A stretch of 64,000 nt of DNA from Roseibaca calidilacus (lineage in GTDB: Bacteria > Pseudomonadota > Alphaproteobacteria > Rhodobacterales > Rhodobacteraceae), in NCBI RefSeq assembly GCF_001517585.1, contig NZ_FBYC01000004.1, positions 372,001 to 436,000 of the forward strand, given 5' to 3'. Both the position numbers and the translations under genes were made by a program. Shown here piece after piece: positions 1-64,000 of the stretch (position 1 is its first letter; every line of letters begins with the position of its first letter). The notes beneath the pieces were generated by a model. It made no database searches. It was given only the letters and a program-made list of their open reading frames with translations, and was not told the origin of the DNA.

Positions 1-2
1 CC

Positions 3-260
3 CCACCTGCGATTGCCGGATTGATCGAATGGCGGGGCGTCGGTTTGTTGCCTGTCGCCCATTTGGCGCAGGCGCCCGTCGTGTTATGGGTAGACATGGA
101 CAATTCCGCTCAGAACCGCCTGCCCGCGCCGCAATGGCACGAAATGCTTGGCTTGCGGGTGGCGCGGCTTCACATCCCCGCCAAGGGGGCTACCGCATCG
201 GGCCTTCGGCAATACATGTTGGGGCAAGCATGGATCACAGGATGCGAGAACATGAGATGA
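3..260 (+). CDS. hprK: HPr kinase/phosphorylase, C-terminal end (partial)
   Basis: The last 85 codons of a gene cut by the left edge. The visible protein reads PPAIAGLIEWRGVGLL near its start, which resembles the C-terminal region of short alphaproteobacterial HprK proteins (established family knowledge). HprK phosphorylates and dephosphorylates a serine of HPr. The Walker A kinase core lies outside the window and cannot be checked. Identity rests on this tail plus its neighbours: it overlaps the rapZ start by 4 bases (ATGA), and an HPr gene with a serine at residue 46 lies 1.3 kb downstream in the same direction. Confidence 0.75.
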   Translation, partial: PPAIAGLIEWRGVGLLPVAHLAQAPVVLWVDMDNSAQNRLPAPQWHEMLGLRVARLHIPAKGATASGLRQYMLGQAWITGCENMR

Positions 261-1153
261 CCGATCCTGCGCAAACTGCGGCGCGGCTGGTTCTGGTGAC
301 TGGCCCGTCCGGGTCCGGGCGTAGCACGGCGCTCAAGGCGCTGGAGGATATCGGCTTTGAAGCGATCGACAACATGCCGTCGTCGCTGGTGCCGCGGCTT
401 GTGCGCGCGCGGTTGGAGCGTCCGCTGGCTTTGGGTCTGGATACGCGCAACCGGGATTTTTCCGTCAATGCGCTGTTGCGCCTTGTCGAGGAATTGGCAA
501 GCCTGCCCGATACGGTGTTCGACCTGCTTTACCTTGATTGTGCGGAAGATGTCCTGATCCGGCGGTTTGCGGAAACGCGGCGGCGCCACCCGCTGCGGCC
601 CGATTTGCCGCCTGCCGATGGGATTGCCCTAGAAGCGCGCTTGCTGGAAGCGGTGCGCAGCCGCGCGGACATGCTGGTCGACACATCGGCCCTAAGCCCG
701 CATGATCTGCGCGCAGAGATTGTTCAACTTTTCGCCCCGCAAGGTCGCGGGGCGATGGGCGTGCAGGTGCAGTCTTTTTCCTACAAGCGCGGCATTCCGC
801 GCGGCGTGGATATGGTGTTCGACTGCCGTTTTCTGAACAATCCGCACTGGCAACCGGATTTGCGCCGTCTCGATGGGCGCCACCCGGCCGTGGCAGAGTT
901 CATCATGCAAGACAGCCGCGCGCAGCCGTATTTTGAGAAGATACACGCTATGGTGGATAGCTTGCTGCCTGAATTCGCCAAAGAGGGTAAACCGCTGGTC
1001 ATGCTGGCGCTTGGGTGTACGGGCGGGCAACACCGCTCTGTCGCAATGGCCGAAAAACTGGCAAATGCGCTTGCACGGGGACCATGGCGCGTGTCTAAAC
1101 GTCATAGAGAATTGGAACGCAAGGCCGGGATGGAACCCCCGGCAAACGAGTAG
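257..1153 (+). CDS. rapZ: RapZ-type RNase adapter / nucleotide-binding protein
   Basis: A 298-residue protein of the RapZ (YvcJ) family. The Walker A loop GPSGSGRS is at residues 16-23, the family C-terminal domain contains LGCTGGQHRSV, and the length is normal. In enterobacteria RapZ senses glucosamine-6-phosphate and directs an RNase to a small RNA; in alphaproteobacteria the role is less clear, so the function here is family-level only. The open frame extends further upstream, but the ATG at 257 overlaps the hprK stop (ATGA) and gives the usual N-terminus. It is probably co-transcribed with hprK, the EIIA gene and the HPr gene. Confidence 0.9.
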   Translation: MTDPAQTAARLVLVTGPSGSGRSTALKALEDIGFEAIDNMPSSLVPRLVRARLERPLALGLDTRNRDFSVNALLRLVEELASLPDTVFDLLYLDCAEDVLIRRFAETRRRHPLRPDLPPADGIALEARLLEAVRSRADMLVDTSALSPHDLRAEIVQLFAPQGRGAMGVQVQSFSYKRGIPRGVDMVFDCRFLNNPHWQPDLRRLDGRHPAVAEFIMQDSRAQPYFEKIHAMVDSLLPEFAKEGKPLVMLALGCTGGQHRSVAMAEKLANALARGPWRVSKRHRELERKAGMEPPANE

Positions 1154-1162
1154 GGTTTGGGC

Positions 1163-1552
1163 GTGATCGGGATCGTGATCGTCGCGCATGGCGGCTTGGC
1201 ACGCGAATATCTGGCTGCGATCGAGCACGTGATCGGCAAACAAACCGGCATGGTGGCGATTTCCATAGAATATGACCATGACCGCAACGCCAAGCAAAAC
1301 GAGATCACGGCCGCCGCCGAAGCGGTCGATACCGGGCAAGGGACGGTCGTTGTGACGGATATGTTCGGTGGCTCGCCTTCGAACCTGTCGCTGCCCGCCT
1401 GCGCGTCGCCAAACCGGCGCATCCTGTATGGGGCGAATTTGCCGATGCTGATAAAGCTGGCAAAATCGCGTGACCTGTCCTTGCCAGAGGCGACCGCAGC
1501 GGCGTTGGAGTCGGGGCGCAAATACATCAACTCTATCGAGTTGGGAAACTGA
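1163..1552 (+). CDS. PTS EIIA component, mannose-family fold
   Basis: A 129-residue protein like the EIIA domain of mannose-type phosphotransferase systems. It starts MIGIVIVAHGG; the histidine in VAHGG (residue 9) is the expected phosphorylation site. TDMFGGSPSN in the middle is typical of the family. I chose GTG at 1163, which gives the usual N-terminus; a TTG at 1157 in the same frame is possible. No sugar permease (EIIB/C) is adjacent, so this EIIA probably works in a regulatory phosphorelay with the HPr encoded 22 bases downstream. Confidence 0.9.
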   Translation: MIGIVIVAHGGLAREYLAAIEHVIGKQTGMVAISIEYDHDRNAKQNEITAAAEAVDTGQGTVVVTDMFGGSPSNLSLPACASPNRRILYGANLPMLIKLAKSRDLSLPEATAAALESGRKYINSIELGN

Positions 1553-1574
1553 TACGACATGGACGACAGGCCGC

Positions 1575-1844
1575 ATGATTGAACAAGATCTTGAAATCGT
1601 GAACGAAAAGGGGCTTCATGCCCGCGCATCGGCGAAATTCGTGGAAGTGGTCGAGCGATTCGAGGCCGATGTCGAGGTCATGAAAGACGGCATGAGCGTG
1701 CCGGGCGATTCCATCATGGGTTTGTTAATGCTGGCGGCGTCGCGTGGCACCTCGATCAAGGTAAAAATCTCTGGCGCGCAAGAGGCAGAGGTCATGGACG
1801 CCCTCGCCGCGCTCGTGGCCGACAAGTTCGGCGAGGGGATGTAG
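1575..1844 (+). CDS. ptsH: HPr phosphocarrier protein
   Basis: An 89-residue HPr. His15 lies in GLHARAS, the site phosphorylated by Enzyme I, and a serine falls at residue 46 in GDSIMGL, the position modified by HprK in other bacteria. Both regulatory residues and an HprK gene are therefore present in one cluster. It closes the operon; the next gene is convergent and ends 2 bases away. The same protein could be called NPr (ptsO) of the nitrogen-related PTS. Enzyme I is not in the window. Confidence 0.92.
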   Translation: MIEQDLEIVNEKGLHARASAKFVEVVERFEADVEVMKDGMSVPGDSIMGLLMLAASRGTSIKVKISGAQEAEVMDALAALVADKFGEGM

Positions 1845-1846
1845 CC

Positions 1847-2956
1847 CTAGTCGTCCTGCCCCAGCATGGGGGCGGGGCGCGCGGCGGGGGGATCGGCAAG
1901 CTGAAATGGCGCGCGCACCCCGGCAAGCCCGTCCATGTCCAATCGTAGCCCACGGGCTTGGACCTGCGGATCGGCAAAAACTTCTGCCATGTCATTGATG
2001 GGGCCGGCGGGCACGCCATGCGCCTCGCAGGCTGCAAGCAGCGCAGCTTTGGTCCAGCCCATGGTTTCGGCGCACAGCGAATCGGACAGGTCCGCACGGC
2101 GCGCCACGCGGTCTGCATTGGTGGCGTAATCGGGGCTTTCGCCCAGATCGGGCCGGGCCAAAAGCGCGCAAAGCCGCTGGAACTGCCCGTCATTGCCGGT
2201 GGCAATGATGATATGCCCATCGGCGCAAGGCACAACCTGATAAGGTGCCAGATTGGGGTGGAAATTGCCCAAGCGCCCCGGTGCGCTTCCGGTCGCAAGG
2301 TAGTTCATCGCCTGATTGGCCATGACGGACACGGCGCAATCCAGCAGCGCCATATCTATATGTTGCCCCCGGCCCGTGCGGTGGCGTTCCTGCACCGCCG
2401 CCAGAATAGCCGTGCTGGCATAAATGCCGGTAATGATATCCGTCACGGCCACGCCCACCTTGTAGGGTGGCCCATCATCCGGACCTGTGATGGACATCAG
2501 CCCCGACATGCCTTGGATGATGTAATCATACCCCGCACGGTGGGCATATGGCCCGGTCTGTCCGAACCCTGTGATAGAGCAGTAAATAAGGCGCGGGTTC
2601 AGCGCCGACAGGTTGGTATAATCCAGCCAGTATTTGGCCAAGCCGCCGACCTTGAAATTCTCGATCAGGATATCGGCATCGGCGGCCAGCGCGCGCACCT
2701 TGGCGCGCCCTTCCTCGGTGCGGAAATCGGCCGTCACCGATGCTTTGCCACGGTTGGTGGCGTGGAAATACGCGGCCTCTTGGCTACCATCGGCGCGGGT
2801 CACAAAGGGCGGCCCCCAGCGGCGGGTGTCGTCGCCTTCGGGTGCTTCGACCTTGATGACCTCTGCACCCAGATCGGCCAAGGTCTGCCCCGCCCATGGC
2901 CCGGCGAGGATGCGCGCAAGTTCCACAACGCGCAGCCCTTGCAATGGTCCCGGCAC
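1847..2956 (-). CDS. Class III CoA-transferase (CaiB/BaiF family)
   Basis: A 369-residue protein with the CaiB/BaiF N-terminus (LRVVELARILAGPWAG, then LADLGAEVIKVE) and the GYDYIIQGMSGLM segment that follows the catalytic aspartate region in this family. Members move CoA between carboxylic acids such as formate, succinate, carnitine or aromatic acids. Substrate cannot be inferred because no pathway gene is adjacent: convergent ptsH is on one side and a DsbA-like gene on the other. Length is slightly below the usual 390-410. Confidence 0.88.
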   Translation of the reverse strand: MPGPLQGLRVVELARILAGPWAGQTLADLGAEVIKVEAPEGDDTRRWGPPFVTRADGSQEAAYFHATNRGKASVTADFRTEEGRAKVRALAADADILIENFKVGGLAKYWLDYTNLSALNPRLIYCSITGFGQTGPYAHRAGYDYIIQGMSGLMSITGPDDGPPYKVGVAVTDIITGIYASTAILAAVQERHRTGRGQHIDMALLDCAVSVMANQAMNYLATGSAPGRLGNFHPNLAPYQVVPCADGHIIIATGNDGQFQRLCALLARPDLGESPDYATNADRVARRADLSDSLCAETMGWTKAALLAACEAHGVPAGPINDMAEVFADPQVQARGLRLDMDGLAGVRAPFQLADPPAARPAPMLGQDD

Positions 2957-2961
2957 GGGGC

Positions 2962-3615
2962 TTAGCCGTCCAGCTTTTCGTTTAGCACGCGGGCGAATTC
3001 GTCATAGGGCATGTTTTCATATTGCTGCCCGTTGATCATGAATGTGGGCGTTGCGCGAATATTGTCGGCCTCGGCATTGGCTTGGTAGAACTCTGTCAGC
3101 TCCAGTGCCGTGTCGGCATCTTCCAGACAAGCGCTTAGCTCTGCATCGTTCATGCCAGCCCTGCGGCCAAGGCGGCGCAGGTTGTCGGCCACTTGCGCGG
3201 GGTCATTCGCGCCCGCCCAATCGCGCTGTTGTTCATACAGCATCTCGACAATACCGTGGTAACGCGCGCCGCCGCCACAGCGCGCGACCATGCCCGCCCA
3301 CAGGCCGTAGCGGTCGAAATACACTTCGCGCTTGATGTATTGAATGCGTCCGGTGTCGATGAATTCTTCTTTCAACTGCTCATAGGGGCCTTGGTTGAAG
3401 GTCGCGCAATGCGGGCAGGTGAAAGACGAATATTCCACCACCGTGACAGTTGCATCGGGGTTGCCCAGCGGAAAATCCAGCTCTTGCGCCTGAACCGGGC
3501 TTGCAGCGGTGCTGGCGGTTTCGGTCGCAGCAGGCGCGGATTGCGTGCTATACCACCAGCCGCCCGCGCCCAAGGCAGCGGCCACGGCAATCGCAGGCAG
3601 GACGAATTTGTTCAT
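2962..3615 (-). CDS. DsbA-family thiol-disulfide oxidoreductase, exported
   Basis: A 217-residue protein with a short charged start and hydrophobic segment (residues 4-20), an Ala/Thr-rich linker, then a thioredoxin-fold domain with Cys-Pro-His-Cys at residues 67-70 (SSFTCPHC). The C-terminal ATPTFMINGQ carries the cis-proline element. It probably works in the periplasm on disulfide formation or reduction. ATG at 3615 is preceded by AGGAAAG at good spacing, so an upstream in-frame ATG is rejected. It overlaps the DUF721 gene by 4 bases, so the two are translationally coupled. Confidence 0.88.
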   Translation of the reverse strand: MNKFVLPAIAVAAALGAGGWWYSTQSAPAATETASTAASPVQAQELDFPLGNPDATVTVVEYSSFTCPHCATFNQGPYEQLKEEFIDTGRIQYIKREVYFDRYGLWAGMVARCGGGARYHGIVEMLYEQQRDWAGANDPAQVADNLRRLGRRAGMNDAELSACLEDADTALELTEFYQANAEADNIRATPTFMINGQQYENMPYDEFARVLNEKLDG

Positions 3616-4151
3616 CGGGTCTTTCCTTGTGTTCGCTCGTGTTTGCTTAGGACATTCGTGGCCAGACATTCAAGCGCTGCGCGCAAGGCGTCGTCCGCCA
3701 CATCGTTGGTGACGGCGCGGGCCTGCGTCACGACCTGCGGGGCGGGCGCTTTTGGCACGGGCTTGGGCGCAGGTGTGAATTGGGCCTGCCCTTCGGCAAA
3801 GCCGGTGGGGGCGGTCTGGGTGATCGTGATGCGCGAAATCGCGTTGTAGCCGTAGCAGGCATTCACCTTCTCGCGCAGGCGCGGAAGCTGCATTTGCACC
3901 ATGGGGGCCGCCGGGCCAGTGGTCAGCAGGGTCAGCGTGGCGCCGAAACCGCCCTTGGCATAGCCAATCTTGACGGGCCGCGCGCAGGCGGCAATCTCTG
4001 GCCCCGCAATTTCTGACCAATGTGTCAGCAGGCGCGACACGGCAAAGCCGCGCGCTTCGCCCACCTTGCGAATTTGCGCGCCCAGCAGGCTGGAAGCTGC
4101 CTGAAAACCACGGGCCTTGCGCGGGGGCATTTGCGAATTTGGGGGCGGCAT
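3612..4151 (-). CDS. DUF721 (DciA-like) protein
   Basis: A 179-residue protein with a DUF721 domain in the first ~100 residues (LLTHWSEIAGPEIAACARPVK, then a block ending LPRLREKVNACYGY). The Pro/Ala-rich tail is variable. DUF721 proteins are related to DciA, which helps load the replicative helicase in bacteria lacking DnaC; that role is not proven for this subfamily. It is first of a two-gene unit with the DsbA-like gene and is divergent from mutY. Confidence 0.85.
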   Translation of the reverse strand: MPPPNSQMPPRKARGFQAASSLLGAQIRKVGEARGFAVSRLLTHWSEIAGPEIAACARPVKIGYAKGGFGATLTLLTTGPAAPMVQMQLPRLREKVNACYGYNAISRITITQTAPTGFAEGQAQFTPAPKPVPKAPAPQVVTQARAVTNDVADDALRAALECLATNVLSKHERTQGKTR

Positions 4152-4241
4152 TGCGGTTGTCTCCTGTCTGGCGCAGTTTATCCTTCTGGGCGCGCGTGGC
4201 CAGAGGGGGACGCGGCATTTCTGTGGGATGGTGCGTCAAAG

Positions 4242-5276
4242 ATGCGTGACAACAAGACGATGGCAGCGCAATTGCTGGCTTGGTATGACCGCCATGCCCG
4301 CGCATTGCCGTGGCGTGTGCCGCCCAATGGCGGGCAGGCGGACCCGTATCGTGTCTGGCTGTCCGAGGTGATGTTGCAGCAAACCACGGTTGCCGCGGTA
4401 AAAGCGTATTTCCACCGCTTTACAACGCGTTGGCCCACCGTGCAGGCATTGGCCGCGGCGGAAGATGCCGATGTTATGGCCGAATGGGCCGGGCTTGGGT
4501 ACTATGCCCGTGCGCGCAACCTGCTGAAATGCGCGCGGGCCGTGGCAGAACTGGGGGAGTTCCCCGACACGCGCGCGGACTTGCAAAATTTGCCGGGGAT
4601 CGGCCCCTATACCTCTGCCGCGATTGCCGCCATTGCGTTCAACCGTGCCGAAACCGTCGTGGATGGCAATGTCGAACGCGTTATGGCGCGGATATTCGAT
4701 GAGCACACGCCGTTGCCCGCCGCCAAGCCGGTTCTGACCGGGTATGCCGCGCGGCTGACGCCCGACCAGCGCCCCGGCGACTATGCGCAAGCAGTGATGG
4801 ATCTGGGGGCGACCATTTGCACGCCCCGAAACCCCGCTTGCGGCATTTGCCCTTGGCGCGGGCCATGTGCGGCGCGCGCGAATGGCACCGCGCCGGACCT
4901 GCCGCGCAAAACGCCGAAAGCGGCAAAGCCTGTGCGCTTCGGGATTGCCTATATCGGGCGGCGCGCGGATGGCGCGTGGCTGCTGGAACGCCGCCCGCCC
5001 AAGGGCCTGCTGGGGGGCACGCTGGGCTGGCCGGGGACCGATTGGGCCACGTCCGACCCGATTGATGCCCCGCCCATCCTCGCTGACTGGCGCGCGCTGG
5101 ATGCAGAGGTCCGCCACACCTTCACCCATTTCCACCTGCGCCTGTCGCTGCGGGTAGCTGCTCTGCCCATGGATGCGCCCGGCAATTTCGTTGCCCCAGC
5201 GGCATTCAACCCGCGCGATCTGCCCACGCTGATGCGCAAGGCCCATGCCTTGGCCGCGCCTGTGCTGGGTGTATGA
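4242..5276 (+). CDS. mutY: A/G-specific adenine DNA glycosylase MutY
   Basis: A 344-residue MutY removing adenine paired with 8-oxoguanine. Visible elements: catalytic Glu42 in SEVMLQQT, helix-hairpin-helix LPGIGPYT at 117-124, catalytic Asp141 in VDGNVERV, and a 4Fe-4S loop with cysteines 193, 200, 203 and 209 (C-X6-C-X2-C-X5-C). A C-terminal NUDIX-like region (residues 230-340) senses the oxidised base. The long upstream frame is not coding; ATG at 4242 gives the normal N-terminus (ATG at 4260 is an alternative). Confidence 0.95.
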   Translation: MRDNKTMAAQLLAWYDRHARALPWRVPPNGGQADPYRVWLSEVMLQQTTVAAVKAYFHRFTTRWPTVQALAAAEDADVMAEWAGLGYYARARNLLKCARAVAELGEFPDTRADLQNLPGIGPYTSAAIAAIAFNRAETVVDGNVERVMARIFDEHTPLPAAKPVLTGYAARLTPDQRPGDYAQAVMDLGATICTPRNPACGICPWRGPCAARANGTAPDLPRKTPKAAKPVRFGIAYIGRRADGAWLLERRPPKGLLGGTLGWPGTDWATSDPIDAPPILADWRALDAEVRHTFTHFHLRLSLRVAALPMDAPGNFVAPAAFNPRDLPTLMRKAHALAAPVLGV

Positions 5277-5348
5277 TGTCGCACCTGTTGGGGGCTGTAT
5301 TGGATTGAAAGTTGCGCTATTTTCGCGCCAAAACATGGGGTTCCCCGC

Positions 5349-6488
5349 GTGACACCAGACCAGTTCCGCCGCTTTTCCGCCGCCATGCCGTTTTGGGCCT
5401 CGCTCGGGTTCGTGCCGCTGATTGCGGTTGCGGCCATGCAGGGCGGTTGGTGGCTGCTTCTGATGCCGATCTATGGCTGGGGCGTGTTCACCGCGATGGA
5501 TTTCCTGACGGGCCTGAACCTTGACAACCCCGACACCGAAACCCCGCTGAAAGACCTGTTCTGGTATCGCGCGATCACGCTTGTCTGGTTCCCGGTGCAA
5601 TTCGCGGTCATTTTCGGAACGCTCTGGTGGGTTGCCGCGACCGACCATCTGCATTGGTTCGAAGAATTGTCGCTGATGTTCGGCGTGGGTGTCATGTCGG
5701 GGGTTATCGGGATCGTCTACAGCCATGAATTGATGCACCAGAAAACGAAGCTGGAACGCTGGCTGGGCGATTTGCTGCTGGCCTCTGTGCTCTATAGCCA
5801 TTTCCGGTCGGAACATTTGCAGGTCCATCACCGTTATGTCGGCACCCCGCGCGACCCTGTGACGGCGCGTATGGGAGAGGGCTTCCAGGCCTATTTCTGG
5901 CGGGTTTTGCGCGATTGTCCCGGCTCTGCCCTGCGGGCCGAAGCGGCGATGCTCAAGCGCAAGGGCGTGAGCGCGTGGCATGGCTCTAACCCGTTCTGGC
6001 GCTATGCTGCGCTGCAAGGGGGGATGCTGGCGCTGGCGTTCATTATCGCGGGTTGGTGGGGGGTGGCCTTGTTCGCATGGCAGGCGCTGATTGCAATCTG
6101 GCAGTTGGAACTGACCAACTATATTGAGCATTACGGCCTGACCCGGCGTTATATCGGGGACGGAAAATACGAACCCGTCCGCCCGCATCATAGCTGGAAT
6201 GCCGCGCATAAAGCGTCAAACTGGTTGATGATTAACCTGCAACGCCACTCGGACCACCATTTCAAGCCAGACCGCCGTTTTCCGCTGCTGCAAACCTATG
6301 ACCGCGAAGATGCGCCGCAACTGCCCTATGGCTACCCTGCACTGACCACGCTGGCCATGGTTCCGCCGCTATGGCGGCGCTTCATGGACCCGAAAGTGCG
6401 CGCGTGGCGGCGGCAATTTTACCCCGATATCGACGACTGGTCGCCCTATGACCGCCATGCGACACCCTGGCCCAAGAGTGCTGCTTGA
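5349..6488 (+). CDS. alkB: AlkB-type integral-membrane alkane 1-monooxygenase / fatty acid desaturase superfamily
   Basis: A 379-residue membrane protein with hydrophobic segments and the full set of histidine boxes: HELMH (126-130), EHLQVHH (155-161), NYIEHYG (257-263) and LQRHSDHH (297-304). The last two are diagnostic of AlkB/XylM-type non-haem di-iron hydroxylases rather than ordinary desaturases. It would oxidise terminal methyl groups of alkanes using rubredoxin electrons. No rubredoxin or rubredoxin reductase gene is nearby, so the electron donor is encoded elsewhere and the true substrate is open. GTG start at 5349 is chosen. This is not the DNA dealkylase also called AlkB. Confidence 0.9.
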   Translation: MTPDQFRRFSAAMPFWASLGFVPLIAVAAMQGGWWLLLMPIYGWGVFTAMDFLTGLNLDNPDTETPLKDLFWYRAITLVWFPVQFAVIFGTLWWVAATDHLHWFEELSLMFGVGVMSGVIGIVYSHELMHQKTKLERWLGDLLLASVLYSHFRSEHLQVHHRYVGTPRDPVTARMGEGFQAYFWRVLRDCPGSALRAEAAMLKRKGVSAWHGSNPFWRYAALQGGMLALAFIIAGWWGVALFAWQALIAIWQLELTNYIEHYGLTRRYIGDGKYEPVRPHHSWNAAHKASNWLMINLQRHSDHHFKPDRRFPLLQTYDREDAPQLPYGYPALTTLAMVPPLWRRFMDPKVRAWRRQFYPDIDDWSPYDRHATPWPKSAA

Positions 6489-6518
6489 GCGGGCGGGGCA
6501 GGGCGCTACCTGTGCTGT

Positions 6519-6887
6519 ATGACCGAGATTTTGTATAACGGGCGCTGCCCGATCTGTTCCGCAGAGATCGCCCATTACCGCGCCCGCGCAGCAGCAACAG
6601 GGGCGGATCTGCATTTCACGGATCTGAACACCGCGCCGCTGGATGGCTGGGGTATCAGTGCCGATCAGGCCATGCGCCGCCTGCACGCGCGCCATGACGG
6701 GCGCATTCTGTCGGGCTTTCCGGCGTTCCTGCTGATCTGGCAAGCCCTGCCGCGCTGGCGGTGGCTGGCAAGGCTTGTCGGTCTGCCCGGTCTGCGAAGC
6801 CTGGTCGGGATCGTCTATGACAAACTGGCCGCCCCGATCCTGTATCGTTTGCATCTGCGTCGCGAGGCGCGTCGCAAAGCCTGTTGA
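6519..6887 (+). CDS. DUF393 / DCC-family thiol-disulfide protein
   Basis: A 122-residue protein starting ILYNGRCPICSAEI, the N-terminal signature of the DCC (DUF393) family, here with CPIC instead of the usual D-X-X-C-X-X-C context. The later SGFPAFLLIW segment and basic C-terminus also fit. The family is predicted to be thiol-disulfide active but has no assigned role. It lies 30 bases after the AlkB-type gene in the same direction, so a shared transcript is likely. Confidence 0.82.
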   Translation: MTEILYNGRCPICSAEIAHYRARAAATGADLHFTDLNTAPLDGWGISADQAMRRLHARHDGRILSGFPAFLLIWQALPRWRWLARLVGLPGLRSLVGIVYDKLAAPILYRLHLRREARRKAC

Positions 6888-6924
6888 CCCATTGCCGTGC
6901 CGCTTGATGTTGTGCCTGCGGCGC

Positions 6925-6951
6925 GTTAACTTTTCGTTAACCTTTGTTAAC
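6925..6951. promoter_or_regulatory. Candidate CtrA-binding site with a third half-site
   Basis: Three GTTAAC hexamers occur at 6925, 6936 and 6946. The first pair gives TTAAC-N5-GTTAAC, the full CtrA site form known from Rhodobacterales (equivalent to TTAA-N7-TTAAC in Caulobacter). The third half-site is one helical turn further. The cluster ends 11 bases before the ATG of the gene at 6963, so a bound protein would more likely overlap transcription initiation or elongation than sit at a classical -35 position. Confidence 0.6.
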
Positions 6952-6962
6952 GGAAGCGCATC

Positions 6963-7391
6963 ATGGGCGAATTGGAACTTGCCGCCATTCTTTGCACCTT
7001 TCTTGGCGGCAGCGAAGCCGAAACGCGCAAGTATTTCGACACTTACGAGATGACGCGTCATATCCGGGTGGATTGCGAAACCGATTCTCATGTGATCGAG
7101 GTCGCACTTGATGGAACCTCCTCGGCGCGCGACAGCGTGCATCAGGCGCTATTTGCCGCGCATCTGACCGGCAAGGAACCCACCGTCATCATGATAGACA
7201 GGGACGGCTATGTCGGCCGCTTCGAATATGAAATGCGCCCTGTCACCAGAGCCGCCGGAGTGACTTATATTCGCTGCGCGAAAGATGTGATCCTGCGATG
7301 GGCGGCCACCTCTGGGCTGCGTGACATACCGCGTGATCCCACCGCCGATGACATTGTACTGGTACTTACCATTCTGCACTGGCACCAATGA
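6963..7391 (+). pseudogene. Unknown protein gene, 3' end displaced by the Mu-type element
   Basis: An open frame of 142 codons of unknown family (MGELELAAILCTFLGG at the start). Only the first 137 codons are host sequence: the element's left end is at 7375, so the final residues LHWHQ are read from element DNA. Removing the element and one CATTC copy joins position 7374 to 16162 and gives a 160-residue frame ending at a TGA at 16230-16232. The protein is soluble-looking, has no motif I recognise, and carries the CtrA-like site just upstream. Whether the truncated product still works is unknown. Confidence 0.7.
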
Positions 7392-7402
7392 AACTGCACT
7401 GA
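7370..7402 (+). repeat. Left element end: target duplication copy plus terminal MuA-type site
   Basis: CATTC (7370-7374) is followed by a terminal TG at 7375 and then the end repeat, whose core ATGAAACTGCA starts 13 bases in (7388-7398). The 18 bp at 7381-7398 match the other end in inverted orientation without mismatch. Only one copy is seen on this side; I found no second copy in the next 75 bases. By analogy with Mu this is where the transposase binds and cuts. The 66 bases from 7402 to 7467 hold no gene that I can see. Confidence 0.75.
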
Positions 7403-7467
7403 GGTGGCCGGGATTATCTTGGACGTGATGGCATCTGGTGGGACTGGATGCCGTTTTCGAACGCCGG

Positions 7468-7839
7468 TTACAGGCCGTTTAACTGCCGGTTGAGGGTGCG
7501 TTTCAGACCGCCGATCCGGTGCGCGTAGCGATGCAGACCACTGCGGCTTGGAGCCTTGTCACCGAAGCGCGCGCGACATTCTTCGGCCAGCGCGCTGAAG
7601 GTCATCGTGCCGATCCGGGCATTGACGAACGCCAGAACCTCCGCATTCCGCATGGCCATAGGCATTGCTCCACCCTTCCGGGGGAGGCTGACCAGCGTGG
7701 CGCGGATGCGATCTTCGCCCCAGGCATCGGAGCCGAAGCGGGCCGCACATTCCTGGGCGATTTCAGCATGGCAAAGGCCAGCGGGCTGAACGATCAGCCA
7801 ACTGGCAATCTCCATGTCCCTCGCGCCGAAGGTGGGCAT
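7468..7839 (-). CDS. Unknown element protein with two internal HTH-like repeats
   Basis: A 123-residue protein, last gene before the element's left end. It appears to be a tandem duplication: residues ~8-50 (ending in IAQECAARFG plus RIRATL) and ~65-110 (ending in LAEECRARFG plus LHRYAHRI) share the pattern A-x-E-C-x-A-R-F-G followed by a basic helix, suggesting two helix-turn-helix-like units. The ATG at 7839 follows the protease stop directly (TGACATG), so it belongs to the same operon. No family is recognised; a DNA-binding role is inferred from the shape only. Confidence 0.65.
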   Translation of the reverse strand: MPTFGARDMEIASWLIVQPAGLCHAEIAQECAARFGSDAWGEDRIRATLVSLPRKGGAMPMAMRNAEVLAFVNARIGTMTFSALAEECRARFGDKAPSRSGLHRYAHRIGGLKRTLNRQLNGL

Positions 7840-7840
7840 G

Positions 7841-8824
7841 TCAGCCGCCTTCGCGCTGAAGCGTCTTGCGGAACGCCTCTTGCGACACGCCCAGGCGCGA
7901 CAGGATTTCCTGTTCATCACCCGTCCCGCCGCTGGTCATGAGGGCCAGCTCTTGCCGGTCACGGGGTAGACCGCGCCCCGCGATCTGACTGCCGGGGGTC
8001 AGAACCGGCACCATCTGGCGGGCGAACTCGTCAAACCGTTCCGGGTTTTCACGGCAAAGGGCGAGGCCCCATTCGCGCAGGTAGGGCGGCAACTTGCCCG
8101 AGGTGATTGCGCCATCCACGGCGGCAAGCGCCTTGCCTTCGGCTTCGCGCGCCCGTGCCCGGTTCAGTTCAAGCGCCAGCTCCATCGTGCCGCCATCCGT
8201 CTCCTGACGTTGCTGCGACGGCTCCGGCGCAGGCTCGCTTTCACGATTGACCAGGGCCGACACCGCTTGCAGCAACGCGTCATCCGCGATGTCCTCCGGC
8301 AAGGCCAGCATCTGGATGAGCTGCCCGCGCAGATCAGCCGCCGCCAGTTCGGGCGGATCAGCCGGTGGGTTTTCCTGACTGGCGAGCGCAGTGAGTTGAA
8401 GGTTGGGGTTGTTCGTCAACGCGGCGCGGTGAAGGCGCATGATTTCTCCTGTGGTCTTGTGGAACGTGAAGACAGGGCTGAGGAACCGGTACTCCTTGCT
8501 GGCAAGATGCTGGCGCGCCTTGTCGGTCCATTCGACACGTCCCCAGATGCCCTGGGCATCGGCCTTCAGTTCCTTGATCCAGCCCGCCGCCGGAGCGGGC
8601 TGGCCGTTTTTGGTGGCGTGGTCGATCTGGTGTTCATAATCGACCGGCAAATCCATGCCGAGCTTGCGGGTCGCAGCGATGATGTCGGCGGCATCGCGCA
8701 CCATGTAAGGGCCGCGCCCATCGCGCCCGTTGAAGGTGCCGAGAGGCAGAAGGTGAACCCAGTCTTGCGCCTGGCCGGATGTGGCCAGCTCGACAGACCA
8801 GGCGGACTGGTGAATGGAAGTCAT
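7841..8824 (-). CDS. Mu gpI-like phage protease with scaffold domain
   Basis: A 327-residue protein of the Mu I protease/scaffold type. The N-terminal half has the family pattern LLPLGTFNGRDGRGPY near residue 25, DLPVDYEHQ near residue 55 and SKEYRFLSPVF near residue 105, followed by a Glu/Ala-rich helical tail like a scaffold. In Mu this protein is needed for capsid assembly and maturation. ATG at 8824 overlaps the gpG stop by 4 bases. In Mu, I is upstream of T; here it is downstream of T and G. Confidence 0.85.
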   Translation of the reverse strand: MTSIHQSAWSVELATSGQAQDWVHLLPLGTFNGRDGRGPYMVRDAADIIAATRKLGMDLPVDYEHQIDHATKNGQPAPAAGWIKELKADAQGIWGRVEWTDKARQHLASKEYRFLSPVFTFHKTTGEIMRLHRAALTNNPNLQLTALASQENPPADPPELAAADLRGQLIQMLALPEDIADDALLQAVSALVNRESEPAPEPSQQRQETDGGTMELALELNRARAREAEGKALAAVDGAITSGKLPPYLREWGLALCRENPERFDEFARQMVPVLTPGSQIAGRGLPRDRQELALMTSGGTGDEQEILSRLGVSQEAFRKTLQREGG

Positions 8825-9438
8825 CGGCGAAGCCCTTCTGTGATGTGGTCGTTGACGATGCGCCCGATTTCCTGCCGGTTTTCCTCGTTCAATCCGAGGA
8901 AGGGACGCGCGGGAATTGTGACCTGACGGCCCCGGCCCGCTTGTCCGCCCATCTGGTGAATGCGCGCATAGGCGCGGTTCGTCCCGACCGCGACTTGCGA
9001 ATGCGAGGCGCTGTAGCTCAGGGAGCCATAGAGGTGACCACGGTCGCGCAACTTCTTTGCCCCGGCACCGCGCCGCAAAAGGGTGGCGGTGGAATGGCCC
9101 GCCCATCCGGTTCCATCCGGGGCGGTTTCGCTTTCGAAATTGCTTTCGACCTCAGACTGAAGATAGCTGCCGATTTCCTGGAACACCGACTGCATGTTGG
9201 AGCCGCGTTCCGCAAGGCGTTGCAGCGCAGCCATGAAGCCGTCTCTATCGACCACCTGGATAATCATCTGACGGTCGCCCTGGGCGATGCGCCCCAGTTC
9301 GACCAGGCCACCCGCAACATCGCCTCCTATGGCACCGGCTTCAACATTGCGGCCGCCCCGACCGGCTTGGCTTGCACCGCGCCGCGCCCCGCCGCCCGCC
9401 ATCGCCCGCAGAACGACACCCAAGATCGGCCCTGCCAT
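8821..9438 (-). CDS. Mu gpG-like virion morphogenesis protein with N-terminal extension
   Basis: A 205-residue protein. From residue 58 on (MIIQVVDRDGFMAAL, then RRGAGAKKLRDRGHLYGSL and IPARPFLGL near the end) it fits the phage virion morphogenesis/tail completion family of Mu gpG. The first 57 residues are Gly/Ala/Arg-rich and not part of that domain. A strong AAGGGGG Shine-Dalgarno 7 bases before the ATG at 9438 supports the long start; the internal ATG at 9267 has only weak pairing. It follows gpT by 12 bases. Confidence 0.8.
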   Translation of the reverse strand: MAGPILGVVLRAMAGGGARRGASQAGRGGRNVEAGAIGGDVAGGLVELGRIAQGDRQMIIQVVDRDGFMAALQRLAERGSNMQSVFQEIGSYLQSEVESNFESETAPDGTGWAGHSTATLLRRGAGAKKLRDRGHLYGSLSYSASHSQVAVGTNRAYARIHQMGGQAGRGRQVTIPARPFLGLNEENRQEIGRIVNDHITEGLRR

Positions 9439-9450
9439 GGCGTATCCCCC

Positions 9451-10368
9451 TTATGCTGCCAGATGCGACGTGACGATCAGCTTGGCGCTGTCTGCCCATT
9501 CGTTGGTCACGGCAACATGCTGCCCGCCCACCTCGACGATGGTGGAGCCGTTCTTCAGAAGCCGAAGCGCCGCACCTTCCAGTTCCGGCGGAACAACCAG
9601 GGCCGTGGGGCGCACGTTCAGAAGCTGGCCGTGATCCCCGCGCAGGGTCATCATCGCCGTGCGGGCCGCTTCGTAATTGTCCTTGGTCAGATCGGCTTTG
9701 CTGGCATAGGCCAGTTGCCACAGGCCGAACCCGGCATTGACGCGCGCCCGTACCCCGTAGATGTATTCGTCGCGCATGAACACATGCTCATCGTTGTCGC
9801 GGTCCAGGGCGGTGAACTTGTAGGGCACACGCTCCTGCCAGATGATCGGACGCACTGCGCGGCTCAGATCGAGAAGATACCAGGCAGGACCACTGCCCGC
9901 CTGCATGTTCGAAACACTGACCTCTTCGCCCTGGGCATTCGTGCCCAGGTGATCGGTATCGAAGAAATATTGACCATCATAGCAAGCCGTGCTGAAGCCG
10001 TTGGCCAGAAGGCGGAATACCAGCTCGTTGGGATGGTCGCGCGCTTCGCGGCCCATTTCCGAGATCATCGGCCCGAAGACACCATAGGTGTCATCTTCGA
10101 GAGCATCACGCGGCACGGCGATGGTGCTTTCGAACTTGCGGTTCTTGATGCGCCAGTCATGCACCGACAGGTTGCGGATGACGCGATCACCAATCCACTC
10201 GCGCAGGCGCGGGAAGCTGCCCAGCCATCCGTAGATTTCTTCGGCGTTCGAACTGGGCACCCGCATGGTGATCTCTTCAAAGTGGCTTGGCGCATTGTCG
10301 AACGCCTCGTTGAAGACGGTCTGGAAGCCACGGAAGACGGTGGAAAGGTTTCCGGAATTGACGATCAT
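9451..10368 (-). CDS. Mu gpT-like major capsid protein
   Basis: A 305-residue protein of the Mu-like prophage major head subunit (gpT) family. Features of the family: the start MIVNSGNLSTVFRGFQTVFN, EIYGWLGSFPRLREWIGDR near residue 45, FFDTDHLG in the middle, and a C-terminal LNVRPTALVVPPELEGAA segment. Length is that of intact gpT. It should build the HK97-fold capsid shell. It overlaps the Mor-like gene by 4 bases, which places a structural gene directly in the regulator's operon. Confidence 0.9.
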   Translation of the reverse strand: MIVNSGNLSTVFRGFQTVFNEAFDNAPSHFEEITMRVPSSNAEEIYGWLGSFPRLREWIGDRVIRNLSVHDWRIKNRKFESTIAVPRDALEDDTYGVFGPMISEMGREARDHPNELVFRLLANGFSTACYDGQYFFDTDHLGTNAQGEEVSVSNMQAGSGPAWYLLDLSRAVRPIIWQERVPYKFTALDRDNDEHVFMRDEYIYGVRARVNAGFGLWQLAYASKADLTKDNYEAARTAMMTLRGDHGQLLNVRPTALVVPPELEGAALRLLKNGSTIVEVGGQHVAVTNEWADSAKLIVTSHLAA

Positions 10369-10853
10369 TGCTCGAACTTCTCTTTCGATTTGGGGTTCTG
10401 GGGGCGATGCGGCAGGGCAACGCCCGCTTCACGCATGGTGCAGATGGTACGGCGCGCGGTTCTGCGGCTGACGCGCGTCAGCTTTGCGATTTCGACCGTG
10501 CTGAGGGTGGTGTTGACGATCAGGCGACGGATACGGATAGCCTGCGCATTCTTGCTCGACATGGCCCCGTGCGGGACTTCGACTGCACCGCTTCCATATT
10601 TGGTGATCAGCCATTCCAGCACATCCCGACCAACCAGCTTGCTCACGGGATGGTCATCGGTGGCCTTCAGCGGAACGAACAATTCTCCGCCGCCGAAGTT
10701 CTCAAGGAAGAGGCGGGCGGCATGCTCCCCGAACCGCTCAGCAAGCTCGACCTCCATGTACGTGACATAGAGACCGAGCTTTCGCCTTTCGGCGATGGAA
10801 GGGTATTCGTTGGAAAGCACTGGTGCCGCCCGCCTCGCTTGCATGATCATCAA
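10365..10853 (-). CDS. Mor/C-like transcriptional activator
   Basis: A protein of up to 162 residues. The middle has the paired FGGGELFVPL and YGSGAVEVPHG motifs that resemble the dimer segments of Mu Mor/C proteins, and the C-terminal half has a helix-turn-helix (LSTVEIAKLTRVSRRTARR). In Mu, Mor activates the middle promoter and sits after gemA, as here. The start could be later than 10853 (for example the internal Met at residue 4 or 33). Assignment to Mor is by motif pattern and position. Confidence 0.6.
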   Translation of the reverse strand: MMIMQARRAAPVLSNEYPSIAERRKLGLYVTYMEVELAERFGEHAARLFLENFGGGELFVPLKATDDHPVSKLVGRDVLEWLITKYGSGAVEVPHGAMSSKNAQAIRIRRLIVNTTLSTVEIAKLTRVSRRTARRTICTMREAGVALPHRPQNPKSKEKFEQ

Positions 10854-10962
10854 TGCAGGCGACGCTATCCGGACGTATGTCCCTGATCACCCCGGACAGC
10901 GTTCCGGTTATCGTGCTGTGGGTGAATGAAGGTTGCCCCGGACTGGACTGGGCGGCGGCGGG

Positions 10963-11157
10963 TCAACTGCCGCCGCTTTCCTTTTCCCGGCGCTCCTGAA
11001 GTGCGACCAGCGCCGCGCGCAAGCCTTCCAGGGCGGGCAACAGGAAGAACTTGCAAAACAGCCCCACCAAGACCCATGCAAGCATCAGCGCCGCGAACGC
11101 AATCCCGAGAAGCGCGCCGATGCCGAAGAACAGTAAAAAGGGTCCGAAGGCTTCCAT
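10963..11157 (-). CDS. Small membrane protein, unknown
   Basis: A 64-residue protein with a long hydrophobic stretch (residues ~5-40, possibly two short helices) and a charged C-terminal helix (LQERREKESGGS). It is the first gene after the gemA terminator. Position and size would suit a holin or other lysis protein, but no endolysin gene accompanies it, so I leave it unnamed. The ~110 bases between it and the Mor-like gene show no clear gene. Confidence 0.5.
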   Translation of the reverse strand: MEAFGPFLLFFGIGALLGIAFAALMLAWVLVGLFCKFFLLPALEGLRAALVALQERREKESGGS

Positions 11158-11251
11158 CTGTGATCTTTCTGTCAGCGGTCAGGATAGGCGGAACACGGCG
11201 CGCATTTCAATGCCCATCGAAGGCCGCACCCAAAACGCCCCACAGACCCCC

Positions 11252-11278
11252 CTTAAACGCGTTTAACAGGCGTTTAAG
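11252..11278. promoter_or_regulatory. Dyad operator-like cluster upstream of the capsid operon
   Basis: CTTAAACG, CGTTTAAC and CGTTTAAG occur at 11252, 11260 and 11271. The first two form a perfect 14-bp palindrome (11253-11266), and the first and third form an 8-bp inverted repeat. The cluster lies between the gemA terminator and the small membrane protein gene, where a middle promoter with an activator site would be expected. Which protein binds is not shown; the Mor-like product is the obvious candidate. Confidence 0.45.
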
Positions 11279-11346
11279 AAATTTCTGGCGGTGAGGGGTG
11301 CCGAGAGACAGGAAGCCGCTCAGCGGGCCGCTGAGGGGCTTGGAGC

Positions 11347-11376
11347 AAAAAAGGGGCGATGCCGCGCACCGCCCCC
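11347..11376 (-). terminator. Rho-independent terminator after gemA
   Basis: On the minus strand the sequence forms a stem GGGGCG / CGCCCC with an 11-base loop, followed directly by six T residues. It starts about 26 bases after the gemA stop, so it would end the early (transposition) operon and separate it from the capsid operon. Confidence 0.75.
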
Positions 11377-11401
11377 TTCAACGTTTGTCGCGCCGCGCAG
11401 G

Positions 11402-11815
11402 TCATGCGGCCTTGTCGCGGGCCTTCATCTTCTTCAGGGCGGTGATCACCTTGCGCGCGTCGTGGGCCGTCACGAAGCGCAGGCTGGACATGCCGAAGTA
11501 CCGTTCCAGCCAGACCGACAGACCGTCTTCAACATCGGCACCTGACCACTCCTTCCAGATCGTCCTGATCAGTTCGAGCTGGGCGAAGCTGGCCATGCCT
11601 TCCCGCGCGCCATAGTCCGGCCCCTTGGCGGTCAACGGCTTGAAGCCCAGATATTCGAACAAGCCCATGAGCGCCGTGAACCCGTCCTGGTCGAGCTCCG
11701 TCACGGAAGTGACCCCGCAAAGATCGACCAGGCCAGACCGGAACTCCGCTTCGGTCAGCCCCAGCTTGCTCTTGGCCACATGGATAAGGGCGATCTGTTT
11801 GTTACTGATCGACAT
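11402..11815 (-). CDS. gemA: GemA-like regulatory protein (Mu gp16, DUF1018)
   Basis: A 137-residue protein starting MSISNKQIALIHVAKSKLGL, then the LTEAEFRSGL and LGFKPL blocks typical of the GemA family. In Mu, GemA changes expression of host genes and affects DNA topology; it is encoded in the early region, as here. The gene overlaps the preceding small gene by 14 bases, and a terminator follows it. Confidence 0.85.
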   Translation of the reverse strand: MSISNKQIALIHVAKSKLGLTEAEFRSGLVDLCGVTSVTELDQDGFTALMGLFEYLGFKPLTAKGPDYGAREGMASFAQLELIRTIWKEWSGADVEDGLSVWLERYFGMSSLRFVTAHDARKVITALKKMKARDKAA

Positions 11816-12116
11816 TGCCGGCCTCCTTTCCGTTGCGCGTGGTGGCGCTGATCAGATCCACGATCTGCTTGTGCATGCCTTCAAGATCGGCCTGGACGCG
11901 CACGCCCATCTCCGCGCCCGCCTTCGCGGCGGCGCTGATCATGTCGATCTTGTGCGAGTGGCGCGGGGAAACCTCGAGTTCGGTCACCAGGTCATCCAGC
12001 AGCTTCAGGAGCGCCGCCAGAGACCCCACGTCCGCGATTGCGTCATTGGATGCCATGTAAAGGCCGTCGCGGCACAGGGTCAGCGTTGCCTTGGGGTTTT
12101 CAGAAGAAGTGATCAT
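11802..12116 (-). CDS. Small early-region element protein
   Basis: A 104-residue protein without a motif I recognise; predicted mostly helical (LAALLKLLDDLVTELE, then KIDMISAAAKAGAEMG). It overlaps the upstream gene by 4 bases (ATGA) and gemA by 14, so it is part of a tightly packed early operon. Similar short genes of unknown function occupy this position in Mu and its relatives. Confidence 0.65.
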   Translation of the reverse strand: MITSSENPKATLTLCRDGLYMASNDAIADVGSLAALLKLLDDLVTELEVSPRHSHKIDMISAAAKAGAEMGVRVQADLEGMHKQIVDLISATTRNGKEAGNVDQ

Positions 12117-12448
12117 TGGACAATTCCTTCAGGCAGGACAGGGATGAACTTCGAGCGGGCAAGAATGCCCCGAACAATGGTGAGCGCGCCAAGAGTGGCT
12201 GAGATGTCAGCAGACAAAAGCGCAGCGCCCGCTTCGGTTTCTTCGTCCGCTCCGCCTTCATTTGCGGCATCCCATTCGCTGATGAGTTCACGTAGCCGGA
12301 AAAGGGTGCCCTGCGCCCCAGCAAGAGCGGTCTGAAGCTGCGCAAGCTCATCGGCCGTCAATGGCGTGACAAGCAGGTCGCGCCCGGCAAAGTCTTGCGC
12401 CTCCTCAGGTGTGAGCTCGTCTTTCACATTCAGTTGGTGGTTTTGCAT
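12113..12448 (-). CDS. Small early-region element protein
   Basis: A 111-residue acidic protein (start MQNHQLNVKDEL). Predicted helical, with EEAQDFAGRDLLVTPLTADE near the start. It starts in a TGATG overlap with the muB stop, which argues for translational coupling and against the longer upstream frame. No family recognised. Confidence 0.6.
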   Translation of the reverse strand: MQNHQLNVKDELTPEEAQDFAGRDLLVTPLTADELAQLQTALAGAQGTLFRLRELISEWDAANEGGADEETEAGAALLSADISATLGALTIVRGILARSKFIPVLPEGIVQ

Positions 12449-13221
12449 CAGATATCTCCCATCATGAAAATTGCGTTCTCGATTTCGTTCAGCGTCACAG
12501 GCTTTCCCGCCGCAAGCATCCGTGCTTGCCGGTAGGCTTTGACCATCAACCGGAAATTGCCTTGGGTTTCGCCATGCCGCGCCAGTGCAGCCGCAGCCGA
12601 ATTGTCGGTGGGGCAAAGTGCAGCGGCCAGGGCCTCGAACTCATCCCGGCTGGGCGCGGGAAGAACGCGCCTAACGTCGATCCTTGTCAGGAACTGGTCG
12701 TAGTCCATTTCCTTTTTGCGCCCGGTGCGGCCCAAGAACTGCTTGTTTCCGCAGAAGACCATTCCGAAGGCTGGATGAAAGCGATCTCCCTCGCGGGCCT
12801 TATCACCATCGTCATAGAGGCGACGGAGCGTTTCCAGCACATTGACCTTCAGGCCCTGGGCCTCATCAATTACAAGGACGGTGGGTCGGCGACCTTCCTG
12901 GAAGGGATAGCTGCCCAGCAAGCCGGCAAGCGCCTGAACGGCTTCGCGTGTGCGCCCTTCGTAGACATTGAAATGCTCCAGGAGCGCCGATGTGAAGGCA
13001 AGAATGGAGCCGTCGATTTCCGGGCTCGACCGAAGGTAAATCACTCGGATTTCACGTTCCCATTCGGTTACCAGCCCCTTAAGGGTCCGGGTCTTGCCAA
13101 TCCCCACAGGGCCTTTGATGATCCCAATTCCCGCCGTTAGCGCGATCTGTCGGACGACAAACTTTATCGTTTCGCTCGCCTCCGTTTCGATGATAGGTGT
13201 ATGCTCAGGTGTGTGATGCAT
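12448..13221 (-). CDS. MuB-like AAA+ ATPase, transposition target DNA activator
   Basis: A 257-residue AAA ATPase. Walker A GPVGIGKT is at 37-44 and Walker B VLVIDEAQ at 115-122. It is directly downstream of the transposase (35-base gap), as B follows A in Mu. MuB binds target DNA, stimulates the transposase and gives target immunity. It is shorter than Mu B (312), and resembles the TniB/ExeA-type versions found in many Mu-like phages. Confidence 0.88.
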   Translation of the reverse strand: MHHTPEHTPIIETEASETIKFVVRQIALTAGIGIIKGPVGIGKTRTLKGLVTEWEREIRVIYLRSSPEIDGSILAFTSALLEHFNVYEGRTREAVQALAGLLGSYPFQEGRRPTVLVIDEAQGLKVNVLETLRRLYDDGDKAREGDRFHPAFGMVFCGNKQFLGRTGRKKEMDYDQFLTRIDVRRVLPAPSRDEFEALAAALCPTDNSAAAALARHGETQGNFRLMVKAYRQARMLAAGKPVTLNEIENAIFMMGDI

Positions 13222-13256
13222 GCTTCATCTCCGTTGTGCTGCACATTGTTGAAGGG

Positions 13257-15269
13257 TCAGCGGTTGCCGCCGCTGGCCTTTCTAGTCTGGCCGTCCACTT
13301 CATTGGCTTGGGCCATGATTTCCTTCCATCTCTTGCTTTCGGCCTCCTTCTCCATCGCTTCGCGGGCAATTCGAGCTTCAGGTTCCTCACCGGCCAGGCG
13401 CATGATGATGCCCGGCTGCTCCTGACCAGGGCTGAAGGCCGTTGTGTTGCGTGTGAGCTCTTCGAAGCCATCGAAGCCCGGCGTGAGCTGCGCTTCGAGC
13501 TCCCGGATAGCGCCCTTGTGCTCCTTAATGCGCCGCCCTGCTTCTTCCGCGCCCCGCCTGTCCTGTGTATCGTAGGCCTGATCGGGGTTTGCTTCGCCGC
13601 AGGGTATGCCATTGCGCCGGATGAACACATGGTCCACGCCAGTGCGCAGGGGCGCGCGCACCTCGACAGGAGTACGATAACCCAGTTTCCCGATCAGCTC
13701 AGAGGTGTATTGTGCGTTTCGAAAGTCGATGCGCCCCTGTTTCACAAAGCGCGTATGACGTTCGCTGAAGATTTCGTCGAAGCTGCGCGCATCAGTGCGT
13801 TGTGGCTCCCAGCCATTTGCTATCGCCGCCTCGAAGGCTTCTCGCGGCGAGCGGCCTTCCAGCTTCCCGCCTTCCTGCGGAGTGTCGTTATAGGTCGCGA
13901 TTGCCTTCTGGATCAGCGCCGCCAGTTCTTCCAGGGTGCCTTGGAATGGCTGAACCGGCTTACCGACTTGCTGCGTTTTCTTGTTGCTACGATCCCCGCC
14001 TATCCAGCCTGGAAGGAACCTGAAGTAGTTCTGTTCGAGTATCCTGAAGGTGCCCTCAATGGGCTTTGCAGCACCATTGTACGGCTGGGCACGGATATGG
14101 CCGCGACCAGATATCAAGCCTGACAGTTCTGGGAAATCCGCGATAGCCTTGGCTACATCGTTATACTCACCGCCATTGTCGAAGTAGAAGGTCACGGGCA
14201 ATCCGCCACCCTGCTCGCTGACCACCAAATCGTAGAGGCTATCGGCGATGTCGGTTTTTCGAACACCGGTTCCCGGGCCGAATGCGGCGAGCTTGCCCCA
14301 GATGAACCGGGTGGCATCGTCCATCCAGGCAATCAAGCGCAGGCGAAGCTGACGCTTCGGGTTGTCAGGTAGCCGCATGTCAATGTCGATCGGGTGAACA
14401 TCGCCGAAAACAACATCCATGGGCTTATCAGACAGCTTCCGGAGTATCCGGGGCTTGTCGCGGTCATCCCATGCCTTGTTATCGTGGCGGAAGCGATCAA
14501 CACGCCGGAACTCATCGAACCGGGACGCCCACTTCTTGGTCAGGGCGCAAATCGCGGTCAGCTTCTGCCGGGAAAGCTGCGATCCATGCTTCTTCGACAG
14601 TTCGGCCAGCTTCTGGCCGCACTGCCGTGCGACGGTCCGCGTTGACCAGCCCGCCGCCGTCCCGTCCCGGCCATACTGCTCCAGCTCTGAAGCGACGGTC
14701 GCCCGTGCCGTGTTGTCCAGGTCGATTTCGGCATCCCATCGCCGAGAAATCAGCACTCGGCGCGCGCCCCGAACGGGCGAGGCCTTCGGGACAAGGCCGG
14801 AAAGGCCCTTTTCCTCATAGGCATCAAGCCAAATCCGCGCCGTGCGCTCAGAAACCGTCTTTGCCGCGCCGTTGCGGTCGCGATGGGTGCATTTGGCAAT
14901 CTGCTTGAGCGCCTGAGCGCGTTCAGAGCTCCTTGGTGTGGTGTTTATCGCCGGGCTGATGACATGCAGCCGGAACTTCGCCTCTTCGCGCTGCCATTCA
15001 GCGATCTCACCATGGGAAAGCCGGTCGAACGGCGCTCGCAAGGGAAGATCGAGGGATTTCGCCCGCTCTTGCATCTCAGCGGGAAGGCTGGACAGCGCGA
15101 CAAGGTATTGCCTGCCGCCAGCGCCACCCTGGCCACTGGTGGCAAGAACCTCAAGTTGGCAACCTTGGAATACCTCACCCTTCGATGCTTCCCCAAGGAT
15201 GCGCCTTGCGTGCCGCGCGGAAAGGCCGCTAACGTCCGAAAAGGCGTTGGCATCCATAAAGGCGTTCAT
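13257..15269 (-). CDS. MuA-like DDE transposase
   Basis: A 670-residue transposase, close to Mu A in length. The N-terminal ~80 residues look like the winged-helix start (LSARHARRILGEAS, then GGRQYLVALSSLP), followed by a DNA-binding region, then the catalytic core with Asp290 (VVFGDVHPI), Asp364 (FYFDNGGEYN) and Glu405 (KPIEGTFR). All three catalytic residues are present and no frameshift or stop interrupts it, so the enzyme looks functional. ATG at 15269 overlaps the Ner-like stop by 4 bases. Confidence 0.93.
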   Translation of the reverse strand: MNAFMDANAFSDVSGLSARHARRILGEASKGEVFQGCQLEVLATSGQGGAGGRQYLVALSSLPAEMQERAKSLDLPLRAPFDRLSHGEIAEWQREEAKFRLHVISPAINTTPRSSERAQALKQIAKCTHRDRNGAAKTVSERTARIWLDAYEEKGLSGLVPKASPVRGARRVLISRRWDAEIDLDNTARATVASELEQYGRDGTAAGWSTRTVARQCGQKLAELSKKHGSQLSRQKLTAICALTKKWASRFDEFRRVDRFRHDNKAWDDRDKPRILRKLSDKPMDVVFGDVHPIDIDMRLPDNPKRQLRLRLIAWMDDATRFIWGKLAAFGPGTGVRKTDIADSLYDLVVSEQGGGLPVTFYFDNGGEYNDVAKAIADFPELSGLISGRGHIRAQPYNGAAKPIEGTFRILEQNYFRFLPGWIGGDRSNKKTQQVGKPVQPFQGTLEELAALIQKAIATYNDTPQEGGKLEGRSPREAFEAAIANGWEPQRTDARSFDEIFSERHTRFVKQGRIDFRNAQYTSELIGKLGYRTPVEVRAPLRTGVDHVFIRRNGIPCGEANPDQAYDTQDRRGAEEAGRRIKEHKGAIRELEAQLTPGFDGFEELTRNTTAFSPGQEQPGIIMRLAGEEPEARIAREAMEKEAESKRWKEIMAQANEVDGQTRKASGGNR

Positions 15270-15478
15270 TTTTCGAAACCTGAGGCTTTGAGAATTTGTT
15301 CGACAAGCGCACTTGCCTTCGGTCCTTGCCACTGCCCGATCAGCGCTTTCCGTGCATTCTGATGGTTCACACCGTGACTTTTGCACCACTGGTGGAGGCT
15401 GCTTCCTTGAGCGGTGAATGCGCCGCGTACCGCATTATACCGTTCCGTCAGTTCGGTTGGTGTGCTAGCCTGTGACAT
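15266..15478 (-). CDS. Ner-like small DNA-binding protein
   Basis: A 70-residue protein, first gene of the early operon and divergent from the repressor, the place of ner in Mu. The segment SLHQWCKSHGVNHQNARKAL has the pattern of a helix-turn-helix. AGGAG lies 7 bases before the ATG. Ner in Mu turns down the early and repressor promoters; the role here is inferred by position and size. Confidence 0.65.
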   Translation of the reverse strand: MSQASTPTELTERYNAVRGAFTAQGSSLHQWCKSHGVNHQNARKALIGQWQGPKASALVEQILKASGFEK

Positions 15479-15527
15479 ACTTCGCTCCTAGTGTGGAGCA
15501 ATATGCACCAAACTTGGAGTATGCGCA
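15479..15527. promoter_or_regulatory. Divergent repressor/early operator region
   Basis: The 49 bases between the repressor and the Ner-like gene hold two small dyads: GCTCC-N6-GGAGC (15484-15499) and CCAA-AC-TTGG (15508-15517), plus repeated GGAG-type words. Both Shine-Dalgarno sequences lie inside these repeats, so a bound repressor could block both genes. Compactness suggests the promoters overlap the coding starts. Confidence 0.5.
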
Positions 15528-15968
15528 ATGGGTAATGACGTTTGGAGCGAGGGCTTTCGTCAGAGGCTTGATTTGATCAGGGAAGAGCGCGGCATCTCCA
15601 AGGCTGAGATGGCCCGTCTGTGCGGCCTACCGCCGCGAACCCTCGAAAACTACTTCAAGGGTCACAAGCCGGGCATAGATGCGCTGATGGCCCTTTCAAT
15701 CGGTTTGGATGTCTCGGTGGATTGGCTGCTCGGTGACGAAGAATGGCACCGAACAGACCACGCGGACATAGTTTCGCAAGCGGTCTGGCAGGCGGTGCGC
15801 GAGTATCTTTGTGATATGGTCCGAGACACTTCATCAGGGAAACCGGTCATCGACCAGGGCAAGATTTATGGAAGCGAGCCCGAAGCGTTCGCAATGCGCA
15901 TCGCGAATAACGCCACCCAGAAGTATCGCGCCTTGCTCTCGCTCCACGATCCCCGGAAGCCGAACTAG
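15528..15968 (+). CDS. XRE-family element repressor (c-like)
   Basis: A 146-residue protein with an N-terminal helix-turn-helix of the XRE/Cro type (REERGISKAEMARLCGLP, residues ~17-34, then RTLENYFKG) and a C-terminal part of unknown fold. It is the only element gene on the plus strand and diverges from the early operon, as the Mu c repressor does. GGAG precedes the ATG. Confidence 0.82.
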   Translation: MGNDVWSEGFRQRLDLIREERGISKAEMARLCGLPPRTLENYFKGHKPGIDALMALSIGLDVSVDWLLGDEEWHRTDHADIVSQAVWQAVREYLCDMVRDTSSGKPVIDQGKIYGSEPEAFAMRIANNATQKYRALLSLHDPRKPN

Positions 15969-16103
15969 GCCGCATGGCCGCAAGTGGTTAAACCCGCGCC
16001 ACTTAGCTCAATAAATCAATGACTTACAAAACAAGGGTATCCAATGCATTGCGGACACGTTCGCGCACTATAAGCCCTTTATTTTCAAAGCTTTAGGTAA
16101 GTG

Positions 16104-16156
16104 TCGTTGCAGTTTCATTGGTGCCGCTCGTTGCAGTTTCATAAGTTCCGCTTCAA
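16104..16156 (-). repeat. Repressor-side element end with two abutting end repeats
   Basis: Read inward from the terminus on the minus strand, two 24-bp units follow each other; each contains ATGAAACTGCAACGA preceded by GCGG. On the plus strand the exact 15-bp repeat is at 16104-16118 and 16128-16142. The inner unit matches the left end over 18 bp. The outermost bases TGAAGCGG recall the terminus of Mu's right end, from memory of the Mu sequence. CATTC at 16157-16161 is the second target-duplication copy. Confidence 0.75.
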
Positions 16157-16232
16157 CATTCCACAAGATGGCAACAGTGCCGCGCGCTGTGATCTTGGAG
16201 CATTGGTGCAAGACGACACGCCACGTTTTTGA
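16157..16232 (+). pseudogene. Displaced 3' end of the gene at 6963
   Basis: After the second CATTC copy, joining 7374 to 16162 gives 23 further codons (P-Q-D-G-N at the start, T-P-R-F at the end) and a TGA at 16230-16232. This is the predicted original C-terminus of the unknown protein. Support is the target duplication and the open frame; 23 open codons alone would be weak evidence. Confidence 0.55.
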
Positions 16233-16306
16233 CAAAGGCGAAATTCTCTGGAACAATTCCTGAACATCGGCTTTATTTCGCCTTGTCCCCGCGCTATGCT
16301 TCGCCC

Positions 16307-18682
16307 ATGTCCGATTTCAACACCGACTTGCCCTTGTCCGCCCGCGCCATGGCCGCGCGCCCAGCCCCGTATCTGGATGGGTTGAACCCCGCGCAACGCG
16401 AAGCGGTCGAAACGCTTGATGGCCCAGTCTTGATGCTTGCAGGCGCGGGCACGGGCAAGACCAAGGCCCTGACCGCGCGCATCGCGCATTTGCTGAACAC
16501 GGGCCGCGCCTTTCCGTCGCAAATTTTGGCCGTGACCTTCACCAACAAGGCCGCGCGCGAGATGAAACTGCGCGTGGGCGGCTACCTGGGCGACGCGGTC
16601 GAAGGGATGGCGTGGATGGGCACGTTCCATTCCATCAGCGCCAAGCTATTACGGCGGCATGCCGAATTGGTTGGGCTGAAATCCAGCTTCACGATTCTGG
16701 ACATGGACGACCAGTTGCGGCTGCTCAAACAGATCATCGCCGCCGCGAATATTGACGAAAAACGCTGGCCCCCACGCCTGCTGGCCAATATCATTGACCA
16801 GTGGAAGAACCGCGCTTGGACGCCGGAACAGGTGCCTTCGTCAGAAGCGGGTGCTTTCGACAATCGCGGAACAGAATTTTATGCCGCCTATCAGGACCGG
16901 CTGAAAACCTTGAACGCCTGCGATTTCGGCGATCTGCTTCTGCATTGCGTGACGATCTTTCAGGCGCACCCGGATGTGCTGCAAGACTATCACCGCCGCT
17001 TCAAATACATCCTTGTGGACGAATATCAGGACACGAACGTTGCGCAGTATCTATGGCTGCGCCTGCTGGCGGCGGGGCACAAGAATATCTGCTGCGTGGG
17101 GGATGATGACCAATCCATCTATGGCTGGCGCGGGGCAGAGGTGGGCAATATCCTGCGCTTTGAACGTGATTTTCCCGGTGCCAAGGTGGTGCGGCTGGAG
17201 CAGAATTACCGCTCTACCCCGCATATCTTGGCCGCTGCGGGGCAGGTCATTTCCGGCAATCAGGACCGCTTGGGCAAAACGCTTTGGACCGAAGCGCAAG
17301 CGGGCGAGAAGGTCCGGCTGATCGGCCATTGGGATGGCGAGGAAGAAGCGCGCTGGGTCGGCGAGCAGATCGAGGATTTGCAACGCGGCACGCGCGGATT
17401 GCAGCCCTTCAATCTGGAACAGATGGCCATTCTGGTGCGCGCCAGCCACCAGATGCGCGCCTTCGAGGATCGGTTTCTGACCATCGGCCTGCCATATCGC
17501 GTGATCGGTGGGCCGCGCTTTTACGAGCGGATGGAGATCCGCGATGCCATGGCCTATTTCCGGCTGGCTGTCAGCCCTGCCGATGATCTGGCATTCGAGC
17601 GCGTGGTCAACACTCCCAAACGCGGCTTGGGCGACAAGGCGCAACAGACCATCCAGCGCTATGCCCGCGCCAATGATGTGCCGCTGGTGCAGGGGGCTGC
17701 CCTTGCCATCGACGCGGGAGAGATCAAGGGCCGGGGCGCGGGCCAGTTGCGCGCCTTTCTGGACGGGGTGGACCGCTGGCACCGGGCCGTGTTGGGTTTG
17801 GGGCTTGTCCCAGAGGATGATGCCCTGATTGAACCCGTGTCGGAAGATGCCCCCCCCGGCAGCCACATTGAGCTTGCAGAGCAAATTCTGGAAGAGTCCG
17901 GCTACACGGAGATGTGGCTGAACGACAAGACGCCCGAAGCGCCGGGGCGGTTGGACAACCTGAAGGAACTGGTCAAGGCGCTGGAGAATTTTGAAAACCT
18001 GCAAGGGTTTTTGGAACATGTCGCGCTTGTTATGGACAATGACAGCGACGGGGCCGAAGACAAGGTCAGCATCATGACGCTGCACGCGGCCAAGGGGTTG
18101 GAATTTCCTGCCGTGTTCTTGCCGGGATGGGAGGAAGGGCTGTTCCCCTCGCAACGCTCGATGGATGAGAGCGGCCAGAAGGGCTTGGAAGAAGAACGCC
18201 GCTTGGCCTATGTCGGCATCACCCGCGCCGAGCAGCTCTGCACCATCAGCTTCGCCGCGAACCGCCGGGTTTACGGGCAATGGCAGTCGCAACTGCCCTC
18301 GCGCTTTGTCGATGAATTGCCCGGCGATCATGTCGAGGTGCTGACGCCCCCGGGCCTCTATGGCGGGATCGGTGCGGGGATGGGCAGCACGGGCTTTGGC
18401 AGCGCGGTCGAAGAACGCGCCTCCAAGGCTGATGCCTACAATTCGCCCGGTTGGCGGCGGTTGCAAAACGCCGAACGCAGCCAGCCCAAGCTGGTGCATG
18501 GCACGGTTGTGCCCGAGTTCGATGTGGGCGCACGGGTGTTCCACCAGAAATTCGGCTATGGGCGCGTGGCCTCGGTCGATGGTGACAAGCTGTTCGTGGA
18601 GTTTGAGAAATCTTCGCCCCGGCATGTCATGGCGGGCTATCTGCAAGATGCCGATGCAGCGGCGGGGGATGTGCCCTTCTGA
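16307..18682 (+). CDS. ATP-dependent DNA helicase, UvrD/PcrA type
   Basis: A 791-residue SF1A helicase, 3'-5'. Motifs: Walker A AGAGTGKT (45-52), VDEYQDTN (II), VGDDDQSIYGWRGA (III), EQNYRSTPHI (IV), TLHAAKGLEF (V), RRLAYVGITRAE (VI). The C-terminal VFHQKFGYGRV is the PcrA/UvrD Tudor-like end. It acts in nucleotide excision and mismatch repair or replication restart. The frame is open upstream, but ATG at 16307 gives the usual start. Confidence 0.93.
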   Translation: MSDFNTDLPLSARAMAARPAPYLDGLNPAQREAVETLDGPVLMLAGAGTGKTKALTARIAHLLNTGRAFPSQILAVTFTNKAAREMKLRVGGYLGDAVEGMAWMGTFHSISAKLLRRHAELVGLKSSFTILDMDDQLRLLKQIIAAANIDEKRWPPRLLANIIDQWKNRAWTPEQVPSSEAGAFDNRGTEFYAAYQDRLKTLNACDFGDLLLHCVTIFQAHPDVLQDYHRRFKYILVDEYQDTNVAQYLWLRLLAAGHKNICCVGDDDQSIYGWRGAEVGNILRFERDFPGAKVVRLEQNYRSTPHILAAAGQVISGNQDRLGKTLWTEAQAGEKVRLIGHWDGEEEARWVGEQIEDLQRGTRGLQPFNLEQMAILVRASHQMRAFEDRFLTIGLPYRVIGGPRFYERMEIRDAMAYFRLAVSPADDLAFERVVNTPKRGLGDKAQQTIQRYARANDVPLVQGAALAIDAGEIKGRGAGQLRAFLDGVDRWHRAVLGLGLVPEDDALIEPVSEDAPPGSHIELAEQILEESGYTEMWLNDKTPEAPGRLDNLKELVKALENFENLQGFLEHVALVMDNDSDGAEDKVSIMTLHAAKGLEFPAVFLPGWEEGLFPSQRSMDESGQKGLEEERRLAYVGITRAEQLCTISFAANRRVYGQWQSQLPSRFVDELPGDHVEVLTPPGLYGGIGAGMGSTGFGSAVEERASKADAYNSPGWRRLQNAERSQPKLVHGTVVPEFDVGARVFHQKFGYGRVASVDGDKLFVEFEKSSPRHVMAGYLQDADAAAGDVPF

Positions 18683-18727
18683 CCTGAAGGCGAAGGGGCT
18701 GACCAAGGGTGGGTGCCCCTGCCTGCC

Positions 18728-19936
18728 ATGTCACGGTTTACAATCCGGCTTTCCCCGCGTTTTATGCGCGCCATGGACCCGGCCCAGAAATATCCCGCGC
18801 TGTCTGACCTGAAAGCCGCCTGCAAGGCGCGGGTGCCTTGGTTCGTGTGGGAATATCTGGACAGCGCCACCGGCAGCGAATCCGTCAAGCCGCGCAATCG
18901 GGCGGCGCTGGAGCGGGTGTTATTCCGCCCCGCCATCCTGCGCGGGCCGATCGCGCCGGACCTGACCACGCGGTTTCTGGGGCAGGATTACGCCATGCCC
19001 GTGGGGGTTGCCCCGGTGGGCATGTCGGGGCTGATCTGGCCGGGGGCCGAAGCCGCCTTGGCGCGCATGGCGCAAGCGCGGCGCATTCCCTATTCGCTTA
19101 GCACGGTGGCGACGCAAACGCCCGAAACCATCGGGCCGGTTGCGGGGGACATGGGTTGGTTCCAGCTATATCCGCCCAAAGACCCGTCGATCCGGGCCGA
19201 TATTCTGACCCGTGCGCGAAATGCGGGCTTTCGCGTGCTGGTGCTGACGGTCGATCTGCCCGGCCCCTCGCGGCGCGAACGGCAGTTGCGCGCGCAGCTG
19301 GCCATTCCACCGAAAGTTACGCCATCAATGCTGTGGCAAGTCGCGCAGCGTCCCGCTTGGGGCTTGGGCACGCTGCGTGCGGGCACGCCCCGCCTGCGGC
19401 TGATGGAGGAATATCTGAAGCTTGACGGCAACGCGCCGTCTACGGCGCATCCGGGCTATCTGCTGCGCGCCGCCCCCGATTGGGACTATCTGCGCGCGGT
19501 GCGCGACATGTGGGACGGTCCTTTGGTTATCAAGGGCGTGCTGGACCCGGAGGATGCGCCCCGCCTGCGCGCAGAAGGGGCCGATGCGATCTGGGTGTCC
19601 AACCATGGCGGGCGGCAATTTGATGGTGCATTGGCGGCGTTGGATGCGCTGCAAGACATCCGTGCAAGCGTTGGCCCGGACATGCCGCTGATCTATGATG
19701 GCGGGGTTGAATCTGGCCTTGATGTCCTGCGCGCGCTGGCGCTGGGGGCGAATTTCACCATGCTGGGGCGGGGCTGGCATTACGCGCTTGGGGCATTGGG
19801 GGCAGGGGGTGCGGATCATCTTGCGACGCTGTTGCAAGATGACCTGATCGCCAACATGGTGCAGATGGGCGCAACCCGCCCCGAACAGGTCGCAACCCAG
19901 CTTGCGCCACGTCAAGACAGGCGCGACGAAATGTAA
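18728..19936 (+). CDS. lldD: FMN-dependent alpha-hydroxy-acid (L-lactate) dehydrogenase
   Basis: A protein of about 402 residues in the glycolate oxidase/lactate dehydrogenase family. The active-site SNHGGRQFDGA block with catalytic His and the FMN-binding IYDGGVESGLDVLRALALGA are intact, as is VGVAPVGMSGL early on. It probably oxidises L-lactate to pyruvate and passes electrons to quinone. The start is uncertain (ATG 18728, or 18773 for a shorter form). Pyruvate carboxylase follows 87 bases later, which would let lactate feed oxaloacetate. Confidence 0.85.
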   Translation: MSRFTIRLSPRFMRAMDPAQKYPALSDLKAACKARVPWFVWEYLDSATGSESVKPRNRAALERVLFRPAILRGPIAPDLTTRFLGQDYAMPVGVAPVGMSGLIWPGAEAALARMAQARRIPYSLSTVATQTPETIGPVAGDMGWFQLYPPKDPSIRADILTRARNAGFRVLVLTVDLPGPSRRERQLRAQLAIPPKVTPSMLWQVAQRPAWGLGTLRAGTPRLRLMEEYLKLDGNAPSTAHPGYLLRAAPDWDYLRAVRDMWDGPLVIKGVLDPEDAPRLRAEGADAIWVSNHGGRQFDGALAALDALQDIRASVGPDMPLIYDGGVESGLDVLRALALGANFTMLGRGWHYALGALGAGGADHLATLLQDDLIANMVQMGATRPEQVATQLAPRQDRRDEM

Positions 19937-20023
19937 CGGAACCTCACGGGCGCTTTACCTGCGCGCAATAATCTGTCTAATACACGCAATAAAATTAGCC
20001 ATACCTCTCCGGAAAGGACCGAA

Positions 20024-23000
20024 ATGGCCGAGTTCAAGAAAATCCTCGTCGCGAACCGTGGTGAAATCGCCATCCGCATCATGCGCGCTGCCAATGAGTT
20101 GGGCAAACGCACGGTTGCGGTTTATGCCGAAGAAGACAAGCTGGGCCTGCACCGCTTCAAGGCAGACGAAGCCTACCGCATTGGCGAGGGGATGGGACCG
20201 GTCGCCGCCTATCTGTCGATTGACGAGATCATTCGTGTGGCCAAGGCCAGCGGGGCGGATGCCGTGCATCCGGGCTACGGGCTGTTGTCGGAAAACCCCG
20301 AACTGGTCGATGCCTGCGTGGCTAACGGGATCACCTTTATCGGGCCGAAGGCCGAAACCATGCGCGCGCTTGGCGACAAGGCCAGCGCGCGGAAAGTGGC
20401 GATTGCGGCGGGCGTGCCGGTTATTCCCGCAACCGAGGTGCTGGGCGATGACATGGACGCGGTCAAGGCCATGGCGCGCGAGGTGGGCTTTCCGCTGATG
20501 CTGAAAGCCAGCCATGGCGGCGGCGGTCGGGGTATGCGCCCGATCCTGTCCGAGGACGAGGTCGAGGCGAAGGTCCGCGAGGGCCGCCGAGAGGCCGAGG
20601 CCGCTTTCGGCAATGGCGAGGGCTATCTGGAAAAGATGATCCTGCGCGCCCGCCATGTGGAAGTGCAGTTGCTGGGCGACACGCATGGCAACCTGTATCA
20701 TCTATATGAGCGCGATTGCACCGTGCAGCGCCGCAACCAGAAAGTGGTTGAACGCGCGCCTGCCCCCTACCTGACCGAAGCGCAGCGCGCAGAGGTCTGC
20801 GAGCTGGGCCTGAAGATTGGCCGCGCCGTGGGCTATCAGAACGCAGGCACCGTCGAATTCCTGATGGATATGGACGATGAGAAATTCTACTTCATCGAAG
20901 TGAACCCCCGCGTTCAGGTGGAACACACCGTCACCGAAGAAGTGACGGGCATTGACATTGTGAAAGCGCAGATCCGCATTGCTGAAGGCGCGACGTTGTC
21001 GGATGCGACGGGCACGCCGTCTCAGGGGGATGTCACCTTGTCGGGCCACGCGCTACAGTGCCGGATCACGACCGAAGACCCGCTGAACAACTTCATCCCC
21101 GATTATGGCCGTCTGACCGCCTACCGCTCTGCCACCGGCATGGGCATTCGTTTGGATGGCGGCACGGCCTATGCGGGGGGCGTGATTACGCGCTATTACG
21201 ACTCGCTTCTGGTCAAGATCACCGCTTGGGCGCCGACGCCGCAGGAATCCATCGCGCGGATGGACCGCGCCTTGCGCGAGTTCCGCATTCGCGGGGTCAG
21301 CACCAATATCGCCTTTGTCGAGAACCTGCTGAAACACCCGACATTCCTGAACGATACCTATACGACCAAGTTCATCGACACCACGGATGAGCTGTTCAAT
21401 TTCCGCAAGCGTCGGGACCGGGGCACCAAGGTTCTGACCTATATCGCGGATATTACCGTGAACGGGCACCCCGAAACCAAGGGTCGCGCCAAGCCGCCCG
21501 CCGGGTTGAAAACCCCGATTGCGCCCAAGGTTTCGACCGAAGCGCCGCCGCGCGGCACGCGGCAAATTCTGGACGAAGAAGGTCCGCAGGCCGTGGCCGA
21601 CTGGATGGCGGCGCAGAAGAAGCTGCTGCTGACCGACACCACCATGCGCGACGGGCACCAATCGCTTTTGGCCACGCGAATGCGGTCCATCGACATGATC
21701 CGGGTCGCACCTGCCTATGCGCATATGATGCCCAGCCTGTTCAGCATGGAATGCTGGGGCGGCGCGACCTTTGATGTGGCCTATCGCTTCTTGCAGGAAT
21801 GCCCATGGCAGCGCCTGCGCGACCTGCGCGCGGCCATGCCCAACCTTATGACGCAGATGTTGCTGCGCGCCTCGAACGGGGTGGGCTATACCAATTACCC
21901 CGACAACGTGGTGCAGGCTTTTGTCAAACAAGCCGCTGCCAGCGGGGTCGATGTGTTCCGCGTGTTCGACAGCCTGAACTGGGTTGAGAACATGCGTGTC
22001 GCCATGGATGCCGTGATAGAGGCGAACAAGGTCTGCGAAGGCACTGTGTGCTATACCGGCGACATCCTGAACCCCGACCGCGCGAAATACGACCTGAAAT
22101 ACTATGTCGAAATGGGCAAGGCCCTGCGCGACGCGGGCGCGCATGTTCTGGGGCTGAAGGACATGGCGGGGCTGCTCAAGCCTGCCAGTGCGCGCATCCT
22201 CATCAAGGCGCTGAAGGAAGAGGTGGGCCTGCCTATCCATTTCCACACGCATGACACTGGCGGCATTGCCGGTGCGACCATTCTGGCCGCCGCCGAAGCC
22301 GGTGTCGATGCCGCCGATGCCGCAATGGATGCGTTTTCGGGCAATACCAGCCAGCCGACCTTGGGGTCGATTGTCGAAGCCTTGCGCTTTACCGAGCGTG
22401 ACACGGGCCTCGACATGGGCGCGATCCGGCAGATTTCGGATTACTGGGAACAGGTTCGCCTGCAATATGCCGCGTTCGAAAGCGCGCAGCAGGCGCCGTC
22501 CTCCGAAGTGTATTTGCACGAAATGCCCGGTGGCCAGTTCACCAACCTGAAAGCGCAGGCGCGCAGCTTGGGGCTGGAAGAACGTTGGCCCGAAGTGGCG
22601 CAGACCTATGCCGATGTGAACAAGATGTTCGGCGATATCGTCAAGGTCACGCCATCGTCCAAGGTCGTGGGCGACATGGCGCTGATGATGGTCAGCCAAG
22701 GTCTGAAACGCGATGACGTGGAAAACCCTGCCAAGGATGTCAGCTTCCCCGATTCCGTCGTGGACATGATGAAGGGCAATCTGGGCCAACCCCCCGGTGG
22801 CTGGCCCGAAGCGCTGCAACGCAAGGTGCTGAAAGACGAGCGGCCCATCACCGACCGCCCCGGCAAGCATTTGGCCCCGGTCAATCTGGAAGAGGTGCGC
22901 GCGCAACTGATCGCAGATCTAGACGGGTTCAATGTTGATGATGAGGATCTGAACGGCTACCTGATGTATCCAAAGGTGTTTTTGGATTACATGGGCCGCC

Positions 23001-23470
23001 ACCGCATCTATGGTCCGGTGCGGACCTTGCCCACGCGAACCTTCTTCTACGGGATGGAACCGGGTGAGGAGATTTCCGCCGAAATTGACCCCGGCAAGAC
23101 GCTGGAAATCCGCCTGATTACCGTGGGGGAAACCGGCGATGATGGCGAGGTGAAGGTGTTCTTCGAGTTGAACGGCCAACCCCGTTCGGTGCGCGTGGCC
23201 AATCGCGAAATCGCGGCCAAGACCGCACAGCGCCTGAAGGCAGATATGTCGAACCCCGCCCATATCGGCGCACCGATGCCCGGCGCTGTCGCCACCGTGG
23301 CCGCGACGCCGGGCGCGAAGGTCAAGGCGGGCGATCTGCTGCTGACGATCGAGGCGATGAAAATGGAAACCGGCCTGCATGCCGACCGCGACGCGGTGGT
23401 CAAGGCCGTGCATGTCCAACCCGGCGCGCAGATCGAAGCCAAAGACCTGCTGATCGAATTCGAGGAATAA
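20024..23470 (+). CDS. pyc: Pyruvate carboxylase
   Basis: A 1148-residue biotin enzyme of full length. Order: biotin carboxylase domain (start MAEFKKILVANRGEIA, with ATP-grasp loop KASHGGGGRGMR and EVNPRVQVEHTVTEE), carboxyltransferase domain (TDTTMRDGHQSLLATR, then GLKDMAGLL), and C-terminal biotinyl domain with EAMKMET, biotin on Lys1113. It carboxylates pyruvate to oxaloacetate to refill the citric acid cycle. A leader of 87 bases separates it from the lactate dehydrogenase gene, and a strong terminator follows. Confidence 0.97.
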   Translation: MAEFKKILVANRGEIAIRIMRAANELGKRTVAVYAEEDKLGLHRFKADEAYRIGEGMGPVAAYLSIDEIIRVAKASGADAVHPGYGLLSENPELVDACVANGITFIGPKAETMRALGDKASARKVAIAAGVPVIPATEVLGDDMDAVKAMAREVGFPLMLKASHGGGGRGMRPILSEDEVEAKVREGRREAEAAFGNGEGYLEKMILRARHVEVQLLGDTHGNLYHLYERDCTVQRRNQKVVERAPAPYLTEAQRAEVCELGLKIGRAVGYQNAGTVEFLMDMDDEKFYFIEVNPRVQVEHTVTEEVTGIDIVKAQIRIAEGATLSDATGTPSQGDVTLSGHALQCRITTEDPLNNFIPDYGRLTAYRSATGMGIRLDGGTAYAGGVITRYYDSLLVKITAWAPTPQESIARMDRALREFRIRGVSTNIAFVENLLKHPTFLNDTYTTKFIDTTDELFNFRKRRDRGTKVLTYIADITVNGHPETKGRAKPPAGLKTPIAPKVSTEAPPRGTRQILDEEGPQAVADWMAAQKKLLLTDTTMRDGHQSLLATRMRSIDMIRVAPAYAHMMPSLFSMECWGGATFDVAYRFLQECPWQRLRDLRAAMPNLMTQMLLRASNGVGYTNYPDNVVQAFVKQAAASGVDVFRVFDSLNWVENMRVAMDAVIEANKVCEGTVCYTGDILNPDRAKYDLKYYVEMGKALRDAGAHVLGLKDMAGLLKPASARILIKALKEEVGLPIHFHTHDTGGIAGATILAAAEAGVDAADAAMDAFSGNTSQPTLGSIVEALRFTERDTGLDMGAIRQISDYWEQVRLQYAAFESAQQAPSSEVYLHEMPGGQFTNLKAQARSLGLEERWPEVAQTYADVNKMFGDIVKVTPSSKVVGDMALMMVSQGLKRDDVENPAKDVSFPDSVVDMMKGNLGQPPGGWPEALQRKVLKDERPITDRPGKHLAPVNLEEVRAQLIADLDGFNVDDEDLNGYLMYPKVFLDYMGRHRIYGPVRTLPTRTFFYGMEPGEEISAEIDPGKTLEIRLITVGETGDDGEVKVFFELNGQPRSVRVANREIAAKTAQRLKADMSNPAHIGAPMPGAVATVAATPGAKVKAGDLLLTIEAMKMETGLHADRDAVVKAVHVQPGAQIEAKDLLIEFEE

Positions 23471-23489
23471 GCGAACCTCGACTCCCCCA

Positions 23490-23525
23490 AGCCCCGCGCA
23501 GCAAATCCGCCGCGCGGGGCTTTTT
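23490..23525 (+). terminator. Rho-independent terminator after pyc
   Basis: A 10-bp perfect stem AGCCCCGCGC / GCGCGGGGCT with a 12-base loop is followed by a T run, 19 bases after the pyc stop. Confidence 0.9.
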
Positions 23526-23661
23526 CATGGCTGAACAGGGATAAAAGACCTTGAAAACAACGGTTGGGGCTAGGCCGTTTGAAACGGATGTATTACCCAT
23601 GACGACGTAAGTTTATTTACTGCCGCTGGCTAAAGACAGATACGCCCAAAGGAATACAGCG

Positions 23662-25101
23662 ATGCCGATTCCCTGCACCCGCCCTGCCAAGGCTTTGGCC
23701 CTGACGCTTGCCCTTGGCGGTGCCTTGACCGGGCAAGAGGCTTCGGCCCAAGGCCTTAGTGTCGAGACCGGGTTCGAACGCTTGTCGTCGCCGCAAACCC
23801 TGATCGAAGGGTTGAACCGATTGTATGTCGGCTACCAGTTCTCCGAGACGCTGAGCCTTGGGCAAAGTTTCTACTCCGGGGCGCTGGGCGATGCGGGGGG
23901 CGCGTTCTTCTGGGGCTTCGAAGGTGTCGCGCGCCTGCCATTGTCGACCGGGCTGTCGCTGTCGGCCTCTGGCTTCATCGGCGGTGGGGGCGGTGCGGCG
24001 CAGGTGATTGGCGATGGCACCATGGTCCGCGCGGGGCTGGCCTTGGACTACCAGATCGCAGAGTCTTGGGCGGTGCAATTGACAGGCGCGTGGATTTCGA
24101 TCGATGGCGCGCCAATTGACGGGCCGGCCTTCGGGGTTGGGCTGCGCCGCCAGATCGGCACCAAAACGCCCGGCGGCTGGGATGCCAAGCTGGATGCCGC
24201 GGGCGGCACTGTCACGGCCCTGTCCCCGCAAAACGGCGTCCTGAACCGCGACGGCAACCCTCAGGATAGCGTTGTGTTGGTGGGCGCGCGCGCTTTGTAT
24301 GGCTTGGGCCAAAACACGCAGCTTAGCCTTGGGGCCGATGGCGCGGGCTCTGGGGCACAGGGGTATATGCAGGTCATGGCTGGCCTACGGCGCAATTTCG
24401 CGCTTGGCCCGACCACGCTGTTCATCGAAGGCGGTGTCGGCTTTGGCGGCGGTGGCTTGGTCGACACGGGCGCGGGGCCGTTGATAGAAGCGTCGGCGGG
24501 TGTCAGCCTGCCGGTCACGCGGGCGCTGGATGCGCAACTGTCCATCGGCGGCAAGGCCGCGCCAACGGGCGATTTCCGCGCCGCTGCTGTGTCGCTGTCG
24601 ATTCTGCGCAATTTTGCCCGCACGCGGGGCGATGAGGGTTTGGGCGAACGCCCCAACCGCTGGGCCTATAGTGGCGGCATCTCGGTGCAGCAGACCGGTG
24701 GCAATTATTTCCTGAACAGCAATACCGCCAGTTTCATCGTGATGCAGGAAAGCTCTTTCGATTATTTTCTGGGCCAGAACCTGTATGTGTCCGGCAATGG
24801 CCAGACCGCGCTGCATGGCGGGGTTGCAGGCTATGCGGTGGGGCTTTTGGGGCTTGGCTATCAGTTCGACATCACCCCGCGCTGGGCCGTGTCTTTGGAA
24901 GGGCATGTCGGGGCCGCAGGGGGTGGCGGTGTCAACGTGGCCGGTGGCGTTCTGGGCAGCCTGCGCGCTGAGATTGACTACCGTATCACCGACCGGCTGG
25001 CGCTGTCGGTGGGCGTGGGACAGATGCGCGCGTTGCGTGGCAATGGGTTGGACAGCACTATCGGCACGCTGGGTTTGAAAATACCCTTCGCGACCCGCTA
25101 G
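23662..25101 (+). CDS. Exported beta-rich (probable outer-membrane barrel) protein, unknown
   Basis: A 479-residue protein with a signal peptide (basic start, hydrophobic residues ~9-22, cleavage probably after SAQ near residue 30). The rest is rich in Gly, Ala, Ser and alternating hydrophobic residues (for example LSLSASGFIGGGGG), as in beta-barrel proteins. Two similar halves are suggested by repeated strand-like blocks, but I could not align them reliably. No known family recognised. It stands alone between a terminator and a hairpin. Confidence 0.65.
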   Translation: MPIPCTRPAKALALTLALGGALTGQEASAQGLSVETGFERLSSPQTLIEGLNRLYVGYQFSETLSLGQSFYSGALGDAGGAFFWGFEGVARLPLSTGLSLSASGFIGGGGGAAQVIGDGTMVRAGLALDYQIAESWAVQLTGAWISIDGAPIDGPAFGVGLRRQIGTKTPGGWDAKLDAAGGTVTALSPQNGVLNRDGNPQDSVVLVGARALYGLGQNTQLSLGADGAGSGAQGYMQVMAGLRRNFALGPTTLFIEGGVGFGGGGLVDTGAGPLIEASAGVSLPVTRALDAQLSIGGKAAPTGDFRAAAVSLSILRNFARTRGDEGLGERPNRWAYSGGISVQQTGGNYFLNSNTASFIVMQESSFDYFLGQNLYVSGNGQTALHGGVAGYAVGLLGLGYQFDITPRWAVSLEGHVGAAGGGGVNVAGGVLGSLRAEIDYRITDRLALSVGVGQMRALRGNGLDSTIGTLGLKIPFATR

Positions 25102-25109
25102 AAAACTGA

Positions 25110-25136
25110 CCCGGCGCATTCTGTCTCGCCGGGTTT
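25110..25136 (+). terminator. Weak terminator hairpin
   Basis: CCCGGCG / CGCCGGG forms a 7-bp stem (25110-25116, 25127-25133) followed by only TTTCT, 8 bases after the stop of the barrel-like gene. Confidence 0.55.
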
Positions 25137-25468
25137 CTGTGCTGGACCCCGTGTGCCACGGCAATGCCCAGTCATTTCGCCAATGCGGGCACCCGCCGCA
25201 AGTTGGGCCAGATCGCAGCATTTGCCCCCTAAGCTGGTCGCGTGTTTGCCCTGCGACGAGCATCGGCAACTCTTGTTGCGCGGACTGCCCGGATGCAAAC
25301 CTCCGCCCAAGGTCTTGCCACCAGCAAATCAGGGCGCAACTGTTGGTTCGCGCAGGCTTTGGCGATAGCCTGACAGCACCCAACCCAGCACCGCTGCTTC
25401 AACCCGGGCGCTGTCAGCATTAGATGCAAACCTGCAAACAGCCTGACCTCTGGCGCAAGGACCATGCA
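25137..25468. other. Intergenic stretch before pxpB
   Basis: About 330 bases between the hairpin and the pxpB ATG. I see no convincing gene, RNA gene or operator. Short open frames on both strands here lack ribosome-binding sites and family features. It must contain the promoter of the pxpBCA operon. Confidence 0.5.
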
Positions 25469-26224
25469 ATGACCGTCACAACCCCGTCCGCCCCCCCCGT
25501 AGACACGGGCTATCCGGCCATCCGCACTGTGGGTGTGGATGGGTTTCTGGTCAGTTTTGCCGGGCGTCTGGAGGAGCGCGCGAATCGTGCAGCGCTCGCC
25601 TTTCGCGCGGTTGTGGAGCGAGAGAACTGGCCCGGTGTTGAAGAATGCGCCACGTCGCTGGTTTCTGCCTTTTTGCGGTTTGACCTTGCGGGCAGCGACC
25701 ATGACAGCTTGCGCGCGCGGTTGGAAACCTTGCTGGCCAGCCGCGACTGGTATGATGCGCCCTTGCCCGGCGGGCGGCGGCTGTGGCGCGTGCCGGTGGT
25801 GTTCGGGGGTAAGAATGGTCCGCATCTGGCGGACGCGGCGGCATTGGCCGGGCAATCGGTGGAACAGGCGATTGCCACGCTCTGCGCGGCCCCCGTGCGG
25901 GTGCAGACCATCGGCTTTGCCCCGGGCCAGCCCTATTTGGGGCAATTGCCCGAAAACTGGGATATTCCCCGCCAGACCAGCCTGACGCCCTTGGTGCCAC
26001 AGGGCGCGCTGGTGGTGGCGATCCGGCAACTTATCGTGTTTTCCGTGGGCATGCCGACCGGGTGGCGGCAGATTGGCCAGACCGGGCTGCGCTTGTTCCG
26101 GCCGGATACGCCAGACCCCTTCCTGCTGCGCCCCGGTGATGAGGTGCTGTTCCATCCCGCCCATGATCTGGACCGCCTGCGCGCGGCCCCTGACGGTGGC
26201 GCTGTGGCAGAGGCGCTGGCATGA
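25469..26224 (+). CDS. pxpB: 5-oxoprolinase subunit B (KipI-like)
   Basis: A 251-residue protein of the PxpB/KipI family: GFAPGQPYLGQLP and the C-terminal RPGDEVLFHPA block are visible. With PxpA and PxpC it forms an ATP-dependent 5-oxoprolinase that opens 5-oxoproline (pyroglutamate) to glutamate. ATG at 25469 is chosen over an upstream in-frame ATG at 25424, which would add a Cys/Lys-rich head not typical of the family. It overlaps pxpC by 4 bases. Confidence 0.9.
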   Translation: MTVTTPSAPPVDTGYPAIRTVGVDGFLVSFAGRLEERANRAALAFRAVVERENWPGVEECATSLVSAFLRFDLAGSDHDSLRARLETLLASRDWYDAPLPGGRRLWRVPVVFGGKNGPHLADAAALAGQSVEQAIATLCAAPVRVQTIGFAPGQPYLGQLPENWDIPRQTSLTPLVPQGALVVAIRQLIVFSVGMPTGWRQIGQTGLRLFRPDTPDPFLLRPGDEVLFHPAHDLDRLRAAPDGGAVAEALA

Positions 26225-27231
26225 CCCGAATGCTCAGCATCCTTCAGGCAACCCCCGGCGTGACGGTGCAGGACAAGGGCCGCCCGGGCTATCTGGCGCA
26301 GGGGCTGTCGCGCGGCGGGGCCGCCGACCTGCTGGCCTTGGCCGAGGGGGCGGCGCTGTTGGGCCAGTCTGACAGCTGCGCGGTTCTGGAACTGGCAGGC
26401 GGCGCTGTGGCGCTTACCGTTTCGGCCACAATGCGCGTGGCGCTGACCGGGGCCGAGATGCGCGCTACGCGCGATGGCACGCCGCTGGTCTGGGGCGCAA
26501 GCCATGCGCTGCCCAAGGGCGCGCGGCTGAATATCGCCCCTTTGCGCGGCGGTTTTGGGTATTTGCATGTCGGCGGCGGGTTGCGCTTGCCCGAACAGCT
26601 TGGCGCGGTCAGCGCGCATCTGGCCGCCGGGATTGGCCAAGCCGTGCAGGCGGGTGACACGATCGCGGTTGGCCCCGACGCGGGCCAGCGCACCGGGCTG
26701 GCATTGCCAAGCGCGCCTATGGACCACGGCTTGCGCCTTGTGCCCAGCTTGCAAACCGCCCTGTTCGGGCCAGAGGCCCTTGCCCGGCTGGAAACGAGCC
26801 GCTTCACCAAGGATGCGCGCGGCAACCGGATGGGACAACGGCTGGTGCCGCAGGGCGACGGTTTCGCCACCGAAGCGGGGCTAAGCATTCTGTCCGAAAC
26901 CATCGTGCCGGGTGATGTGCAGATCACCGGCGATGGTATGCCCTATGTGCTGCTGGCCGAATGCCAGACCACGGGCGGCTATCCGCGTATTGGCACGGTG
27001 CTGCCTTGCGATCTGCCCAAGCTGCTGCGCGCTGGGCCGGGGGCGGTGTTTCAGCTACGGTTCGTGTCGCTACAAGAAGGCGCAGCACTGGAACGGGCCG
27101 AAGCCACGCGCCGCGCGGGCCTGTCGCGCGCGCTGCAACCGCTGCTGCGCGACCCGCGCGACATGCCCGATTTGCTGCGCTATCAACTGGTCAGCGGCGT
27201 GACCGCGGGCGATGAATTGGAGGAGCGCTGA
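26221..27231 (+). CDS. pxpC: 5-oxoprolinase subunit C (KipA-like)
   Basis: A 336-residue protein of the biotin-dependent-carboxyltransferase-like (KipA) fold. Typical blocks: TVQDKGRPGYLAQGLSRGGAAD near the start, SDRMGQR-like region as NRMGQRL, and ECQTTGGYPRIGTV. It is the partner of PxpB and overlaps both neighbours (4 bases and 1 base), so the three are translated together. Confidence 0.9.
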   Translation: MTRMLSILQATPGVTVQDKGRPGYLAQGLSRGGAADLLALAEGAALLGQSDSCAVLELAGGAVALTVSATMRVALTGAEMRATRDGTPLVWGASHALPKGARLNIAPLRGGFGYLHVGGGLRLPEQLGAVSAHLAAGIGQAVQAGDTIAVGPDAGQRTGLALPSAPMDHGLRLVPSLQTALFGPEALARLETSRFTKDARGNRMGQRLVPQGDGFATEAGLSILSETIVPGDVQITGDGMPYVLLAECQTTGGYPRIGTVLPCDLPKLLRAGPGAVFQLRFVSLQEGAALERAEATRRAGLSRALQPLLRDPRDMPDLLRYQLVSGVTAGDELEER

Positions 27232-27998
27232 TGCGTGTCGATCTGAATGCCGATCTGGGCGAAAGCTTCGGGCCTTGGCCAATGGGCGCGGATGGCGCGC
27301 TGCTGGACATCATCACCTCGGCCAATATTGCCTGTGGCTTTCACGCGGGCGACCCAGATGTGATGGCTGCGGCAATGGCGCAGGCCGCGCGCAACGGCGT
27401 TGGGATCGGCGCGCATCCGGGCTTGCCCGACCTGCAAGGCTTCGGGCGGCGACGGATGGAGATATCACTCGCCGCCGCGCGCAACCTGACCGCTTACCAA
27501 CTGGGGGCGGCGCAAGCCATGGCGCGGGCTGCGGGCGGGCAGGTGCGCCACTTGAAGCTGCATGGCGCACTGGCCAATATGGCCGCCGAAGATGAAACAC
27601 TGGCAACCGCCTGTTACGAGGGCGCGCTGGCGGTGGACCCGGATATCATTATCATGGTCATTTCCGGCACCGCGCAAGAGCGCGCCGCGCGGGCACTTAA
27701 CGCGCGCATGGCCTGCGAAATATTTGCCGACCGCGCCTATACCGAGGATGGCCTGCTGATGGACCGCCGCCAGCCCGGCGCGGTGCTGCATGACCCCGAT
27801 GAGATGGCCGCGCGCATCTTGGCCATGCTGCGGGCGGGCGCGATCATCACGGCGCAGGGCACGCATCTGCCCGCGCGCATCGACACGATCTGCCTGCATG
27901 GCGATGGGCCGTCTGCCGTGGCTGCGGCGCAAAAGCTGCGCGATACACTGCAAGACGCAGGTGTGACGCTGGCGCAATTCGACGGTGCGCGCGGCTAA
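27231..27998 (+). CDS. pxpA: 5-oxoprolinase subunit A (LamB/YcsF family)
   Basis: A 255-residue protein starting MRVDLNADLGESFG, with NIACGFHAGDP and GAHPGLPDLQGFGRR, the LamB/YcsF signature. It is the third subunit of 5-oxoprolinase. Start and stop overlap in TGATG with pxpC. It ends 4 bases into the convergent rmuC gene. Confidence 0.93.
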   Translation: MRVDLNADLGESFGPWPMGADGALLDIITSANIACGFHAGDPDVMAAAMAQAARNGVGIGAHPGLPDLQGFGRRRMEISLAAARNLTAYQLGAAQAMARAAGGQVRHLKLHGALANMAAEDETLATACYEGALAVDPDIIIMVISGTAQERAARALNARMACEIFADRAYTEDGLLMDRRQPGAVLHDPDEMAARILAMLRAGAIITAQGTHLPARIDTICLHGDGPSAVAAAQKLRDTLQDAGVTLAQFDGARG

Positions 27999-29056
27999 CC
28001 GCCTTGCGCAAAATCGAAGCTGTCCAGCCGCGCGCCGCGCCGGGTGATCTTGTCGGCGGAAATGCGAATCTCGCCCAGATCGCCCTGCACCTGCTGAATA
28101 TGCTGTTCCAGCTTGGCCACACGCCCGCCAAGGCGTTCGGCATCGGCGGCCATCAGGGCAATCTCGCGGCGCACGGCCTGCGCTTCGGCGCGCAGGCGGG
28201 TGTCTTTGAGCGTCGCGCGCAACGTAATAAGCGTGGCCATCAAGGTTGTGGGCGACACGACCCAGACACGCGCGGCAAAACCCTCGCGCACCACATCGGG
28301 CAAGGTGGCATGCAATTCTGCATAGACCGCTTCCGAGGGCAGGAACATCAGCGCACCTTCGGCGGTTTCGCCGGGCAGGATGTAGCGTTCCGAAATGGCG
28401 CGAATATGCGCCCGCAACGCCTGCGCCAAGGCCCGGCGCGCGGCGGTGCGCGCGCTGTCATCCGGGGCCGCGATCAGCGCGCGATAGGCTTCCAGCGGGA
28501 ATTTCGCGTCCACCCCGATGGGTTGGGCCATGTGTATCAGCGCATCAACCCGCCGCCCGTTCGACAAGGTGGCTTGCAGGCTGAAGGCATCGGGCGGCAG
28601 CGCGTCGGACAGAAGCGCTTCCAACTGCACCTCGCCAAAGGCCCCGCGTGCCTGCTTGTTCGACAAGATATCCTGCAACCCCAGCACGTTCGACGACAGC
28701 GCTTCTATCTTGGCCTGCGCGGCATCAATCACCTGCAAGCGTTCGCGCAGCGCACCCACGCTGGCCGCCGTGCTTTCGGCGGACCCGGCTAGCGATTGCC
28801 CCATGTAGCGCCCCAGATCGGCCAGCCGCGATTCGACCAGCCCAACGGTTTGTGTTTGCCCATGCGCGACCTGCGCCAACCCACCCGATAGCTGGTTTTG
28901 CGTGTCGGCCAGATGGGTCAACCGCGTGTCCAGCGCCGAAAGCCGGGCCGCCAGATCGCCCATCACGCGGGCCACGCGCCACAACACGACCAACCCCAAA
29001 ACCGCAAGCGCCACCAACCACGGGTCCACCGGCCAAGTCTGCGGGTCGAAACTCAT
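27995..29056 (-). CDS. rmuC: DNA recombination protein RmuC
   Basis: A 353-residue RmuC-family protein: N-terminal membrane segment ([14 protein letters not shown]), a coiled-coil region, then the conserved core ([49 protein letters not shown]). RmuC limits DNA inversion and has a nuclease-like fold. The start overlaps the mutL stop by 4 bases, so the two repair genes are coupled. Confidence 0.92.
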
Positions 29057-30891
29057 CGCCGCCCGAACAGCTTTTCAATATCGGCCAGCGACAATTCCAC
29101 ATAGGTGGGTCGCCCGTGATTGCACTGGCCGGAATGCGGCGTCGCTTCCATCTCGCGCAGCAGGGCGTTCATTTCCTCTGGGCGCATTTGGCGGCCCGAG
29201 CGGACAGATCCATGACAGGCCATGCGCGACAGCACCGCGTCAATCCGTGCCTCCAGCCCGGTCGAAGCCCCCTGATCCGCCAATTCGTCCAGAATGTCGC
29301 GGATCAGCGCGCGGCCATCGATCGCGCCCAAAAGGGCAGGGGTTTCGCGCAATATGACCGCCGCGCCGCCAAATGCTTCCACCACCAGCCCAAGCACGGC
29401 CAGTTGCGGTGCGATTTCCAGCAATGTGGCGGCTTCGGTTGCGGACAATTCCACGATTTCAGGGATCAGAAGCGCTTGCGAGGGCACGCCGTTTTTCGCG
29501 CGCAACCGTTTCAGCTTTTCATACACCAACCGCTCATGCGCTGCGTGCTGGTCGACAATCACAATGCCGCTTTCGGTTTGCGCGATAATGTAATTTTCGT
29601 GCAACTGCGCGCGCGCGGCGCCAAGAGGTGCCAAACTCGGGGGGGGGGCCGGTATGTCGGGCGCGGTATCGCTGCGCGCGGCCATGGTCGCGCCTGCGTC
29701 CCAGAACCCCGCGCTTTCGGCCATGCCCTGTGGCGCCTGCAACTGATAGGCGGTCGCGCGCGCCGCCCCCGATGGCCGGTCCATCTGGTAGGTGCGCGCA
29801 GCCGCTGGTTGAAACGCACCCAGCATAGCGCCCGTGTTGGTGCTGCTGGAGCGGTGCCCGGCCCCAGCAAGCGCATGGCGCAACCCGCTGACCACCAGCC
29901 CGCGCGCCAGCCCCGGATCGCGAAAGCGCACTTCGGATTTCGCCGGATGCACATTCACATCCACCAGTTCCGGGTTGCAGGTTATGAACAATGCGGCAAC
30001 CGGGTGCCGATCGCGCGATAGCAGGTCCATATAGGCCGCGCGCAAAGCGCCTAGCAGCATCTTGTCGCGCACCGGGCGGCCATTAACGAAGAAATACTGT
30101 GCAACCGCAGCGCCGCGCGAATAGGTGGGCAGGGCGGCAAAACCGGTCAGGCGCAACCCTTCGCGCTCGGTGTCAATCCGCAGCGCGTTCTCGGTAAATT
30201 CGCGGCCAAGGACCGCGGCCAACCGCTCTTCCAGTGCATCGAACAGCGCACCTTGGGCCGCGTCCAGACGCAGAATGCTGCGGGAATCACCGTCCGAAAC
30301 ATCGGACAAGGTAAAGCTGACATAGGGTTCCGCCATGGCCAGCCTTTTGACCGTGTCGGCAATCGCTTGCGCTTCGGCCCGGTCAGAGCGCATGAATTTC
30401 AGCCGTGCCGGGGTGGCGTGGAACAGGTCGCGCAATTCGACGACAGTGCCATATTGCGCGGCTTCGGGCCGCACCGGGGTCATGCGCCCGCCCTCAACCG
30501 CGATGGTTGCGCCGTCGCTTCCCGCCATGCGGCTGACAATCCGCAATCGTCCCACGGCGCCAAGCGAAGGCAGCGCTTCGCCCCGAAAGCCGAAAGAATG
30601 AATGTTCAACAGGTCAGACCCGTCGATCTTGCTGGTGGCATGTCGTAAAAGTGCAAGTGGCAGGTCATCCCCTGCCATGCCACACCCATCGTCGCGCACG
30701 CGGATCAGGGTTTTGCCACCATCGGCATAGTCCACCTCTATCCGTGTTGCCCCGGCATCAAGCGCGTTTTCCACCAGTTCCTTCACCGCCGAAGCCGGGC
30801 GTTCCACAACTTCGCCAGCCGCGATCCGGTTGACCGCAGCTTCATCAAGTTGCCGAATTTCTGGCCGTATATTGCGGTTGGGTCGGTTCAT
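29053..30891 (-). CDS. mutL: DNA mismatch repair protein MutL
   Basis: A 612-residue MutL. The N-terminal GHKL ATPase motifs are intact: [21 protein letters not shown], and [12 protein letters not shown]. The C-terminal dimerisation domain ends with the [11 protein letters not shown] and QCNHGRPT segments. The latter resembles the metal-binding C-terminus of endonuclease-type MutL. It links mismatch recognition by MutS to strand incision. Confidence 0.96.
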
Positions 30892-30930
30892 GCTACAGGA
30901 TATAGCATGCCCCCAAAGGCACTGCCAAGC

Positions 30931-32226
30931 TTAGTTTATGCCCTCGGGCTGCCCAACAACAATGAAGCGCAAGGCCTCTGGATCATAAAGCCGCTGCGCC
31001 ATGGCGTTGGCCTCTTCCAGCGTCACATCTTCAACCAACGTGTTGCGGATGTTGACATAATCCACGTCGAAGCCTTGAAACTGCATTGACGCCATGATGC
31101 CCGCAATCGCGCCATTCCCGTCAAAGCGCAACGGGTAGGCGCCTGTCAGATAGGTCTGGATGCGCCCAAGCTCTTCTTGCGTGACGCCGTCTGATGCCAG
31201 TTTTTCCCATTCAGCGCGGATCAGGTCGATCACTTCGGCCACATCGGCATTGCTGGCCGACAACCGGCCCTGATAACTTTCGCCCAGAAAGCCAGAGGCC
31301 AAAAACGCGCCAACCCCATAGGTTAGCCCGCGCTTTTCGCGCAGTTCTGTCATCAGGCGCGTGCCGAACCGGCCACCCCCCACAATTTCATTGACCACAA
31401 AAGCGGTCAGGAAATCGGGATCATCGCGCGGGATACCGCGATGGCCAAAGGCAATCACAGATTGGGGGCCGTCAAAGGGCACATGGGTTACGCCGGGCTG
31501 GGCCGCGAAGCTTGCGCGCCCGGGTAGCGGAACACTGCTTTCGGGCACGTCTTCGAACAGCGCGTCCAGCATCGGACCAAGGGCTTCGGCGTCAACATCG
31601 CCCGCCACGCCAATATGAACCCGATCACGCGTGATCGCGGCCTGATGCGCCTTGCGAAGGTCGTCGCGCGTCAATTCGCTGACGCTGTCGGCGGTGCCAT
31701 CGGACGGGCGCGCATAGGGATGGTCGGGATAAGCGGCTTCGGCAAAAGCACGGCTCGCAATGGCGTTCGGTTCCAGCGCATCGCGCCGCAGGCTGGCGAC
31801 CAGTTGCGCGCGCACCCGCTCTATGGCGTCGGCGTCAAAGCGCGGCTTGGTCAGGGCGGTGTTCAGAAGCGCGATCGTTTCCTCTGCGGTTTCGGTCAGA
31901 AACTGCGCCGATACGCTGACCGTATCGCGCCCCGAATCGAAGCTGATGCGCGCGGCCAATTCTTCCGTCCGGATGGCAAAGCCTTGCGCATCCATCTCGC
32001 CCGCGCCCTCGTTCAAGAGCGCGGTCATGAAAGCGACCGCCCCAAGGCTTTCGTCGCTGTCCAGCGCTGCGCCGCCTTCAAAAATCAGGTCCACGGCAAT
32101 GATGGGGATCGAGCGTTCTTCAACCAACCACGCTTCCAACCCGCCGGGGCTGGTGACTGGGGTGATATCCACCTCGGCGCGCAAGGGCGAGGCGAAGAGC
32201 AGGCAGATTGCAAGGATCAAGCGCAT
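30931..32226 (-). CDS. M16-family peptidase-like protein without zinc motif
   Basis: A 431-residue exported protein (signal peptide MRLILAICLLFASPLRA). It has the M16 fold signature, but where the active subunit has H-X-X-E-H it reads VAFMTALLNEG, so zinc binding is lost. The C-terminal RFGTRLMTELREKRGLTYGVGA block is well conserved. It should pair with the active subunit encoded directly upstream (1-base overlap), as in mitochondrial processing peptidase. Confidence 0.88.
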   Translation of the reverse strand: MRLILAICLLFASPLRAEVDITPVTSPGGLEAWLVEERSIPIIAVDLIFEGGAALDSDESLGAVAFMTALLNEGAGEMDAQGFAIRTEELAARISFDSGRDTVSVSAQFLTETAEETIALLNTALTKPRFDADAIERVRAQLVASLRRDALEPNAIASRAFAEAAYPDHPYARPSDGTADSVSELTRDDLRKAHQAAITRDRVHIGVAGDVDAEALGPMLDALFEDVPESSVPLPGRASFAAQPGVTHVPFDGPQSVIAFGHRGIPRDDPDFLTAFVVNEIVGGGRFGTRLMTELREKRGLTYGVGAFLASGFLGESYQGRLSASNADVAEVIDLIRAEWEKLASDGVTQEELGRIQTYLTGAYPLRFDGNGAIAGIMASMQFQGFDVDYVNIRNTLVEDVTLEEANAMAQRLYDPEALRFIVVGQPEGIN

Positions 32227-33554
32227 TAATTCACAGCCTCTGTTTCGGGGCGGGTCAGATAGCCGGTGACGGAACTTTTACGGTCCAGAAGCAGGTTGGC
32301 GGCCTCGATCACCTGTTCTGGTGTGACGGCTTCAAGCGCATCGATCCAGTCGTCGATCTCGTCCACGCTCAGGCCCACCGACAAGCCAACGCCGTATTGC
32401 CGCGCGCGGCCCTGCACATTGTCGAGCGCATAGATTTCCGAGGCGCGGATCTGTCGGCGCACACGGTCGAATTGTTTCTGGTCGACACCCTCTTCCACAA
32501 ATTCAACAATCGCGGCGTCAAGCGCGGCCTCGGCATCTTCCAAAGATACCCCGTCAACCGGCGCGATCCCTACGCTGAATGTGCCATAATCACGCGCCAT
32601 GCCGCTGTAATTGGCCCAAGCCGACAGCGCCACGCCCTGTTCAAAATTCAACTTTCGTTCCAGAACAGAGGTTGACGCGCTGCCGCCCAGCAGCGCCGCG
32701 AGTATTTGCAGGGCCGCGGCCTCTTCGGTGTTGTGCCGGGTGGGTGCCAGATACATGCGGCTGACATAGGGCGTTCCCACGCGCGCATCTTCCAGTGTCA
32801 GGTGGCGTGCGGCGGTGTGGGGTGGCTCCATCGGGCGGGCGCGTGTGGTCACGTCAGGATTGGCCGGGATCGGACCGTAATGGGTGCGTGCAAGCTCCAT
32901 GGCTTCGTCAAAATCGACATCGCCCGCGACCACAAGTATGGCGTTGTTGGGCGCGTAGTGCTGGCGGTAGAAGGCTTTGGCATCGTCGCCATTCAACGTT
33001 TCCATTTCATGCCGCCAGCCAATGATCGGGGTGCCATAGGGGTGCGCTTGGTACAGCGCGGCCATCATGGCTTCGTTGAACACCCGCCCCGGTTCGCTTT
33101 CCACGACCTGTCCGCGTTCATTCAGGATCACGTCGCGCTCTGGCCGCCATTCGGCTTCCGACAAGGTCAGATCGGTCATGCGATCGGCTTCCATCTGCAT
33201 CATTAACCCCAGACGGTCAGAGGCCACGCGCTGGAAATACCCCGTATAATCCCATGATGTAAAAGCGTTATCGCGGCCGCCATTGGCTTCGACCACGGCA
33301 GAGAATTCGCCGGGGGCCAGATCATCCGTACCTTTGAACATAAGGTGTTCCAGGAAATGCGCGATGCCGGATTTCAGGACGGGTTCATCTGCCGCGCCCA
33401 CACGATACCAGACCATATGCACCACAACGGGCGCGCGGCGGTCTTCGATCACCAGCACGTCCATGCCGTTTTCCAGCGAGCCTTGGGTGACCGTGCTGGC
33501 CTGCGCCGCGCAAGCTGTCAGAATAAAGCCAACTGCTGCAATGACATTCCGCAT
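32226..33554 (-). CDS. M16-family zinc peptidase
   Basis: A 442-residue exported protein with signal peptide (MRNVIAAVGFILTACAAQA) and the zinc motif HFLEH at residues 66-70 (His66, Glu69, His70). The downstream Glu of the second motif lies in the ENGGRDNAFTSWDYT region and the following helix. It is the catalytic partner of the downstream M16-like gene. The periplasmic substrate is unknown. Confidence 0.92.
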   Translation of the reverse strand: MRNVIAAVGFILTACAAQASTVTQGSLENGMDVLVIEDRRAPVVVHMVWYRVGAADEPVLKSGIAHFLEHLMFKGTDDLAPGEFSAVVEANGGRDNAFTSWDYTGYFQRVASDRLGLMMQMEADRMTDLTLSEAEWRPERDVILNERGQVVESEPGRVFNEAMMAALYQAHPYGTPIIGWRHEMETLNGDDAKAFYRQHYAPNNAILVVAGDVDFDEAMELARTHYGPIPANPDVTTRARPMEPPHTAARHLTLEDARVGTPYVSRMYLAPTRHNTEEAAALQILAALLGGSASTSVLERKLNFEQGVALSAWANYSGMARDYGTFSVGIAPVDGVSLEDAEAALDAAIVEFVEEGVDQKQFDRVRRQIRASEIYALDNVQGRARQYGVGLSVGLSVDEIDDWIDALEAVTPEQVIEAANLLLDRKSSVTGYLTRPETEAVN

Positions 33555-33635
33555 TATCGTTCCTTTCGCATCTGGCGCATAGCTACTGCGGATTGCCCCG
33601 CATTCAAGCCCCGAAACACGAATGTGAGAGCGATC

Positions 33636-34169
33636 TTACTCTGCCTGCTGGCCTTCTGGCGGGGCGCTGGGCGTCTGCACCCCGGCGCGGCGCCAGCGTT
33701 GCAACTCGGCATATTTGTCCAGCCACATGCCTTCATAGGCATTGTGGTAGACATTCACGGAAAACAGCCGTTCCAGAAGGCGCCCGTCATTGTCGCGGCG
33801 GAATTGCAGGTCTTCGGCGGCAAGCTGGTCGCGAATCCCGTCGCTGCGCCCGAAACGGGCTGCATAATTCACGATGCCGCCATCGACACCGCCCCCGGCC
33901 ATGGCGCGGGCCGGGTTGCCACCAAGCGCGCGCGCCACATCTGCGCGCGGCTGCGGGTCAACCCGGTTTGCGCCGCCGGGGTTGGGCGCGGGCAGGTCTG
34001 CAAGGCTATCGGGCATTTCCAGCGGCTTGGTGGGCAGAATCCCGAATTCGTCGGGTTCGCGGTCTTGCGCGGCTGCGTGCATCAGAATGGGCTGGTCCGT
34101 ATCCGAACAGGCGCCCAGCGCCAGAACAGCGCAGCCCGCAATCGCCAAGATCCCATGCCGGAGTGCCAT
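33636..34169 (-). CDS. DUF3035 lipoprotein
   Basis: A 177-residue protein with a lipoprotein signal: hydrophobic h-region and LGAC lipobox with Cys21. The mature part is Pro/Ala/Arg-rich with PDEFGILPTKPLEMP, the DUF3035 signature. Function unknown; it commonly sits beside lspA and M16 genes in these bacteria. It would be matured by the LspA encoded just upstream. Confidence 0.85.
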   Translation of the reverse strand: MALRHGILAIAGCAVLALGACSDTDQPILMHAAAQDREPDEFGILPTKPLEMPDSLADLPAPNPGGANRVDPQPRADVARALGGNPARAMAGGGVDGGIVNYAARFGRSDGIRDQLAAEDLQFRRDNDGRLLERLFSVNVYHNAYEGMWLDKYAELQRWRRAGVQTPSAPPEGQQAE

Positions 34170-34243
34170 TATCGTTTCCCCAAATGCCCTTTGCCAGAAC
34201 TGTTTAGCGCATCACTGCGCCGACGTCACGCCCTTGCGTTGCG

Positions 34244-34726
34244 CTATTTGCGCCGGGCGCTTTCGCGTGGCCCCGCGAACAAGATCAGCAGCGCCGCGCC
34301 CAGAAAAATAGAGATATCCGCGATGTTGAACGCATACGGGTTCCTGAACCCGCAACAGGTGACATTCAAGAAATCGGCGACTGCGCCAAAGCGGATTCGG
34401 TCAATGACATTGCCGATGGCCCCGCCAATCAGAAACCCCGTAGCAATCTGCATGTTGCGGGGCGCGCCTTCGCGTTTCAGCCAGACAAGAACAAAGCCAC
34501 AAATCGCAAGTGCGAGTGCGATCAGCACCCAACGCATGGCGTCGGATTCGGACCCGAACAGCCCGAAATTAATGCCGGTATTCCACGCCATGACAAAATT
34601 CACATAAGGGTCCAGCACCGGCACGAACAGGCGCTGGTCCAGCGCCAAGGGCCCCAGAATATACCATTTGGTCGCTTGGTCGGCGACCAGAATGGTCGCG
34701 CCGGTGCCGATCATCGCTTTCATCAC
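34244..34726 (-). CDS. lspA: Lipoprotein signal peptidase II
   Basis: A 160-residue membrane protein with four hydrophobic helices. Catalytic Asp118 (GAVADFLNV) and Asp137 (FNIADISI) are present, as are NTGINFGLF and GGAIGNVIDRI. It cleaves signal peptides of diacylglyceryl-prolipoproteins. It starts 6 bases after the purH stop, suggesting one transcript. Confidence 0.94.
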   Translation of the reverse strand: MMKAMIGTGATILVADQATKWYILGPLALDQRLFVPVLDPYVNFVMAWNTGINFGLFGSESDAMRWVLIALALAICGFVLVWLKREGAPRNMQIATGFLIGGAIGNVIDRIRFGAVADFLNVTCCGFRNPYAFNIADISIFLGAALLILFAGPRESARRK

Positions 34727-34732
34727 GCCCCC

Positions 34733-36322
34733 TCAGTGCCGGAAATGGCGCTGCCCGGTAAAGACCATGGCCAGCCCTGCCGCATCTGCGGCGGCGATCA
34801 CTTCTTCGTCGCGCATGGAACCGCCGGGCTGAATAAGCGCGGTTGCCCCCGCTTCGGCGGCAGTCAGAAGCCCATCGGCAAAGGGGAAGAACGCGTCAGA
34901 GGCCACGACAGAGCCTTGGGTCAGGGCGGCGTCCAGCCCCAGCACCTCTGCCATGTCTTGCGATTTGCGCGCGGCGATGCGGGTCGAATCGACCCGGCTC
35001 ATCTGGCCCGCGCCGATGCCCACGGTGGCTTGGTCCTTCACATAGACAATCGCGTTCGATTTCACATGCTTGGCGACCTTCCACGCAAACAGCATATCGG
35101 CCAGTTCGGCGTCGGTGGGCGCGCGCTTGGTGACAACGCGCAGATCGTCCGGCCCGATCATGCCATTGTCGCGGTCCTGCACCAGAAACCCGCCCGAGAC
35201 CTGCTTGAAAGCCAGACCGCCTGCCGCCGGGTTGGCCAGCCCCTTGGTGGTCAGCAGGCGCAGGTTTTTCTTGGTGGCGAAATGCGCAATCGCGTCGTCA
35301 TCAGCACCCGGCGCAATGACCACTTCGGTAAAAATGCCGGTGATGGCCTGTGCCGTTTCCAGATCCAGCCGCGTGTTCAGCGCGATGATGCCGCCAAAGG
35401 CCGAGGTGCGGTCGCAATCATAGGCGCGGCTATAGGCCTCTGTCAGCGTTGCGCCGCGCGCCACGCCGCAGGGGTTGGCGTGCTTGATGATCGCGCAGGC
35501 CGGGCCATCTGCGGGCAGAAATTCCGACACCAGTTCGAACGCCGCGTCAGTGTCGTTGATGTTGTTATAGCTTAATTCCTTGCCCTGATGCTGCTTGGCC
35601 GTGGCCACGCCGGGCCGGTCGCTGCCATCACGGTAGAAGGCCGCCTGTTGGTGCGGGTTCTCACCATAGCGCAGGGTTTGCGCCAGCGTGCCTGCAAAGG
35701 CGCGACGGCGCGGGGCAGGGGTGTCTAGCGCCCCGGCCATCCATGTCGAAACCGCCGCATCATAGGCGGCCGTGCGCGCATAGGCGCGCTGCGCCAGCGT
35801 CTGGCGGAAGGTCAGGCGCGTGCGGCCTTCGTTCGTGTCCAGTTCCGACAGCAGCGGGATGTAATCCTCGGGGTCGGTCACGACGCTGACAAAACCGTGG
35901 TTCTTGGCGGCGGCACGAATCATGGCGGGGCCGCCGATGTCGATATTCTCGACCGCTTCGGCATAGTCCGCGCCGCGCGCGACGGTTTCCTCGAACGGGT
36001 AAAGGTTCACCACCAGCAGGTCGATGGCCTTGATGCCATGCGCGGTCATCGAGCCCAGATGTTCCTCATTGTCGCGCAAGGCCAGCAGCCCGCCATGAAC
36101 CATGGGGTGCAGGGTTTTCACGCGCCCGTCCATCATTTCGGGAAAGCCGGTCAGGTCCGACACGTCTTGCACCGCCAGCCCCGCTTCGCGCAGCGCCCGC
36201 GCGGTGCCCCCGGTCGAAACCAGTTCCACCTTGCGCGCGGCCAGTGCCTTGGCAAGGTCGATCAGCCCGGTCTTGTCAGAGACAGAGATCAGCGCGCGTT
36301 TTAGCGGAACAAGGTCGGTCAT
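34733..36322 (-). CDS. purH: Bifunctional purine biosynthesis protein PurH
   Basis: A 529-residue AICAR transformylase/IMP cyclohydrolase. The N-terminal IMP cyclohydrolase domain has [11 protein letters not shown] and [11 protein letters not shown]; the transformylase domain has KHANPCGVA and ends [12 protein letters not shown] and TGQRHFRH. It catalyses the last two steps of IMP synthesis. It is in a block with lspA downstream and a heparinase-like gene upstream. Confidence 0.97.
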
Positions 36323-36343
36323 CGGGGCAGTCCTTATACAACA

Positions 36344-38095
36344 TCACAGGTCTGGCACGGCCAAAAGCTCGTCTTGCGCATGGTCGCGCAAGGCGGTCGG
36401 CGTGTCATGCGCCTTGGCCAATGTCCAGTTGGTTTGGCTGGTATAGCTTGTTGCGCTCAAGGACAACACAATCTGTTGTGTGGCGCGGGGTTTGATGCGA
36501 CCCTTTTCCAGATAGACCGAGGGTGCCAGCGCCAGTGCCGCCCCTTCGGCGCGCATGACCCAGATCTCGCCCGAGCGCAGCGTCAAGGATACGGCCGTGC
36601 CGTTCATATCCAGCGATGCCTCGACCTCTGGGTGCAGATGGAAGCGCAGCGCATAAGGGATGGCACCGCCAAGCCGGGTGCGAACCTCGTCAAAGCGCTT
36701 TTGCGCGGCCCGGCCAGAGGCGATCAGCATATCCTCGCCCGACAGCACGCGCCCATCCTTGGACAGGTCCAGATAGCGCAGATGTTCCAGCCCATGGCTT
36801 TCGCCATAGCCGTCATGGGACAGCGCGACCGCGCGGGCATAGGGGGTGTGGCGGAACTCTACGCCCACATGGCGCGGTCCGTCGGTCAGTTCCAGCCGCC
36901 GCCCGCCGGGTGTGCCGAAGCGGGCTGAAGAATACCCATCCAGTGCCAGCGTGGAATGGCTGGCGGTGGCGCGGCTGGCGCGGTGCCATTCCGGGCCGAA
37001 ACTGCGCCCATCGCCGCATGACACGATTACGGGTCGGCGGTTCGAGGTCAGCTCGAACGCCAATGTTGCAGCATGGGCGCGACCGGGCGCGGCTTGCAGC
37101 GGCGGAGGGGCGGCATCGGCAATCACGCTGGTGCGGCCCGCGGCCAGACGAATATAGCCCATGCTTTGTTCCGGGGCCGGGGCCGGGGGCAGGCCCGACA
37201 AGGCATCTTGCGCGGTCAGCGCGGCGGCCAATGCGCCGTCGCGCCCGCGCCCGCTGCCATGGCAGCGCATCAGCCCGCCATCGGCATGGCGCAGACAGCG
37301 CAAGGCACCGGCCATGCGGCCCATGACATCGATCAAGGTATCGGGCAGGGGCTGGTCATTTTCGGCCAATAGCTGGCCTGCCCAGCCAAGGCATTCGAAC
37401 ACATCCAGCAATTCTTCGGGGTTGCGTGTGGCAATGCCGCCATCCGGCCCGATCTGGTCGGCGCAATCGCGCGCCAAGGCTGTTATCACGCCTTGCGCGC
37501 GGTCCTGCCAGCCTTCCAGTGACAAGGCGGCGTATAGCAGCCCCGTGCGGGCCTCTATTCGGGGCAGACCGGGGGCGGCATGGGCCGCGCGCCTGCGCAG
37601 GAAATTCGCATGATGCGCCAACATCCGCAGAAAGGCGGTCTGGTCCTGCTGGGTGGCACCTTGCATGACGAACACCGCATGGCTGATCAGCCGGATAAGC
37701 CGCCGCCCTGCCAGCCCCGGTGCCCAGCCCGGACCGCCACCGCGCCCGAAACGAAACGCCCAATCGCCAAGCCCCGCTTGCGCAAGCTGGCGTGCGGGCC
37801 GGTCGCCCACGGCGGCCAGATGGTCCAGCCACCCGAAGCCATGCAATTCATCCACCGCTTCGGGGGTGCTGGCGTCGAACGGGACCGTGCCTTGGCTGTT
37901 CAGCAACTCTCCGGCCACCAAGAAATTGCCCGCGAGCATCTGTTGGCCACGCGCAAACATCCCAAGGCTGCGCGGTTCGGGTTGCGAGGTGATGGCCACG
38001 GGCGCGCGCACCCGGCCCAGCCAACGCGCGGCCAGCCTGTCCATGGCGCTGATGCGCTCGGTTCCTGTTGACGCCGGCCTGCTCACCTGTGCCAT
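36344..38095 (-). CDS. Heparinase II/III-like family protein
   Basis: A 583-residue protein. The N-terminal half is an alpha-helical toroid (WLDHLAAVGD, LARDCADQIGPDGG) and the C-terminal half the beta-rich heparinase II/III-like domain (RATASHSTLALDGYSSARF). This class is conserved between purH and rsmB in Rhodobacterales, but its substrate is not known; an oligosaccharide lyase role is only inferred. The start at 38095 is chosen because upstream codons are Arg-rich and untypical. Confidence 0.82.
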   Translation of the reverse strand: MAQVSRPASTGTERISAMDRLAARWLGRVRAPVAITSQPEPRSLGMFARGQQMLAGNFLVAGELLNSQGTVPFDASTPEAVDELHGFGWLDHLAAVGDRPARQLAQAGLGDWAFRFGRGGGPGWAPGLAGRRLIRLISHAVFVMQGATQQDQTAFLRMLAHHANFLRRRAAHAAPGLPRIEARTGLLYAALSLEGWQDRAQGVITALARDCADQIGPDGGIATRNPEELLDVFECLGWAGQLLAENDQPLPDTLIDVMGRMAGALRCLRHADGGLMRCHGSGRGRDGALAAALTAQDALSGLPPAPAPEQSMGYIRLAAGRTSVIADAAPPPLQAAPGRAHAATLAFELTSNRRPVIVSCGDGRSFGPEWHRASRATASHSTLALDGYSSARFGTPGGRRLELTDGPRHVGVEFRHTPYARAVALSHDGYGESHGLEHLRYLDLSKDGRVLSGEDMLIASGRAAQKRFDEVRTRLGGAIPYALRFHLHPEVEASLDMNGTAVSLTLRSGEIWVMRAEGAALALAPSVYLEKGRIKPRATQQIVLSLSATSYTSQTNWTLAKAHDTPTALRDHAQDELLAVPDL

Positions 38096-38186
38096 GTCCC
38101 TTGTCGTCTTGCGGGCGTGCCTGTCACTCGCAGGCCCAGCATACCGCCCTTGCGCGGCGCTGTCACCGAAATTGGCGCGGCTGCGG

Positions 38187-39455
38187 TCATGCCGATGTCG
38201 CAATCAGCGCCATGTAGAACCCGTCCAGCCCGCCATGTTCTGGCCAGTAATCGGGGCGGGTGCGGATCGGGCCTTGGGGGCTTTGCCATGCCGGTGGAAC
38301 GCCCGTGATTGCACGGTGCAGCAACCGCGCGCCGGGGTGGCGTTGCAGGGCGGCGGTGATCTGCTCCTCGCCCTCGGCAGGCAGCAGCGAGCAGGTGCAG
38401 TAAACCACCTCTCCGCCCGGTTTGACCAGACCGCTTGCCGGGTCCAGCACCCGGTCCAACAGTCGTGTTTGCAGATCGCGCAAGGCGTGCAGCCCCTCCT
38501 TGGTTTTCAGCAGCGGCAGTTCCGGATGGCGGCGGATGGTGCCAGTGGCCGAACAGGGCGCATCCAGCAGCACCGCGTCGAAAGGCTGGTCGGGGGTCCA
38601 TGTCAGCGCATCGGCACAGACCACCGTCGCGGCCAGCCCGGTGCGTGACAGGTTCGCGCGCAGTCGCTCCAGCCGCGTATCCGACAGGTCCAGCGCGGTC
38701 ACATCGGCGCCTTGCGCTGCAAGCTGCATGGTCTTGCCGCCGGGGGCGGCGCATAGGTCCAGCACGCGGGCATGTCCGGCCAGCCAGCGCGCGGGCAAGG
38801 CACTGGCGGCATCCTGCACCCAGAACGCGCCCGCCGCGTAGCCCGGCAGCGCGCTGACCTGTTGCCCCGCGGGCAGGCGCAGCGTGCCGGTGGGCAAACT
38901 CACCCCGTCCAGTCCTTCGGGGCAGGGGCCCCGCAGGCTTAGGTCCAGCGGCGGCGCGATTTCCTGTGCCGCCTCAATCGCTACCGTCGCGGCATTGCCG
39001 TAGGCGTTTTGCAACGCGCCGCGCAGCCAACCGGGCAAACGGGGCGCGGGGGCCGCCGCCCAAGCGCCGGGCAAGCCATCTGCCACGCGGCGCAGCACGG
39101 CATTGCCCAGCCCGGCAAATTTCGGCGCGACCCGGTTCAGCAACGCGACCGTATCGTTGATGACACCATGCGCCGGGGCCTGCATTGCGCCCATCTCGAC
39201 CACAGCCAGCCGCAAGGCCCACAGCACGATCTCGGGCGGGGTTTTGCGCAGGGGCCCGCGCAGCAAATGGTCGGCGCGGCCATGGTGGCGAAACCCGGCC
39301 AACGCCAAGCGCAACGCACGGGCCTGCCCCTCTGGCGGCAGTGCGGCATAGGGGCGCGGCTGCACTTCGGCCAAGCTGCGCGCCTCGGACACGACCGCCA
39401 TGACAAGCGCATGCGCGGCAGCGCGGGGGGCGTGCGAGGGCTGGGCATCTGGCAT
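38187..39455 (-). CDS. rsmB: 16S rRNA m5C methyltransferase, RsmB/NSUN type
   Basis: A 422-residue protein: N-terminal NusB-like helical domain, then the methyltransferase with SAM-binding DLCAAPGGKTMQLA, DAPCSATGTIRRHPEL and the catalytic cysteine in VYCTCSLLPAEGEEQ. It methylates C5 of a cytosine of 16S rRNA. Target position (967 in E. coli) is inferred by family. It diverges from the SdhAF4 gene. Confidence 0.9.
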   Translation of the reverse strand: MPDAQPSHAPRAAAHALVMAVVSEARSLAEVQPRPYAALPPEGQARALRLALAGFRHHGRADHLLRGPLRKTPPEIVLWALRLAVVEMGAMQAPAHGVINDTVALLNRVAPKFAGLGNAVLRRVADGLPGAWAAAPAPRLPGWLRGALQNAYGNAATVAIEAAQEIAPPLDLSLRGPCPEGLDGVSLPTGTLRLPAGQQVSALPGYAAGAFWVQDAASALPARWLAGHARVLDLCAAPGGKTMQLAAQGADVTALDLSDTRLERLRANLSRTGLAATVVCADALTWTPDQPFDAVLLDAPCSATGTIRRHPELPLLKTKEGLHALRDLQTRLLDRVLDPASGLVKPGGEVVYCTCSLLPAEGEEQITAALQRHPGARLLHRAITGVPPAWQSPQGPIRTRPDYWPEHGGLDGFYMALIATSA

Positions 39456-39519
39456 GGTTTCTTGTCCTTTCCTGCGGCTGCGGTATATCAGGCAAGACGC
39501 CATGACAAGCAGAGCGACC

Positions 39520-39738
39520 ATGACCGATCACCCCGACACCCCAGACGCCGCGCCCGAAGACGAAGCCACCCGCCGTGCCAAGCTGCCCGAAGCCGCGCAA
39601 CGCGCGCTGGCCGAAGCGGATGCGCGCCGCGCGGCCGAAGCTGCGATAGAGATGCCACGCGAGCTTGGCGGGCGCAAAGGCCCCGAACCCATCCGCTATG
39701 GCGACTGGGAAAAAAAAGGCATTGCCATAGATTTCTGA
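39520..39738 (+). CDS. SdhAF4-like succinate dehydrogenase assembly factor (DUF1674)
   Basis: A 72-residue protein ending ELGGRKGPEPIRYGDWEKKG, the DUF1674/SdhAF4 signature, followed by IAIDF. In mitochondria the homologue protects flavinylated SdhA before complex II assembly. Start is ATG 39520, or 39502 with six more residues. It partly overlaps the upstream region of rsmB on the other strand. Confidence 0.88.
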   Translation: MTDHPDTPDAAPEDEATRRAKLPEAAQRALAEADARRAAEAAIEMPRELGGRKGPEPIRYGDWEKKGIAIDF

Positions 39739-39807
39739 CGCGGCGCGTAACATCTGCGCACGGCCCGGCGTAGAACGGGGCAGCAGACCGCAACCGGAGA
39801 TGCCGCC

Positions 39808-40779
39808 ATGACCCCCTTGCGCCGCTTGATCTTGGCCTTTGCTACTCTGGCCCTGACCCTACCGGCCATGGCCGATCCTGCCCGTTGGCAAGCTGAATGG
39901 CCCAACACCGATTTCGCCCGCGCCAGCGTTGCGTTTTCCGAGATTATGTCGGGCGGCCCACCCAAGGATGGCATTCCGGCCATTGATGCGCCGCGTTTCT
40001 TGGCGGCGGCAGATGAAACTCGCCTGTCGCCGCGCGAACCTGTCATGACCTATGCCCCCGAAGGTGCCCCCGCCCGCGCCTACCCGCTGCGCTACCTGAT
40101 GTGGCATGAAATCGTCAATGACGTGGTCGCGGGGCAGCCTATTGCCGTCACATTTTGCCCCTTGTGCAATACCGGCATGGTGTTCGATGCGCGGGTGGAT
40201 GGCACGGCGCTGACCTTTGGTGTTTCTGGCAAGCTGCGCCATTCCGACATGATCATGTATGACCGGCAGACCGAAAGCTGGTGGCAGCAGGCCACGGCAA
40301 ATTCGATTGTGGGGCAGATGCAGGGCGCAAGGCTGACGCAGCTTCCGGCATGGATGGAAAGCTGGGATAGTTTTCTGGCCGCCTACCCGGATGGGCTGGT
40401 TATGGATGAACCCCCCGCGCCCCGGCGCTATGGCGCAAACCCCTATGCCGCCTATGACACATCGGACCGCCCGTTCATGTATCGTGGTGAGGACCCGCCG
40501 CATGGCATTCATCCGCTGGCGCGCGTGGTGCGTGTGGGCGACCGGGCTTGGCCGTTAGAGCGGCTGCGCGCGGCGGGCGAATTGCGGGAAGGCGGCATGG
40601 TTCTGACATGGCGCGCGGGCCAAGCCTCGGCGCTGGATACGCGTGAGATTGGCGCGGGGCGCGAGGTGGGCAATGTCCGCGTGTCGGACGCGCGGGGGCG
40701 CCCGGTGGCACATGACATCCCCTTCGCCTTCGCGTTTCACGCCTTTCACCCGAATGGGCGTTGGATGGTCGCGCCATGA
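39808..40779 (+). CDS. DUF3179 protein, exported
   Basis: A 323-residue protein with signal peptide (cleavage near PAMADP, residue ~22) and the DUF3179 core: PLRYLMWHEIVND, TFCPLCNTGMVFD with a CPLC pair, and SWWQQATANSIVG. Function is unknown; the conserved cysteines may bind a metal or haem. It overlaps the next gene by 4 bases. Confidence 0.88.
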   Translation: MTPLRRLILAFATLALTLPAMADPARWQAEWPNTDFARASVAFSEIMSGGPPKDGIPAIDAPRFLAAADETRLSPREPVMTYAPEGAPARAYPLRYLMWHEIVNDVVAGQPIAVTFCPLCNTGMVFDARVDGTALTFGVSGKLRHSDMIMYDRQTESWWQQATANSIVGQMQGARLTQLPAWMESWDSFLAAYPDGLVMDEPPAPRRYGANPYAAYDTSDRPFMYRGEDPPHGIHPLARVVRVGDRAWPLERLRAAGELREGGMVLTWRAGQASALDTREIGAGREVGNVRVSDARGRPVAHDIPFAFAFHAFHPNGRWMVAP

Positions 40780-41090
40780 TCCGGCATATCGTGCTGACAC
40801 GGCTGAAGCCGGACGTGCAGGAAACCGCCATCGCGGCTGTCTATGCCGGGCTGTCGGCCGTGGTGGCGTGCCACCCCGGCGCGCGCAATTTCTGCGCTGG
40901 GCGCTCTGCCAGCCCCGAACAGATGGAACGCGGCTACGGGCACGGGTTTACCATAGATTTTGACGATTGGGCCGCACTCGACGCCTATGCGCAAGACCCC
41001 GAACACCGCGCGTTGGGCGCGCAACTTGTTGCCCTTGCGCAAGATGGGTTGGACGGGCTGATCGTGCTGGATATTGAGGTGCCGCAATAG
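40776..41090 (+). CDS. Dabb (stress-responsive A/B barrel) domain protein
   Basis: A 104-residue protein starting MIRHIVLTRLKPD, with a central GFTIDFDDWAALDAYAQDPEH that is typical of the dimeric alpha/beta barrel (Dabb) family. It starts in the ATGA overlap with the DUF3179 gene. The 286 bases after it, up to the convergent rpoH stop, show only a short GGCGC/GCGCC hairpin at 41360-41373 without a T run. Confidence 0.87.
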   Translation: MIRHIVLTRLKPDVQETAIAAVYAGLSAVVACHPGARNFCAGRSASPEQMERGYGHGFTIDFDDWAALDAYAQDPEHRALGAQLVALAQDGLDGLIVLDIEVPQ

Positions 41091-41376
41091 CGTTGGCGCG
41101 GCGCAATCCGTGTCGGCCACCCGGCCAAAGCCCTGAAACCGCCGCAACCCAGTCGGGCCGGCCCAAGTTGATGAAACCCAGCCGACCAAACACGGTCCGC
41201 TCGCCGGGGTGTTGATGCTCGGCAGTGCATCGACACCGAATTCGTCAAATGTTCAAACAGCGCGCGTCAGGCATCGACCTGCCCCAATGCACCTTGGTTC
41301 CGAAAAGCGTTTCCAATCGCCGTGACATGCGCCGCGCAGAGCCCCGCCAACTGAAAGTCGGCGCCTGTGCGCCAGA

Positions 41377-42273
41377 TTATGACACGGGAACGGAGATGCC
41401 CTTTTCGCGCGCCAGCGTGCGCATGCGCGCTTGCAGCTTCTCGAAAGCGCGCACTTCGATCTGCCGAATGCGTTCGCGCGACACGTCGTAGCGTTGCGAC
41501 AGGTCTTCCAGCGTGACCGGATCATCGCTGAGACGACGCTGGGACAACACATCGCGCTCGCGGTCATTCAGCGCGTCCATAGCTGCGGCCAGCAACTCTC
41601 GGCGCAGGTCCAACTCGTCGCGTTCGGCGTAATCCTCTGCCTGATTGGCGCTTTCATCTTCCAGCCAATCCTGCCAGCTTGCCGTCCCGTCCTCTGACCC
41701 AACCGTGGCGTTCAGCGACGAATCCCCGCCCGACAGGCGACGGTTCATCGAAATCACTTCTTCCTCGGTCACATTCAGTTCAGTGGCAATGCGGGCCACA
41801 TTCTCTGGCCGCATATCGCCATCTTCCAGCGCGCCGATCTTGTTCTTCGCCTTGCGCAGGTTGAAAAACAGCTTCTTTTGCGCGCTGGTTGTACCCAGTT
41901 TGACCAGCGACCACGACCGCAAGATGTATTCCTGAATGCTGGCACGAATCCACCACATCGCATAGGTGGCCAGTCGAAAGCCCTTTTCCGGGTCGAACCG
42001 CTTGACCGCTTGCATCAGGCCCACATTTGCTTCGGAAATCACCTCTGCCTGCGGCAGGCCGTAGCCGCGATACCCCATGGCGATTTTCGCTGCCAACCGT
42101 AAGTGGCTGGTAACAAGCTGATGCGCTGCATCGGTGTCCTGATGGTCCACCCAGCGTTTCGCCAGCATGTATTCCTGTTCCGGTTCCAGCATGGGGAACC
42201 GGCGAATTTCCTGCAAGTAACGGTTCAACCCCTGTTCGGGGCTTGGGGCCGGTAGGTTTGCGTAACTGGACAT
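41377..42273 (-). CDS. rpoH: RNA polymerase sigma-32 factor RpoH
   Basis: A 298-residue sigma factor. Region 2 includes LRLAAKIAMGYRGYGLP, FDPEKGFRLATYAMWWI, followed by the RpoH box QKKLFFNLR. Region 4 ends VSRERIRQIEVRAFEKL. A strong AGGAGG precedes the ATG. It directs heat-shock transcription; some Rhodobacterales carry two RpoH copies, and I cannot say which this is. Confidence 0.95.
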   Translation of the reverse strand: MSSYANLPAPSPEQGLNRYLQEIRRFPMLEPEQEYMLAKRWVDHQDTDAAHQLVTSHLRLAAKIAMGYRGYGLPQAEVISEANVGLMQAVKRFDPEKGFRLATYAMWWIRASIQEYILRSWSLVKLGTTSAQKKLFFNLRKAKNKIGALEDGDMRPENVARIATELNVTEEEVISMNRRLSGGDSSLNATVGSEDGTASWQDWLEDESANQAEDYAERDELDLRRELLAAAMDALNDRERDVLSQRRLSDDPVTLEDLSQRYDVSRERIRQIEVRAFEKLQARMRTLAREKGISVPVS

Positions 42274-42360
42274 TCGAACCCTCCTGTCAGGCCCCGCAAG
42301 TAAGCCCCGGCCCGCGCGGCTTCAAGTGTTGCAACAAAGCGTAACAAATCCGTTAAGCGT

Positions 42361-43398
42361 TCAGGCGCTGGGCAGCGTTGCGATCAAGGCCTGCATATCT
42401 TTGGGCAGGGGGGCGTGAAACGCCATCGACTCGCCCGTGTCGGGATGCTCGAAGCCCAAAGTTTCGGCATGAAGGGCCTGCCGGGAAAACGCGCCGACCG
42501 CTGCGACCGCCTCTTCCCCCAAGGCCGCAGGCGACAGCTTGCGGCGCCCGCCATAGACCGGGTCGCCCACCAGCCCATGCCCCGCATGGGCCAGATGCAC
42601 CCGAATCTGATGTGTGCGCCCGGTTTCCAGCCAGCATTCCAACAGCGACAGGGCAGGGGGCGTGCCATAGCCCGCCAAAACCCGCGCGCGCGTCACGGCA
42701 TGTCGCCCGTTCGACCAGACCACGGCCTGCTTTTGCCGGTCCGTCTTGTGCCGCGCCAGTTGCGAGGTGATCTTCAGGATATTCCCGGCCTCGAAACTGG
42801 CCCCGCGCACGCCGCGCAGGCGCGGATCACCCGCATCGGGCAGGCCATGCACAAGGGCAAGGTAACGCCGCATCACGCTGTGGCGCTCGAATTGCGCGGC
42901 AAGGTGATGATGCGCATGGTCCGACTTGGCCGCCACCAGCAAGCCAGAGGTGTCCTTGTCAATGCGGTGGACAATGCCGGGCCGCTTCTCGCCGCCAATG
43001 CCTGACAGGCTGTCGGCGCAATGGTGCAGCAGCGCGTTCACCAAGGTGCGGTCGGGCGAGCCGGGAGCAGGGTGCACCACCATGCCCGCGGGTTTGTTCA
43101 CCACGATCAGCGCCGCATCTTCATAGACCACATCCAAGGCGATCTGTTGCGCGACGGTCTCGACCTCTGCCGCGGCTTCCAGCCGCAAGACCAGCACATC
43201 GCCCTCTGCCACTTTCGCGCGCGGGTCATCCACCACGACGCCCTCGCGCGAAATGCAGCCCTCGGCAATCATCCGCATCAGGCGTGAGCGCGACAGTGCC
43301 GCCGCCTCTGGCACATCGCGCGCCAAGGCCTTATCAAGCCGTGCAGGCGGGTCCGCGGCGATCACGACCTGCAATTCGGTGAAAGGTGCCTGCGCCAT
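42361..43398 (-). CDS. rluD: RluA-family 23S rRNA pseudouridine synthase (RluD type)
   Basis: A 345-residue protein with an N-terminal S4 domain (ARLDKALARDVPEA) and catalytic HRIDKDTSGLLVAAK, containing the essential Asp. The GRTHQIRVHLAHAGHGLVGD block is RluA/RluD-type. The C-terminus fits RluD, which modifies 23S rRNA helix 69. The ATG at 43398 (or 43404) shares the CATG at 43396-43399 with the divergent gene. Confidence 0.9.
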   Translation of the reverse strand: MAQAPFTELQVVIAADPPARLDKALARDVPEAAALSRSRLMRMIAEGCISREGVVVDDPRAKVAEGDVLVLRLEAAAEVETVAQQIALDVVYEDAALIVVNKPAGMVVHPAPGSPDRTLVNALLHHCADSLSGIGGEKRPGIVHRIDKDTSGLLVAAKSDHAHHHLAAQFERHSVMRRYLALVHGLPDAGDPRLRGVRGASFEAGNILKITSQLARHKTDRQKQAVVWSNGRHAVTRARVLAGYGTPPALSLLECWLETGRTHQIRVHLAHAGHGLVGDPVYGGRRKLSPAALGEEAVAAVGAFSRQALHAETLGFEHPDTGESMAFHAPLPKDMQALIATLPSA

Positions 43399-43702
43399 GT
43401 CCATGCCCCCAGAAGATGAAACAACCGCCATGCCCCCCGACGTCCGTTTCGTCAAGCGGTTGGTGGTGGTTTTGACCAGTGTCATGATCGTGGGGGTGGT
43501 TCTGATCGTGGGGCTTCTGGTGGCGCGGATCACGCAAACGCCCGCGCCTGTCGCCCTGCCCGACAGTATAGACCTGCCCGCAGACACCACGCCAGAGGCC
43601 GTGACCCTTGCGCGCGACTGGGTGCTGGTGCTGGTAGCGGATGAAATTCTGCTGTTCGACCGCGACACCGGCGCGCTTGCCCATCGGATCACGCTGCCCT
43701 GA
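43397..43702 (+). CDS. Small single-pass membrane protein (DUF6476-like)
   Basis: A 101-residue protein with one transmembrane helix (residues ~23-47, VVVLTSVMIVGVVLIVGLLV) and a C-terminal domain ending LFDRDTGALAHRITLP. It resembles small proteins found beside RluD in Rhodobacterales that have been grouped as DUF6476; I recall that grouping but cannot verify it. A shorter start at 43430 is possible. Confidence 0.7.
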   Translation: MSMPPEDETTAMPPDVRFVKRLVVVLTSVMIVGVVLIVGLLVARITQTPAPVALPDSIDLPADTTPEAVTLARDWVLVLVADEILLFDRDTGALAHRITLP

Positions 43703-43806
43703 CCCCGGCACCGTGCGTGGTGTTGGCTCATAAACCAACCGCGCAACAGCGGCATTGAAGCGGCGCGCGCAGCCCTCTACCATGGCACGAAAACCCCGGA
43801 GGACCC

Positions 43807-44643
43807 ATGAGCCGCACCATCACCCAGACCATTGGCGACGCGCAGGTCAGCATCATCACCGATGGCGCAACCAGTTTCACGCCCGACCTGTTTCCCGAAA
43901 CCGACGCGGCGCAGATCGGCGCGTTGCTGGCCGAAGCGGGGGCCGAGCAGATAGAGACGAATTTCAACGCGGTCCTGATCCGCATGGGTGGGCGCACCAT
44001 TCTGGCAGATGCCGGGCCGCGCGACCTGTTCGGCCCGGCCTGCGGGCATCTGGCCGAAGGGCTGGCGGAACTGGGCGTCGCGCCAGATGATGTGGACACG
44101 CTGATCGCCACGCATCTGCACCCCGACCATGTGGCGGGGATGATTACGGCAGATGGGGCGGCGGTCTTCCCGAACGCGACCTTGCATGTGACAGAGGCCG
44201 ACCGCGCCTTCTGGTCGGATGACGCGCATTTCCGCCGCGCTTTGTCGGGCATTGCCGATTGGGCGAAACTGGCGCAGGCGGTGCTGGCGGCCTATGATGA
44301 CCGTCTGGTCATGGCGCGGGACGGGTCCGAAGTTGCGTCGGGACTGACCTTCATGGACCTGCCGGGCCACACGCCGGGCCACGCCGGATGGCGGTTGGAG
44401 TCGGGCGGCGAGATGCTGATCCACGCGGGCGACATCATCCACGCGCCCGCGCTGCAACTGGCCGACCCGACTGTGGCGATTTCCTTTGATATCGACATGA
44501 ACACCGCCCGCGACACGCGGCGGCAGGTGCTGGAAGAGATCTACGCCGACCGCGCACTGTTCACCGGCGGGCACTTCCTGTCGCCCGCGTTTAACAGGCT
44601 GAAGCGCGAAGGGCTGGGGTTCAAACTGGTGCCGGGGGTTTGA
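43807..44643 (+). CDS. MBL-fold metallohydrolase
   Basis: A 278-residue metallo-beta-lactamase-fold hydrolase with zinc motif THLHPDHVAG, PGHTPGHAG and HAGDIIH. It is similar to quorum-quenching lactonase-like and glyoxalase-II-like proteins, but the substrate cannot be read from sequence. It stands alone; the next ~210 bases are without a gene that I can support. Confidence 0.88.
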   Translation: MSRTITQTIGDAQVSIITDGATSFTPDLFPETDAAQIGALLAEAGAEQIETNFNAVLIRMGGRTILADAGPRDLFGPACGHLAEGLAELGVAPDDVDTLIATHLHPDHVAGMITADGAAVFPNATLHVTEADRAFWSDDAHFRRALSGIADWAKLAQAVLAAYDDRLVMARDGSEVASGLTFMDLPGHTPGHAGWRLESGGEMLIHAGDIIHAPALQLADPTVAISFDIDMNTARDTRRQVLEEIYADRALFTGGHFLSPAFNRLKREGLGFKLVPGV

Positions 44644-44856
44644 GGTTTCGCGCAAAGCCGCGCCAGTGCCGTCGCGGGCGGTGGCGCGGCTGACGATGGA
44701 GATCGCCTTGAGCCCAGAGCTGCCTGTCAGGAAGTGCAAGCGACCTTTGCTTGGAAGTGCCGTGCCGAGAATTCTCTGGATTGGGACGAAAGCGCATTCT
44801 AGCTTCCGTGTTCGCTGGGTGTTAACAATCACGATAGGTCAACTTGCTACCGAGAG

Positions 44857-45747
44857 TTGCATGAGGAAGACGTGGTGTTCAGGGCATATTCAAATGGGAT
44901 TGAGGTCGAGGAAGTAGAGGGCGGCCTTCTCGTGCGACAAGGAGCAGTGGCTTACGTCGCCCGAAATTGGCGTCTCACCAAGCCCGTCGAACAGCTGATT
45001 GAGACAGCATTCGCGAGTGGTTTGGACTGCATGATCCGCGATGAACATCCTCGCCAAAATGCCCGCTGGCCGAACCCGAGGGGGGTCGTCTACCTTGCGT
45101 TCTCGCCGGGGTCGGGGGGGCAGTGGTCTCTCGCAGTTGACACTTTTCGCGCGGGCAGGGGCGACTACGGACATGCTGTTTTCAATGGAAAATATCACGA
45201 GCAGTTTGCCGCAGCAGAACTTCCTTTCGTCTTCGAAGGACGCAACAAGACAGCGGGCCATCTTGTCGTAACGCGTCAACATGTGATCTCAACACTTGAA
45301 GCGCTGTCGGGATTCGACCACTCAGTCCTTGCTCTTAACCGTAACGCCCATGATGGTGTGGGTTTCACAACGGAGTATGTGATTCAGCGCGAGATACTCA
45401 CGAACTGGGATCAGACACCTTGGAGTGCTCGCTACGATGTTGTGCAAGACGAATTCCCTGTGGACGGCGGCCTTACTTCGCGGCGAATCGACATTCTTGC
45501 CCGTGACCGAATGACCGGAGACTGGCTCATCTTCGAGCTAAAACGAGCCGAAGCAAAGCCTGCGGCTGTCCGCCAAGTGGCTGACTATCTGCTCGCACTC
45601 GGCAAGCAAGACAAATTCGCACATGGTCGGCTCAACGGTGTCCTTGTGGCAGAACGAATTCCACCAACTGTTAGGACGCTGGCCAAAGCTGAAGGAGTGG
45701 CTGTTTACGAAGTCAGTTGGCCCCTCAATCTGATCCGCGCCGCTTGA
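44857..45747 (+). CDS. NucS-like PD-(D/E)XK nuclease protein
   Basis: A protein of up to 296 residues. The C-terminal part has a nuclease core: RRIDILARD (Asp212), then FELKR (Glu227, Lys229) and RQVADY with Gln240, the D-ExK-Q arrangement of NucS/DUF91-type endonucleases. The N-terminal ~170 residues match nothing I know. The start is uncertain (TTG 44857, GTG 44872 or 44875). The stretch 44700-45800 looks less G+C-rich and uses more mixed codons than its neighbours, suggesting transfer. Confidence 0.75.
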   Translation: MHEEDVVFRAYSNGIEVEEVEGGLLVRQGAVAYVARNWRLTKPVEQLIETAFASGLDCMIRDEHPRQNARWPNPRGVVYLAFSPGSGGQWSLAVDTFRAGRGDYGHAVFNGKYHEQFAAAELPFVFEGRNKTAGHLVVTRQHVISTLEALSGFDHSVLALNRNAHDGVGFTTEYVIQREILTNWDQTPWSARYDVVQDEFPVDGGLTSRRIDILARDRMTGDWLIFELKRAEAKPAAVRQVADYLLALGKQDKFAHGRLNGVLVAERIPPTVRTLAKAEGVAVYEVSWPLNLIRAA

Positions 45748-45910
45748 GGTAAACAAACTACCACTACGCTCTGTTCATGCATTCGATAATGTCCGCTCCG
45801 TCCGCTTAGCAGACTGTCACACCTTACCCCCCATCCCCATCTTGTGACATTCCGCCCCTCGCATATGTCCCCCCTTCGGCGTAAGCATACCCGAAACCAA
45901 GGGGCCACAG

Positions 45911-48061
45911 ATGCAGCCAGACTTCCCGATCACCCGCGACATCCTGCTCATCGGCGGCGGTCATGCCCATGCGCTGGTGTTGCGGCAATGGGGGATGAAG
46001 CCCATGGCGGGGGTGCGGCTGCGGGTCATCAACCCCAGCCCCATCGCGCCTTATACCGGCATGCTCCCCGGTGCCATCGCGGGGCATTACACTATCGACG
46101 AAATCATGATCGACCTTGTGCGCCTGTGCCGTTTTGCCGGCGCAGATGTGATCTTGGACAAGGCGGTGGGCCTGGACCCCGAAGCCAAGACCGTGACGCT
46201 CGCCAGCGGGCGGCAAGCGGCGTTCGACATTGCCTCTATCGACATTGGCATCACGTCCGATCTGCCGCAGGTCGATGGGTTCATCGCCCATGGTGTAAGC
46301 GCCAAACCCTTGGGGGGCTATGCCGCGCGGTGGGAACATTTCCTGCAAACCGCCCCGCAAGCCCCCAACCTTGTCATCATCGGCGGCGGCGTGGGCGGCG
46401 TGGAACTGGCGCTTGCGCAAGCCTACCGGATGCAGCAGACCGGGCGCAGCCCCACCATCACCGTGGTTGACCGCAACGCGCAGCCCTTGGGCAATATGGG
46501 GCCAAAAGCGCGCGCGGGCATGATCGCGGCGCTGCGGCGCTACGGTGTGGGCCTGCATCTGAACGCCGCGCCCGTGCGGCTGGAGGCCGATGCGGTCGTG
46601 CTGGATGATGGCACGCGGCTGCAATCCGATTTCACGCTGTCCGTGGCCGGATCGCGCCCGCAAGGCTGGTTGGCGCAGACCGGGCTGGACCTGCATGAGG
46701 GGTTCATCACGGTCGGGCCGACGCTGGAATCGTCCGCGCGCGATATCTTCGCGGTCGGCGATTGCGCGCATCTGTCCCATGCGCCGCGCCCCAAATCGGG
46801 CGTCTATGCCGTGCGTGAGGCCCCTTATCTGTTTCACAACCTGCGCGCGCGGGCGTCGGGCGCGCCCTTGCGCCGCTATCAGCCGCAGCGCGACTATCTG
46901 AAGCTGGCATCCTTGGGCGACAAGCGTGCGCTGGCCGAGAAATTCGGCCTGCGCAGCGGCGGTGCGTGGTTGTGGTGGCTGAAAGACACTATCGACGCGC
47001 GCTTCATGGCCAAGTTCCGCGACTATCCCGCCATGCCCGCGCCCAAGCTGCCCGACTTGCGGCCGCGCGATCTGGGCGCGGTGATGGGCGCAAAGCCCAT
47101 GTGCGGCGGTTGCGGGGCGAAATTGCCCGCAGGTGCGCTGGGCCGGGGGCTGGCATGCCTGCCGGGGCAGAGTGCCGATCTGTCGCCTGGCGATGACGCC
47201 GCTATTCTGCGCAGGCCACAAGGCGTGCAGGTTTTATCCACCGACCATCTGCGCGCTTTTCTGGGCGATCCGTGGCGCATGGGCCAGCTGGCGGCCATTC
47301 ACAGCTTGGGCGATATCTGGGCCATGGGGGCTGCGCCGCAGCTGGCCCTGGCGCAGATCATCCTGCCGCGCGCGTCCGACACGGTCGCAGAGCGCATGCT
47401 GGCAGAGATTTTGGAGGGCGCGCAATCTGTGCTTGGCCCGGCGGGGGCTGCCTTGGGAGGCGGGCATACGACCATGGGGGCCGAGTTGACGGTGGGGTTC
47501 ACCGTAACCGGGTGCTGTGACCGCCCCGTGACCAAGCGCGGCGCGCAGGCGGGCGATGCGCTGATCCTGACCAAGCCACTGGGCACCGGGATTATCCTTG
47601 CCGCCGAAATGCAGATCACGCGCCCCAAATCGGGCTTGCTGGGCCCTGTCTGGGCAAATTGCGTGGCCAACATGGCCCGGCCCATGGGGCGCGATGCCGC
47701 GATCCTTGCGCCGGTTGCACGCGCCATGAGCGATGTCACCGGCTTTGGGCTGGCCGGGCATTTGGCCGAGATGCTGGGCGCGGGGCTGACCGCAACGCTT
47801 GACCACGCCAATTTGCCGGTGCTGGAAGGCGCAGAGGGGCTGGCGCGGCAAGGCGTGCAGTCCACCCTTGCGCCTGCCAACCGCGCGGCGCTTCGGCCCG
47901 AATGGGACGGGCCGCTGGCCGATCTGCTGGTCGACCCGCAAACTTGCGGCGGGCTGTTGGCGGCGGTCCCGGCAGCGCAGGCAGAGGCCGTGTTGGCGGA
48001 ACTCGCCAAGGCCGGGGCGCCCGCGCGACATGTGGGTCATGTCGTGCCCTGCGCGCCATGA
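45911..48061 (+). CDS. selD: Flavoprotein-SelD fusion (NDH-2-like oxidoreductase plus selenide, water dikinase)
   Basis: A 716-residue two-domain protein. Residues 1-~380 are a pyridine nucleotide-disulfide oxidoreductase: FAD motif LLIGGGHAH (12-20), NAD motif VIIGGGVGG (155-163), and IFAVGDCAH (279-287). Residues ~390-716 are SelD: MCGGCGAK with Cys401 and Lys404 as the likely catalytic pair, and GGGHTTMGAELTVGF and PQTCGGLL later. SelD makes selenophosphate. The fusion is a known architecture; it may supply reduced selenium to the kinase. No selA, selB or selU is in the window. Confidence 0.9.
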   Translation: MQPDFPITRDILLIGGGHAHALVLRQWGMKPMAGVRLRVINPSPIAPYTGMLPGAIAGHYTIDEIMIDLVRLCRFAGADVILDKAVGLDPEAKTVTLASGRQAAFDIASIDIGITSDLPQVDGFIAHGVSAKPLGGYAARWEHFLQTAPQAPNLVIIGGGVGGVELALAQAYRMQQTGRSPTITVVDRNAQPLGNMGPKARAGMIAALRRYGVGLHLNAAPVRLEADAVVLDDGTRLQSDFTLSVAGSRPQGWLAQTGLDLHEGFITVGPTLESSARDIFAVGDCAHLSHAPRPKSGVYAVREAPYLFHNLRARASGAPLRRYQPQRDYLKLASLGDKRALAEKFGLRSGGAWLWWLKDTIDARFMAKFRDYPAMPAPKLPDLRPRDLGAVMGAKPMCGGCGAKLPAGALGRGLACLPGQSADLSPGDDAAILRRPQGVQVLSTDHLRAFLGDPWRMGQLAAIHSLGDIWAMGAAPQLALAQIILPRASDTVAERMLAEILEGAQSVLGPAGAALGGGHTTMGAELTVGFTVTGCCDRPVTKRGAQAGDALILTKPLGTGIILAAEMQITRPKSGLLGPVWANCVANMARPMGRDAAILAPVARAMSDVTGFGLAGHLAEMLGAGLTATLDHANLPVLEGAEGLARQGVQSTLAPANRAALRPEWDGPLADLLVDPQTCGGLLAAVPAAQAEAVLAELAKAGAPARHVGHVVPCAP

Positions 48062-48432
48062 CCCGGCGCAGCCCAACGTTTGGCCGCAGGATACACCACC
48101 TGTGGCGCCGCGCACCGGTCGTGACATTGGTTATCGGTGCCGCGCTTGTCGTGGCGCTGATCGCGGCGTTGCGCTTGGCCATCGCGGTTTCGCACTGGGG
48201 CGCGGTCCCATCCGATCCGCATTTGGCCGGTTGGATGACCCCGCGTTTTGTCGCGCATTCGTGGGATGTGCCGTCAGAGGTGGTCTGGCAAAGCCTGATG
48301 CTTGGGCCGGACGGACCCGCTCGGCGGATCACCTTGGCGGAACTGGCCAAGGCACAGAATATTCCGCTGCCGTTGTTGCTGGAAGAGTTGCGCGCGGATA
48401 TTGCCGCGCACCGGGCAGAGCCTGTGCCGTGA
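48058..48432 (+). CDS. Small membrane protein linked to SelD
   Basis: A 124-residue protein with one transmembrane helix (VVTLVIGAALVVALIAALRLAI, residues ~21-42) and a soluble C-terminal part (LGPDGPARRITLAELAKA). It starts in an ATGA overlap with the selD stop and its stop overlaps the next gene. No family is recognised; link to selenium use is inferred only from the coupling. Confidence 0.7.
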   Translation: MTRRSPTFGRRIHHLWRRAPVVTLVIGAALVVALIAALRLAIAVSHWGAVPSDPHLAGWMTPRFVAHSWDVPSEVVWQSLMLGPDGPARRITLAELAKAQNIPLPLLLEELRADIAAHRAEPVP

Positions 48433-49052
48433 CGGACACATTGTTTGCACTTGTGTCCAATTACGGGCTGTGGGTGGTCGCCGCCTCGGTCTTTCTGTCC
48501 TGCATTGCGCTGCCGATCCCGGCCTCTGTGCTGATGCTGGGCGCGGGCGCTTTTGCCGCTTCGGGCGATTTCATGCTGTGGCAGGTGCTGGCAGTGTCAT
48601 GGATCGCCGCGATGATCGGAGATCAGACCGGGTTCCAGATTGGCCGGGCCGGGGGTGCGACGCTGATCGCAAGGCTGCAAAACCGCCCATCGCGGGCGCG
48701 GGTGATCGCGCGGGCGCGGGCCACGGTGCTGCGCCATGGCGGGATAGGCGTGTTCCTGTCGCGCTGGCTGTTCTCGCCCTTGGGGCCTTATGTGAACCTG
48801 ATCGCAGGCGCTGCGGATCTGCCCCGCAAACGGTTCACCCTTTGGGGCGCTTTGGGAGAAGCGGTCTGGGTCGCGCTTTATGTTGGGCTGGGCTACGCTT
48901 TTGCCGGACGCCTTGACGCGTTGATCCCGATCGTCGTGGACTGGTCGGGATTGGTGCTGGCGCTGGGGCTTGGCTTGGGCGCGGCAGTGCTGCTGGTGCA
49001 ACGGGTGCGGCGGCGTTACCCGGTGAGGGTCAGGTCGCGCCGCAGCAGGTAA
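48429..49052 (+). CDS. DedA-family membrane protein
   Basis: A 207-residue protein, several hydrophobic segments, with the DedA/SNARE-associated core: GDQTGFQIGR and VFLSRWLFSPLGPYVNLIAG. GTG start at 48429 overlaps the upstream stop (GTGA). DedA proteins are membrane transporters or lipid flippases needed for membrane homeostasis. The C-terminus overlaps the convergent GNAT remnant by 37 bases. Confidence 0.88.
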   Translation: MTDTLFALVSNYGLWVVAASVFLSCIALPIPASVLMLGAGAFAASGDFMLWQVLAVSWIAAMIGDQTGFQIGRAGGATLIARLQNRPSRARVIARARATVLRHGGIGVFLSRWLFSPLGPYVNLIAGAADLPRKRFTLWGALGEAVWVALYVGLGYAFAGRLDALIPIVVDWSGLVLALGLGLGAAVLLVQRVRRRYPVRVRSRRSR

Positions 49053-49291
49053 TTTGGGTAGGCTTGGCCGTTCAGCATGAAATTGGTGTTGCCGGCGACC
49101 GCGAAACCATTTGCCGCATAAAAGGCCTGCGCGTGCTGGTTCTTGCAATTTACCGTGAGCCACAGTGCGGGGCTGCCTTTATGCCCAGCCTGTGTTGCAA
49201 GTTCTGACAGCAAGGCCCGCCCAATGCCCCGCCGGTGCATGGCGGGCCGAATATACAGCGTGACAAGTTCGGTGCCGTAACACTCCCCGCC
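49016..49291 (-). pseudogene. GNAT acetyltransferase, C-terminal part (split by IS)
   Basis: The C-terminal half of a GNAT protein: RRGIGRALLSELATQAG is the acetyl-CoA-binding motif A, then FYAANGFAV, and NYLLRRDLTLTG at the end. The frame continues upstream to the IS border at 49292. Joining it (without one CGCC copy) to 50953-51193 restores a single 170-residue reading frame, so the gene was intact before insertion. Confidence 0.88.
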
Positions 49292-50952
49292 GAGGCTGTG
49301 TAAAAACCCAGATTTATGCTATGCTTACCCATGGTTTGGAGGGTTCGGATGGCAGGTTTCATTGAGGGCATCAGCCGGGATCAGACGACGCTTTTCCCTG
49401 AGCGCTTGGATGACTGGATCGGGGAAGATCATCTTGTTCGCGTGGTCGATCTGTTCGTTGACCAGCTTGATCTGGGCGCGCTTGGGTTTCAACGCCATGC
49501 CGCTGCGCGCACGGGGCGGCCTGGGTATCATCCGGCAGTGTTGCTGAAACTGTTCATCTACGGCTATCTGAACCGGATCCCGTCGAGCCGCCGGTTGGAA
49601 TGCGAGGCAGGGCGCAATGTCGAGCTGATGTGGCTGACCGGTCGGCTGGTGCCCGACCACAAGACCATCGCGGAGTTCCGGCGTCAGAACGGGCCGGCCA
49701 TCCGCAAGACCTGCGCAAAATTCGTTGAATTGTGCCGCCGGATCGGCGTTCTAAAGGGCGAGGTCGTGGCCGTCGATGGTAGCAAGTTCAAGGCGGTCAA
49801 CAATCGCGACCGGAACTTCACCAAGGGCAAGATCGCCAGCCGCATGGCGCATCTGGAAGCCGAGGTTGGCCGCTATATCGAGGAGGCCGACCGGATTGAT
49901 CGTCAGGAAACCGGTGCTGCGCGCGCCGAGCGTGCCGCGCATCTGACCGGCCGATATCACCGCATCTGCAAAGAGATCGAGCGCCTGCTAGCGATGGAAG
50001 AGAAACTGGCCGATGCGCCTGACGGGCAGATATCACTGACCGACCCTGACGCGCGCGCCATGGCGACACGCGCGCAGCACAGCGGGCATGTCGGCTACAA
50101 CGTCCAGAGCGTGGTTGATGCCGAAACCCATCTGATTGTCGCGCATGAGGTCACAAACAAGGGGCATGACCGGGACCTGCTCACAAAGATGGCCACACAG
50201 GCAAAAGCTGCATTGCAGCGTGAGGAGCTGCACATCATCGCGGACAAAGGATATTTCAGCGGCGTTGAAATTCTCGCCTGTCACAAGGCCGGCATCACCG
50301 CGACTGTGCCGCGATCGGACACATCCGGCGCCCGCTCAAAGGGACGTTTTGTGAAGGCCGATTTCGCGTATGAGCATGAGAATGATGTCTATCGCTGTCC
50401 AGCTGGGCAGGCGCTGACGCATCGCACCACCACCGAACAGCAGGGGCTGCAGATGCGGCGCTACTGGACAAACGCCTGCAAGAGTTGCGAGATCAAGAAA
50501 CGTTGCACCACAGGATATGAGCGGCGGGTCTCAAGATGGGAACATGAACATCTGGTCGAAGCCTCGAATGCCCGCCGCCGCAGCCCGGCCGCCCCGATGA
50601 ATGTGCGCCGCTCAACGGTTGAACATCCGTTCGGCACAATCAAGTCCTGGACCGGACCCTGCCATTTCCTGACCCGGCGGCTGGGTGGCGTGGGTACCGA
50701 AATGGCGCTGAATGTGCTGGCCTACAACATCAAGCGAATGGTCGCCTTGGTCGGGATCAAGGGGCTGATGGTCGCAATCCCGGGGTGAAAGGGGGAATGC
50801 CTGTCGATAATTACCGATATCGTCCCCAAATCTGCTCTCTTCGCACCCAAATGCGCCCAGAAAAGGGTTTGCGACCAATTCGGCCGCAAATCGCGTCCCA
50901 CGCTATTTCCGCACTCAAACTCGCAGATATGGTCGGGTTTTTACACAGCCTC
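49292..50952 (+). mobile_element. IS1182-type insertion sequence, 1661 bp
   Basis: The two ends are 18-bp perfect inverted repeats (GAGGCTGTGTAAAAACCC at 49292-49309, its complement at 50935-50952), flanked by CGCC at 49288-49291 and 50953-50956 as a 4-bp target duplication. It holds one transposase gene. It appears complete and recent: no decay is visible and the split gene is otherwise intact. Confidence 0.93.
49349..50788 (+). CDS. IS1182-family transposase
   Basis: A 479-residue transposase starting MAGFIEGISRDQTTLFPERL. Visible: the N-terminal DUF772 segment (YHPAVLLKLFIYGYLNRIPSSRRLE), catalytic Asp in VAVDGSKFKA, another Asp in IADKGYFSG, and a C-terminal Glu in TVEHPFGTIK. These three match the DDE triad of the family. 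No stop or frameshift, so it is probably active. ATG at 49349 is chosen; an upstream in-frame ATG at 49316 is within the end region. Confidence 0.92.
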   Translation: MAGFIEGISRDQTTLFPERLDDWIGEDHLVRVVDLFVDQLDLGALGFQRHAAARTGRPGYHPAVLLKLFIYGYLNRIPSSRRLECEAGRNVELMWLTGRLVPDHKTIAEFRRQNGPAIRKTCAKFVELCRRIGVLKGEVVAVDGSKFKAVNNRDRNFTKGKIASRMAHLEAEVGRYIEEADRIDRQETGAARAERAAHLTGRYHRICKEIERLLAMEEKLADAPDGQISLTDPDARAMATRAQHSGHVGYNVQSVVDAETHLIVAHEVTNKGHDRDLLTKMATQAKAALQREELHIIADKGYFSGVEILACHKAGITATVPRSDTSGARSKGRFVKADFAYEHENDVYRCPAGQALTHRTTTEQQGLQMRRYWTNACKSCEIKKRCTTGYERRVSRWEHEHLVEASNARRRSPAAPMNVRRSTVEHPFGTIKSWTGPCHFLTRRLGGVGTEMALNVLAYNIKRMVALVGIKGLMVAIPG

Positions 50953-51193
50953 CGCCCGGTGCGGCCTGATCGTGCCGCGCGCGGGCATAGCCGGTGATGC
51001 CGCCATCGCCCTGCGCTACCGTGATCTGTTCGGCGCTGATGGCCTGCGCCATGGCCTCGGGGCTGAATTCGCGCAGAACATACTCCGCCATAACCGGGCC
51101 AAGCCCCGCACGGATATAGGTGTTCAACCATGTTTCGACCGATAGGGCGGCAAGGACAGGGGCATCTGCCATGCCAGCGGGGCGAAGCTGCAC
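50953..51193 (-). pseudogene. GNAT acetyltransferase, N-terminal part (split by IS)
   Basis: The N-terminal half: MVQLRPAGMADAPVLAALSVETW with a GTG start at 51193 (TTG at 51196 possible), followed by YIRAGLGPVMAEYVLREFSPE, ending GYARARHDQAAPGG at the IS border. The start is 8 bases beyond the phoB stop, so the GNAT gene was probably the last gene of the pho operon. Confidence 0.85.
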
Positions 51194-51200
51194 CAAGCGG

Positions 51201-51893
51201 TCAGCCCATCGCGTAGCCCGCGCCGCGGACGGTGCGGATCGGGTCTTCGCCGCCTTGCGACAGCAGGGTCTTGCGCAGGCGCCCGACATGCACATCGACC
51301 GTTCGGGTGTCGATATAGATGTCGCGGCCCCAGACACGGTCCAGCAGCGCCTCGCGGGTCCAGACTTTGCCGGGGCGTTCCATCAGCGCGCCCAATAGGC
51401 GAAACTCGGTCGGGCCAAGATGCAGCACCTGCTCGCCGCGTGTTACGCGGTGGCTGTCCGGGTCCAGCCGGATATCGCCCACTTGCAGCGCCTGCCCCGA
51501 GGCCGTGGGGCGCAAGCGGCGCAAATTGGCACGCACACGCGCAACCAGTTCGGCCACGGAATAGGGTTTCACGATATAGTCATCCGCCCCGGTTTCCAGC
51601 CCCCGCACGCGGTCGGCTTCCTCGGAGCGGGCAGAGACCATGATGATCGCGGCTTCGCGCCCGCTGGGCGTGGCCTTGAGCTGGCGGCAGACTTCCAGCC
51701 CCGACAGGCGCGGCAGCATCCAGTCCAGCAAGATCACGTCAGGCCCCTGTTCGGCCACCGCAAGAAGCGCCTCATCCCCATCTTTGGCCGTTGCAACCCG
51801 AAACCCGGCGGCTTTCAGGTTGTAGCTAAGTAGGGCAAGCTGGGCGAGTTCGTCATCGACGATCAGCACCAGCGGCGTATCTGCGTCGGCCAT
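51201..51893 (-). CDS. phoB: Phosphate regulon response regulator PhoB
   Basis: A 230-residue OmpR-type regulator: receiver domain with IVDDE and phospho-Asp57 (VILLDWMLP), and a winged-helix DNA-binding domain ending RTVDVHVGRLRK and GAGYAMG. It is the last regulatory gene of phoR-phoU-phoB. It follows phoU by 5 bases. Confidence 0.95.
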   Translation of the reverse strand: MADADTPLVLIVDDELAQLALLSYNLKAAGFRVATAKDGDEALLAVAEQGPDVILLDWMLPRLSGLEVCRQLKATPSGREAAIIMVSARSEEADRVRGLETGADDYIVKPYSVAELVARVRANLRRLRPTASGQALQVGDIRLDPDSHRVTRGEQVLHLGPTEFRLLGALMERPGKVWTREALLDRVWGRDIYIDTRTVDVHVGRLRKTLLSQGGEDPIRTVRGAGYAMG

Positions 51894-51898
51894 CTGTT

Positions 51899-52606
51899 TC
51901 AGTCCTTGGGCGCGGCGATGGTGGCGGTGGAATGCCCCTTGTCGCGTTCGATGCCGGTTTCGCCTTCGGTCACGAAAATAATGTTTTCCGCGCCATGCGT
52001 GACCAGATCGCCCATGCGTTCGATGTTCTTGGCGATGAACACATAATGCAGGCAGGGCGTGATGTTGCGCGGGTCTTCCATCATATGGGTGATGAACTCA
52101 CGGAACAGCGCATTGGTCATGTCGTCAACCTCGACATCGCGGGTGATGACATCGCGCGCCAGATCGGTGTCGCCGCGCGCGAAAGCGTCGAGCATGTCGG
52201 TCAACATCTGGCCGACCAGTCGGGCCTGACGGCGCAGGGCGCCCGCGGCCCCGTCAATGATTGGGCTGGCGGCCAGAACCGGCACGCGCTTGGCCATGTT
52301 CTTGGCATAGTCGCCCAAGCGTTCCAGATCGCCCGCGGTTTTCATGACCGCGACGGCGGTGCGCAGATCGCCCGCTTGCGGCTGGCGCAGCGCCAGAAGG
52401 CGCACGACCTGATTGTTGATTTCTTCTTCGGCGGCATCAATTGCCTTGTCACCGTCCACCACGACCTGTGCCAGTTCCTCGTCGCGGCTTTCCAGCGCGC
52501 GCGCGGCATCTAGGATCGCGGCTTCAACCTGTCCGCCCATTTGCAGAACGCTCAGGTTTATAGTTTCCAAATCCTTATCAAAGGCAGAGGCGATATGCGG
52601 TTCCAT
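51899..52606 (-). CDS. phoU: Phosphate system regulator PhoU
   Basis: A 235-residue helical protein with the two PhoU repeats (LERLGDYAKNMAKRV and IERMGDLVTHGAENI), containing the metal-binding E/D-X-X-X-D motifs. PhoU links PstSCAB to PhoR and controls phosphate uptake. No pst genes are in the window. It is separated from phoR by 62 bases. Confidence 0.95.
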   Translation of the reverse strand: MEPHIASAFDKDLETINLSVLQMGGQVEAAILDAARALESRDEELAQVVVDGDKAIDAAEEEINNQVVRLLALRQPQAGDLRTAVAVMKTAGDLERLGDYAKNMAKRVPVLAASPIIDGAAGALRRQARLVGQMLTDMLDAFARGDTDLARDVITRDVEVDDMTNALFREFITHMMEDPRNITPCLHYVFIAKNIERMGDLVTHGAENIIFVTEGETGIERDKGHSTATIAAPKD

Positions 52607-52668
52607 GAGGTGAATCCTTTTGCGTGGTGCAGCCCTAACGCCTATATGTGACGTTTGCGTGACAGTTG

Positions 52669-53700
52669 TCAGCTTAGCGGCAGAATGGTTTCGAAAGTCG
52701 AGCCTTCGCCGGGATGGCTGCGGATAATCAGCCGTCCGCGATGCCGCCCCAGAATGTGTTTGACAATGGCCAGCCCCAGTCCGGTGCCGCCGCTTTGGCG
52801 CGAGCGCGCGCGGTCCACCCGGTAGAAGCGTTCGGTCAGGCGGGGGATGTGAATCGGGTCAATCCCCTCGCCATGGTCGCGGATAGCAAGGCGCAGGGCA
52901 GGGCCATCCAGCCCCGGCAAACGCGGCACGATCACGCCGGTAATCTCTATCTCGCCGCCATCGGCCCCGTATTTCAGGGCGTTTTCCACAAGGTTGTGAT
53001 AAACTTGCACAAGCTGATCGTAATCGCCCGGCACCGGGGGCAGGTCGTCGGGCAGGTCGCATGTCACATTCAGGCCCGCTTGTTCTATCTGCGGGCGCAG
53101 CGCGGCCAAGGTCGCATGCAGCACCATGTCAATTGCAACAGGCTCTCGCGGGCGGATGCGGGCGCTGGCCTCGACCCGTGACAGTGACAGCAGGTCCGCC
53201 ACAAGCCCGGTCATGCGTTCGGTTTCGGCCTGCATGATCGACAAGAACTCCGTGCGCGCTTGCGGATCATCAGCGGCAGCCCCTTGCAGGGTTTCCAGAA
53301 ATCCCGCCAGAACCGTCAGCGGCGAGCGCAATTCATGGCTGACATTGGCCACGAAATCGCGCCGCTGTGCTTCGGCCGCTTCCAATTCTGACGTGTCACG
53401 CAGGCTGACCACGAAAGCCTGAGCATCCATGCGCCGGGCGGTGACCTGCCAGTGCCGTTCGACACTCGAGTCAGAGGTCGCATATGCGGCGGCGCCCTGT
53501 TCCGCGCCTGCGATCATGCGCTCAAGCAAGGCGGTCACATCCGGTTGGCGCAGCAGCGCCCGAAGCTGCGCGCCCAATATCCGTTTGCCGAACAATTCCA
53601 GCGCGGCGGTGTTCGCGGTTTCGACAGTTCCATCCTGCCGAACCACAAGGACCGGTTCGTTGAAGGCTTCAAGCAGGGCGGTAAAAGCTGTTGGCGACAT
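52669..53700 (-). CDS. phoR: Cytosolic PhoR-type sensor kinase
   Basis: A 343-residue histidine kinase: PAS domain (residues ~5-105), HisKA with His122 (VANVSHELRSPL), and HATPase with N box ENALKYGADGG and GTGLGLAIVKHIL. I see no membrane-spanning segment, unlike PhoR of E. coli. Identity as PhoR rests on phoU and phoB downstream. Confidence 0.88.
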   Translation of the reverse strand: MSPTAFTALLEAFNEPVLVVRQDGTVETANTAALELFGKRILGAQLRALLRQPDVTALLERMIAGAEQGAAAYATSDSSVERHWQVTARRMDAQAFVVSLRDTSELEAAEAQRRDFVANVSHELRSPLTVLAGFLETLQGAAADDPQARTEFLSIMQAETERMTGLVADLLSLSRVEASARIRPREPVAIDMVLHATLAALRPQIEQAGLNVTCDLPDDLPPVPGDYDQLVQVYHNLVENALKYGADGGEIEITGVIVPRLPGLDGPALRLAIRDHGEGIDPIHIPRLTERFYRVDRARSRQSGGTGLGLAIVKHILGRHRGRLIIRSHPGEGSTFETILPLS

Positions 53701-54064
53701 GGCGTCTAACTTTTTGGGCGCGGGGCGACAGGGCGCGCGGGGCGGAATGCGGGTGCTTTGTCAGGGCGGCAACGAGGCTTGGCTATGGATTTGAGACACA
53801 TGCAACTGTTTCATGAATTATTGTAACAAAACGATGACAATTATACCGAATGCCGCCTTGATCGGGCCGTCTGTGCTGGGCGGCGCGGGGCGGGCAGTAG
53901 GGTTGCAGTAACGGGATTGCCGAATTCTTTGGCAAGCCGTGCCGTTTTTTCGCGCAAAGGGGAAACACGGCGCATGGGCATTTACAACCCATCAAAGGTG
54001 ATGAACAGTTCACTAAGTGGGCAGGGCGTGCTTGCCAACGGGCATCGGACAGAGGGGTTCGTTC
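53701..54064. other. Divergent intergenic region between phoR and the ATP-grasp operon
   Basis: 364 bases without a supported gene. The part around 53810-53860 is A+T-rich and holds the Pho-box candidate; it should contain the promoters for both directions. No other repeat was seen. Confidence 0.5.
53823..53840 (-). promoter_or_regulatory. Candidate Pho box upstream of phoR
   Basis: On the minus strand TTGTCAT-CGTT-TTGTTAC gives two 7-bp repeats 4 bases apart, close to the PHO-box consensus (CTGTCAT with 4-base spacing; 11 of 14 matching). It is 123 bases before the phoR ATG and would allow PhoB to control its own operon. It is also upstream of the ATP-grasp operon on the other strand (225 bases). 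Confidence 0.55.
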
Positions 54065-55489
54065 ATGAGTGATGGGGAAACATTCGATGAGATGTGGGGC
54101 CATGATGCGACCCTTCGCAGCCCATACCAAGATTTCCACGAATGGTTCGCCGAAGAAGACCCCGCACGCTTGCGCGCCAAGCAACGCGAGGCTGAAGAGA
54201 TTTTTCGCCTGACCGGCATTACCTTCAATGTCTATGGCCGGGCAGAGGCCGAAGAACGTCTGATCCCCTTCGACATTATCCCGCGTATCATCTCTGGCAA
54301 TGAATGGCGCAAACTGTCGCGTGGAATCGAGCAGCGGGTGCGGGCGATCAACGCTTTCTTGCACGATATCTACCATAATCGAGAGATCGTGAAGGCAGGA
54401 CGTTTGCCCGAAGAAATGATTGCGGCCAACGAAGCCTATCTTCCGCAGATGATCGGGGTGCAGCCGCCCGGCGGTGTTTACACGCATATCGTGGGGATCG
54501 ACCTTGTGCGCACAGGCCCCGGCGAATTCTTTGTGCTGGAAGACAATGCGCGCACGCCCTCGGGGGTCAGCTACATGCTGGAAAACCGCGAGACGATGTT
54601 GCAGATGTTCCCGGAACTGTTTTCGCGCAACCGGGTGCGCCCGGTGCAAAACTATCCGCTGGACCTGCGCCGTTCGCTGGCGGCTTGCGCGCCATCGGGG
54701 ACATCGGGCAAACCCGTGGTTGCGGTGCTGACACCGGGCATCTACAATTCCGCTTATTACGAACATGCGTTCTTGGCCGACCAGATGGGGGTTGAGCTGG
54801 TAGAAGGCCACGATCTGCGCGTGGTCGATGGGCGCGTCGCCATGCGCACCACACGCGGTTACACGCCGGTTGATGTGCTCTATCGCCGGGTGGATGACGA
54901 ATTTCTGGACCCGCTGAACTTTAACCCCGATAGCGCGCTGGGCATTCCCGGCATCATGGATGTGTATCGCGCGGGCGGCATCACCATAGCCAACGCGCCG
55001 GGCACGGGCATATCCGATGACAAGGCGATCTACAGCTACATGCCGGATATTGTCGAATTCTACACGGGCGAGCGGCCCTTGTTGCAGAACGTGCCGACAT
55101 GGCGCTGTTCGGAACCCGGTGATCTGGCCTATGTGCTGGATAATCTGGCAGATCTGGTGGTGAAGGAAGTGCACGGTTCCGGCGGCTACGGCATGTTGAT
55201 CGGCCCAACCGCCAGCAAGAAGGAAATCGCCGCATTCCGCCGCAAGCTGAAAGCGCGGCCCGGAAATTACATTGCGCAGCCCACGCTCAGCCTATCGACC
55301 GTGCCGATTTTTGCGCGCTCTGGCCTTGCGCCGCGCCATGTCGATCTGCGGCCTTTCGTGCTGGTCAGCCCCGAAGGGGTTAAAATTACCCCCGGCGGTC
55401 TGACGCGGGTGGCGCTGAAAAAGGGCTCTTTGGTGGTCAATTCCAGCCAAGGCGGGGGCACCAAGGACACTTGGGTGCTGGAGGAGTAA
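54065..55489 (+). CDS. Circularly permuted ATP-grasp type 2 protein
   Basis: A 474-residue protein of the circularly permuted ATP-grasp type 2 family: start MSDGETFDEMW, IFRLTGITFNVYG, RPFVLVSPEGVKITPGGLTR and VNSSQGGGTKDTWVLEE at the end. Such enzymes are predicted to make peptide-like bonds using ATP; the product is unknown. It begins an operon of four genes with alpha-E, transglutaminase and Anbu protease. The ATG at 54065 is in a GTTCATG context; an in-frame upstream ATG at 54017 looks non-native. Confidence 0.92.
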   Translation: MSDGETFDEMWGHDATLRSPYQDFHEWFAEEDPARLRAKQREAEEIFRLTGITFNVYGRAEAEERLIPFDIIPRIISGNEWRKLSRGIEQRVRAINAFLHDIYHNREIVKAGRLPEEMIAANEAYLPQMIGVQPPGGVYTHIVGIDLVRTGPGEFFVLEDNARTPSGVSYMLENRETMLQMFPELFSRNRVRPVQNYPLDLRRSLAACAPSGTSGKPVVAVLTPGIYNSAYYEHAFLADQMGVELVEGHDLRVVDGRVAMRTTRGYTPVDVLYRRVDDEFLDPLNFNPDSALGIPGIMDVYRAGGITIANAPGTGISDDKAIYSYMPDIVEFYTGERPLLQNVPTWRCSEPGDLAYVLDNLADLVVKEVHGSGGYGMLIGPTASKKEIAAFRRKLKARPGNYIAQPTLSLSTVPIFARSGLAPRHVDLRPFVLVSPEGVKITPGGLTRVALKKGSLVVNSSQGGGTKDTWVLEE

Positions 55490-55493
55490 CGCA

Positions 55494-56435
55494 ATGCTAG
55501 GAAAAACCGCCGGCGGCCTGTTCTGGATGTATCGCTATCTTGAACGCGCCGAAAACACCGCCCGCCTGATCGAAGCAGGCCAGCGCATTGCCCTGACCCG
55601 TCTGGAAGCAGGTGACAGCGAATGGACATCCATTCTGCAAGCGGGGGGCGTGAAATCCGCATTTGACCGCGAATATGATGCGGTCACGCGCGATGCGGCA
55701 GTGGATTGGATGCTGCGCTCCAAGGCGAACCCGTCCTCTGTGCTGTCCTGCATCGAATCCGCGCGGCAAAACGCGCGTTTGGTGCGCACCGCCCTGACCG
55801 GCGAAGTCTGGAGCGCGACGAATGCCGCCTATATGCGCATCCGCGAGAAGCTGGCGCGCAAAGTGTCCGAGCGCGACCTGCCCGATGTGCTGCGCGATAT
55901 CCGCCAGCACACCTCGCTTGTGCGCGGCATGACGCATGGCACCATGCTGCGCAATGAAATCTATGATTTCGTGCGCCTTGGCACCTTCTTGGAACGCGCC
56001 GACAATACCGCCCGCATTCTGGACGTGAAATATTATGTGCTCTTGCCCTCTGTCAGCGCGGTGGGCACGTCTTTGGACAATGTGCAGTGGGAAACCATCT
56101 TGCGCGCAGTGTCGGCGCGCGGCGGCTTTCGCATGGAATATGGCGCGGGCGGCGGCCCGGCAGAGATTACGGAATTCCTTGTCCTGAACAAGCGGATGCC
56201 GCGCTCCTTGGCGTTTTGCGTGGATAAACTGCGCTCTAACCTGCGCTACCTGCACAAGGGGGTGGACGGGCAATTGCCCTCTATGGCTATGGTTGACCAT
56301 CTGGAACGCCAGTATCTAAGCCATGACATCGGTGCCGTGTTCGAATGCGGCCTGCATGAATTCATCGAGGAAATCCTTGGTCAACTGGGCCTGATCGCCC
56401 GGCAGATCGAGATCGACTTCCGCTTTTACCAGTGA
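55494..56435 (+). CDS. Alpha-E domain protein (DUF403)
   Basis: A 313-residue helical protein of the alpha-E family. Typical blocks: FWMYRYLERAENTARLIEAG at the start, FLERADNTARILDVKYY in the middle. It starts 4 bases after the ATP-grasp stop. Function unknown; co-occurrence with ATP-grasp and transglutaminase genes is the family's hallmark. Confidence 0.93.
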   Translation: MLGKTAGGLFWMYRYLERAENTARLIEAGQRIALTRLEAGDSEWTSILQAGGVKSAFDREYDAVTRDAAVDWMLRSKANPSSVLSCIESARQNARLVRTALTGEVWSATNAAYMRIREKLARKVSERDLPDVLRDIRQHTSLVRGMTHGTMLRNEIYDFVRLGTFLERADNTARILDVKYYVLLPSVSAVGTSLDNVQWETILRAVSARGGFRMEYGAGGGPAEITEFLVLNKRMPRSLAFCVDKLRSNLRYLHKGVDGQLPSMAMVDHLERQYLSHDIGAVFECGLHEFIEEILGQLGLIARQIEIDFRFYQ

Positions 56436-56440
56436 GTGCC

Positions 56441-57238
56441 ATGCGCCTGAAAATCGAACATCAGACAGTTTATTCTTTTGAAACCCCGGTCAGCTACGGT
56501 CTGCAACAGTTGCGAAAAACGCCGAAAGCGGCGCGATTTCAGAATGTGTTGAACTGGCAAATTGACGTGACCGGCGGGATCAAGGAAGTGAGCTACCTAG
56601 ACCACCATCACAATATCGTCGAACTGGTTAGTTTCGAGCCCGGCACGCAGACCTTGTCCGTGACCAGCCGCGGGGAGGTGGAGTTATCCGACGATTCTGG
56701 CGTTGTCGGCCCGCATCGGGGGCCTGCGCCCTTGTGGCTATACCTGCGCGAAACACCGCGCACGATGGCCCGTGCAGGTGTCCGGGCATTGACGCGCGAT
56801 ATCGGGGCGGGCGCCGACCTTGCCGGCTTGCACGAGCTGTCCGCGGGCATTCGAGAGCGGATCGCCTATGAACTCGGTGCCTCGGAATCCAGTTGGAGCG
56901 CGGAAGACGCGATCGCGGCCGAGCGCGGTGTCTGTCAGGATCATACCCATGTGTTCATCGCCTGTGCCCGCCGTCTGGGTGTGCCCGCGCGCTATGTCTC
57001 TGGCTACCTGATGTTGGATGACCAGACCGCCCAAGACGCCATGCATGCTTGGGCCGAAGCGCATGTCGATGGCTTGGGCTGGGTGGGTTTTGACATATCG
57101 AACGGGCAATCGCCCGACATGCGCTATGTGCGCGTTGCGACGGGGCTGGACTATACCGAAGCCGCGCCTGTATCTGGGCGATATGCGGGCGGATCGGCAG
57201 AATCGTTGAGCGTTTGCATAGATGTCGCGCAACAGTAG
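56441..57238 (+). CDS. Transglutaminase-like cysteine protease/amidase
   Basis: A 265-residue protein: N-terminal bacterial transglutaminase-like domain (MRLKIEHQTVYSFETPV), then a catalytic Cys165 (RGVCQDHTHVF), His202 (MHAWAEAHV) and Asp218 (GFDISNG) triad. Such proteins hydrolyse or form isopeptide bonds. A GTG at 56432 overlapping the upstream stop (GTGA) is an alternative start. Confidence 0.92.
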   Translation: MRLKIEHQTVYSFETPVSYGLQQLRKTPKAARFQNVLNWQIDVTGGIKEVSYLDHHHNIVELVSFEPGTQTLSVTSRGEVELSDDSGVVGPHRGPAPLWLYLRETPRTMARAGVRALTRDIGAGADLAGLHELSAGIRERIAYELGASESSWSAEDAIAAERGVCQDHTHVFIACARRLGVPARYVSGYLMLDDQTAQDAMHAWAEAHVDGLGWVGFDISNGQSPDMRYVRVATGLDYTEAAPVSGRYAGGSAESLSVCIDVAQQ

Positions 57239-57266
57239 CGCCCATAGGTAACAAGGAATAACGGGC

Positions 57267-58004
57267 ATGACCTATTGTGTGGGTATGGTGCTTGAGCGCG
57301 GGTTGGTCTTTATGTCCGACACCCGCACCAATGCCGGGTTGGACAATATCTCGACCTTTCGCAAGATGACGATCTGGGAAAACCCCGGCGAATGCGTCAT
57401 CACGGTTATGTCGGCAGGCAATCTGGCCACCACACAAGCCGTGGTCAGCCTGCTGCAAGAGCGCGCCAAATCACCCGACGAGCGCACGCCTGCGCTTTTG
57501 AGCGTGCCGTCCATGTTCCAAGCGGTGCGCATGGTGGCCGAAACCCTGCGCGAGGTGATCGGCCAGCACAGTTCCGGCGGCCTGCAATCTGAATCTGCGT
57601 TCAAGGCTACGCTTCTGGTCGGCGGTCAGGTCAAGGGCAGCCCGCCGCGCCTGTTCCTTGTCTATCCGGAAGGTAACTTTATCGAAGCCAGCACCGACAC
57701 ACCCTTCTTCCAGATTGGTGAGACCAAATATGGCCGTCCCATCCTTGTGCGGGCGTTTGACGCTGGTATGAGCTTTGAGGAGGCGATGAAACTGCTTCTG
57801 GTCAGCTTCGATTCCACCGTGAAGGCCAATCTAAGTGTGGGCGCGCCGTTTGATTATCATTTCTATCCCGCCGACAGCCTGACCACCGGGCGCACCGGGC
57901 GGATTGCGCTGGATGACCCATATCTGCAATCCGTGTCACAAGATTGGGGCGACAAGCTGAAAGCCGCGCTCGACAGTTTGCCGGATTTTAGTTTCACGTC
58001 CTAA
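57267..58004 (+). CDS. Anbu-type proteasome-like protease
   Basis: A 245-residue protein of the bacterial proteasome-like Anbu (BPH) family. After Met removal Thr2 (MTYCVG) is the nucleophile; MSDTRTNAGLDNIS and TVMSAGNLATTQAV are family blocks. Anbu forms self-compartmentalised assemblies. It closes the operon, 28 bases after the transglutaminase gene. Substrates are unknown; the operon may handle an amide-linked tag or peptide (inference). Confidence 0.92.
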   Translation: MTYCVGMVLERGLVFMSDTRTNAGLDNISTFRKMTIWENPGECVITVMSAGNLATTQAVVSLLQERAKSPDERTPALLSVPSMFQAVRMVAETLREVIGQHSSGGLQSESAFKATLLVGGQVKGSPPRLFLVYPEGNFIEASTDTPFFQIGETKYGRPILVRAFDAGMSFEEAMKLLLVSFDSTVKANLSVGAPFDYHFYPADSLTTGRTGRIALDDPYLQSVSQDWGDKLKAALDSLPDFSFTS

Positions 58005-58052
58005 AACGCGCATATCGTGCTAGGCTAGGCCTCTATTTCCGGGGGGTTGTCC

Positions 58053-58469
58053 ATGCACCCTACACCCTATCTGTTTTTCCAAGGTGATTGTTTTGAAGCG
58101 ATGACGCTTTATGCAGACGGGCTCGGCGGCAAGGTGGTTGCCGTTATGCGCAATTCCGATGCCCCGCCAGAGGATCAAATGCCCGGCGGCGACGAGATGA
58201 TCATGCATATGGCGGTGCAGACTGATGGGGGTATGATCTACGCCTCTGACAACCCGGCGGAGTATTACGAGCGCCCGCAAGGAATGCGGCTGCATATAGA
58301 GGTGACATCGCTGGCCGAGTTCGACCGGTTGCACGATCTTTTGGCGAAAGATGCGCGCGACATTGCCATGGCGCCATCCGAAACCATGTGGTCCGAGCGA
58401 TTTGCCATGTTCACCGACCGGTTCGGCACGCCTTGGATGCTGGATTTAACCGGCGCGAAGGCGGTGTAA
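58053..58469 (+). CDS. VOC-family (PhnB-like) protein
   Basis: A 138-residue protein of the glyoxalase/bleomycin resistance fold. PYLFFQGDCFEAMTLYADGLGGKV at the start and WSERFAMFTDRFGTPWMLDL at the end are PhnB-like features. No substrate is known. It is separated from the Anbu gene by 48 bases and convergent with the acyl-CoA dehydrogenase gene. Confidence 0.87.
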   Translation: MHPTPYLFFQGDCFEAMTLYADGLGGKVVAVMRNSDAPPEDQMPGGDEMIMHMAVQTDGGMIYASDNPAEYYERPQGMRLHIEVTSLAEFDRLHDLLAKDARDIAMAPSETMWSERFAMFTDRFGTPWMLDLTGAKAV

Positions 58470-58493
58470 AAATCCCCGCAACGTCTTGCGGGG
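58467..58493 (-). terminator. Terminator for the acyl-CoA dehydrogenase gene
   Basis: An 8-bp perfect stem CCCCGCAA / TTGCGGGG (58474-58481, 58486-58493) with a 4-base loop. In the minus direction it is followed by ATTTTTA, so it works for the gene ending at 58519. It may also stop the VOC transcript from the other side. Confidence 0.8.
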
Positions 58494-58518
58494 AATGGTG
58501 TTTTCGGTTTCGTGAAGG

Positions 58519-60195
58519 TCAGCCCAGCAGGCGGCGGGCGATGACCTGCGCCTGAATTTCGGCGGCACCTTCAAAGATATTCAGAATGCGCGCGTCGCAC
58601 AGGATGCGGCTGATCTGGTATTCCAGCGCGAAGCCGTTGCCGCCATGGATCTGCAAACCGTTATCGGCGGCAGCCCATGCCACCCGCGCGCCCAGCAGCT
58701 TGGCCATGCCCGCTTCCAGATCGCAGCGGCGCTCGGCGTCTTTTTCGGCGGCGCTGAAATAGGTCAACTGGCGCGCGACCATGATTTCCACCGCCATCAT
58801 CGCCAGTTTGCTGGCCACGCGGGGGAATTCGATCAATGATTTGCCGAATTGCTTGCGGTCTTCGGCATATTGCATCGACACTTCCAGCGCGTTTTGCGCC
58901 ACGCCAATGGCGCGGGCAGCGGTCTGGATGCGGGCGGACTCGAAGGTCTGCATAAGCTGCTTGAAGCCTTGGCCTTCGACGCCGCCCAGCAGGTTCTCGC
59001 CCTTCACCTTGAAGCCGTCGAAGCCCAGTTCGTATTCCTTCATGCCGCGGTAGCCCAGCACCTCGATCTCGCCACCGGTCATGCCGGGGGTGGGGAAGGG
59101 GTGCTCATCGGTGCCCGGCTCTTTTTCGGCCAAGAACATCGACAACCCGCGATAATCCTGCGTGTCGGGGATGGTGCGCGCCAGCACGGTCATGACATGG
59201 GTGCGCGCGGCATGGGTGATCCATGTCTTGTTGCCGGTGATTTCCCAATCATCGCCCACCTTGACCGCGCGGGTGCGCAATGCGCCAAGGTCGGACCCGG
59301 TATTGGGTTCGGTGAACACGGCGGTGGGCAAAATCTCGCCCGAGGACAGTTTGGGCAGCCAATGCTCTTTTTGGTCCTGCGTGCCGCCGCAGATGACCAA
59401 TTCGGCGGCAATCTCGGTCCGGGTGCCAAGGCTGCCCACGCCGATATAGCCGCGCGACAGTTCTTCCGACACAACCACCATGGCGGATTTCGGCATACCA
59501 AGGCCGCCGAATTCTTCCGGAATGGTCAGGCCGAACACGCCCATTTCGGCCAGTTGTTCGATGACCTCCATCGGGATCAATTCGTCCTTAAGGTGCCATT
59601 CATGCGCGTGGGGCACGATCTGTTCGTCCGCGTAGCGGCGGAACTGGTCACGGATCATTTCCAGTTCTTCATCCAGACCGGTTGCGCCAAAGGTCGCGCG
59701 GCCATGGTTCTCGCGCATCAGCGCGACCAGACGCAGGCGCGCGGCATCTGTGTTGCCGCTTTCGCGCAGGCTGCGCACCGCGTCGGTCTGGAATTCCGAC
59801 AGGTCGGTCCAGTCCAAGCCCATATCGGCCATGCGCACGATTTCGCCTTGGTTCATCGGGATGCCACCGGCGATCTGTTGCAGATATTCGCCAAAAGCGA
59901 TCTGGTGGATCAGGGCTTCCATCTCTCCGAAGCGGCCTTCGGTGTGCAGCGCATCGGCCCAAGCCTGCATCTGGCGCAGACTTTCGACATAGGTCGCAAG
60001 CCAAGCCAGCCCATGTGCCGCGTGTTGATCCGCTTCCAGCAGGGTTGCATCGACCTTGCCCGCCGGGGCCACGCGGCTGCGCAGCGCCTCGGTCGCTTTG
60101 CCCAGCACAGCCTCTGCCGGGGCAATCGCGGCGCGTGTCAGCGCCAGCAGGTCGGGCAGCAGGGTCGTGGGCACTGTCTGGCCATCATGGGGCAT
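58519..60195 (-). CDS. mcd: Acyl-CoA dehydrogenase, probably methylsuccinyl-CoA dehydrogenase
   Basis: A 558-residue flavoprotein. An N-terminal extension of ~150 residues with GGIPMNQGEIVRM precedes the acyl-CoA dehydrogenase core (FTEPNTGSDLGALR, GGNGFALEY, catalytic Glu in IFEGAAEI). This arrangement and length fit methylsuccinyl-CoA dehydrogenase of the ethylmalonyl-CoA pathway, which is common in Rhodobacterales. ATG at 60195 has GGAG 8 bases before it. No other pathway gene is in the window, so the call rests on family features. Confidence 0.78.
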   Translation of the reverse strand: MPHDGQTVPTTLLPDLLALTRAAIAPAEAVLGKATEALRSRVAPAGKVDATLLEADQHAAHGLAWLATYVESLRQMQAWADALHTEGRFGEMEALIHQIAFGEYLQQIAGGIPMNQGEIVRMADMGLDWTDLSEFQTDAVRSLRESGNTDAARLRLVALMRENHGRATFGATGLDEELEMIRDQFRRYADEQIVPHAHEWHLKDELIPMEVIEQLAEMGVFGLTIPEEFGGLGMPKSAMVVVSEELSRGYIGVGSLGTRTEIAAELVICGGTQDQKEHWLPKLSSGEILPTAVFTEPNTGSDLGALRTRAVKVGDDWEITGNKTWITHAARTHVMTVLARTIPDTQDYRGLSMFLAEKEPGTDEHPFPTPGMTGGEIEVLGYRGMKEYELGFDGFKVKGENLLGGVEGQGFKQLMQTFESARIQTAARAIGVAQNALEVSMQYAEDRKQFGKSLIEFPRVASKLAMMAVEIMVARQLTYFSAAEKDAERRCDLEAGMAKLLGARVAWAAADNGLQIHGGNGFALEYQISRILCDARILNIFEGAAEIQAQVIARRLLG

Positions 60196-60383
60196 GGTCA
60201 CTCTCCACATTTGGTTGGGATCAATCTTTGCAGTTGCAGCATGACATAGAGCCTTCGCTACGCCAGAGCAAGAAAAATTCAATCGATGCGGCAAAACTTG
60301 CCAAAAATGTCGCACCGCTTTTCGGGCGTGCAGCGCCGATGCTTCACCTGTATAGCATATCAAAAAATGGGGAAGCCTGCCAA

Positions 60384-61157
60384 ATGTTTGCACTTCTGCC
60401 AGATGTCTTGACGGTCGCCATGCTTGCGGGTGCGGTTGCAATCACGCTTTTTGCCGGGGTGGTCAAAGGTGCGCTGGGCTTTGCCATGCCGATGATCATG
60501 ATCTCTGGCTTGGGCAGCCTGATGCCTGTGGAACTGGCTTTGGCCGGGCTGATCCTGCCCACGCTTATTACCAACCTTAGCCAAGCCTTGCGCCAAGGCT
60601 GGCGCGCGGCTTTGGGCTCTGTGCAAGTGTTCTGGCGGATGTTGCTGGTGATGGTGCTGCTCCTGCTGGTCAGCGCGCAGCTTGTTCCTTTCGTGTCAGA
60701 GCCGATCTTGCTGGCAATCCTTGGTGTTCCGATCAGCCTGTTTGCGCTGTCGCAACTTGCTGGCAAGACAATCGTGGTGCCGGTCGCGCATCGGCGCCGT
60801 GGGCAGTGGATTAGCGGGGCCATTGGCGGGGCCTATGGCGGATTGTCCGGGGTCTGGGGGCCGCCCATCATGGCCTATCTGATCGCGCTCGATACGTCCA
60901 AGCACGACATGGTTCGCATTCTTGGCGTGGTGTTCCTCGTGGGGGCGGTGGCCATGGTGGCAGGACATGCGGCATCGGGCGTGTTGACGGCGCAGAGTCT
61001 GGCTTTCTCGGCGTTGTTGGTGGTGCCTGCGATGTTGGGCTTGGCCATCGGATACCGCATTCAGGACCGTCTGGATGCCGCGCGCTTCCGGCGCTGGACA
61101 TTGGTCATGATGGTGTTTCTGGGGCTGAACCTGCTGCGCCGCGCCCTTGGGTTTTAG
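60384..61157 (+). CDS. TauE/SafE-family sulfite/organic acid permease
   Basis: A 257-residue membrane protein with about eight hydrophobic segments. The repeats FAGVVKGALGFAMPMI and GAIGGAYGGLSGVWGPPIMAYL are the TauE/SafE signature. Likely exports sulfoacetate, sulfite or similar anions; the substrate is not shown. It diverges from mcd with a 188-base region between, and a terminator follows. Confidence 0.9.
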   Translation: MFALLPDVLTVAMLAGAVAITLFAGVVKGALGFAMPMIMISGLGSLMPVELALAGLILPTLITNLSQALRQGWRAALGSVQVFWRMLLVMVLLLLVSAQLVPFVSEPILLAILGVPISLFALSQLAGKTIVVPVAHRRRGQWISGAIGGAYGGLSGVWGPPIMAYLIALDTSKHDMVRILGVVFLVGAVAMVAGHAASGVLTAQSLAFSALLVVPAMLGLAIGYRIQDRLDAARFRRWTLVMMVFLGLNLLRRALGF

Positions 61158-61178
61158 CCGGGGCTGCGTAAACGGGCC

Positions 61179-61206
61179 AAAAAAGCCCGCCGAAAGGCGG
61201 GCTTTT
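61179..61206. terminator. Bidirectional terminator
   Basis: GCCCGCC-GAAA-GGCGGGC (61185-61202) is flanked by six A residues on one side and TTTT on the other, so it can stop both the TauE/SafE transcript and the convergent NYN transcript. It is 8 bases before the NYN stop and 22 after the permease stop. Confidence 0.88.
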
Positions 61207-61213
61207 GGGTGCT

Positions 61214-61786
61214 TTATTCGACCTCGGCGCGTTCGGATTGCGCATCATAGCGCGGCTCGCGCGGGGGGCGGCCGATAACATCGCGCAATTCGTCAAGCTC
61301 GATGAAATTGTCGGCCTGACGGCGCAGTTCATCCGCGATCATCGGCGGCTGGCTGCGAATGGTGGACACGACAGAAACACGCACGCCCTGACGTTGCAGC
61401 GATTCCACCAGCGGGCGAAAATCGCCATCGCCGGAAAACAGCACTGCATGGTCCAGACGCGGCGCAAGTTCCATTGCGTCAACCGCCAGTTCGATATCCA
61501 TGTTGCCCTTCACCTTCCGGCGGCCCATGGAATCAGTGTATTCCTTGGCAGCTTTCGTCACCATGCTGTAACCGTTGTAATGCAGCCAATCCACCAGCGG
61601 GCGGATGGGGGAATACTCGTCGTTTTCCAGAAGCGCGGTGTAGTAGAAGGCGCGCAGCAATTTGCCACGGCGCATGAATTCCTGCCGAAGCAGCTTGTAA
61701 TCGATGTCGAACCCCAGCGCCTTGCCGGCAGCGTATAGGTTGGAACCATCAATAAAGAGCGCAAGACGCTCGTCCTTGTAAAACAT
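61214..61786 (-). CDS. NYN-domain (LabA-like) ribonuclease-fold protein
   Basis: A 190-residue protein with NYN/PIN-like fold: ALFIDGSNLYAAGK at the start, VKGNMDIELAVDAM and VLFSGDGDFRPLVESL contain the acidic residues of the metal site. LabA-like proteins are predicted RNases. The 104 bases between it and folK hold the divergent promoters. Confidence 0.9.
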   Translation of the reverse strand: MFYKDERLALFIDGSNLYAAGKALGFDIDYKLLRQEFMRRGKLLRAFYYTALLENDEYSPIRPLVDWLHYNGYSMVTKAAKEYTDSMGRRKVKGNMDIELAVDAMELAPRLDHAVLFSGDGDFRPLVESLQRQGVRVSVVSTIRSQPPMIADELRRQADNFIELDELRDVIGRPPREPRYDAQSERAEVE

Positions 61787-61890
61787 GTCTACTTCCTTAA
61801 GGGTGGCGTGCCGATATCCGCTTATTGAGTGCGGTCTTATACAACCGGATGTTATGTATCCCAGTTCGGCACATTCATAAGGAGATTATC

Positions 61891-62472
61891 GTGACGAACG
61901 TGACAGAATGCAATTCGGTCTTGGTAGCAATTGGGGCCAACTTGCCGGGGCAAATGGATAGCCCAAAAGGACAGGTGGTTTCGGCTATTTCCGAATTGGT
62001 TACTGAAACCTTAGCAGTACTATCACAGAGTCGGCTCTATGGCACGCCCTGTTTTCCTCCCGGCGCAGGGCCGGATTTCGTGAATGCGGCGGTGCGGTGC
62101 CGCACATCGCTTTCTCCGTCAGAGGTGTTGGACAGGTTGCACCAAATAGAGGTCCGCATGGGCCGGGTGCGGCAGGTCCGCTGGGGGGCGCGGGTGATTG
62201 ATATCGACCTTCTGGCCTATGGCGATCAAGTCTTGCCCGACCGTGCCGGATACGCCCATTGGGCCGCATTGGCGCCCGAAGCGCAGGCCGTGCGCGCGCC
62301 GCAGGACTTGATCCTGCCGCATCCGCGCCTGCATGAACGCGGTTTCGTGCTGGTCCCGTTGATGGATGTCGCGCCCGATTGGGTGCATCCGGTCACAGGC
62401 CAGACGGTGCGCCAGATGCATGCTGCGCTGGACCCTGCCGAGCTTGCGCAAATCCAACCGCTGACAGAATGA
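61891..62472 (+). CDS. folK: 2-amino-4-hydroxy-6-hydroxymethyldihydropteridine pyrophosphokinase
   Basis: A 193-residue HPPK. The family blocks SRLYGTPCFPPGAGPDFVNA, RWGARVIDIDLLAYGD and LPHPRLHERGFVLVPL are visible. It makes the pyrophosphorylated pterin for folate synthesis. GTG at 61891 follows a strong AAGGAG, which decides the start against an upstream in-frame start. Confidence 0.95.
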   Translation: MTNVTECNSVLVAIGANLPGQMDSPKGQVVSAISELVTETLAVLSQSRLYGTPCFPPGAGPDFVNAAVRCRTSLSPSEVLDRLHQIEVRMGRVRQVRWGARVIDIDLLAYGDQVLPDRAGYAHWAALAPEAQAVRAPQDLILPHPRLHERGFVLVPLMDVAPDWVHPVTGQTVRQMHAALDPAELAQIQPLTE

Positions 62473-62544
62473 TTCGGCCCTTGTATTATGTCTGCTTGGG
62501 CGGTAGAAGGCCGCTTCCTGCCCAGCTTGATATGGAGTGCACCG

Positions 62545-62907
62545 ATGGCACGCGTAACCGTCGAAGATTGCGTTGACAAGGTCCCGAACCGGTTTGAACT
62601 GGTGGCTCTTGCTGCGCACCGCGCACGCGAAATTGCCGCTGGCGCCGCGTTGACTGTCGATCGCGACAACGACAAGAACCCGGTCGTTGCCCTGCGCGAG
62701 ATCGAGGAAGAAACCCAAGGCGCCGATGAATTGCGTGAGCGGTTGATCGAAAGCTTGCAGACCCAGATCGAGGTCGATCTGCCCGAAGATGACGACATGT
62801 CGCTGTTGATGGGGGCGTCCTCTGATGACAAGCCGACCGACGGCGACATGAGCGAAGAGCAAATGCTGCGCGCCTTGATGGAAGTGCACAGCCAGCAAAA
62901 CGGGTAA
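62545..62907 (+). CDS. rpoZ: RNA polymerase omega subunit
   Basis: A 120-residue protein starting [20 protein letters not shown], the RpoZ signature, followed by [12 protein letters not shown] and an acidic C-terminal extension. It is directly upstream of the relA/spoT gene, as in most proteobacteria. The omega subunit also forms part of a ppGpp-binding site on RNA polymerase. Confidence 0.96.
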
Positions 62908-62964
62908 GGCGCGCGCCTTGGCCGTTTCGCCCCATCCTATCGGGCCTTGCCACAAGAGGTGCCG

Positions 62965-64000
62965 GTGATCGCAGTTGATGACCTGATCGCCCTGATCCAC
63001 AACTACAATCCCGGTTGCAACCAAGACCTTGTGCGCAGGGCTTGGGCCTATGGCGAGGCGATGCATGAAGGCCAGTTCCGGCATTCGGGCGAGCCGTATT
63101 TCACACATCCGGTCGCTGTTGCCGCCATCCTGACCGAAATGCGGCTGGATGACGCGACCCTTGTCACAGCGCTTCTGCATGACACGATCGAAGACACCAA
63201 ATCCACCTATTCAGAGGTTGAGCGCCTATTTGGCACCGAGATCGTCGAATTGGTGGATGGTGTCACCAAGCTGACCAATCTTCAGCTTTCCTCGTCCGAA
63301 GCCAAGCAGGCCGAGAATTTCCGCAAGCTCTTGATCGCCATGTCACGCGATTTGCGGGTGATCCTTGTCAAGCTGGCGGACCGGCTGCACAACATGCGCA
63401 CCATCCGTTCCATGCGGCCTGAAAAGCAGGCGCAAAAGGCGCGCGAGACGATGGATATCTACGCGCCGCTGGCCGGTCGCATGGGTATGCAATGGATGCG
63501 CGAGGAACTGGAAGACCTGTCCTTCCGCGTGCTGAACCCCGAAGCGCGCAATTCCATTCTGCGCCGGTTTATCACCTTGCAGCGCGAAGCGGGCGATGTG
63601 GTGCATCGCATCAGCAACGACATCCGCGCCGAGTTGGACCGCGCAGGTGTCGAGGCCGATGTCTACGGACGCGCCAAGAAACCCTATTCCATCTGGCGCA
63701 AGATGCAGGAGAAAGAACTTGCGTTCTCGCGCCTGTCGGACATTTACGGATTTCGCATCATCACTGGCGATGTGGCCGAATGCTACAAGGTGCTGGGCAT
63801 CATGCATCAGCGGTGGCGCGCGGTGCCGGGGCGGTTCAAGGATTATATCAGCCAACCGAAATCGAACGGGTATCGGTCGATTCACACCACGGTGTCGGGC
63901 CGCGACGGCAAGCGTGTGGAAATCCAGATCCGCACGCGCGAGATGCACGAAGTGGCCGAAGCGGGTGTCGCCGCGCATTGGGCGTATCGTGATGGCGCGC
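62965..64000 (+). CDS. RelA/SpoT-type (p)ppGpp synthetase/hydrolase, N-terminal part
   Basis: The first 345 codons of a gene that runs off the right edge. The hydrolase domain has HSGEPYFTHPVAVAAIL, HDTIEDT and KLADRLHNMRTI; the synthetase domain starts with KKPYSIWRKM and SDIYGFRIIT, then YISQPKSNGYRSIHTTV. Both domains look intact, as in bifunctional alphaproteobacterial Rsh proteins. GTG at 62965 is chosen as the start. Confidence 0.93.
   Translation, partial: MIAVDDLIALIHNYNPGCNQDLVRRAWAYGEAMHEGQFRHSGEPYFTHPVAVAAILTEMRLDDATLVTALLHDTIEDTKSTYSEVERLFGTEIVELVDGVTKLTNLQLSSSEAKQAENFRKLLIAMSRDLRVILVKLADRLHNMRTIRSMRPEKQAQKARETMDIYAPLAGRMGMQWMREELEDLSFRVLNPEARNSILRRFITLQREAGDVVHRISNDIRAELDRAGVEADVYGRAKKPYSIWRKMQEKELAFSRLSDIYGFRIITGDVAECYKVLGIMHQRWRAVPGRFKDYISQPKSNGYRSIHTTVSGRDGKRVEIQIRTREMHEVAEAGVAAHWAYRDGA

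Follow-up and report, generated by a model that had tools for sequence, protein, structure and literature searches.

A compact Mu-type element of Roseibaca calidilacus that encodes its own capsid protein and is probably a transposable phage satellite

The 64,000-nucleotide stretch of the Roseibaca calidilacus genome analysed here (the window) carries a short run of Mu-like genes, which raises the question of whether these are what is left of a prophage or form a mobile element in its own right. A sequence-only reading had placed a complete small Mu-type element at 7375-16156, adding that about three quarters would be missing if it were a normal prophage. We call the element E1, and its limits, ends and target site are as follows.

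7355..16155 (-): whole element E1, 8,801 bp, with the early genes towards 16155 (E3 comparison, TG/CA termini, 4-bp duplication, empty site)
7351..7354 (unstranded): target site duplication ACAT, right-end side (E1 flank; relatives' empty site)
16156..16159 (unstranded): target site duplication ACAT, left-end side (E1 flank; relatives' empty site)
7355..7398 (unstranded): right end, on the cargo side, carrying terminal and subterminal inverted repeats
16104..16155 (unstranded): left end, on the repressor side, where two repeats abut
6963..7354 (+): host gene cut by E1, function unassigned; 3' remainder at 16160-16232, the joined flanks aligning end to end in three relatives

A repeat search recovered both the perfect 18-bp inverted repeat reported at 7381-7398 and 16108-16125 and the second end repeat that adjoins it on the repressor side (16128-16151). 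The outer limits required revision. Homology between E1 and E3, a copy in Maritimibacter sp. HL-12 (L012), reaches 7355 and 16155, outside which the sequences diverge, and the insertion site is empty in the three genus relatives examined across it. A full-length Mu-like prophage at this site, which the sequence-only reading had named as the sign of a one-off deletion, was not seen in them. The best-supported limits are therefore 7355 and 16155; they have TG...CA termini and give a 4-bp duplication in both copies, ACAT in E1 and TCAG in E3. A target duplication is present, as had been proposed, but it is not CATTC: that motif (7370-7374) lies inside E1 and is shared by E3, whose other flank contains nothing that corresponds to it. 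Counting terminal matches alone favours the previously proposed end in both E1 and E3 (16/22 versus 14/22 at 7355); the new limits are preferred on the strength of the homology with E3 and of the empty site, which decide.

With search edges set by hand from repeats found beforehand, a score combining TG/CA termini and duplication reached 8.5 for the loci's own edges in 13 of 15 cases and for none of 210 cross-pairings. When the pair was chosen by termini alone, a duplication of at least 4 bp was seen at 8 of the 15 loci; for E1, E3, L025, L253 and L256 it emerges only from the joint score. L252 has only a doubtful 4-bp match within a terminator-like repeat, and this search gave no convincing duplication for L250 or L251. 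The sequence shows that E1 has travelled as a unit of 8.8 kb with MuA-type ends on both sides. The following genes lie within it.

15528..15968 (+): HTH repressor (PF01381, E=2.9e-10; phrog_8)
15266..15478 (-): Ner-like small DNA-binding protein (phrog_15281, unknown function, E=1.2e-12; phrog_925, HTH, E=0.0011)
13257..15266 (-): MuA-type transposase of type I, one of the two types encountered (phrog_310, E=4.7e-45)
12448..13221 (-): MuB-type ATPase (phrog_296, E=4.7e-32; MuB C-terminal PF09077, E=7.7e-5, below cut-off)
12113..12448 (-): 111-aa ORF, no family in family searches, absent from E2 by E1/E2 comparison
11802..12116 (-): 104-aa ORF, no family in family searches, common to E1-E3 by locus comparison
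11402..11815 (-): GemA (PF06252, E=8.9e-21)
10963..11157 (-): 64-aa putative membrane protein, common to E1-E3 (hydrophobicity judged from reading the sequence alone)
10365..10850 (-): Mor/C-type late transcription activator (phrog_836, E=6.5e-14; Pfam Mor weaker, E=0.046)
9451..10368 (-): gpT major capsid protein (PF10124, E=2.1e-123)
8821..9438 (-): gpG-like virion morphogenesis protein (PF05069, E=4.5e-34; phrog_26, E=1e-38)
7841..8824 (-): gpI head maturation protease with scaffold region (PF10123, E=9.3e-67; phrog_328, E=2.2e-75)
7468..7839 (-): X, C-terminal domain like Mu gp27 small terminase (phrog_426, E=0.0047, and PF11985, E=0.028, both weak; profile-profile 94.3%)

ORFs and family matches bear out the open frames read earlier for the transposase, ATPase, repressor, Ner-like protein and GemA; the late activator, gpT, gpG, gpI and X had been overlooked. 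The capsid, protease and gpG frames are intact. On these matches, E1 encodes transposition, immunity and late-activator genes together with a partial head kit (capsid, protease/scaffold and gpG). Profiles for Portal, F, Sheath, gpP and TerL gave no match within E1, no tail genes were found there, and Pfam and PHROG family searches revealed no integrase among its 13 proteins. E1 is a mobile element without the genes needed for a complete particle (portal, large terminase, tail). Profile-profile alignment of X with hhalign gave 94.3% for the small terminase (E=1.1e-7) and at most 1.5% for four other families. The model of X (22 sequences) has a mean pLDDT of 69.6, with residues 1-22 below 50 and a confident C-terminal helical domain (82-97 over residues 61-110); it weighs neither for nor against the terminase reading.

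E1 is not a one-off deletion, since there is a second copy in the R. calidilacus genome, E2, and a third, the 8.9-kb E3, in Maritimibacter sp. HL-12. The cargo of E2 is 99.2% identical to that of E1, while its transposase, repressor and ends differ. The search proposed earlier for copies with the same genes and different flanks thus succeeded, and the recurrence of the gene set at similar size supports a complete small Mu-type element. All seven core genes (Rep, MuA, MuB, GemA, T, I, X) were matched at 17 loci, at four of which (L242, L245, L248, L251) one gene was matched in two pieces; portal, F and TerL matched at none of the 17. The 12 loci with matching termini and duplication measure 7,951-8,892 bp. 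The TerL profile matches at 114 of the 137 loci with a portal and at none of the 34 without one. The order of the element genes is T-G-I, whereas Portal-F-(G)-I-T is usual. The same cargo occurs with two MuA types that blastp does not match to each other. Among viral contigs the MuA of E1 has no relative and that of E2 has 12, at 24-30% identity. Three exact matches to the end motif in viral contigs were treated as chance because blastn and tblastn found no similarity there to E1 or reference proteins. The portal-free relatives L015 and L028 carry integrases and clear gp27-type proteins.

Do the head genes have a history of their own? For gpT alone, proof of a single origin is too weak without the long row L241: its tree then has no single clade, and S needs two changes, with one in only 4% of bootstrap trees. 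We therefore used a gpI tree, with 28 rows lacking a portal and a sample of 55 having one, and a gpT+gpI tree. The latter combines a sample of 45 portal rows with 26 portal-free rows from a list of 31, the five dropped (L014, L028, L137, L240 and L251) having no T or I ORF of sufficient length; the list itself omits L005 (a near-copy), L238, L243, L244 and L246, and 17 incomplete-context rows (U) were excluded after the first tree. In the gpT+gpI tree the 26 portal-free and 45 portal-bearing rows part at one split (95/97), found in 97% of bootstrap trees. To speak of three quarters missing is misleading, because the elements form their own gpT+gpI lineage with a differing gene order. Between E1 and E3, dN/dS is 0.048 for T, 0.071 for the activator, 0.143 for I and 0.197 for X, with G (0.58) and MuA (0.39) less conserved; by this measure gpT is under strong purifying selection. 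The gpI scaffold stretch has a median of 89 aa in portal-free and 127 aa in portal-bearing rows. A scaffold of at most 100 aa occurs in 20 of 23 portal-free rows and also in 16 of 142 portal rows, including prophages in three element-holding genomes (L180, 94 aa; L182, 93 aa; L235, 99 aa), so that a head smaller than the helper's does not follow.

Taken together, these findings suggest that E1 is probably a transposable phage satellite, which would make its own head and depend on Mu-like helpers for portal, motor, tail and lysis. As a Mu-like helper grows, the element would replicate by transposition and its own activator would switch on its head genes. Element capsid and protease/scaffold would then assemble a head, perhaps a small one, and X would direct the helper's large terminase onto element DNA, while the helper would contribute the portal and the terminase motor as well as tail and lysis. 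Such a particle would carry the element into a new cell, where it would transpose into a near-random site. More tentatively, at somewhat under an even chance in our judgement, E1 could represent an undescribed satellite class that combines Mu-type transposition with a head kit pared down to capsid, scaffold-protease and the terminase-like X. This would be an old lineage across Proteobacteria, its capsid cassette having been joined to either of two MuA types, or in relatives to integrases; the near-constant 8-9 kb would be one small headful, giving one element per small particle and little host DNA.

We infer helper dependence of the element, and the lineage probably depends for its spread on complete Mu-like viruses. 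Because portal and terminase genes sit apart from capsid genes in KS10 (available part of PMC2628397), a portal missing within 10 kb is not proof of absence, and we therefore used bounded elements and genome-wide portal searches. The Mu portal PF06074 has no match in the whole R. calidilacus genome, whose only PF04860 match is an HK97-type portal, and the Mu portal is absent from 12 of 18 element-bearing genomes. Portal genes occur in 6 of the 18 element-bearing genomes against 44 of 376 others of the family (Fisher p=0.017), where the 18, R. calidilacus included, come from the 27 of 58 gpT-matching genomes whose regions were read, and the remaining 31 were counted as element-free without being read. 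A Mu-like prophage is present in E3's genome and in G435. Packaging-site-like DNA common to E3 and the resident prophage was not found, the matches being short, weak and mostly in flanks or the gpT gene. Element gpT and prophage gpT share about 43% identity.

Alternatively, E1 could be a transposable anti-phage element whose capsid, scaffold and terminase-like proteins poison Mu-like phage assembly and protect the host, itself remaining unpackaged. Its parts could mix into helper heads, some satellites cut or abolish helper reproduction (available part of PMC11389934), and other vehicles could carry it between genera. We nevertheless regard this as unlikely: the transposition module, protease and terminase-like gene retained are more than interference requires, and a PADLOC scan for defence families in 10 of the 13 E1 proteins gave nothing more specific than weak HTH and ATPase hits. 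An ordinary Mu-like prophage cut down by deletion, its surviving ends and transposase still moving the head genes as passengers, would account for gene families that, where recognised, are all Mu-like, and for the decayed members (L240, L242-L244, L255, L260). This reading is largely refuted, and we hold it very improbable: architecture and size are constant across many genomes with diverged sequences, the head genes are a separate lineage with T under strong purifying selection, a simple deletion would not yield the observed gene order, and the same cargo travels with the two unmatched MuA types. Least probable of all is a head-only transfer particle paired with another tailed system, such as a gene transfer agent, which would suit a genome with one HK97-type and no Mu-type portal gene, but such joining is doubtful because portal and capsid belong to different families, and relatives occur in records whose titles name Agrobacterium, Methylococcaceae and Arenimonas, among others.

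Returning to the transposable satellite, the open literature and phage records gave no counterpart, in keeping with the earlier remark that no element of this design was known. None was found in open-access literature on satellites, and no gpT match of at least 60% exists in 50,697 phage records. Among the 30 phage records listed, 27 are 36-57 kb; the three shorter are 18.8, 20.8 and 26.7 kb, two of them unannotated. The 20.8-kb one, a Pasteurella phage with gpT, was rejected as a known counterpart since it has portal, sheath, tape measure and tail genes. Mu-like elements with head genes are reported from >130 bacterial genera (available part of PMC5488378), and such lists may include E1-type elements that were not singled out. 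The lineage is widespread and apparently undescribed. If true, the satellite reading would account for some small Mu-like 'remnants' otherwise dismissed as degraded prophages and would offer a natural system to study head building by one capsid family. Because transposase, repressor and both ends have been exchanged around near-identical cargo within one genome, module exchange in transposable phages can be tested directly.

E1 shares with Mu-like phages (RC1, KS10, B3, D3112 and RcapMu type) the MuA/MuB module, TG...CA ends and short target duplication; the repressor/Ner switch, GemA, Mor/C-type activator, gpT, gpI, gpG and transposon ends are also common to both. It differs in its 8.8 kb, in the portal, TerL and tail not found in it and in its distinct gpT+gpI lineage. 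To our knowledge no satellite has been described as moving by replicative transposition, and a satellite lineage built on it would, if true, broaden the known range of satellites. P4-like satellites and PICIs move by integrases, in contrast to the DDE transposition and own capsid gene of E1, although the integrase-bearing L015 and L028 resemble them in layout. They are small helper-dependent islands, as E1 would be on the satellite reading, and some of them encode a packaging-redirecting small terminase, but they use the helper's capsid protein (available part of PMC10690885). The available parts of PMC11389934, PMC10690885 and PMC4936722 do not describe their satellites as moving by replicative transposition. 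In Pseudomonas sp. ANT_H14, AH14a and AH14b are a proposed, co-induced helper-satellite pair; unlike E1, the 16.8-kb satellite has no structural genes and is packaged in the helper's capsid (as far as PMC4936722 was available). The Mulch and Flayer satellite phages of Streptomyces resemble E1 in encoding their heads and differ in having both terminases and portal and missing key replication genes (available part of PMC10690885). Compared with cf-PICIs, E1 has a Mu gpT capsid, portal and large terminase were not found in it, and half of it consists of Mu-type transposition and control genes. Integrase-type mobility is a defining trait of cf-PICIs, in place of which E1 has MuA/MuB. cf-PICIs carry portal, connectors and both terminase subunits, requiring tails only (available part of PMC10690885), but like E1 they are chromosomal and encode their own capsid and protease, and their capsids form own clades within phage capsids (available part of PMC11389934).

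In E1, the Mu-type element of the window, both the 18-bp perfect inverted repeat and the second repeat abutting it lie where the sequence-only reading had placed them, and the transposition and control genes have open frames, as it had claimed. Its list of these genes stands but was incomplete: head genes for the Mu major capsid gpT (E=2.1e-123), the gpI protease (E=9.3e-67) and a gpG-like protein were also recognised in E1, along with a late activator and a last ORF, X. A search of relatives for further copies with different flanks, which that reading had proposed, recovered E3 in Maritimibacter sp. HL-12, about 95% identical to E1 over 7.8 kb. The limits of this homology, beyond which the flanks are unlike, move the ends first claimed to 7355 and 16155. 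With TG...CA ends, the target duplication is ACAT in E1 and TCAG in E3. When termini and duplication were scored together, a score of at least 8.5 was reached by the loci's own edges in 13 of 15 cases and by cross-paired edges in 0 of 210; termini alone choosing the pair gave a duplication in 8/15 loci. The insertion of E1 cuts a small gene of unknown function just short of its final codons; this gene lies upstream of a UvrD-type helicase. A one-off deletion would have been indicated by a full-length Mu-like prophage at this site; instead, the homologous sites of three genus relatives (L263, L265, L266) are empty, running uninterrupted across the joint.

E1 gpT matched in 58 of 394 family genomes. 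Thirty-two family regions, three of which came from the genus search, represent with the window 27 of these 58; further loci came from a search over 84,980 species (best 80 of 346) and from viral contigs (best 80 of at least 598). Copies with the same gene set, also suggested beforehand, are present: across the family regions and best-80 sets, 17 loci match all seven core genes (repressor, MuA, MuB, GemA, gpT, gpI and X; in four, one gene is matched in two pieces), with 0 matches to portal, F or the large terminase TerL. Among the loci sampled, the 12 with matching termini and duplication span 7,951 to 8,892 bp. One genome (L242-L244) contains three gpT genes of almost full length as well as two fragments of gpT, and the elements around them look at least partly decayed.

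The trees and dN/dS values argue largely against reading portal-free elements as decayed prophages. Portal-free status was assigned by gene context, ahead of the trees. In the gpI tree, 28 portal-free rows stand apart from 55 portal-bearing ones (SH-aLRT 92, quick method), and the gpT+gpI tree separates 26 from 45 (95/97; 97% of bootstrap trees). With gpT only, a common branch held 13/15 portal-free rows in a first tree and 29/31 (99/97), plus one long portal row, in a careful one; without that row a 27-row clade is almost unsupported, making gpT alone the weaker evidence for the split. Every locus was drawn with E1 gpT as query, so the sample is centred on the E1 lineage. The dN/dS between E1 and E3 is 0.048 in gpT (a total of 15 changes), 0.071 in the activator, 0.143 in gpI and 0.197 in X, with higher values for MuA (0.39) and gpG (0.58).

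A TerL profile made from ORFs directly upstream of portals matched 114/137 portal loci and 0/34 portal-free loci. The Mu portal PF06074 was found nowhere in the window's genome, nor in 8 of the 11 further element-bearing genomes searched for it; the controls, two ordinary Mu-like hosts, were both positive. Maritimibacter is one of the three element-bearing genomes with PF06074, and its prophage has the usual gene order. Several portal-free relatives carry a tape-measure-like tail gene near the capsid genes; sheath and gpP profiles found no match at these five loci:
L014:11407-13368, tape-measure-like gene
L020:10941-13502, tape-measure-like gene
L021:12231-14129, tape-measure-like gene
L095:6729-8951, tape-measure-like gene
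L137:11038-13230, tape-measure-like gene

With a probability of 94.3%, the C-terminal domain of X matches a Mu gp27 small terminase profile built on 83 terminase rows of portal loci; for X and the late activator, Ner, GemA and repressor profiles the probability is 1.5% or less. Single-sequence family matches of X are weak, and the iterated X and terminase profiles overlap, with 16/40 X matches in common; rows matched by both were given to the better-scoring profile. Proteins of gp27 type are clear in L015 (PF11985 E=3.2e-10) and L028 (8.4e-11). Three portal-free relatives carry tyrosine integrases, L015 additionally a Mor-type activator and an AAA ATPase:
L015:3896-5146, tyrosine integrase
L028:2730-3779, tyrosine integrase
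L137:4636-5667, tyrosine integrase

In gpI, the protease part and C-terminus are of constant length in portal-free and portal rows, whereas the stretch between them has a median of 89 aa in the former and 127 aa in the latter. This stretch measures 100 aa or less in 20/23 portal-free and 16/142 portal rows, and among these 16 are the prophages of three genomes in which elements occur as well. The KS10 scaffold gene is described as lying in frame inside the protease gene (PMC2628397), which makes an altered scaffold in element gpI plausible.

The window's genome has exactly two gpT matches, the second lying in E2:
L005:7755-16293 (G000:C1:77755-86293), 8,539 bp, E2, second copy in the same genome as E1

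E2 is inserted, with a 5-bp duplication, within a gene that we take to be D-cysteine desulfhydrase-like. The two elements have 4,723 bases of cargo in common, 99.2% identical, and differ in MuA, MuB, repressor and both ends. Both MuA proteins match phrog_310, and blastp found no match between them. The replaced stretches are contiguous only with the two ends joined, a hint that the module may have been exchanged through a joined-end form. Where a duplication was found, it is 4 bp with type I MuA (E1, E3, and L253 and L256, whose duplications rest on joint scoring) and 5 bp with type II (E2, L025, L231, L245, L247, L249, L257, L259); the one match for L252, of type II, is 4 bp long and doubtful. 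Alignment of E1 with E3 breaks off across the repressor/Ner region (window 15138-16104 against L012), most of the rest being about 95% identical, and the two are therefore probably heteroimmune. E3 and an element of the other MuA type in another genome each lie roughly 75 bp upstream of a gene presumably encoding an imuB-like DNA polymerase (proteins 61% identical), possibly a preferred site or a coincidence:
L012:4156-13020, E3
L025:4001-12488, element of the other MuA type

Portal genes occur in 6/18 element-bearing against 44/376 other family-sample genomes (Fisher p=0.017, which ignores kinship), where the 18 take in truncated copies as well as the start genome, and 31 unread gpT-matching genomes count as element-free; this is a weak sign of a helper. 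The single HK97-type portal gene of the window's genome may belong to a gene transfer agent cluster:
L274 (G000:C4:1120126-1121118), HK97-type portal gene

Searches of an open-access library for elements of this kind, subscription papers and most preprints aside, turned up no Mu-type or transposing satellite. Satellites named in a 2024 review of helper-dependent elements include P4-like, PICI, cf-PICI, PLE, PICMI, VEIME and tycheposon (PMC11389934). Against 50,697 phage records, gpT gave 215 matches, each below 60% identity, the best full-length one at 49%; the 30 phage records among the matches listed are mostly phages of 36-57 kb.
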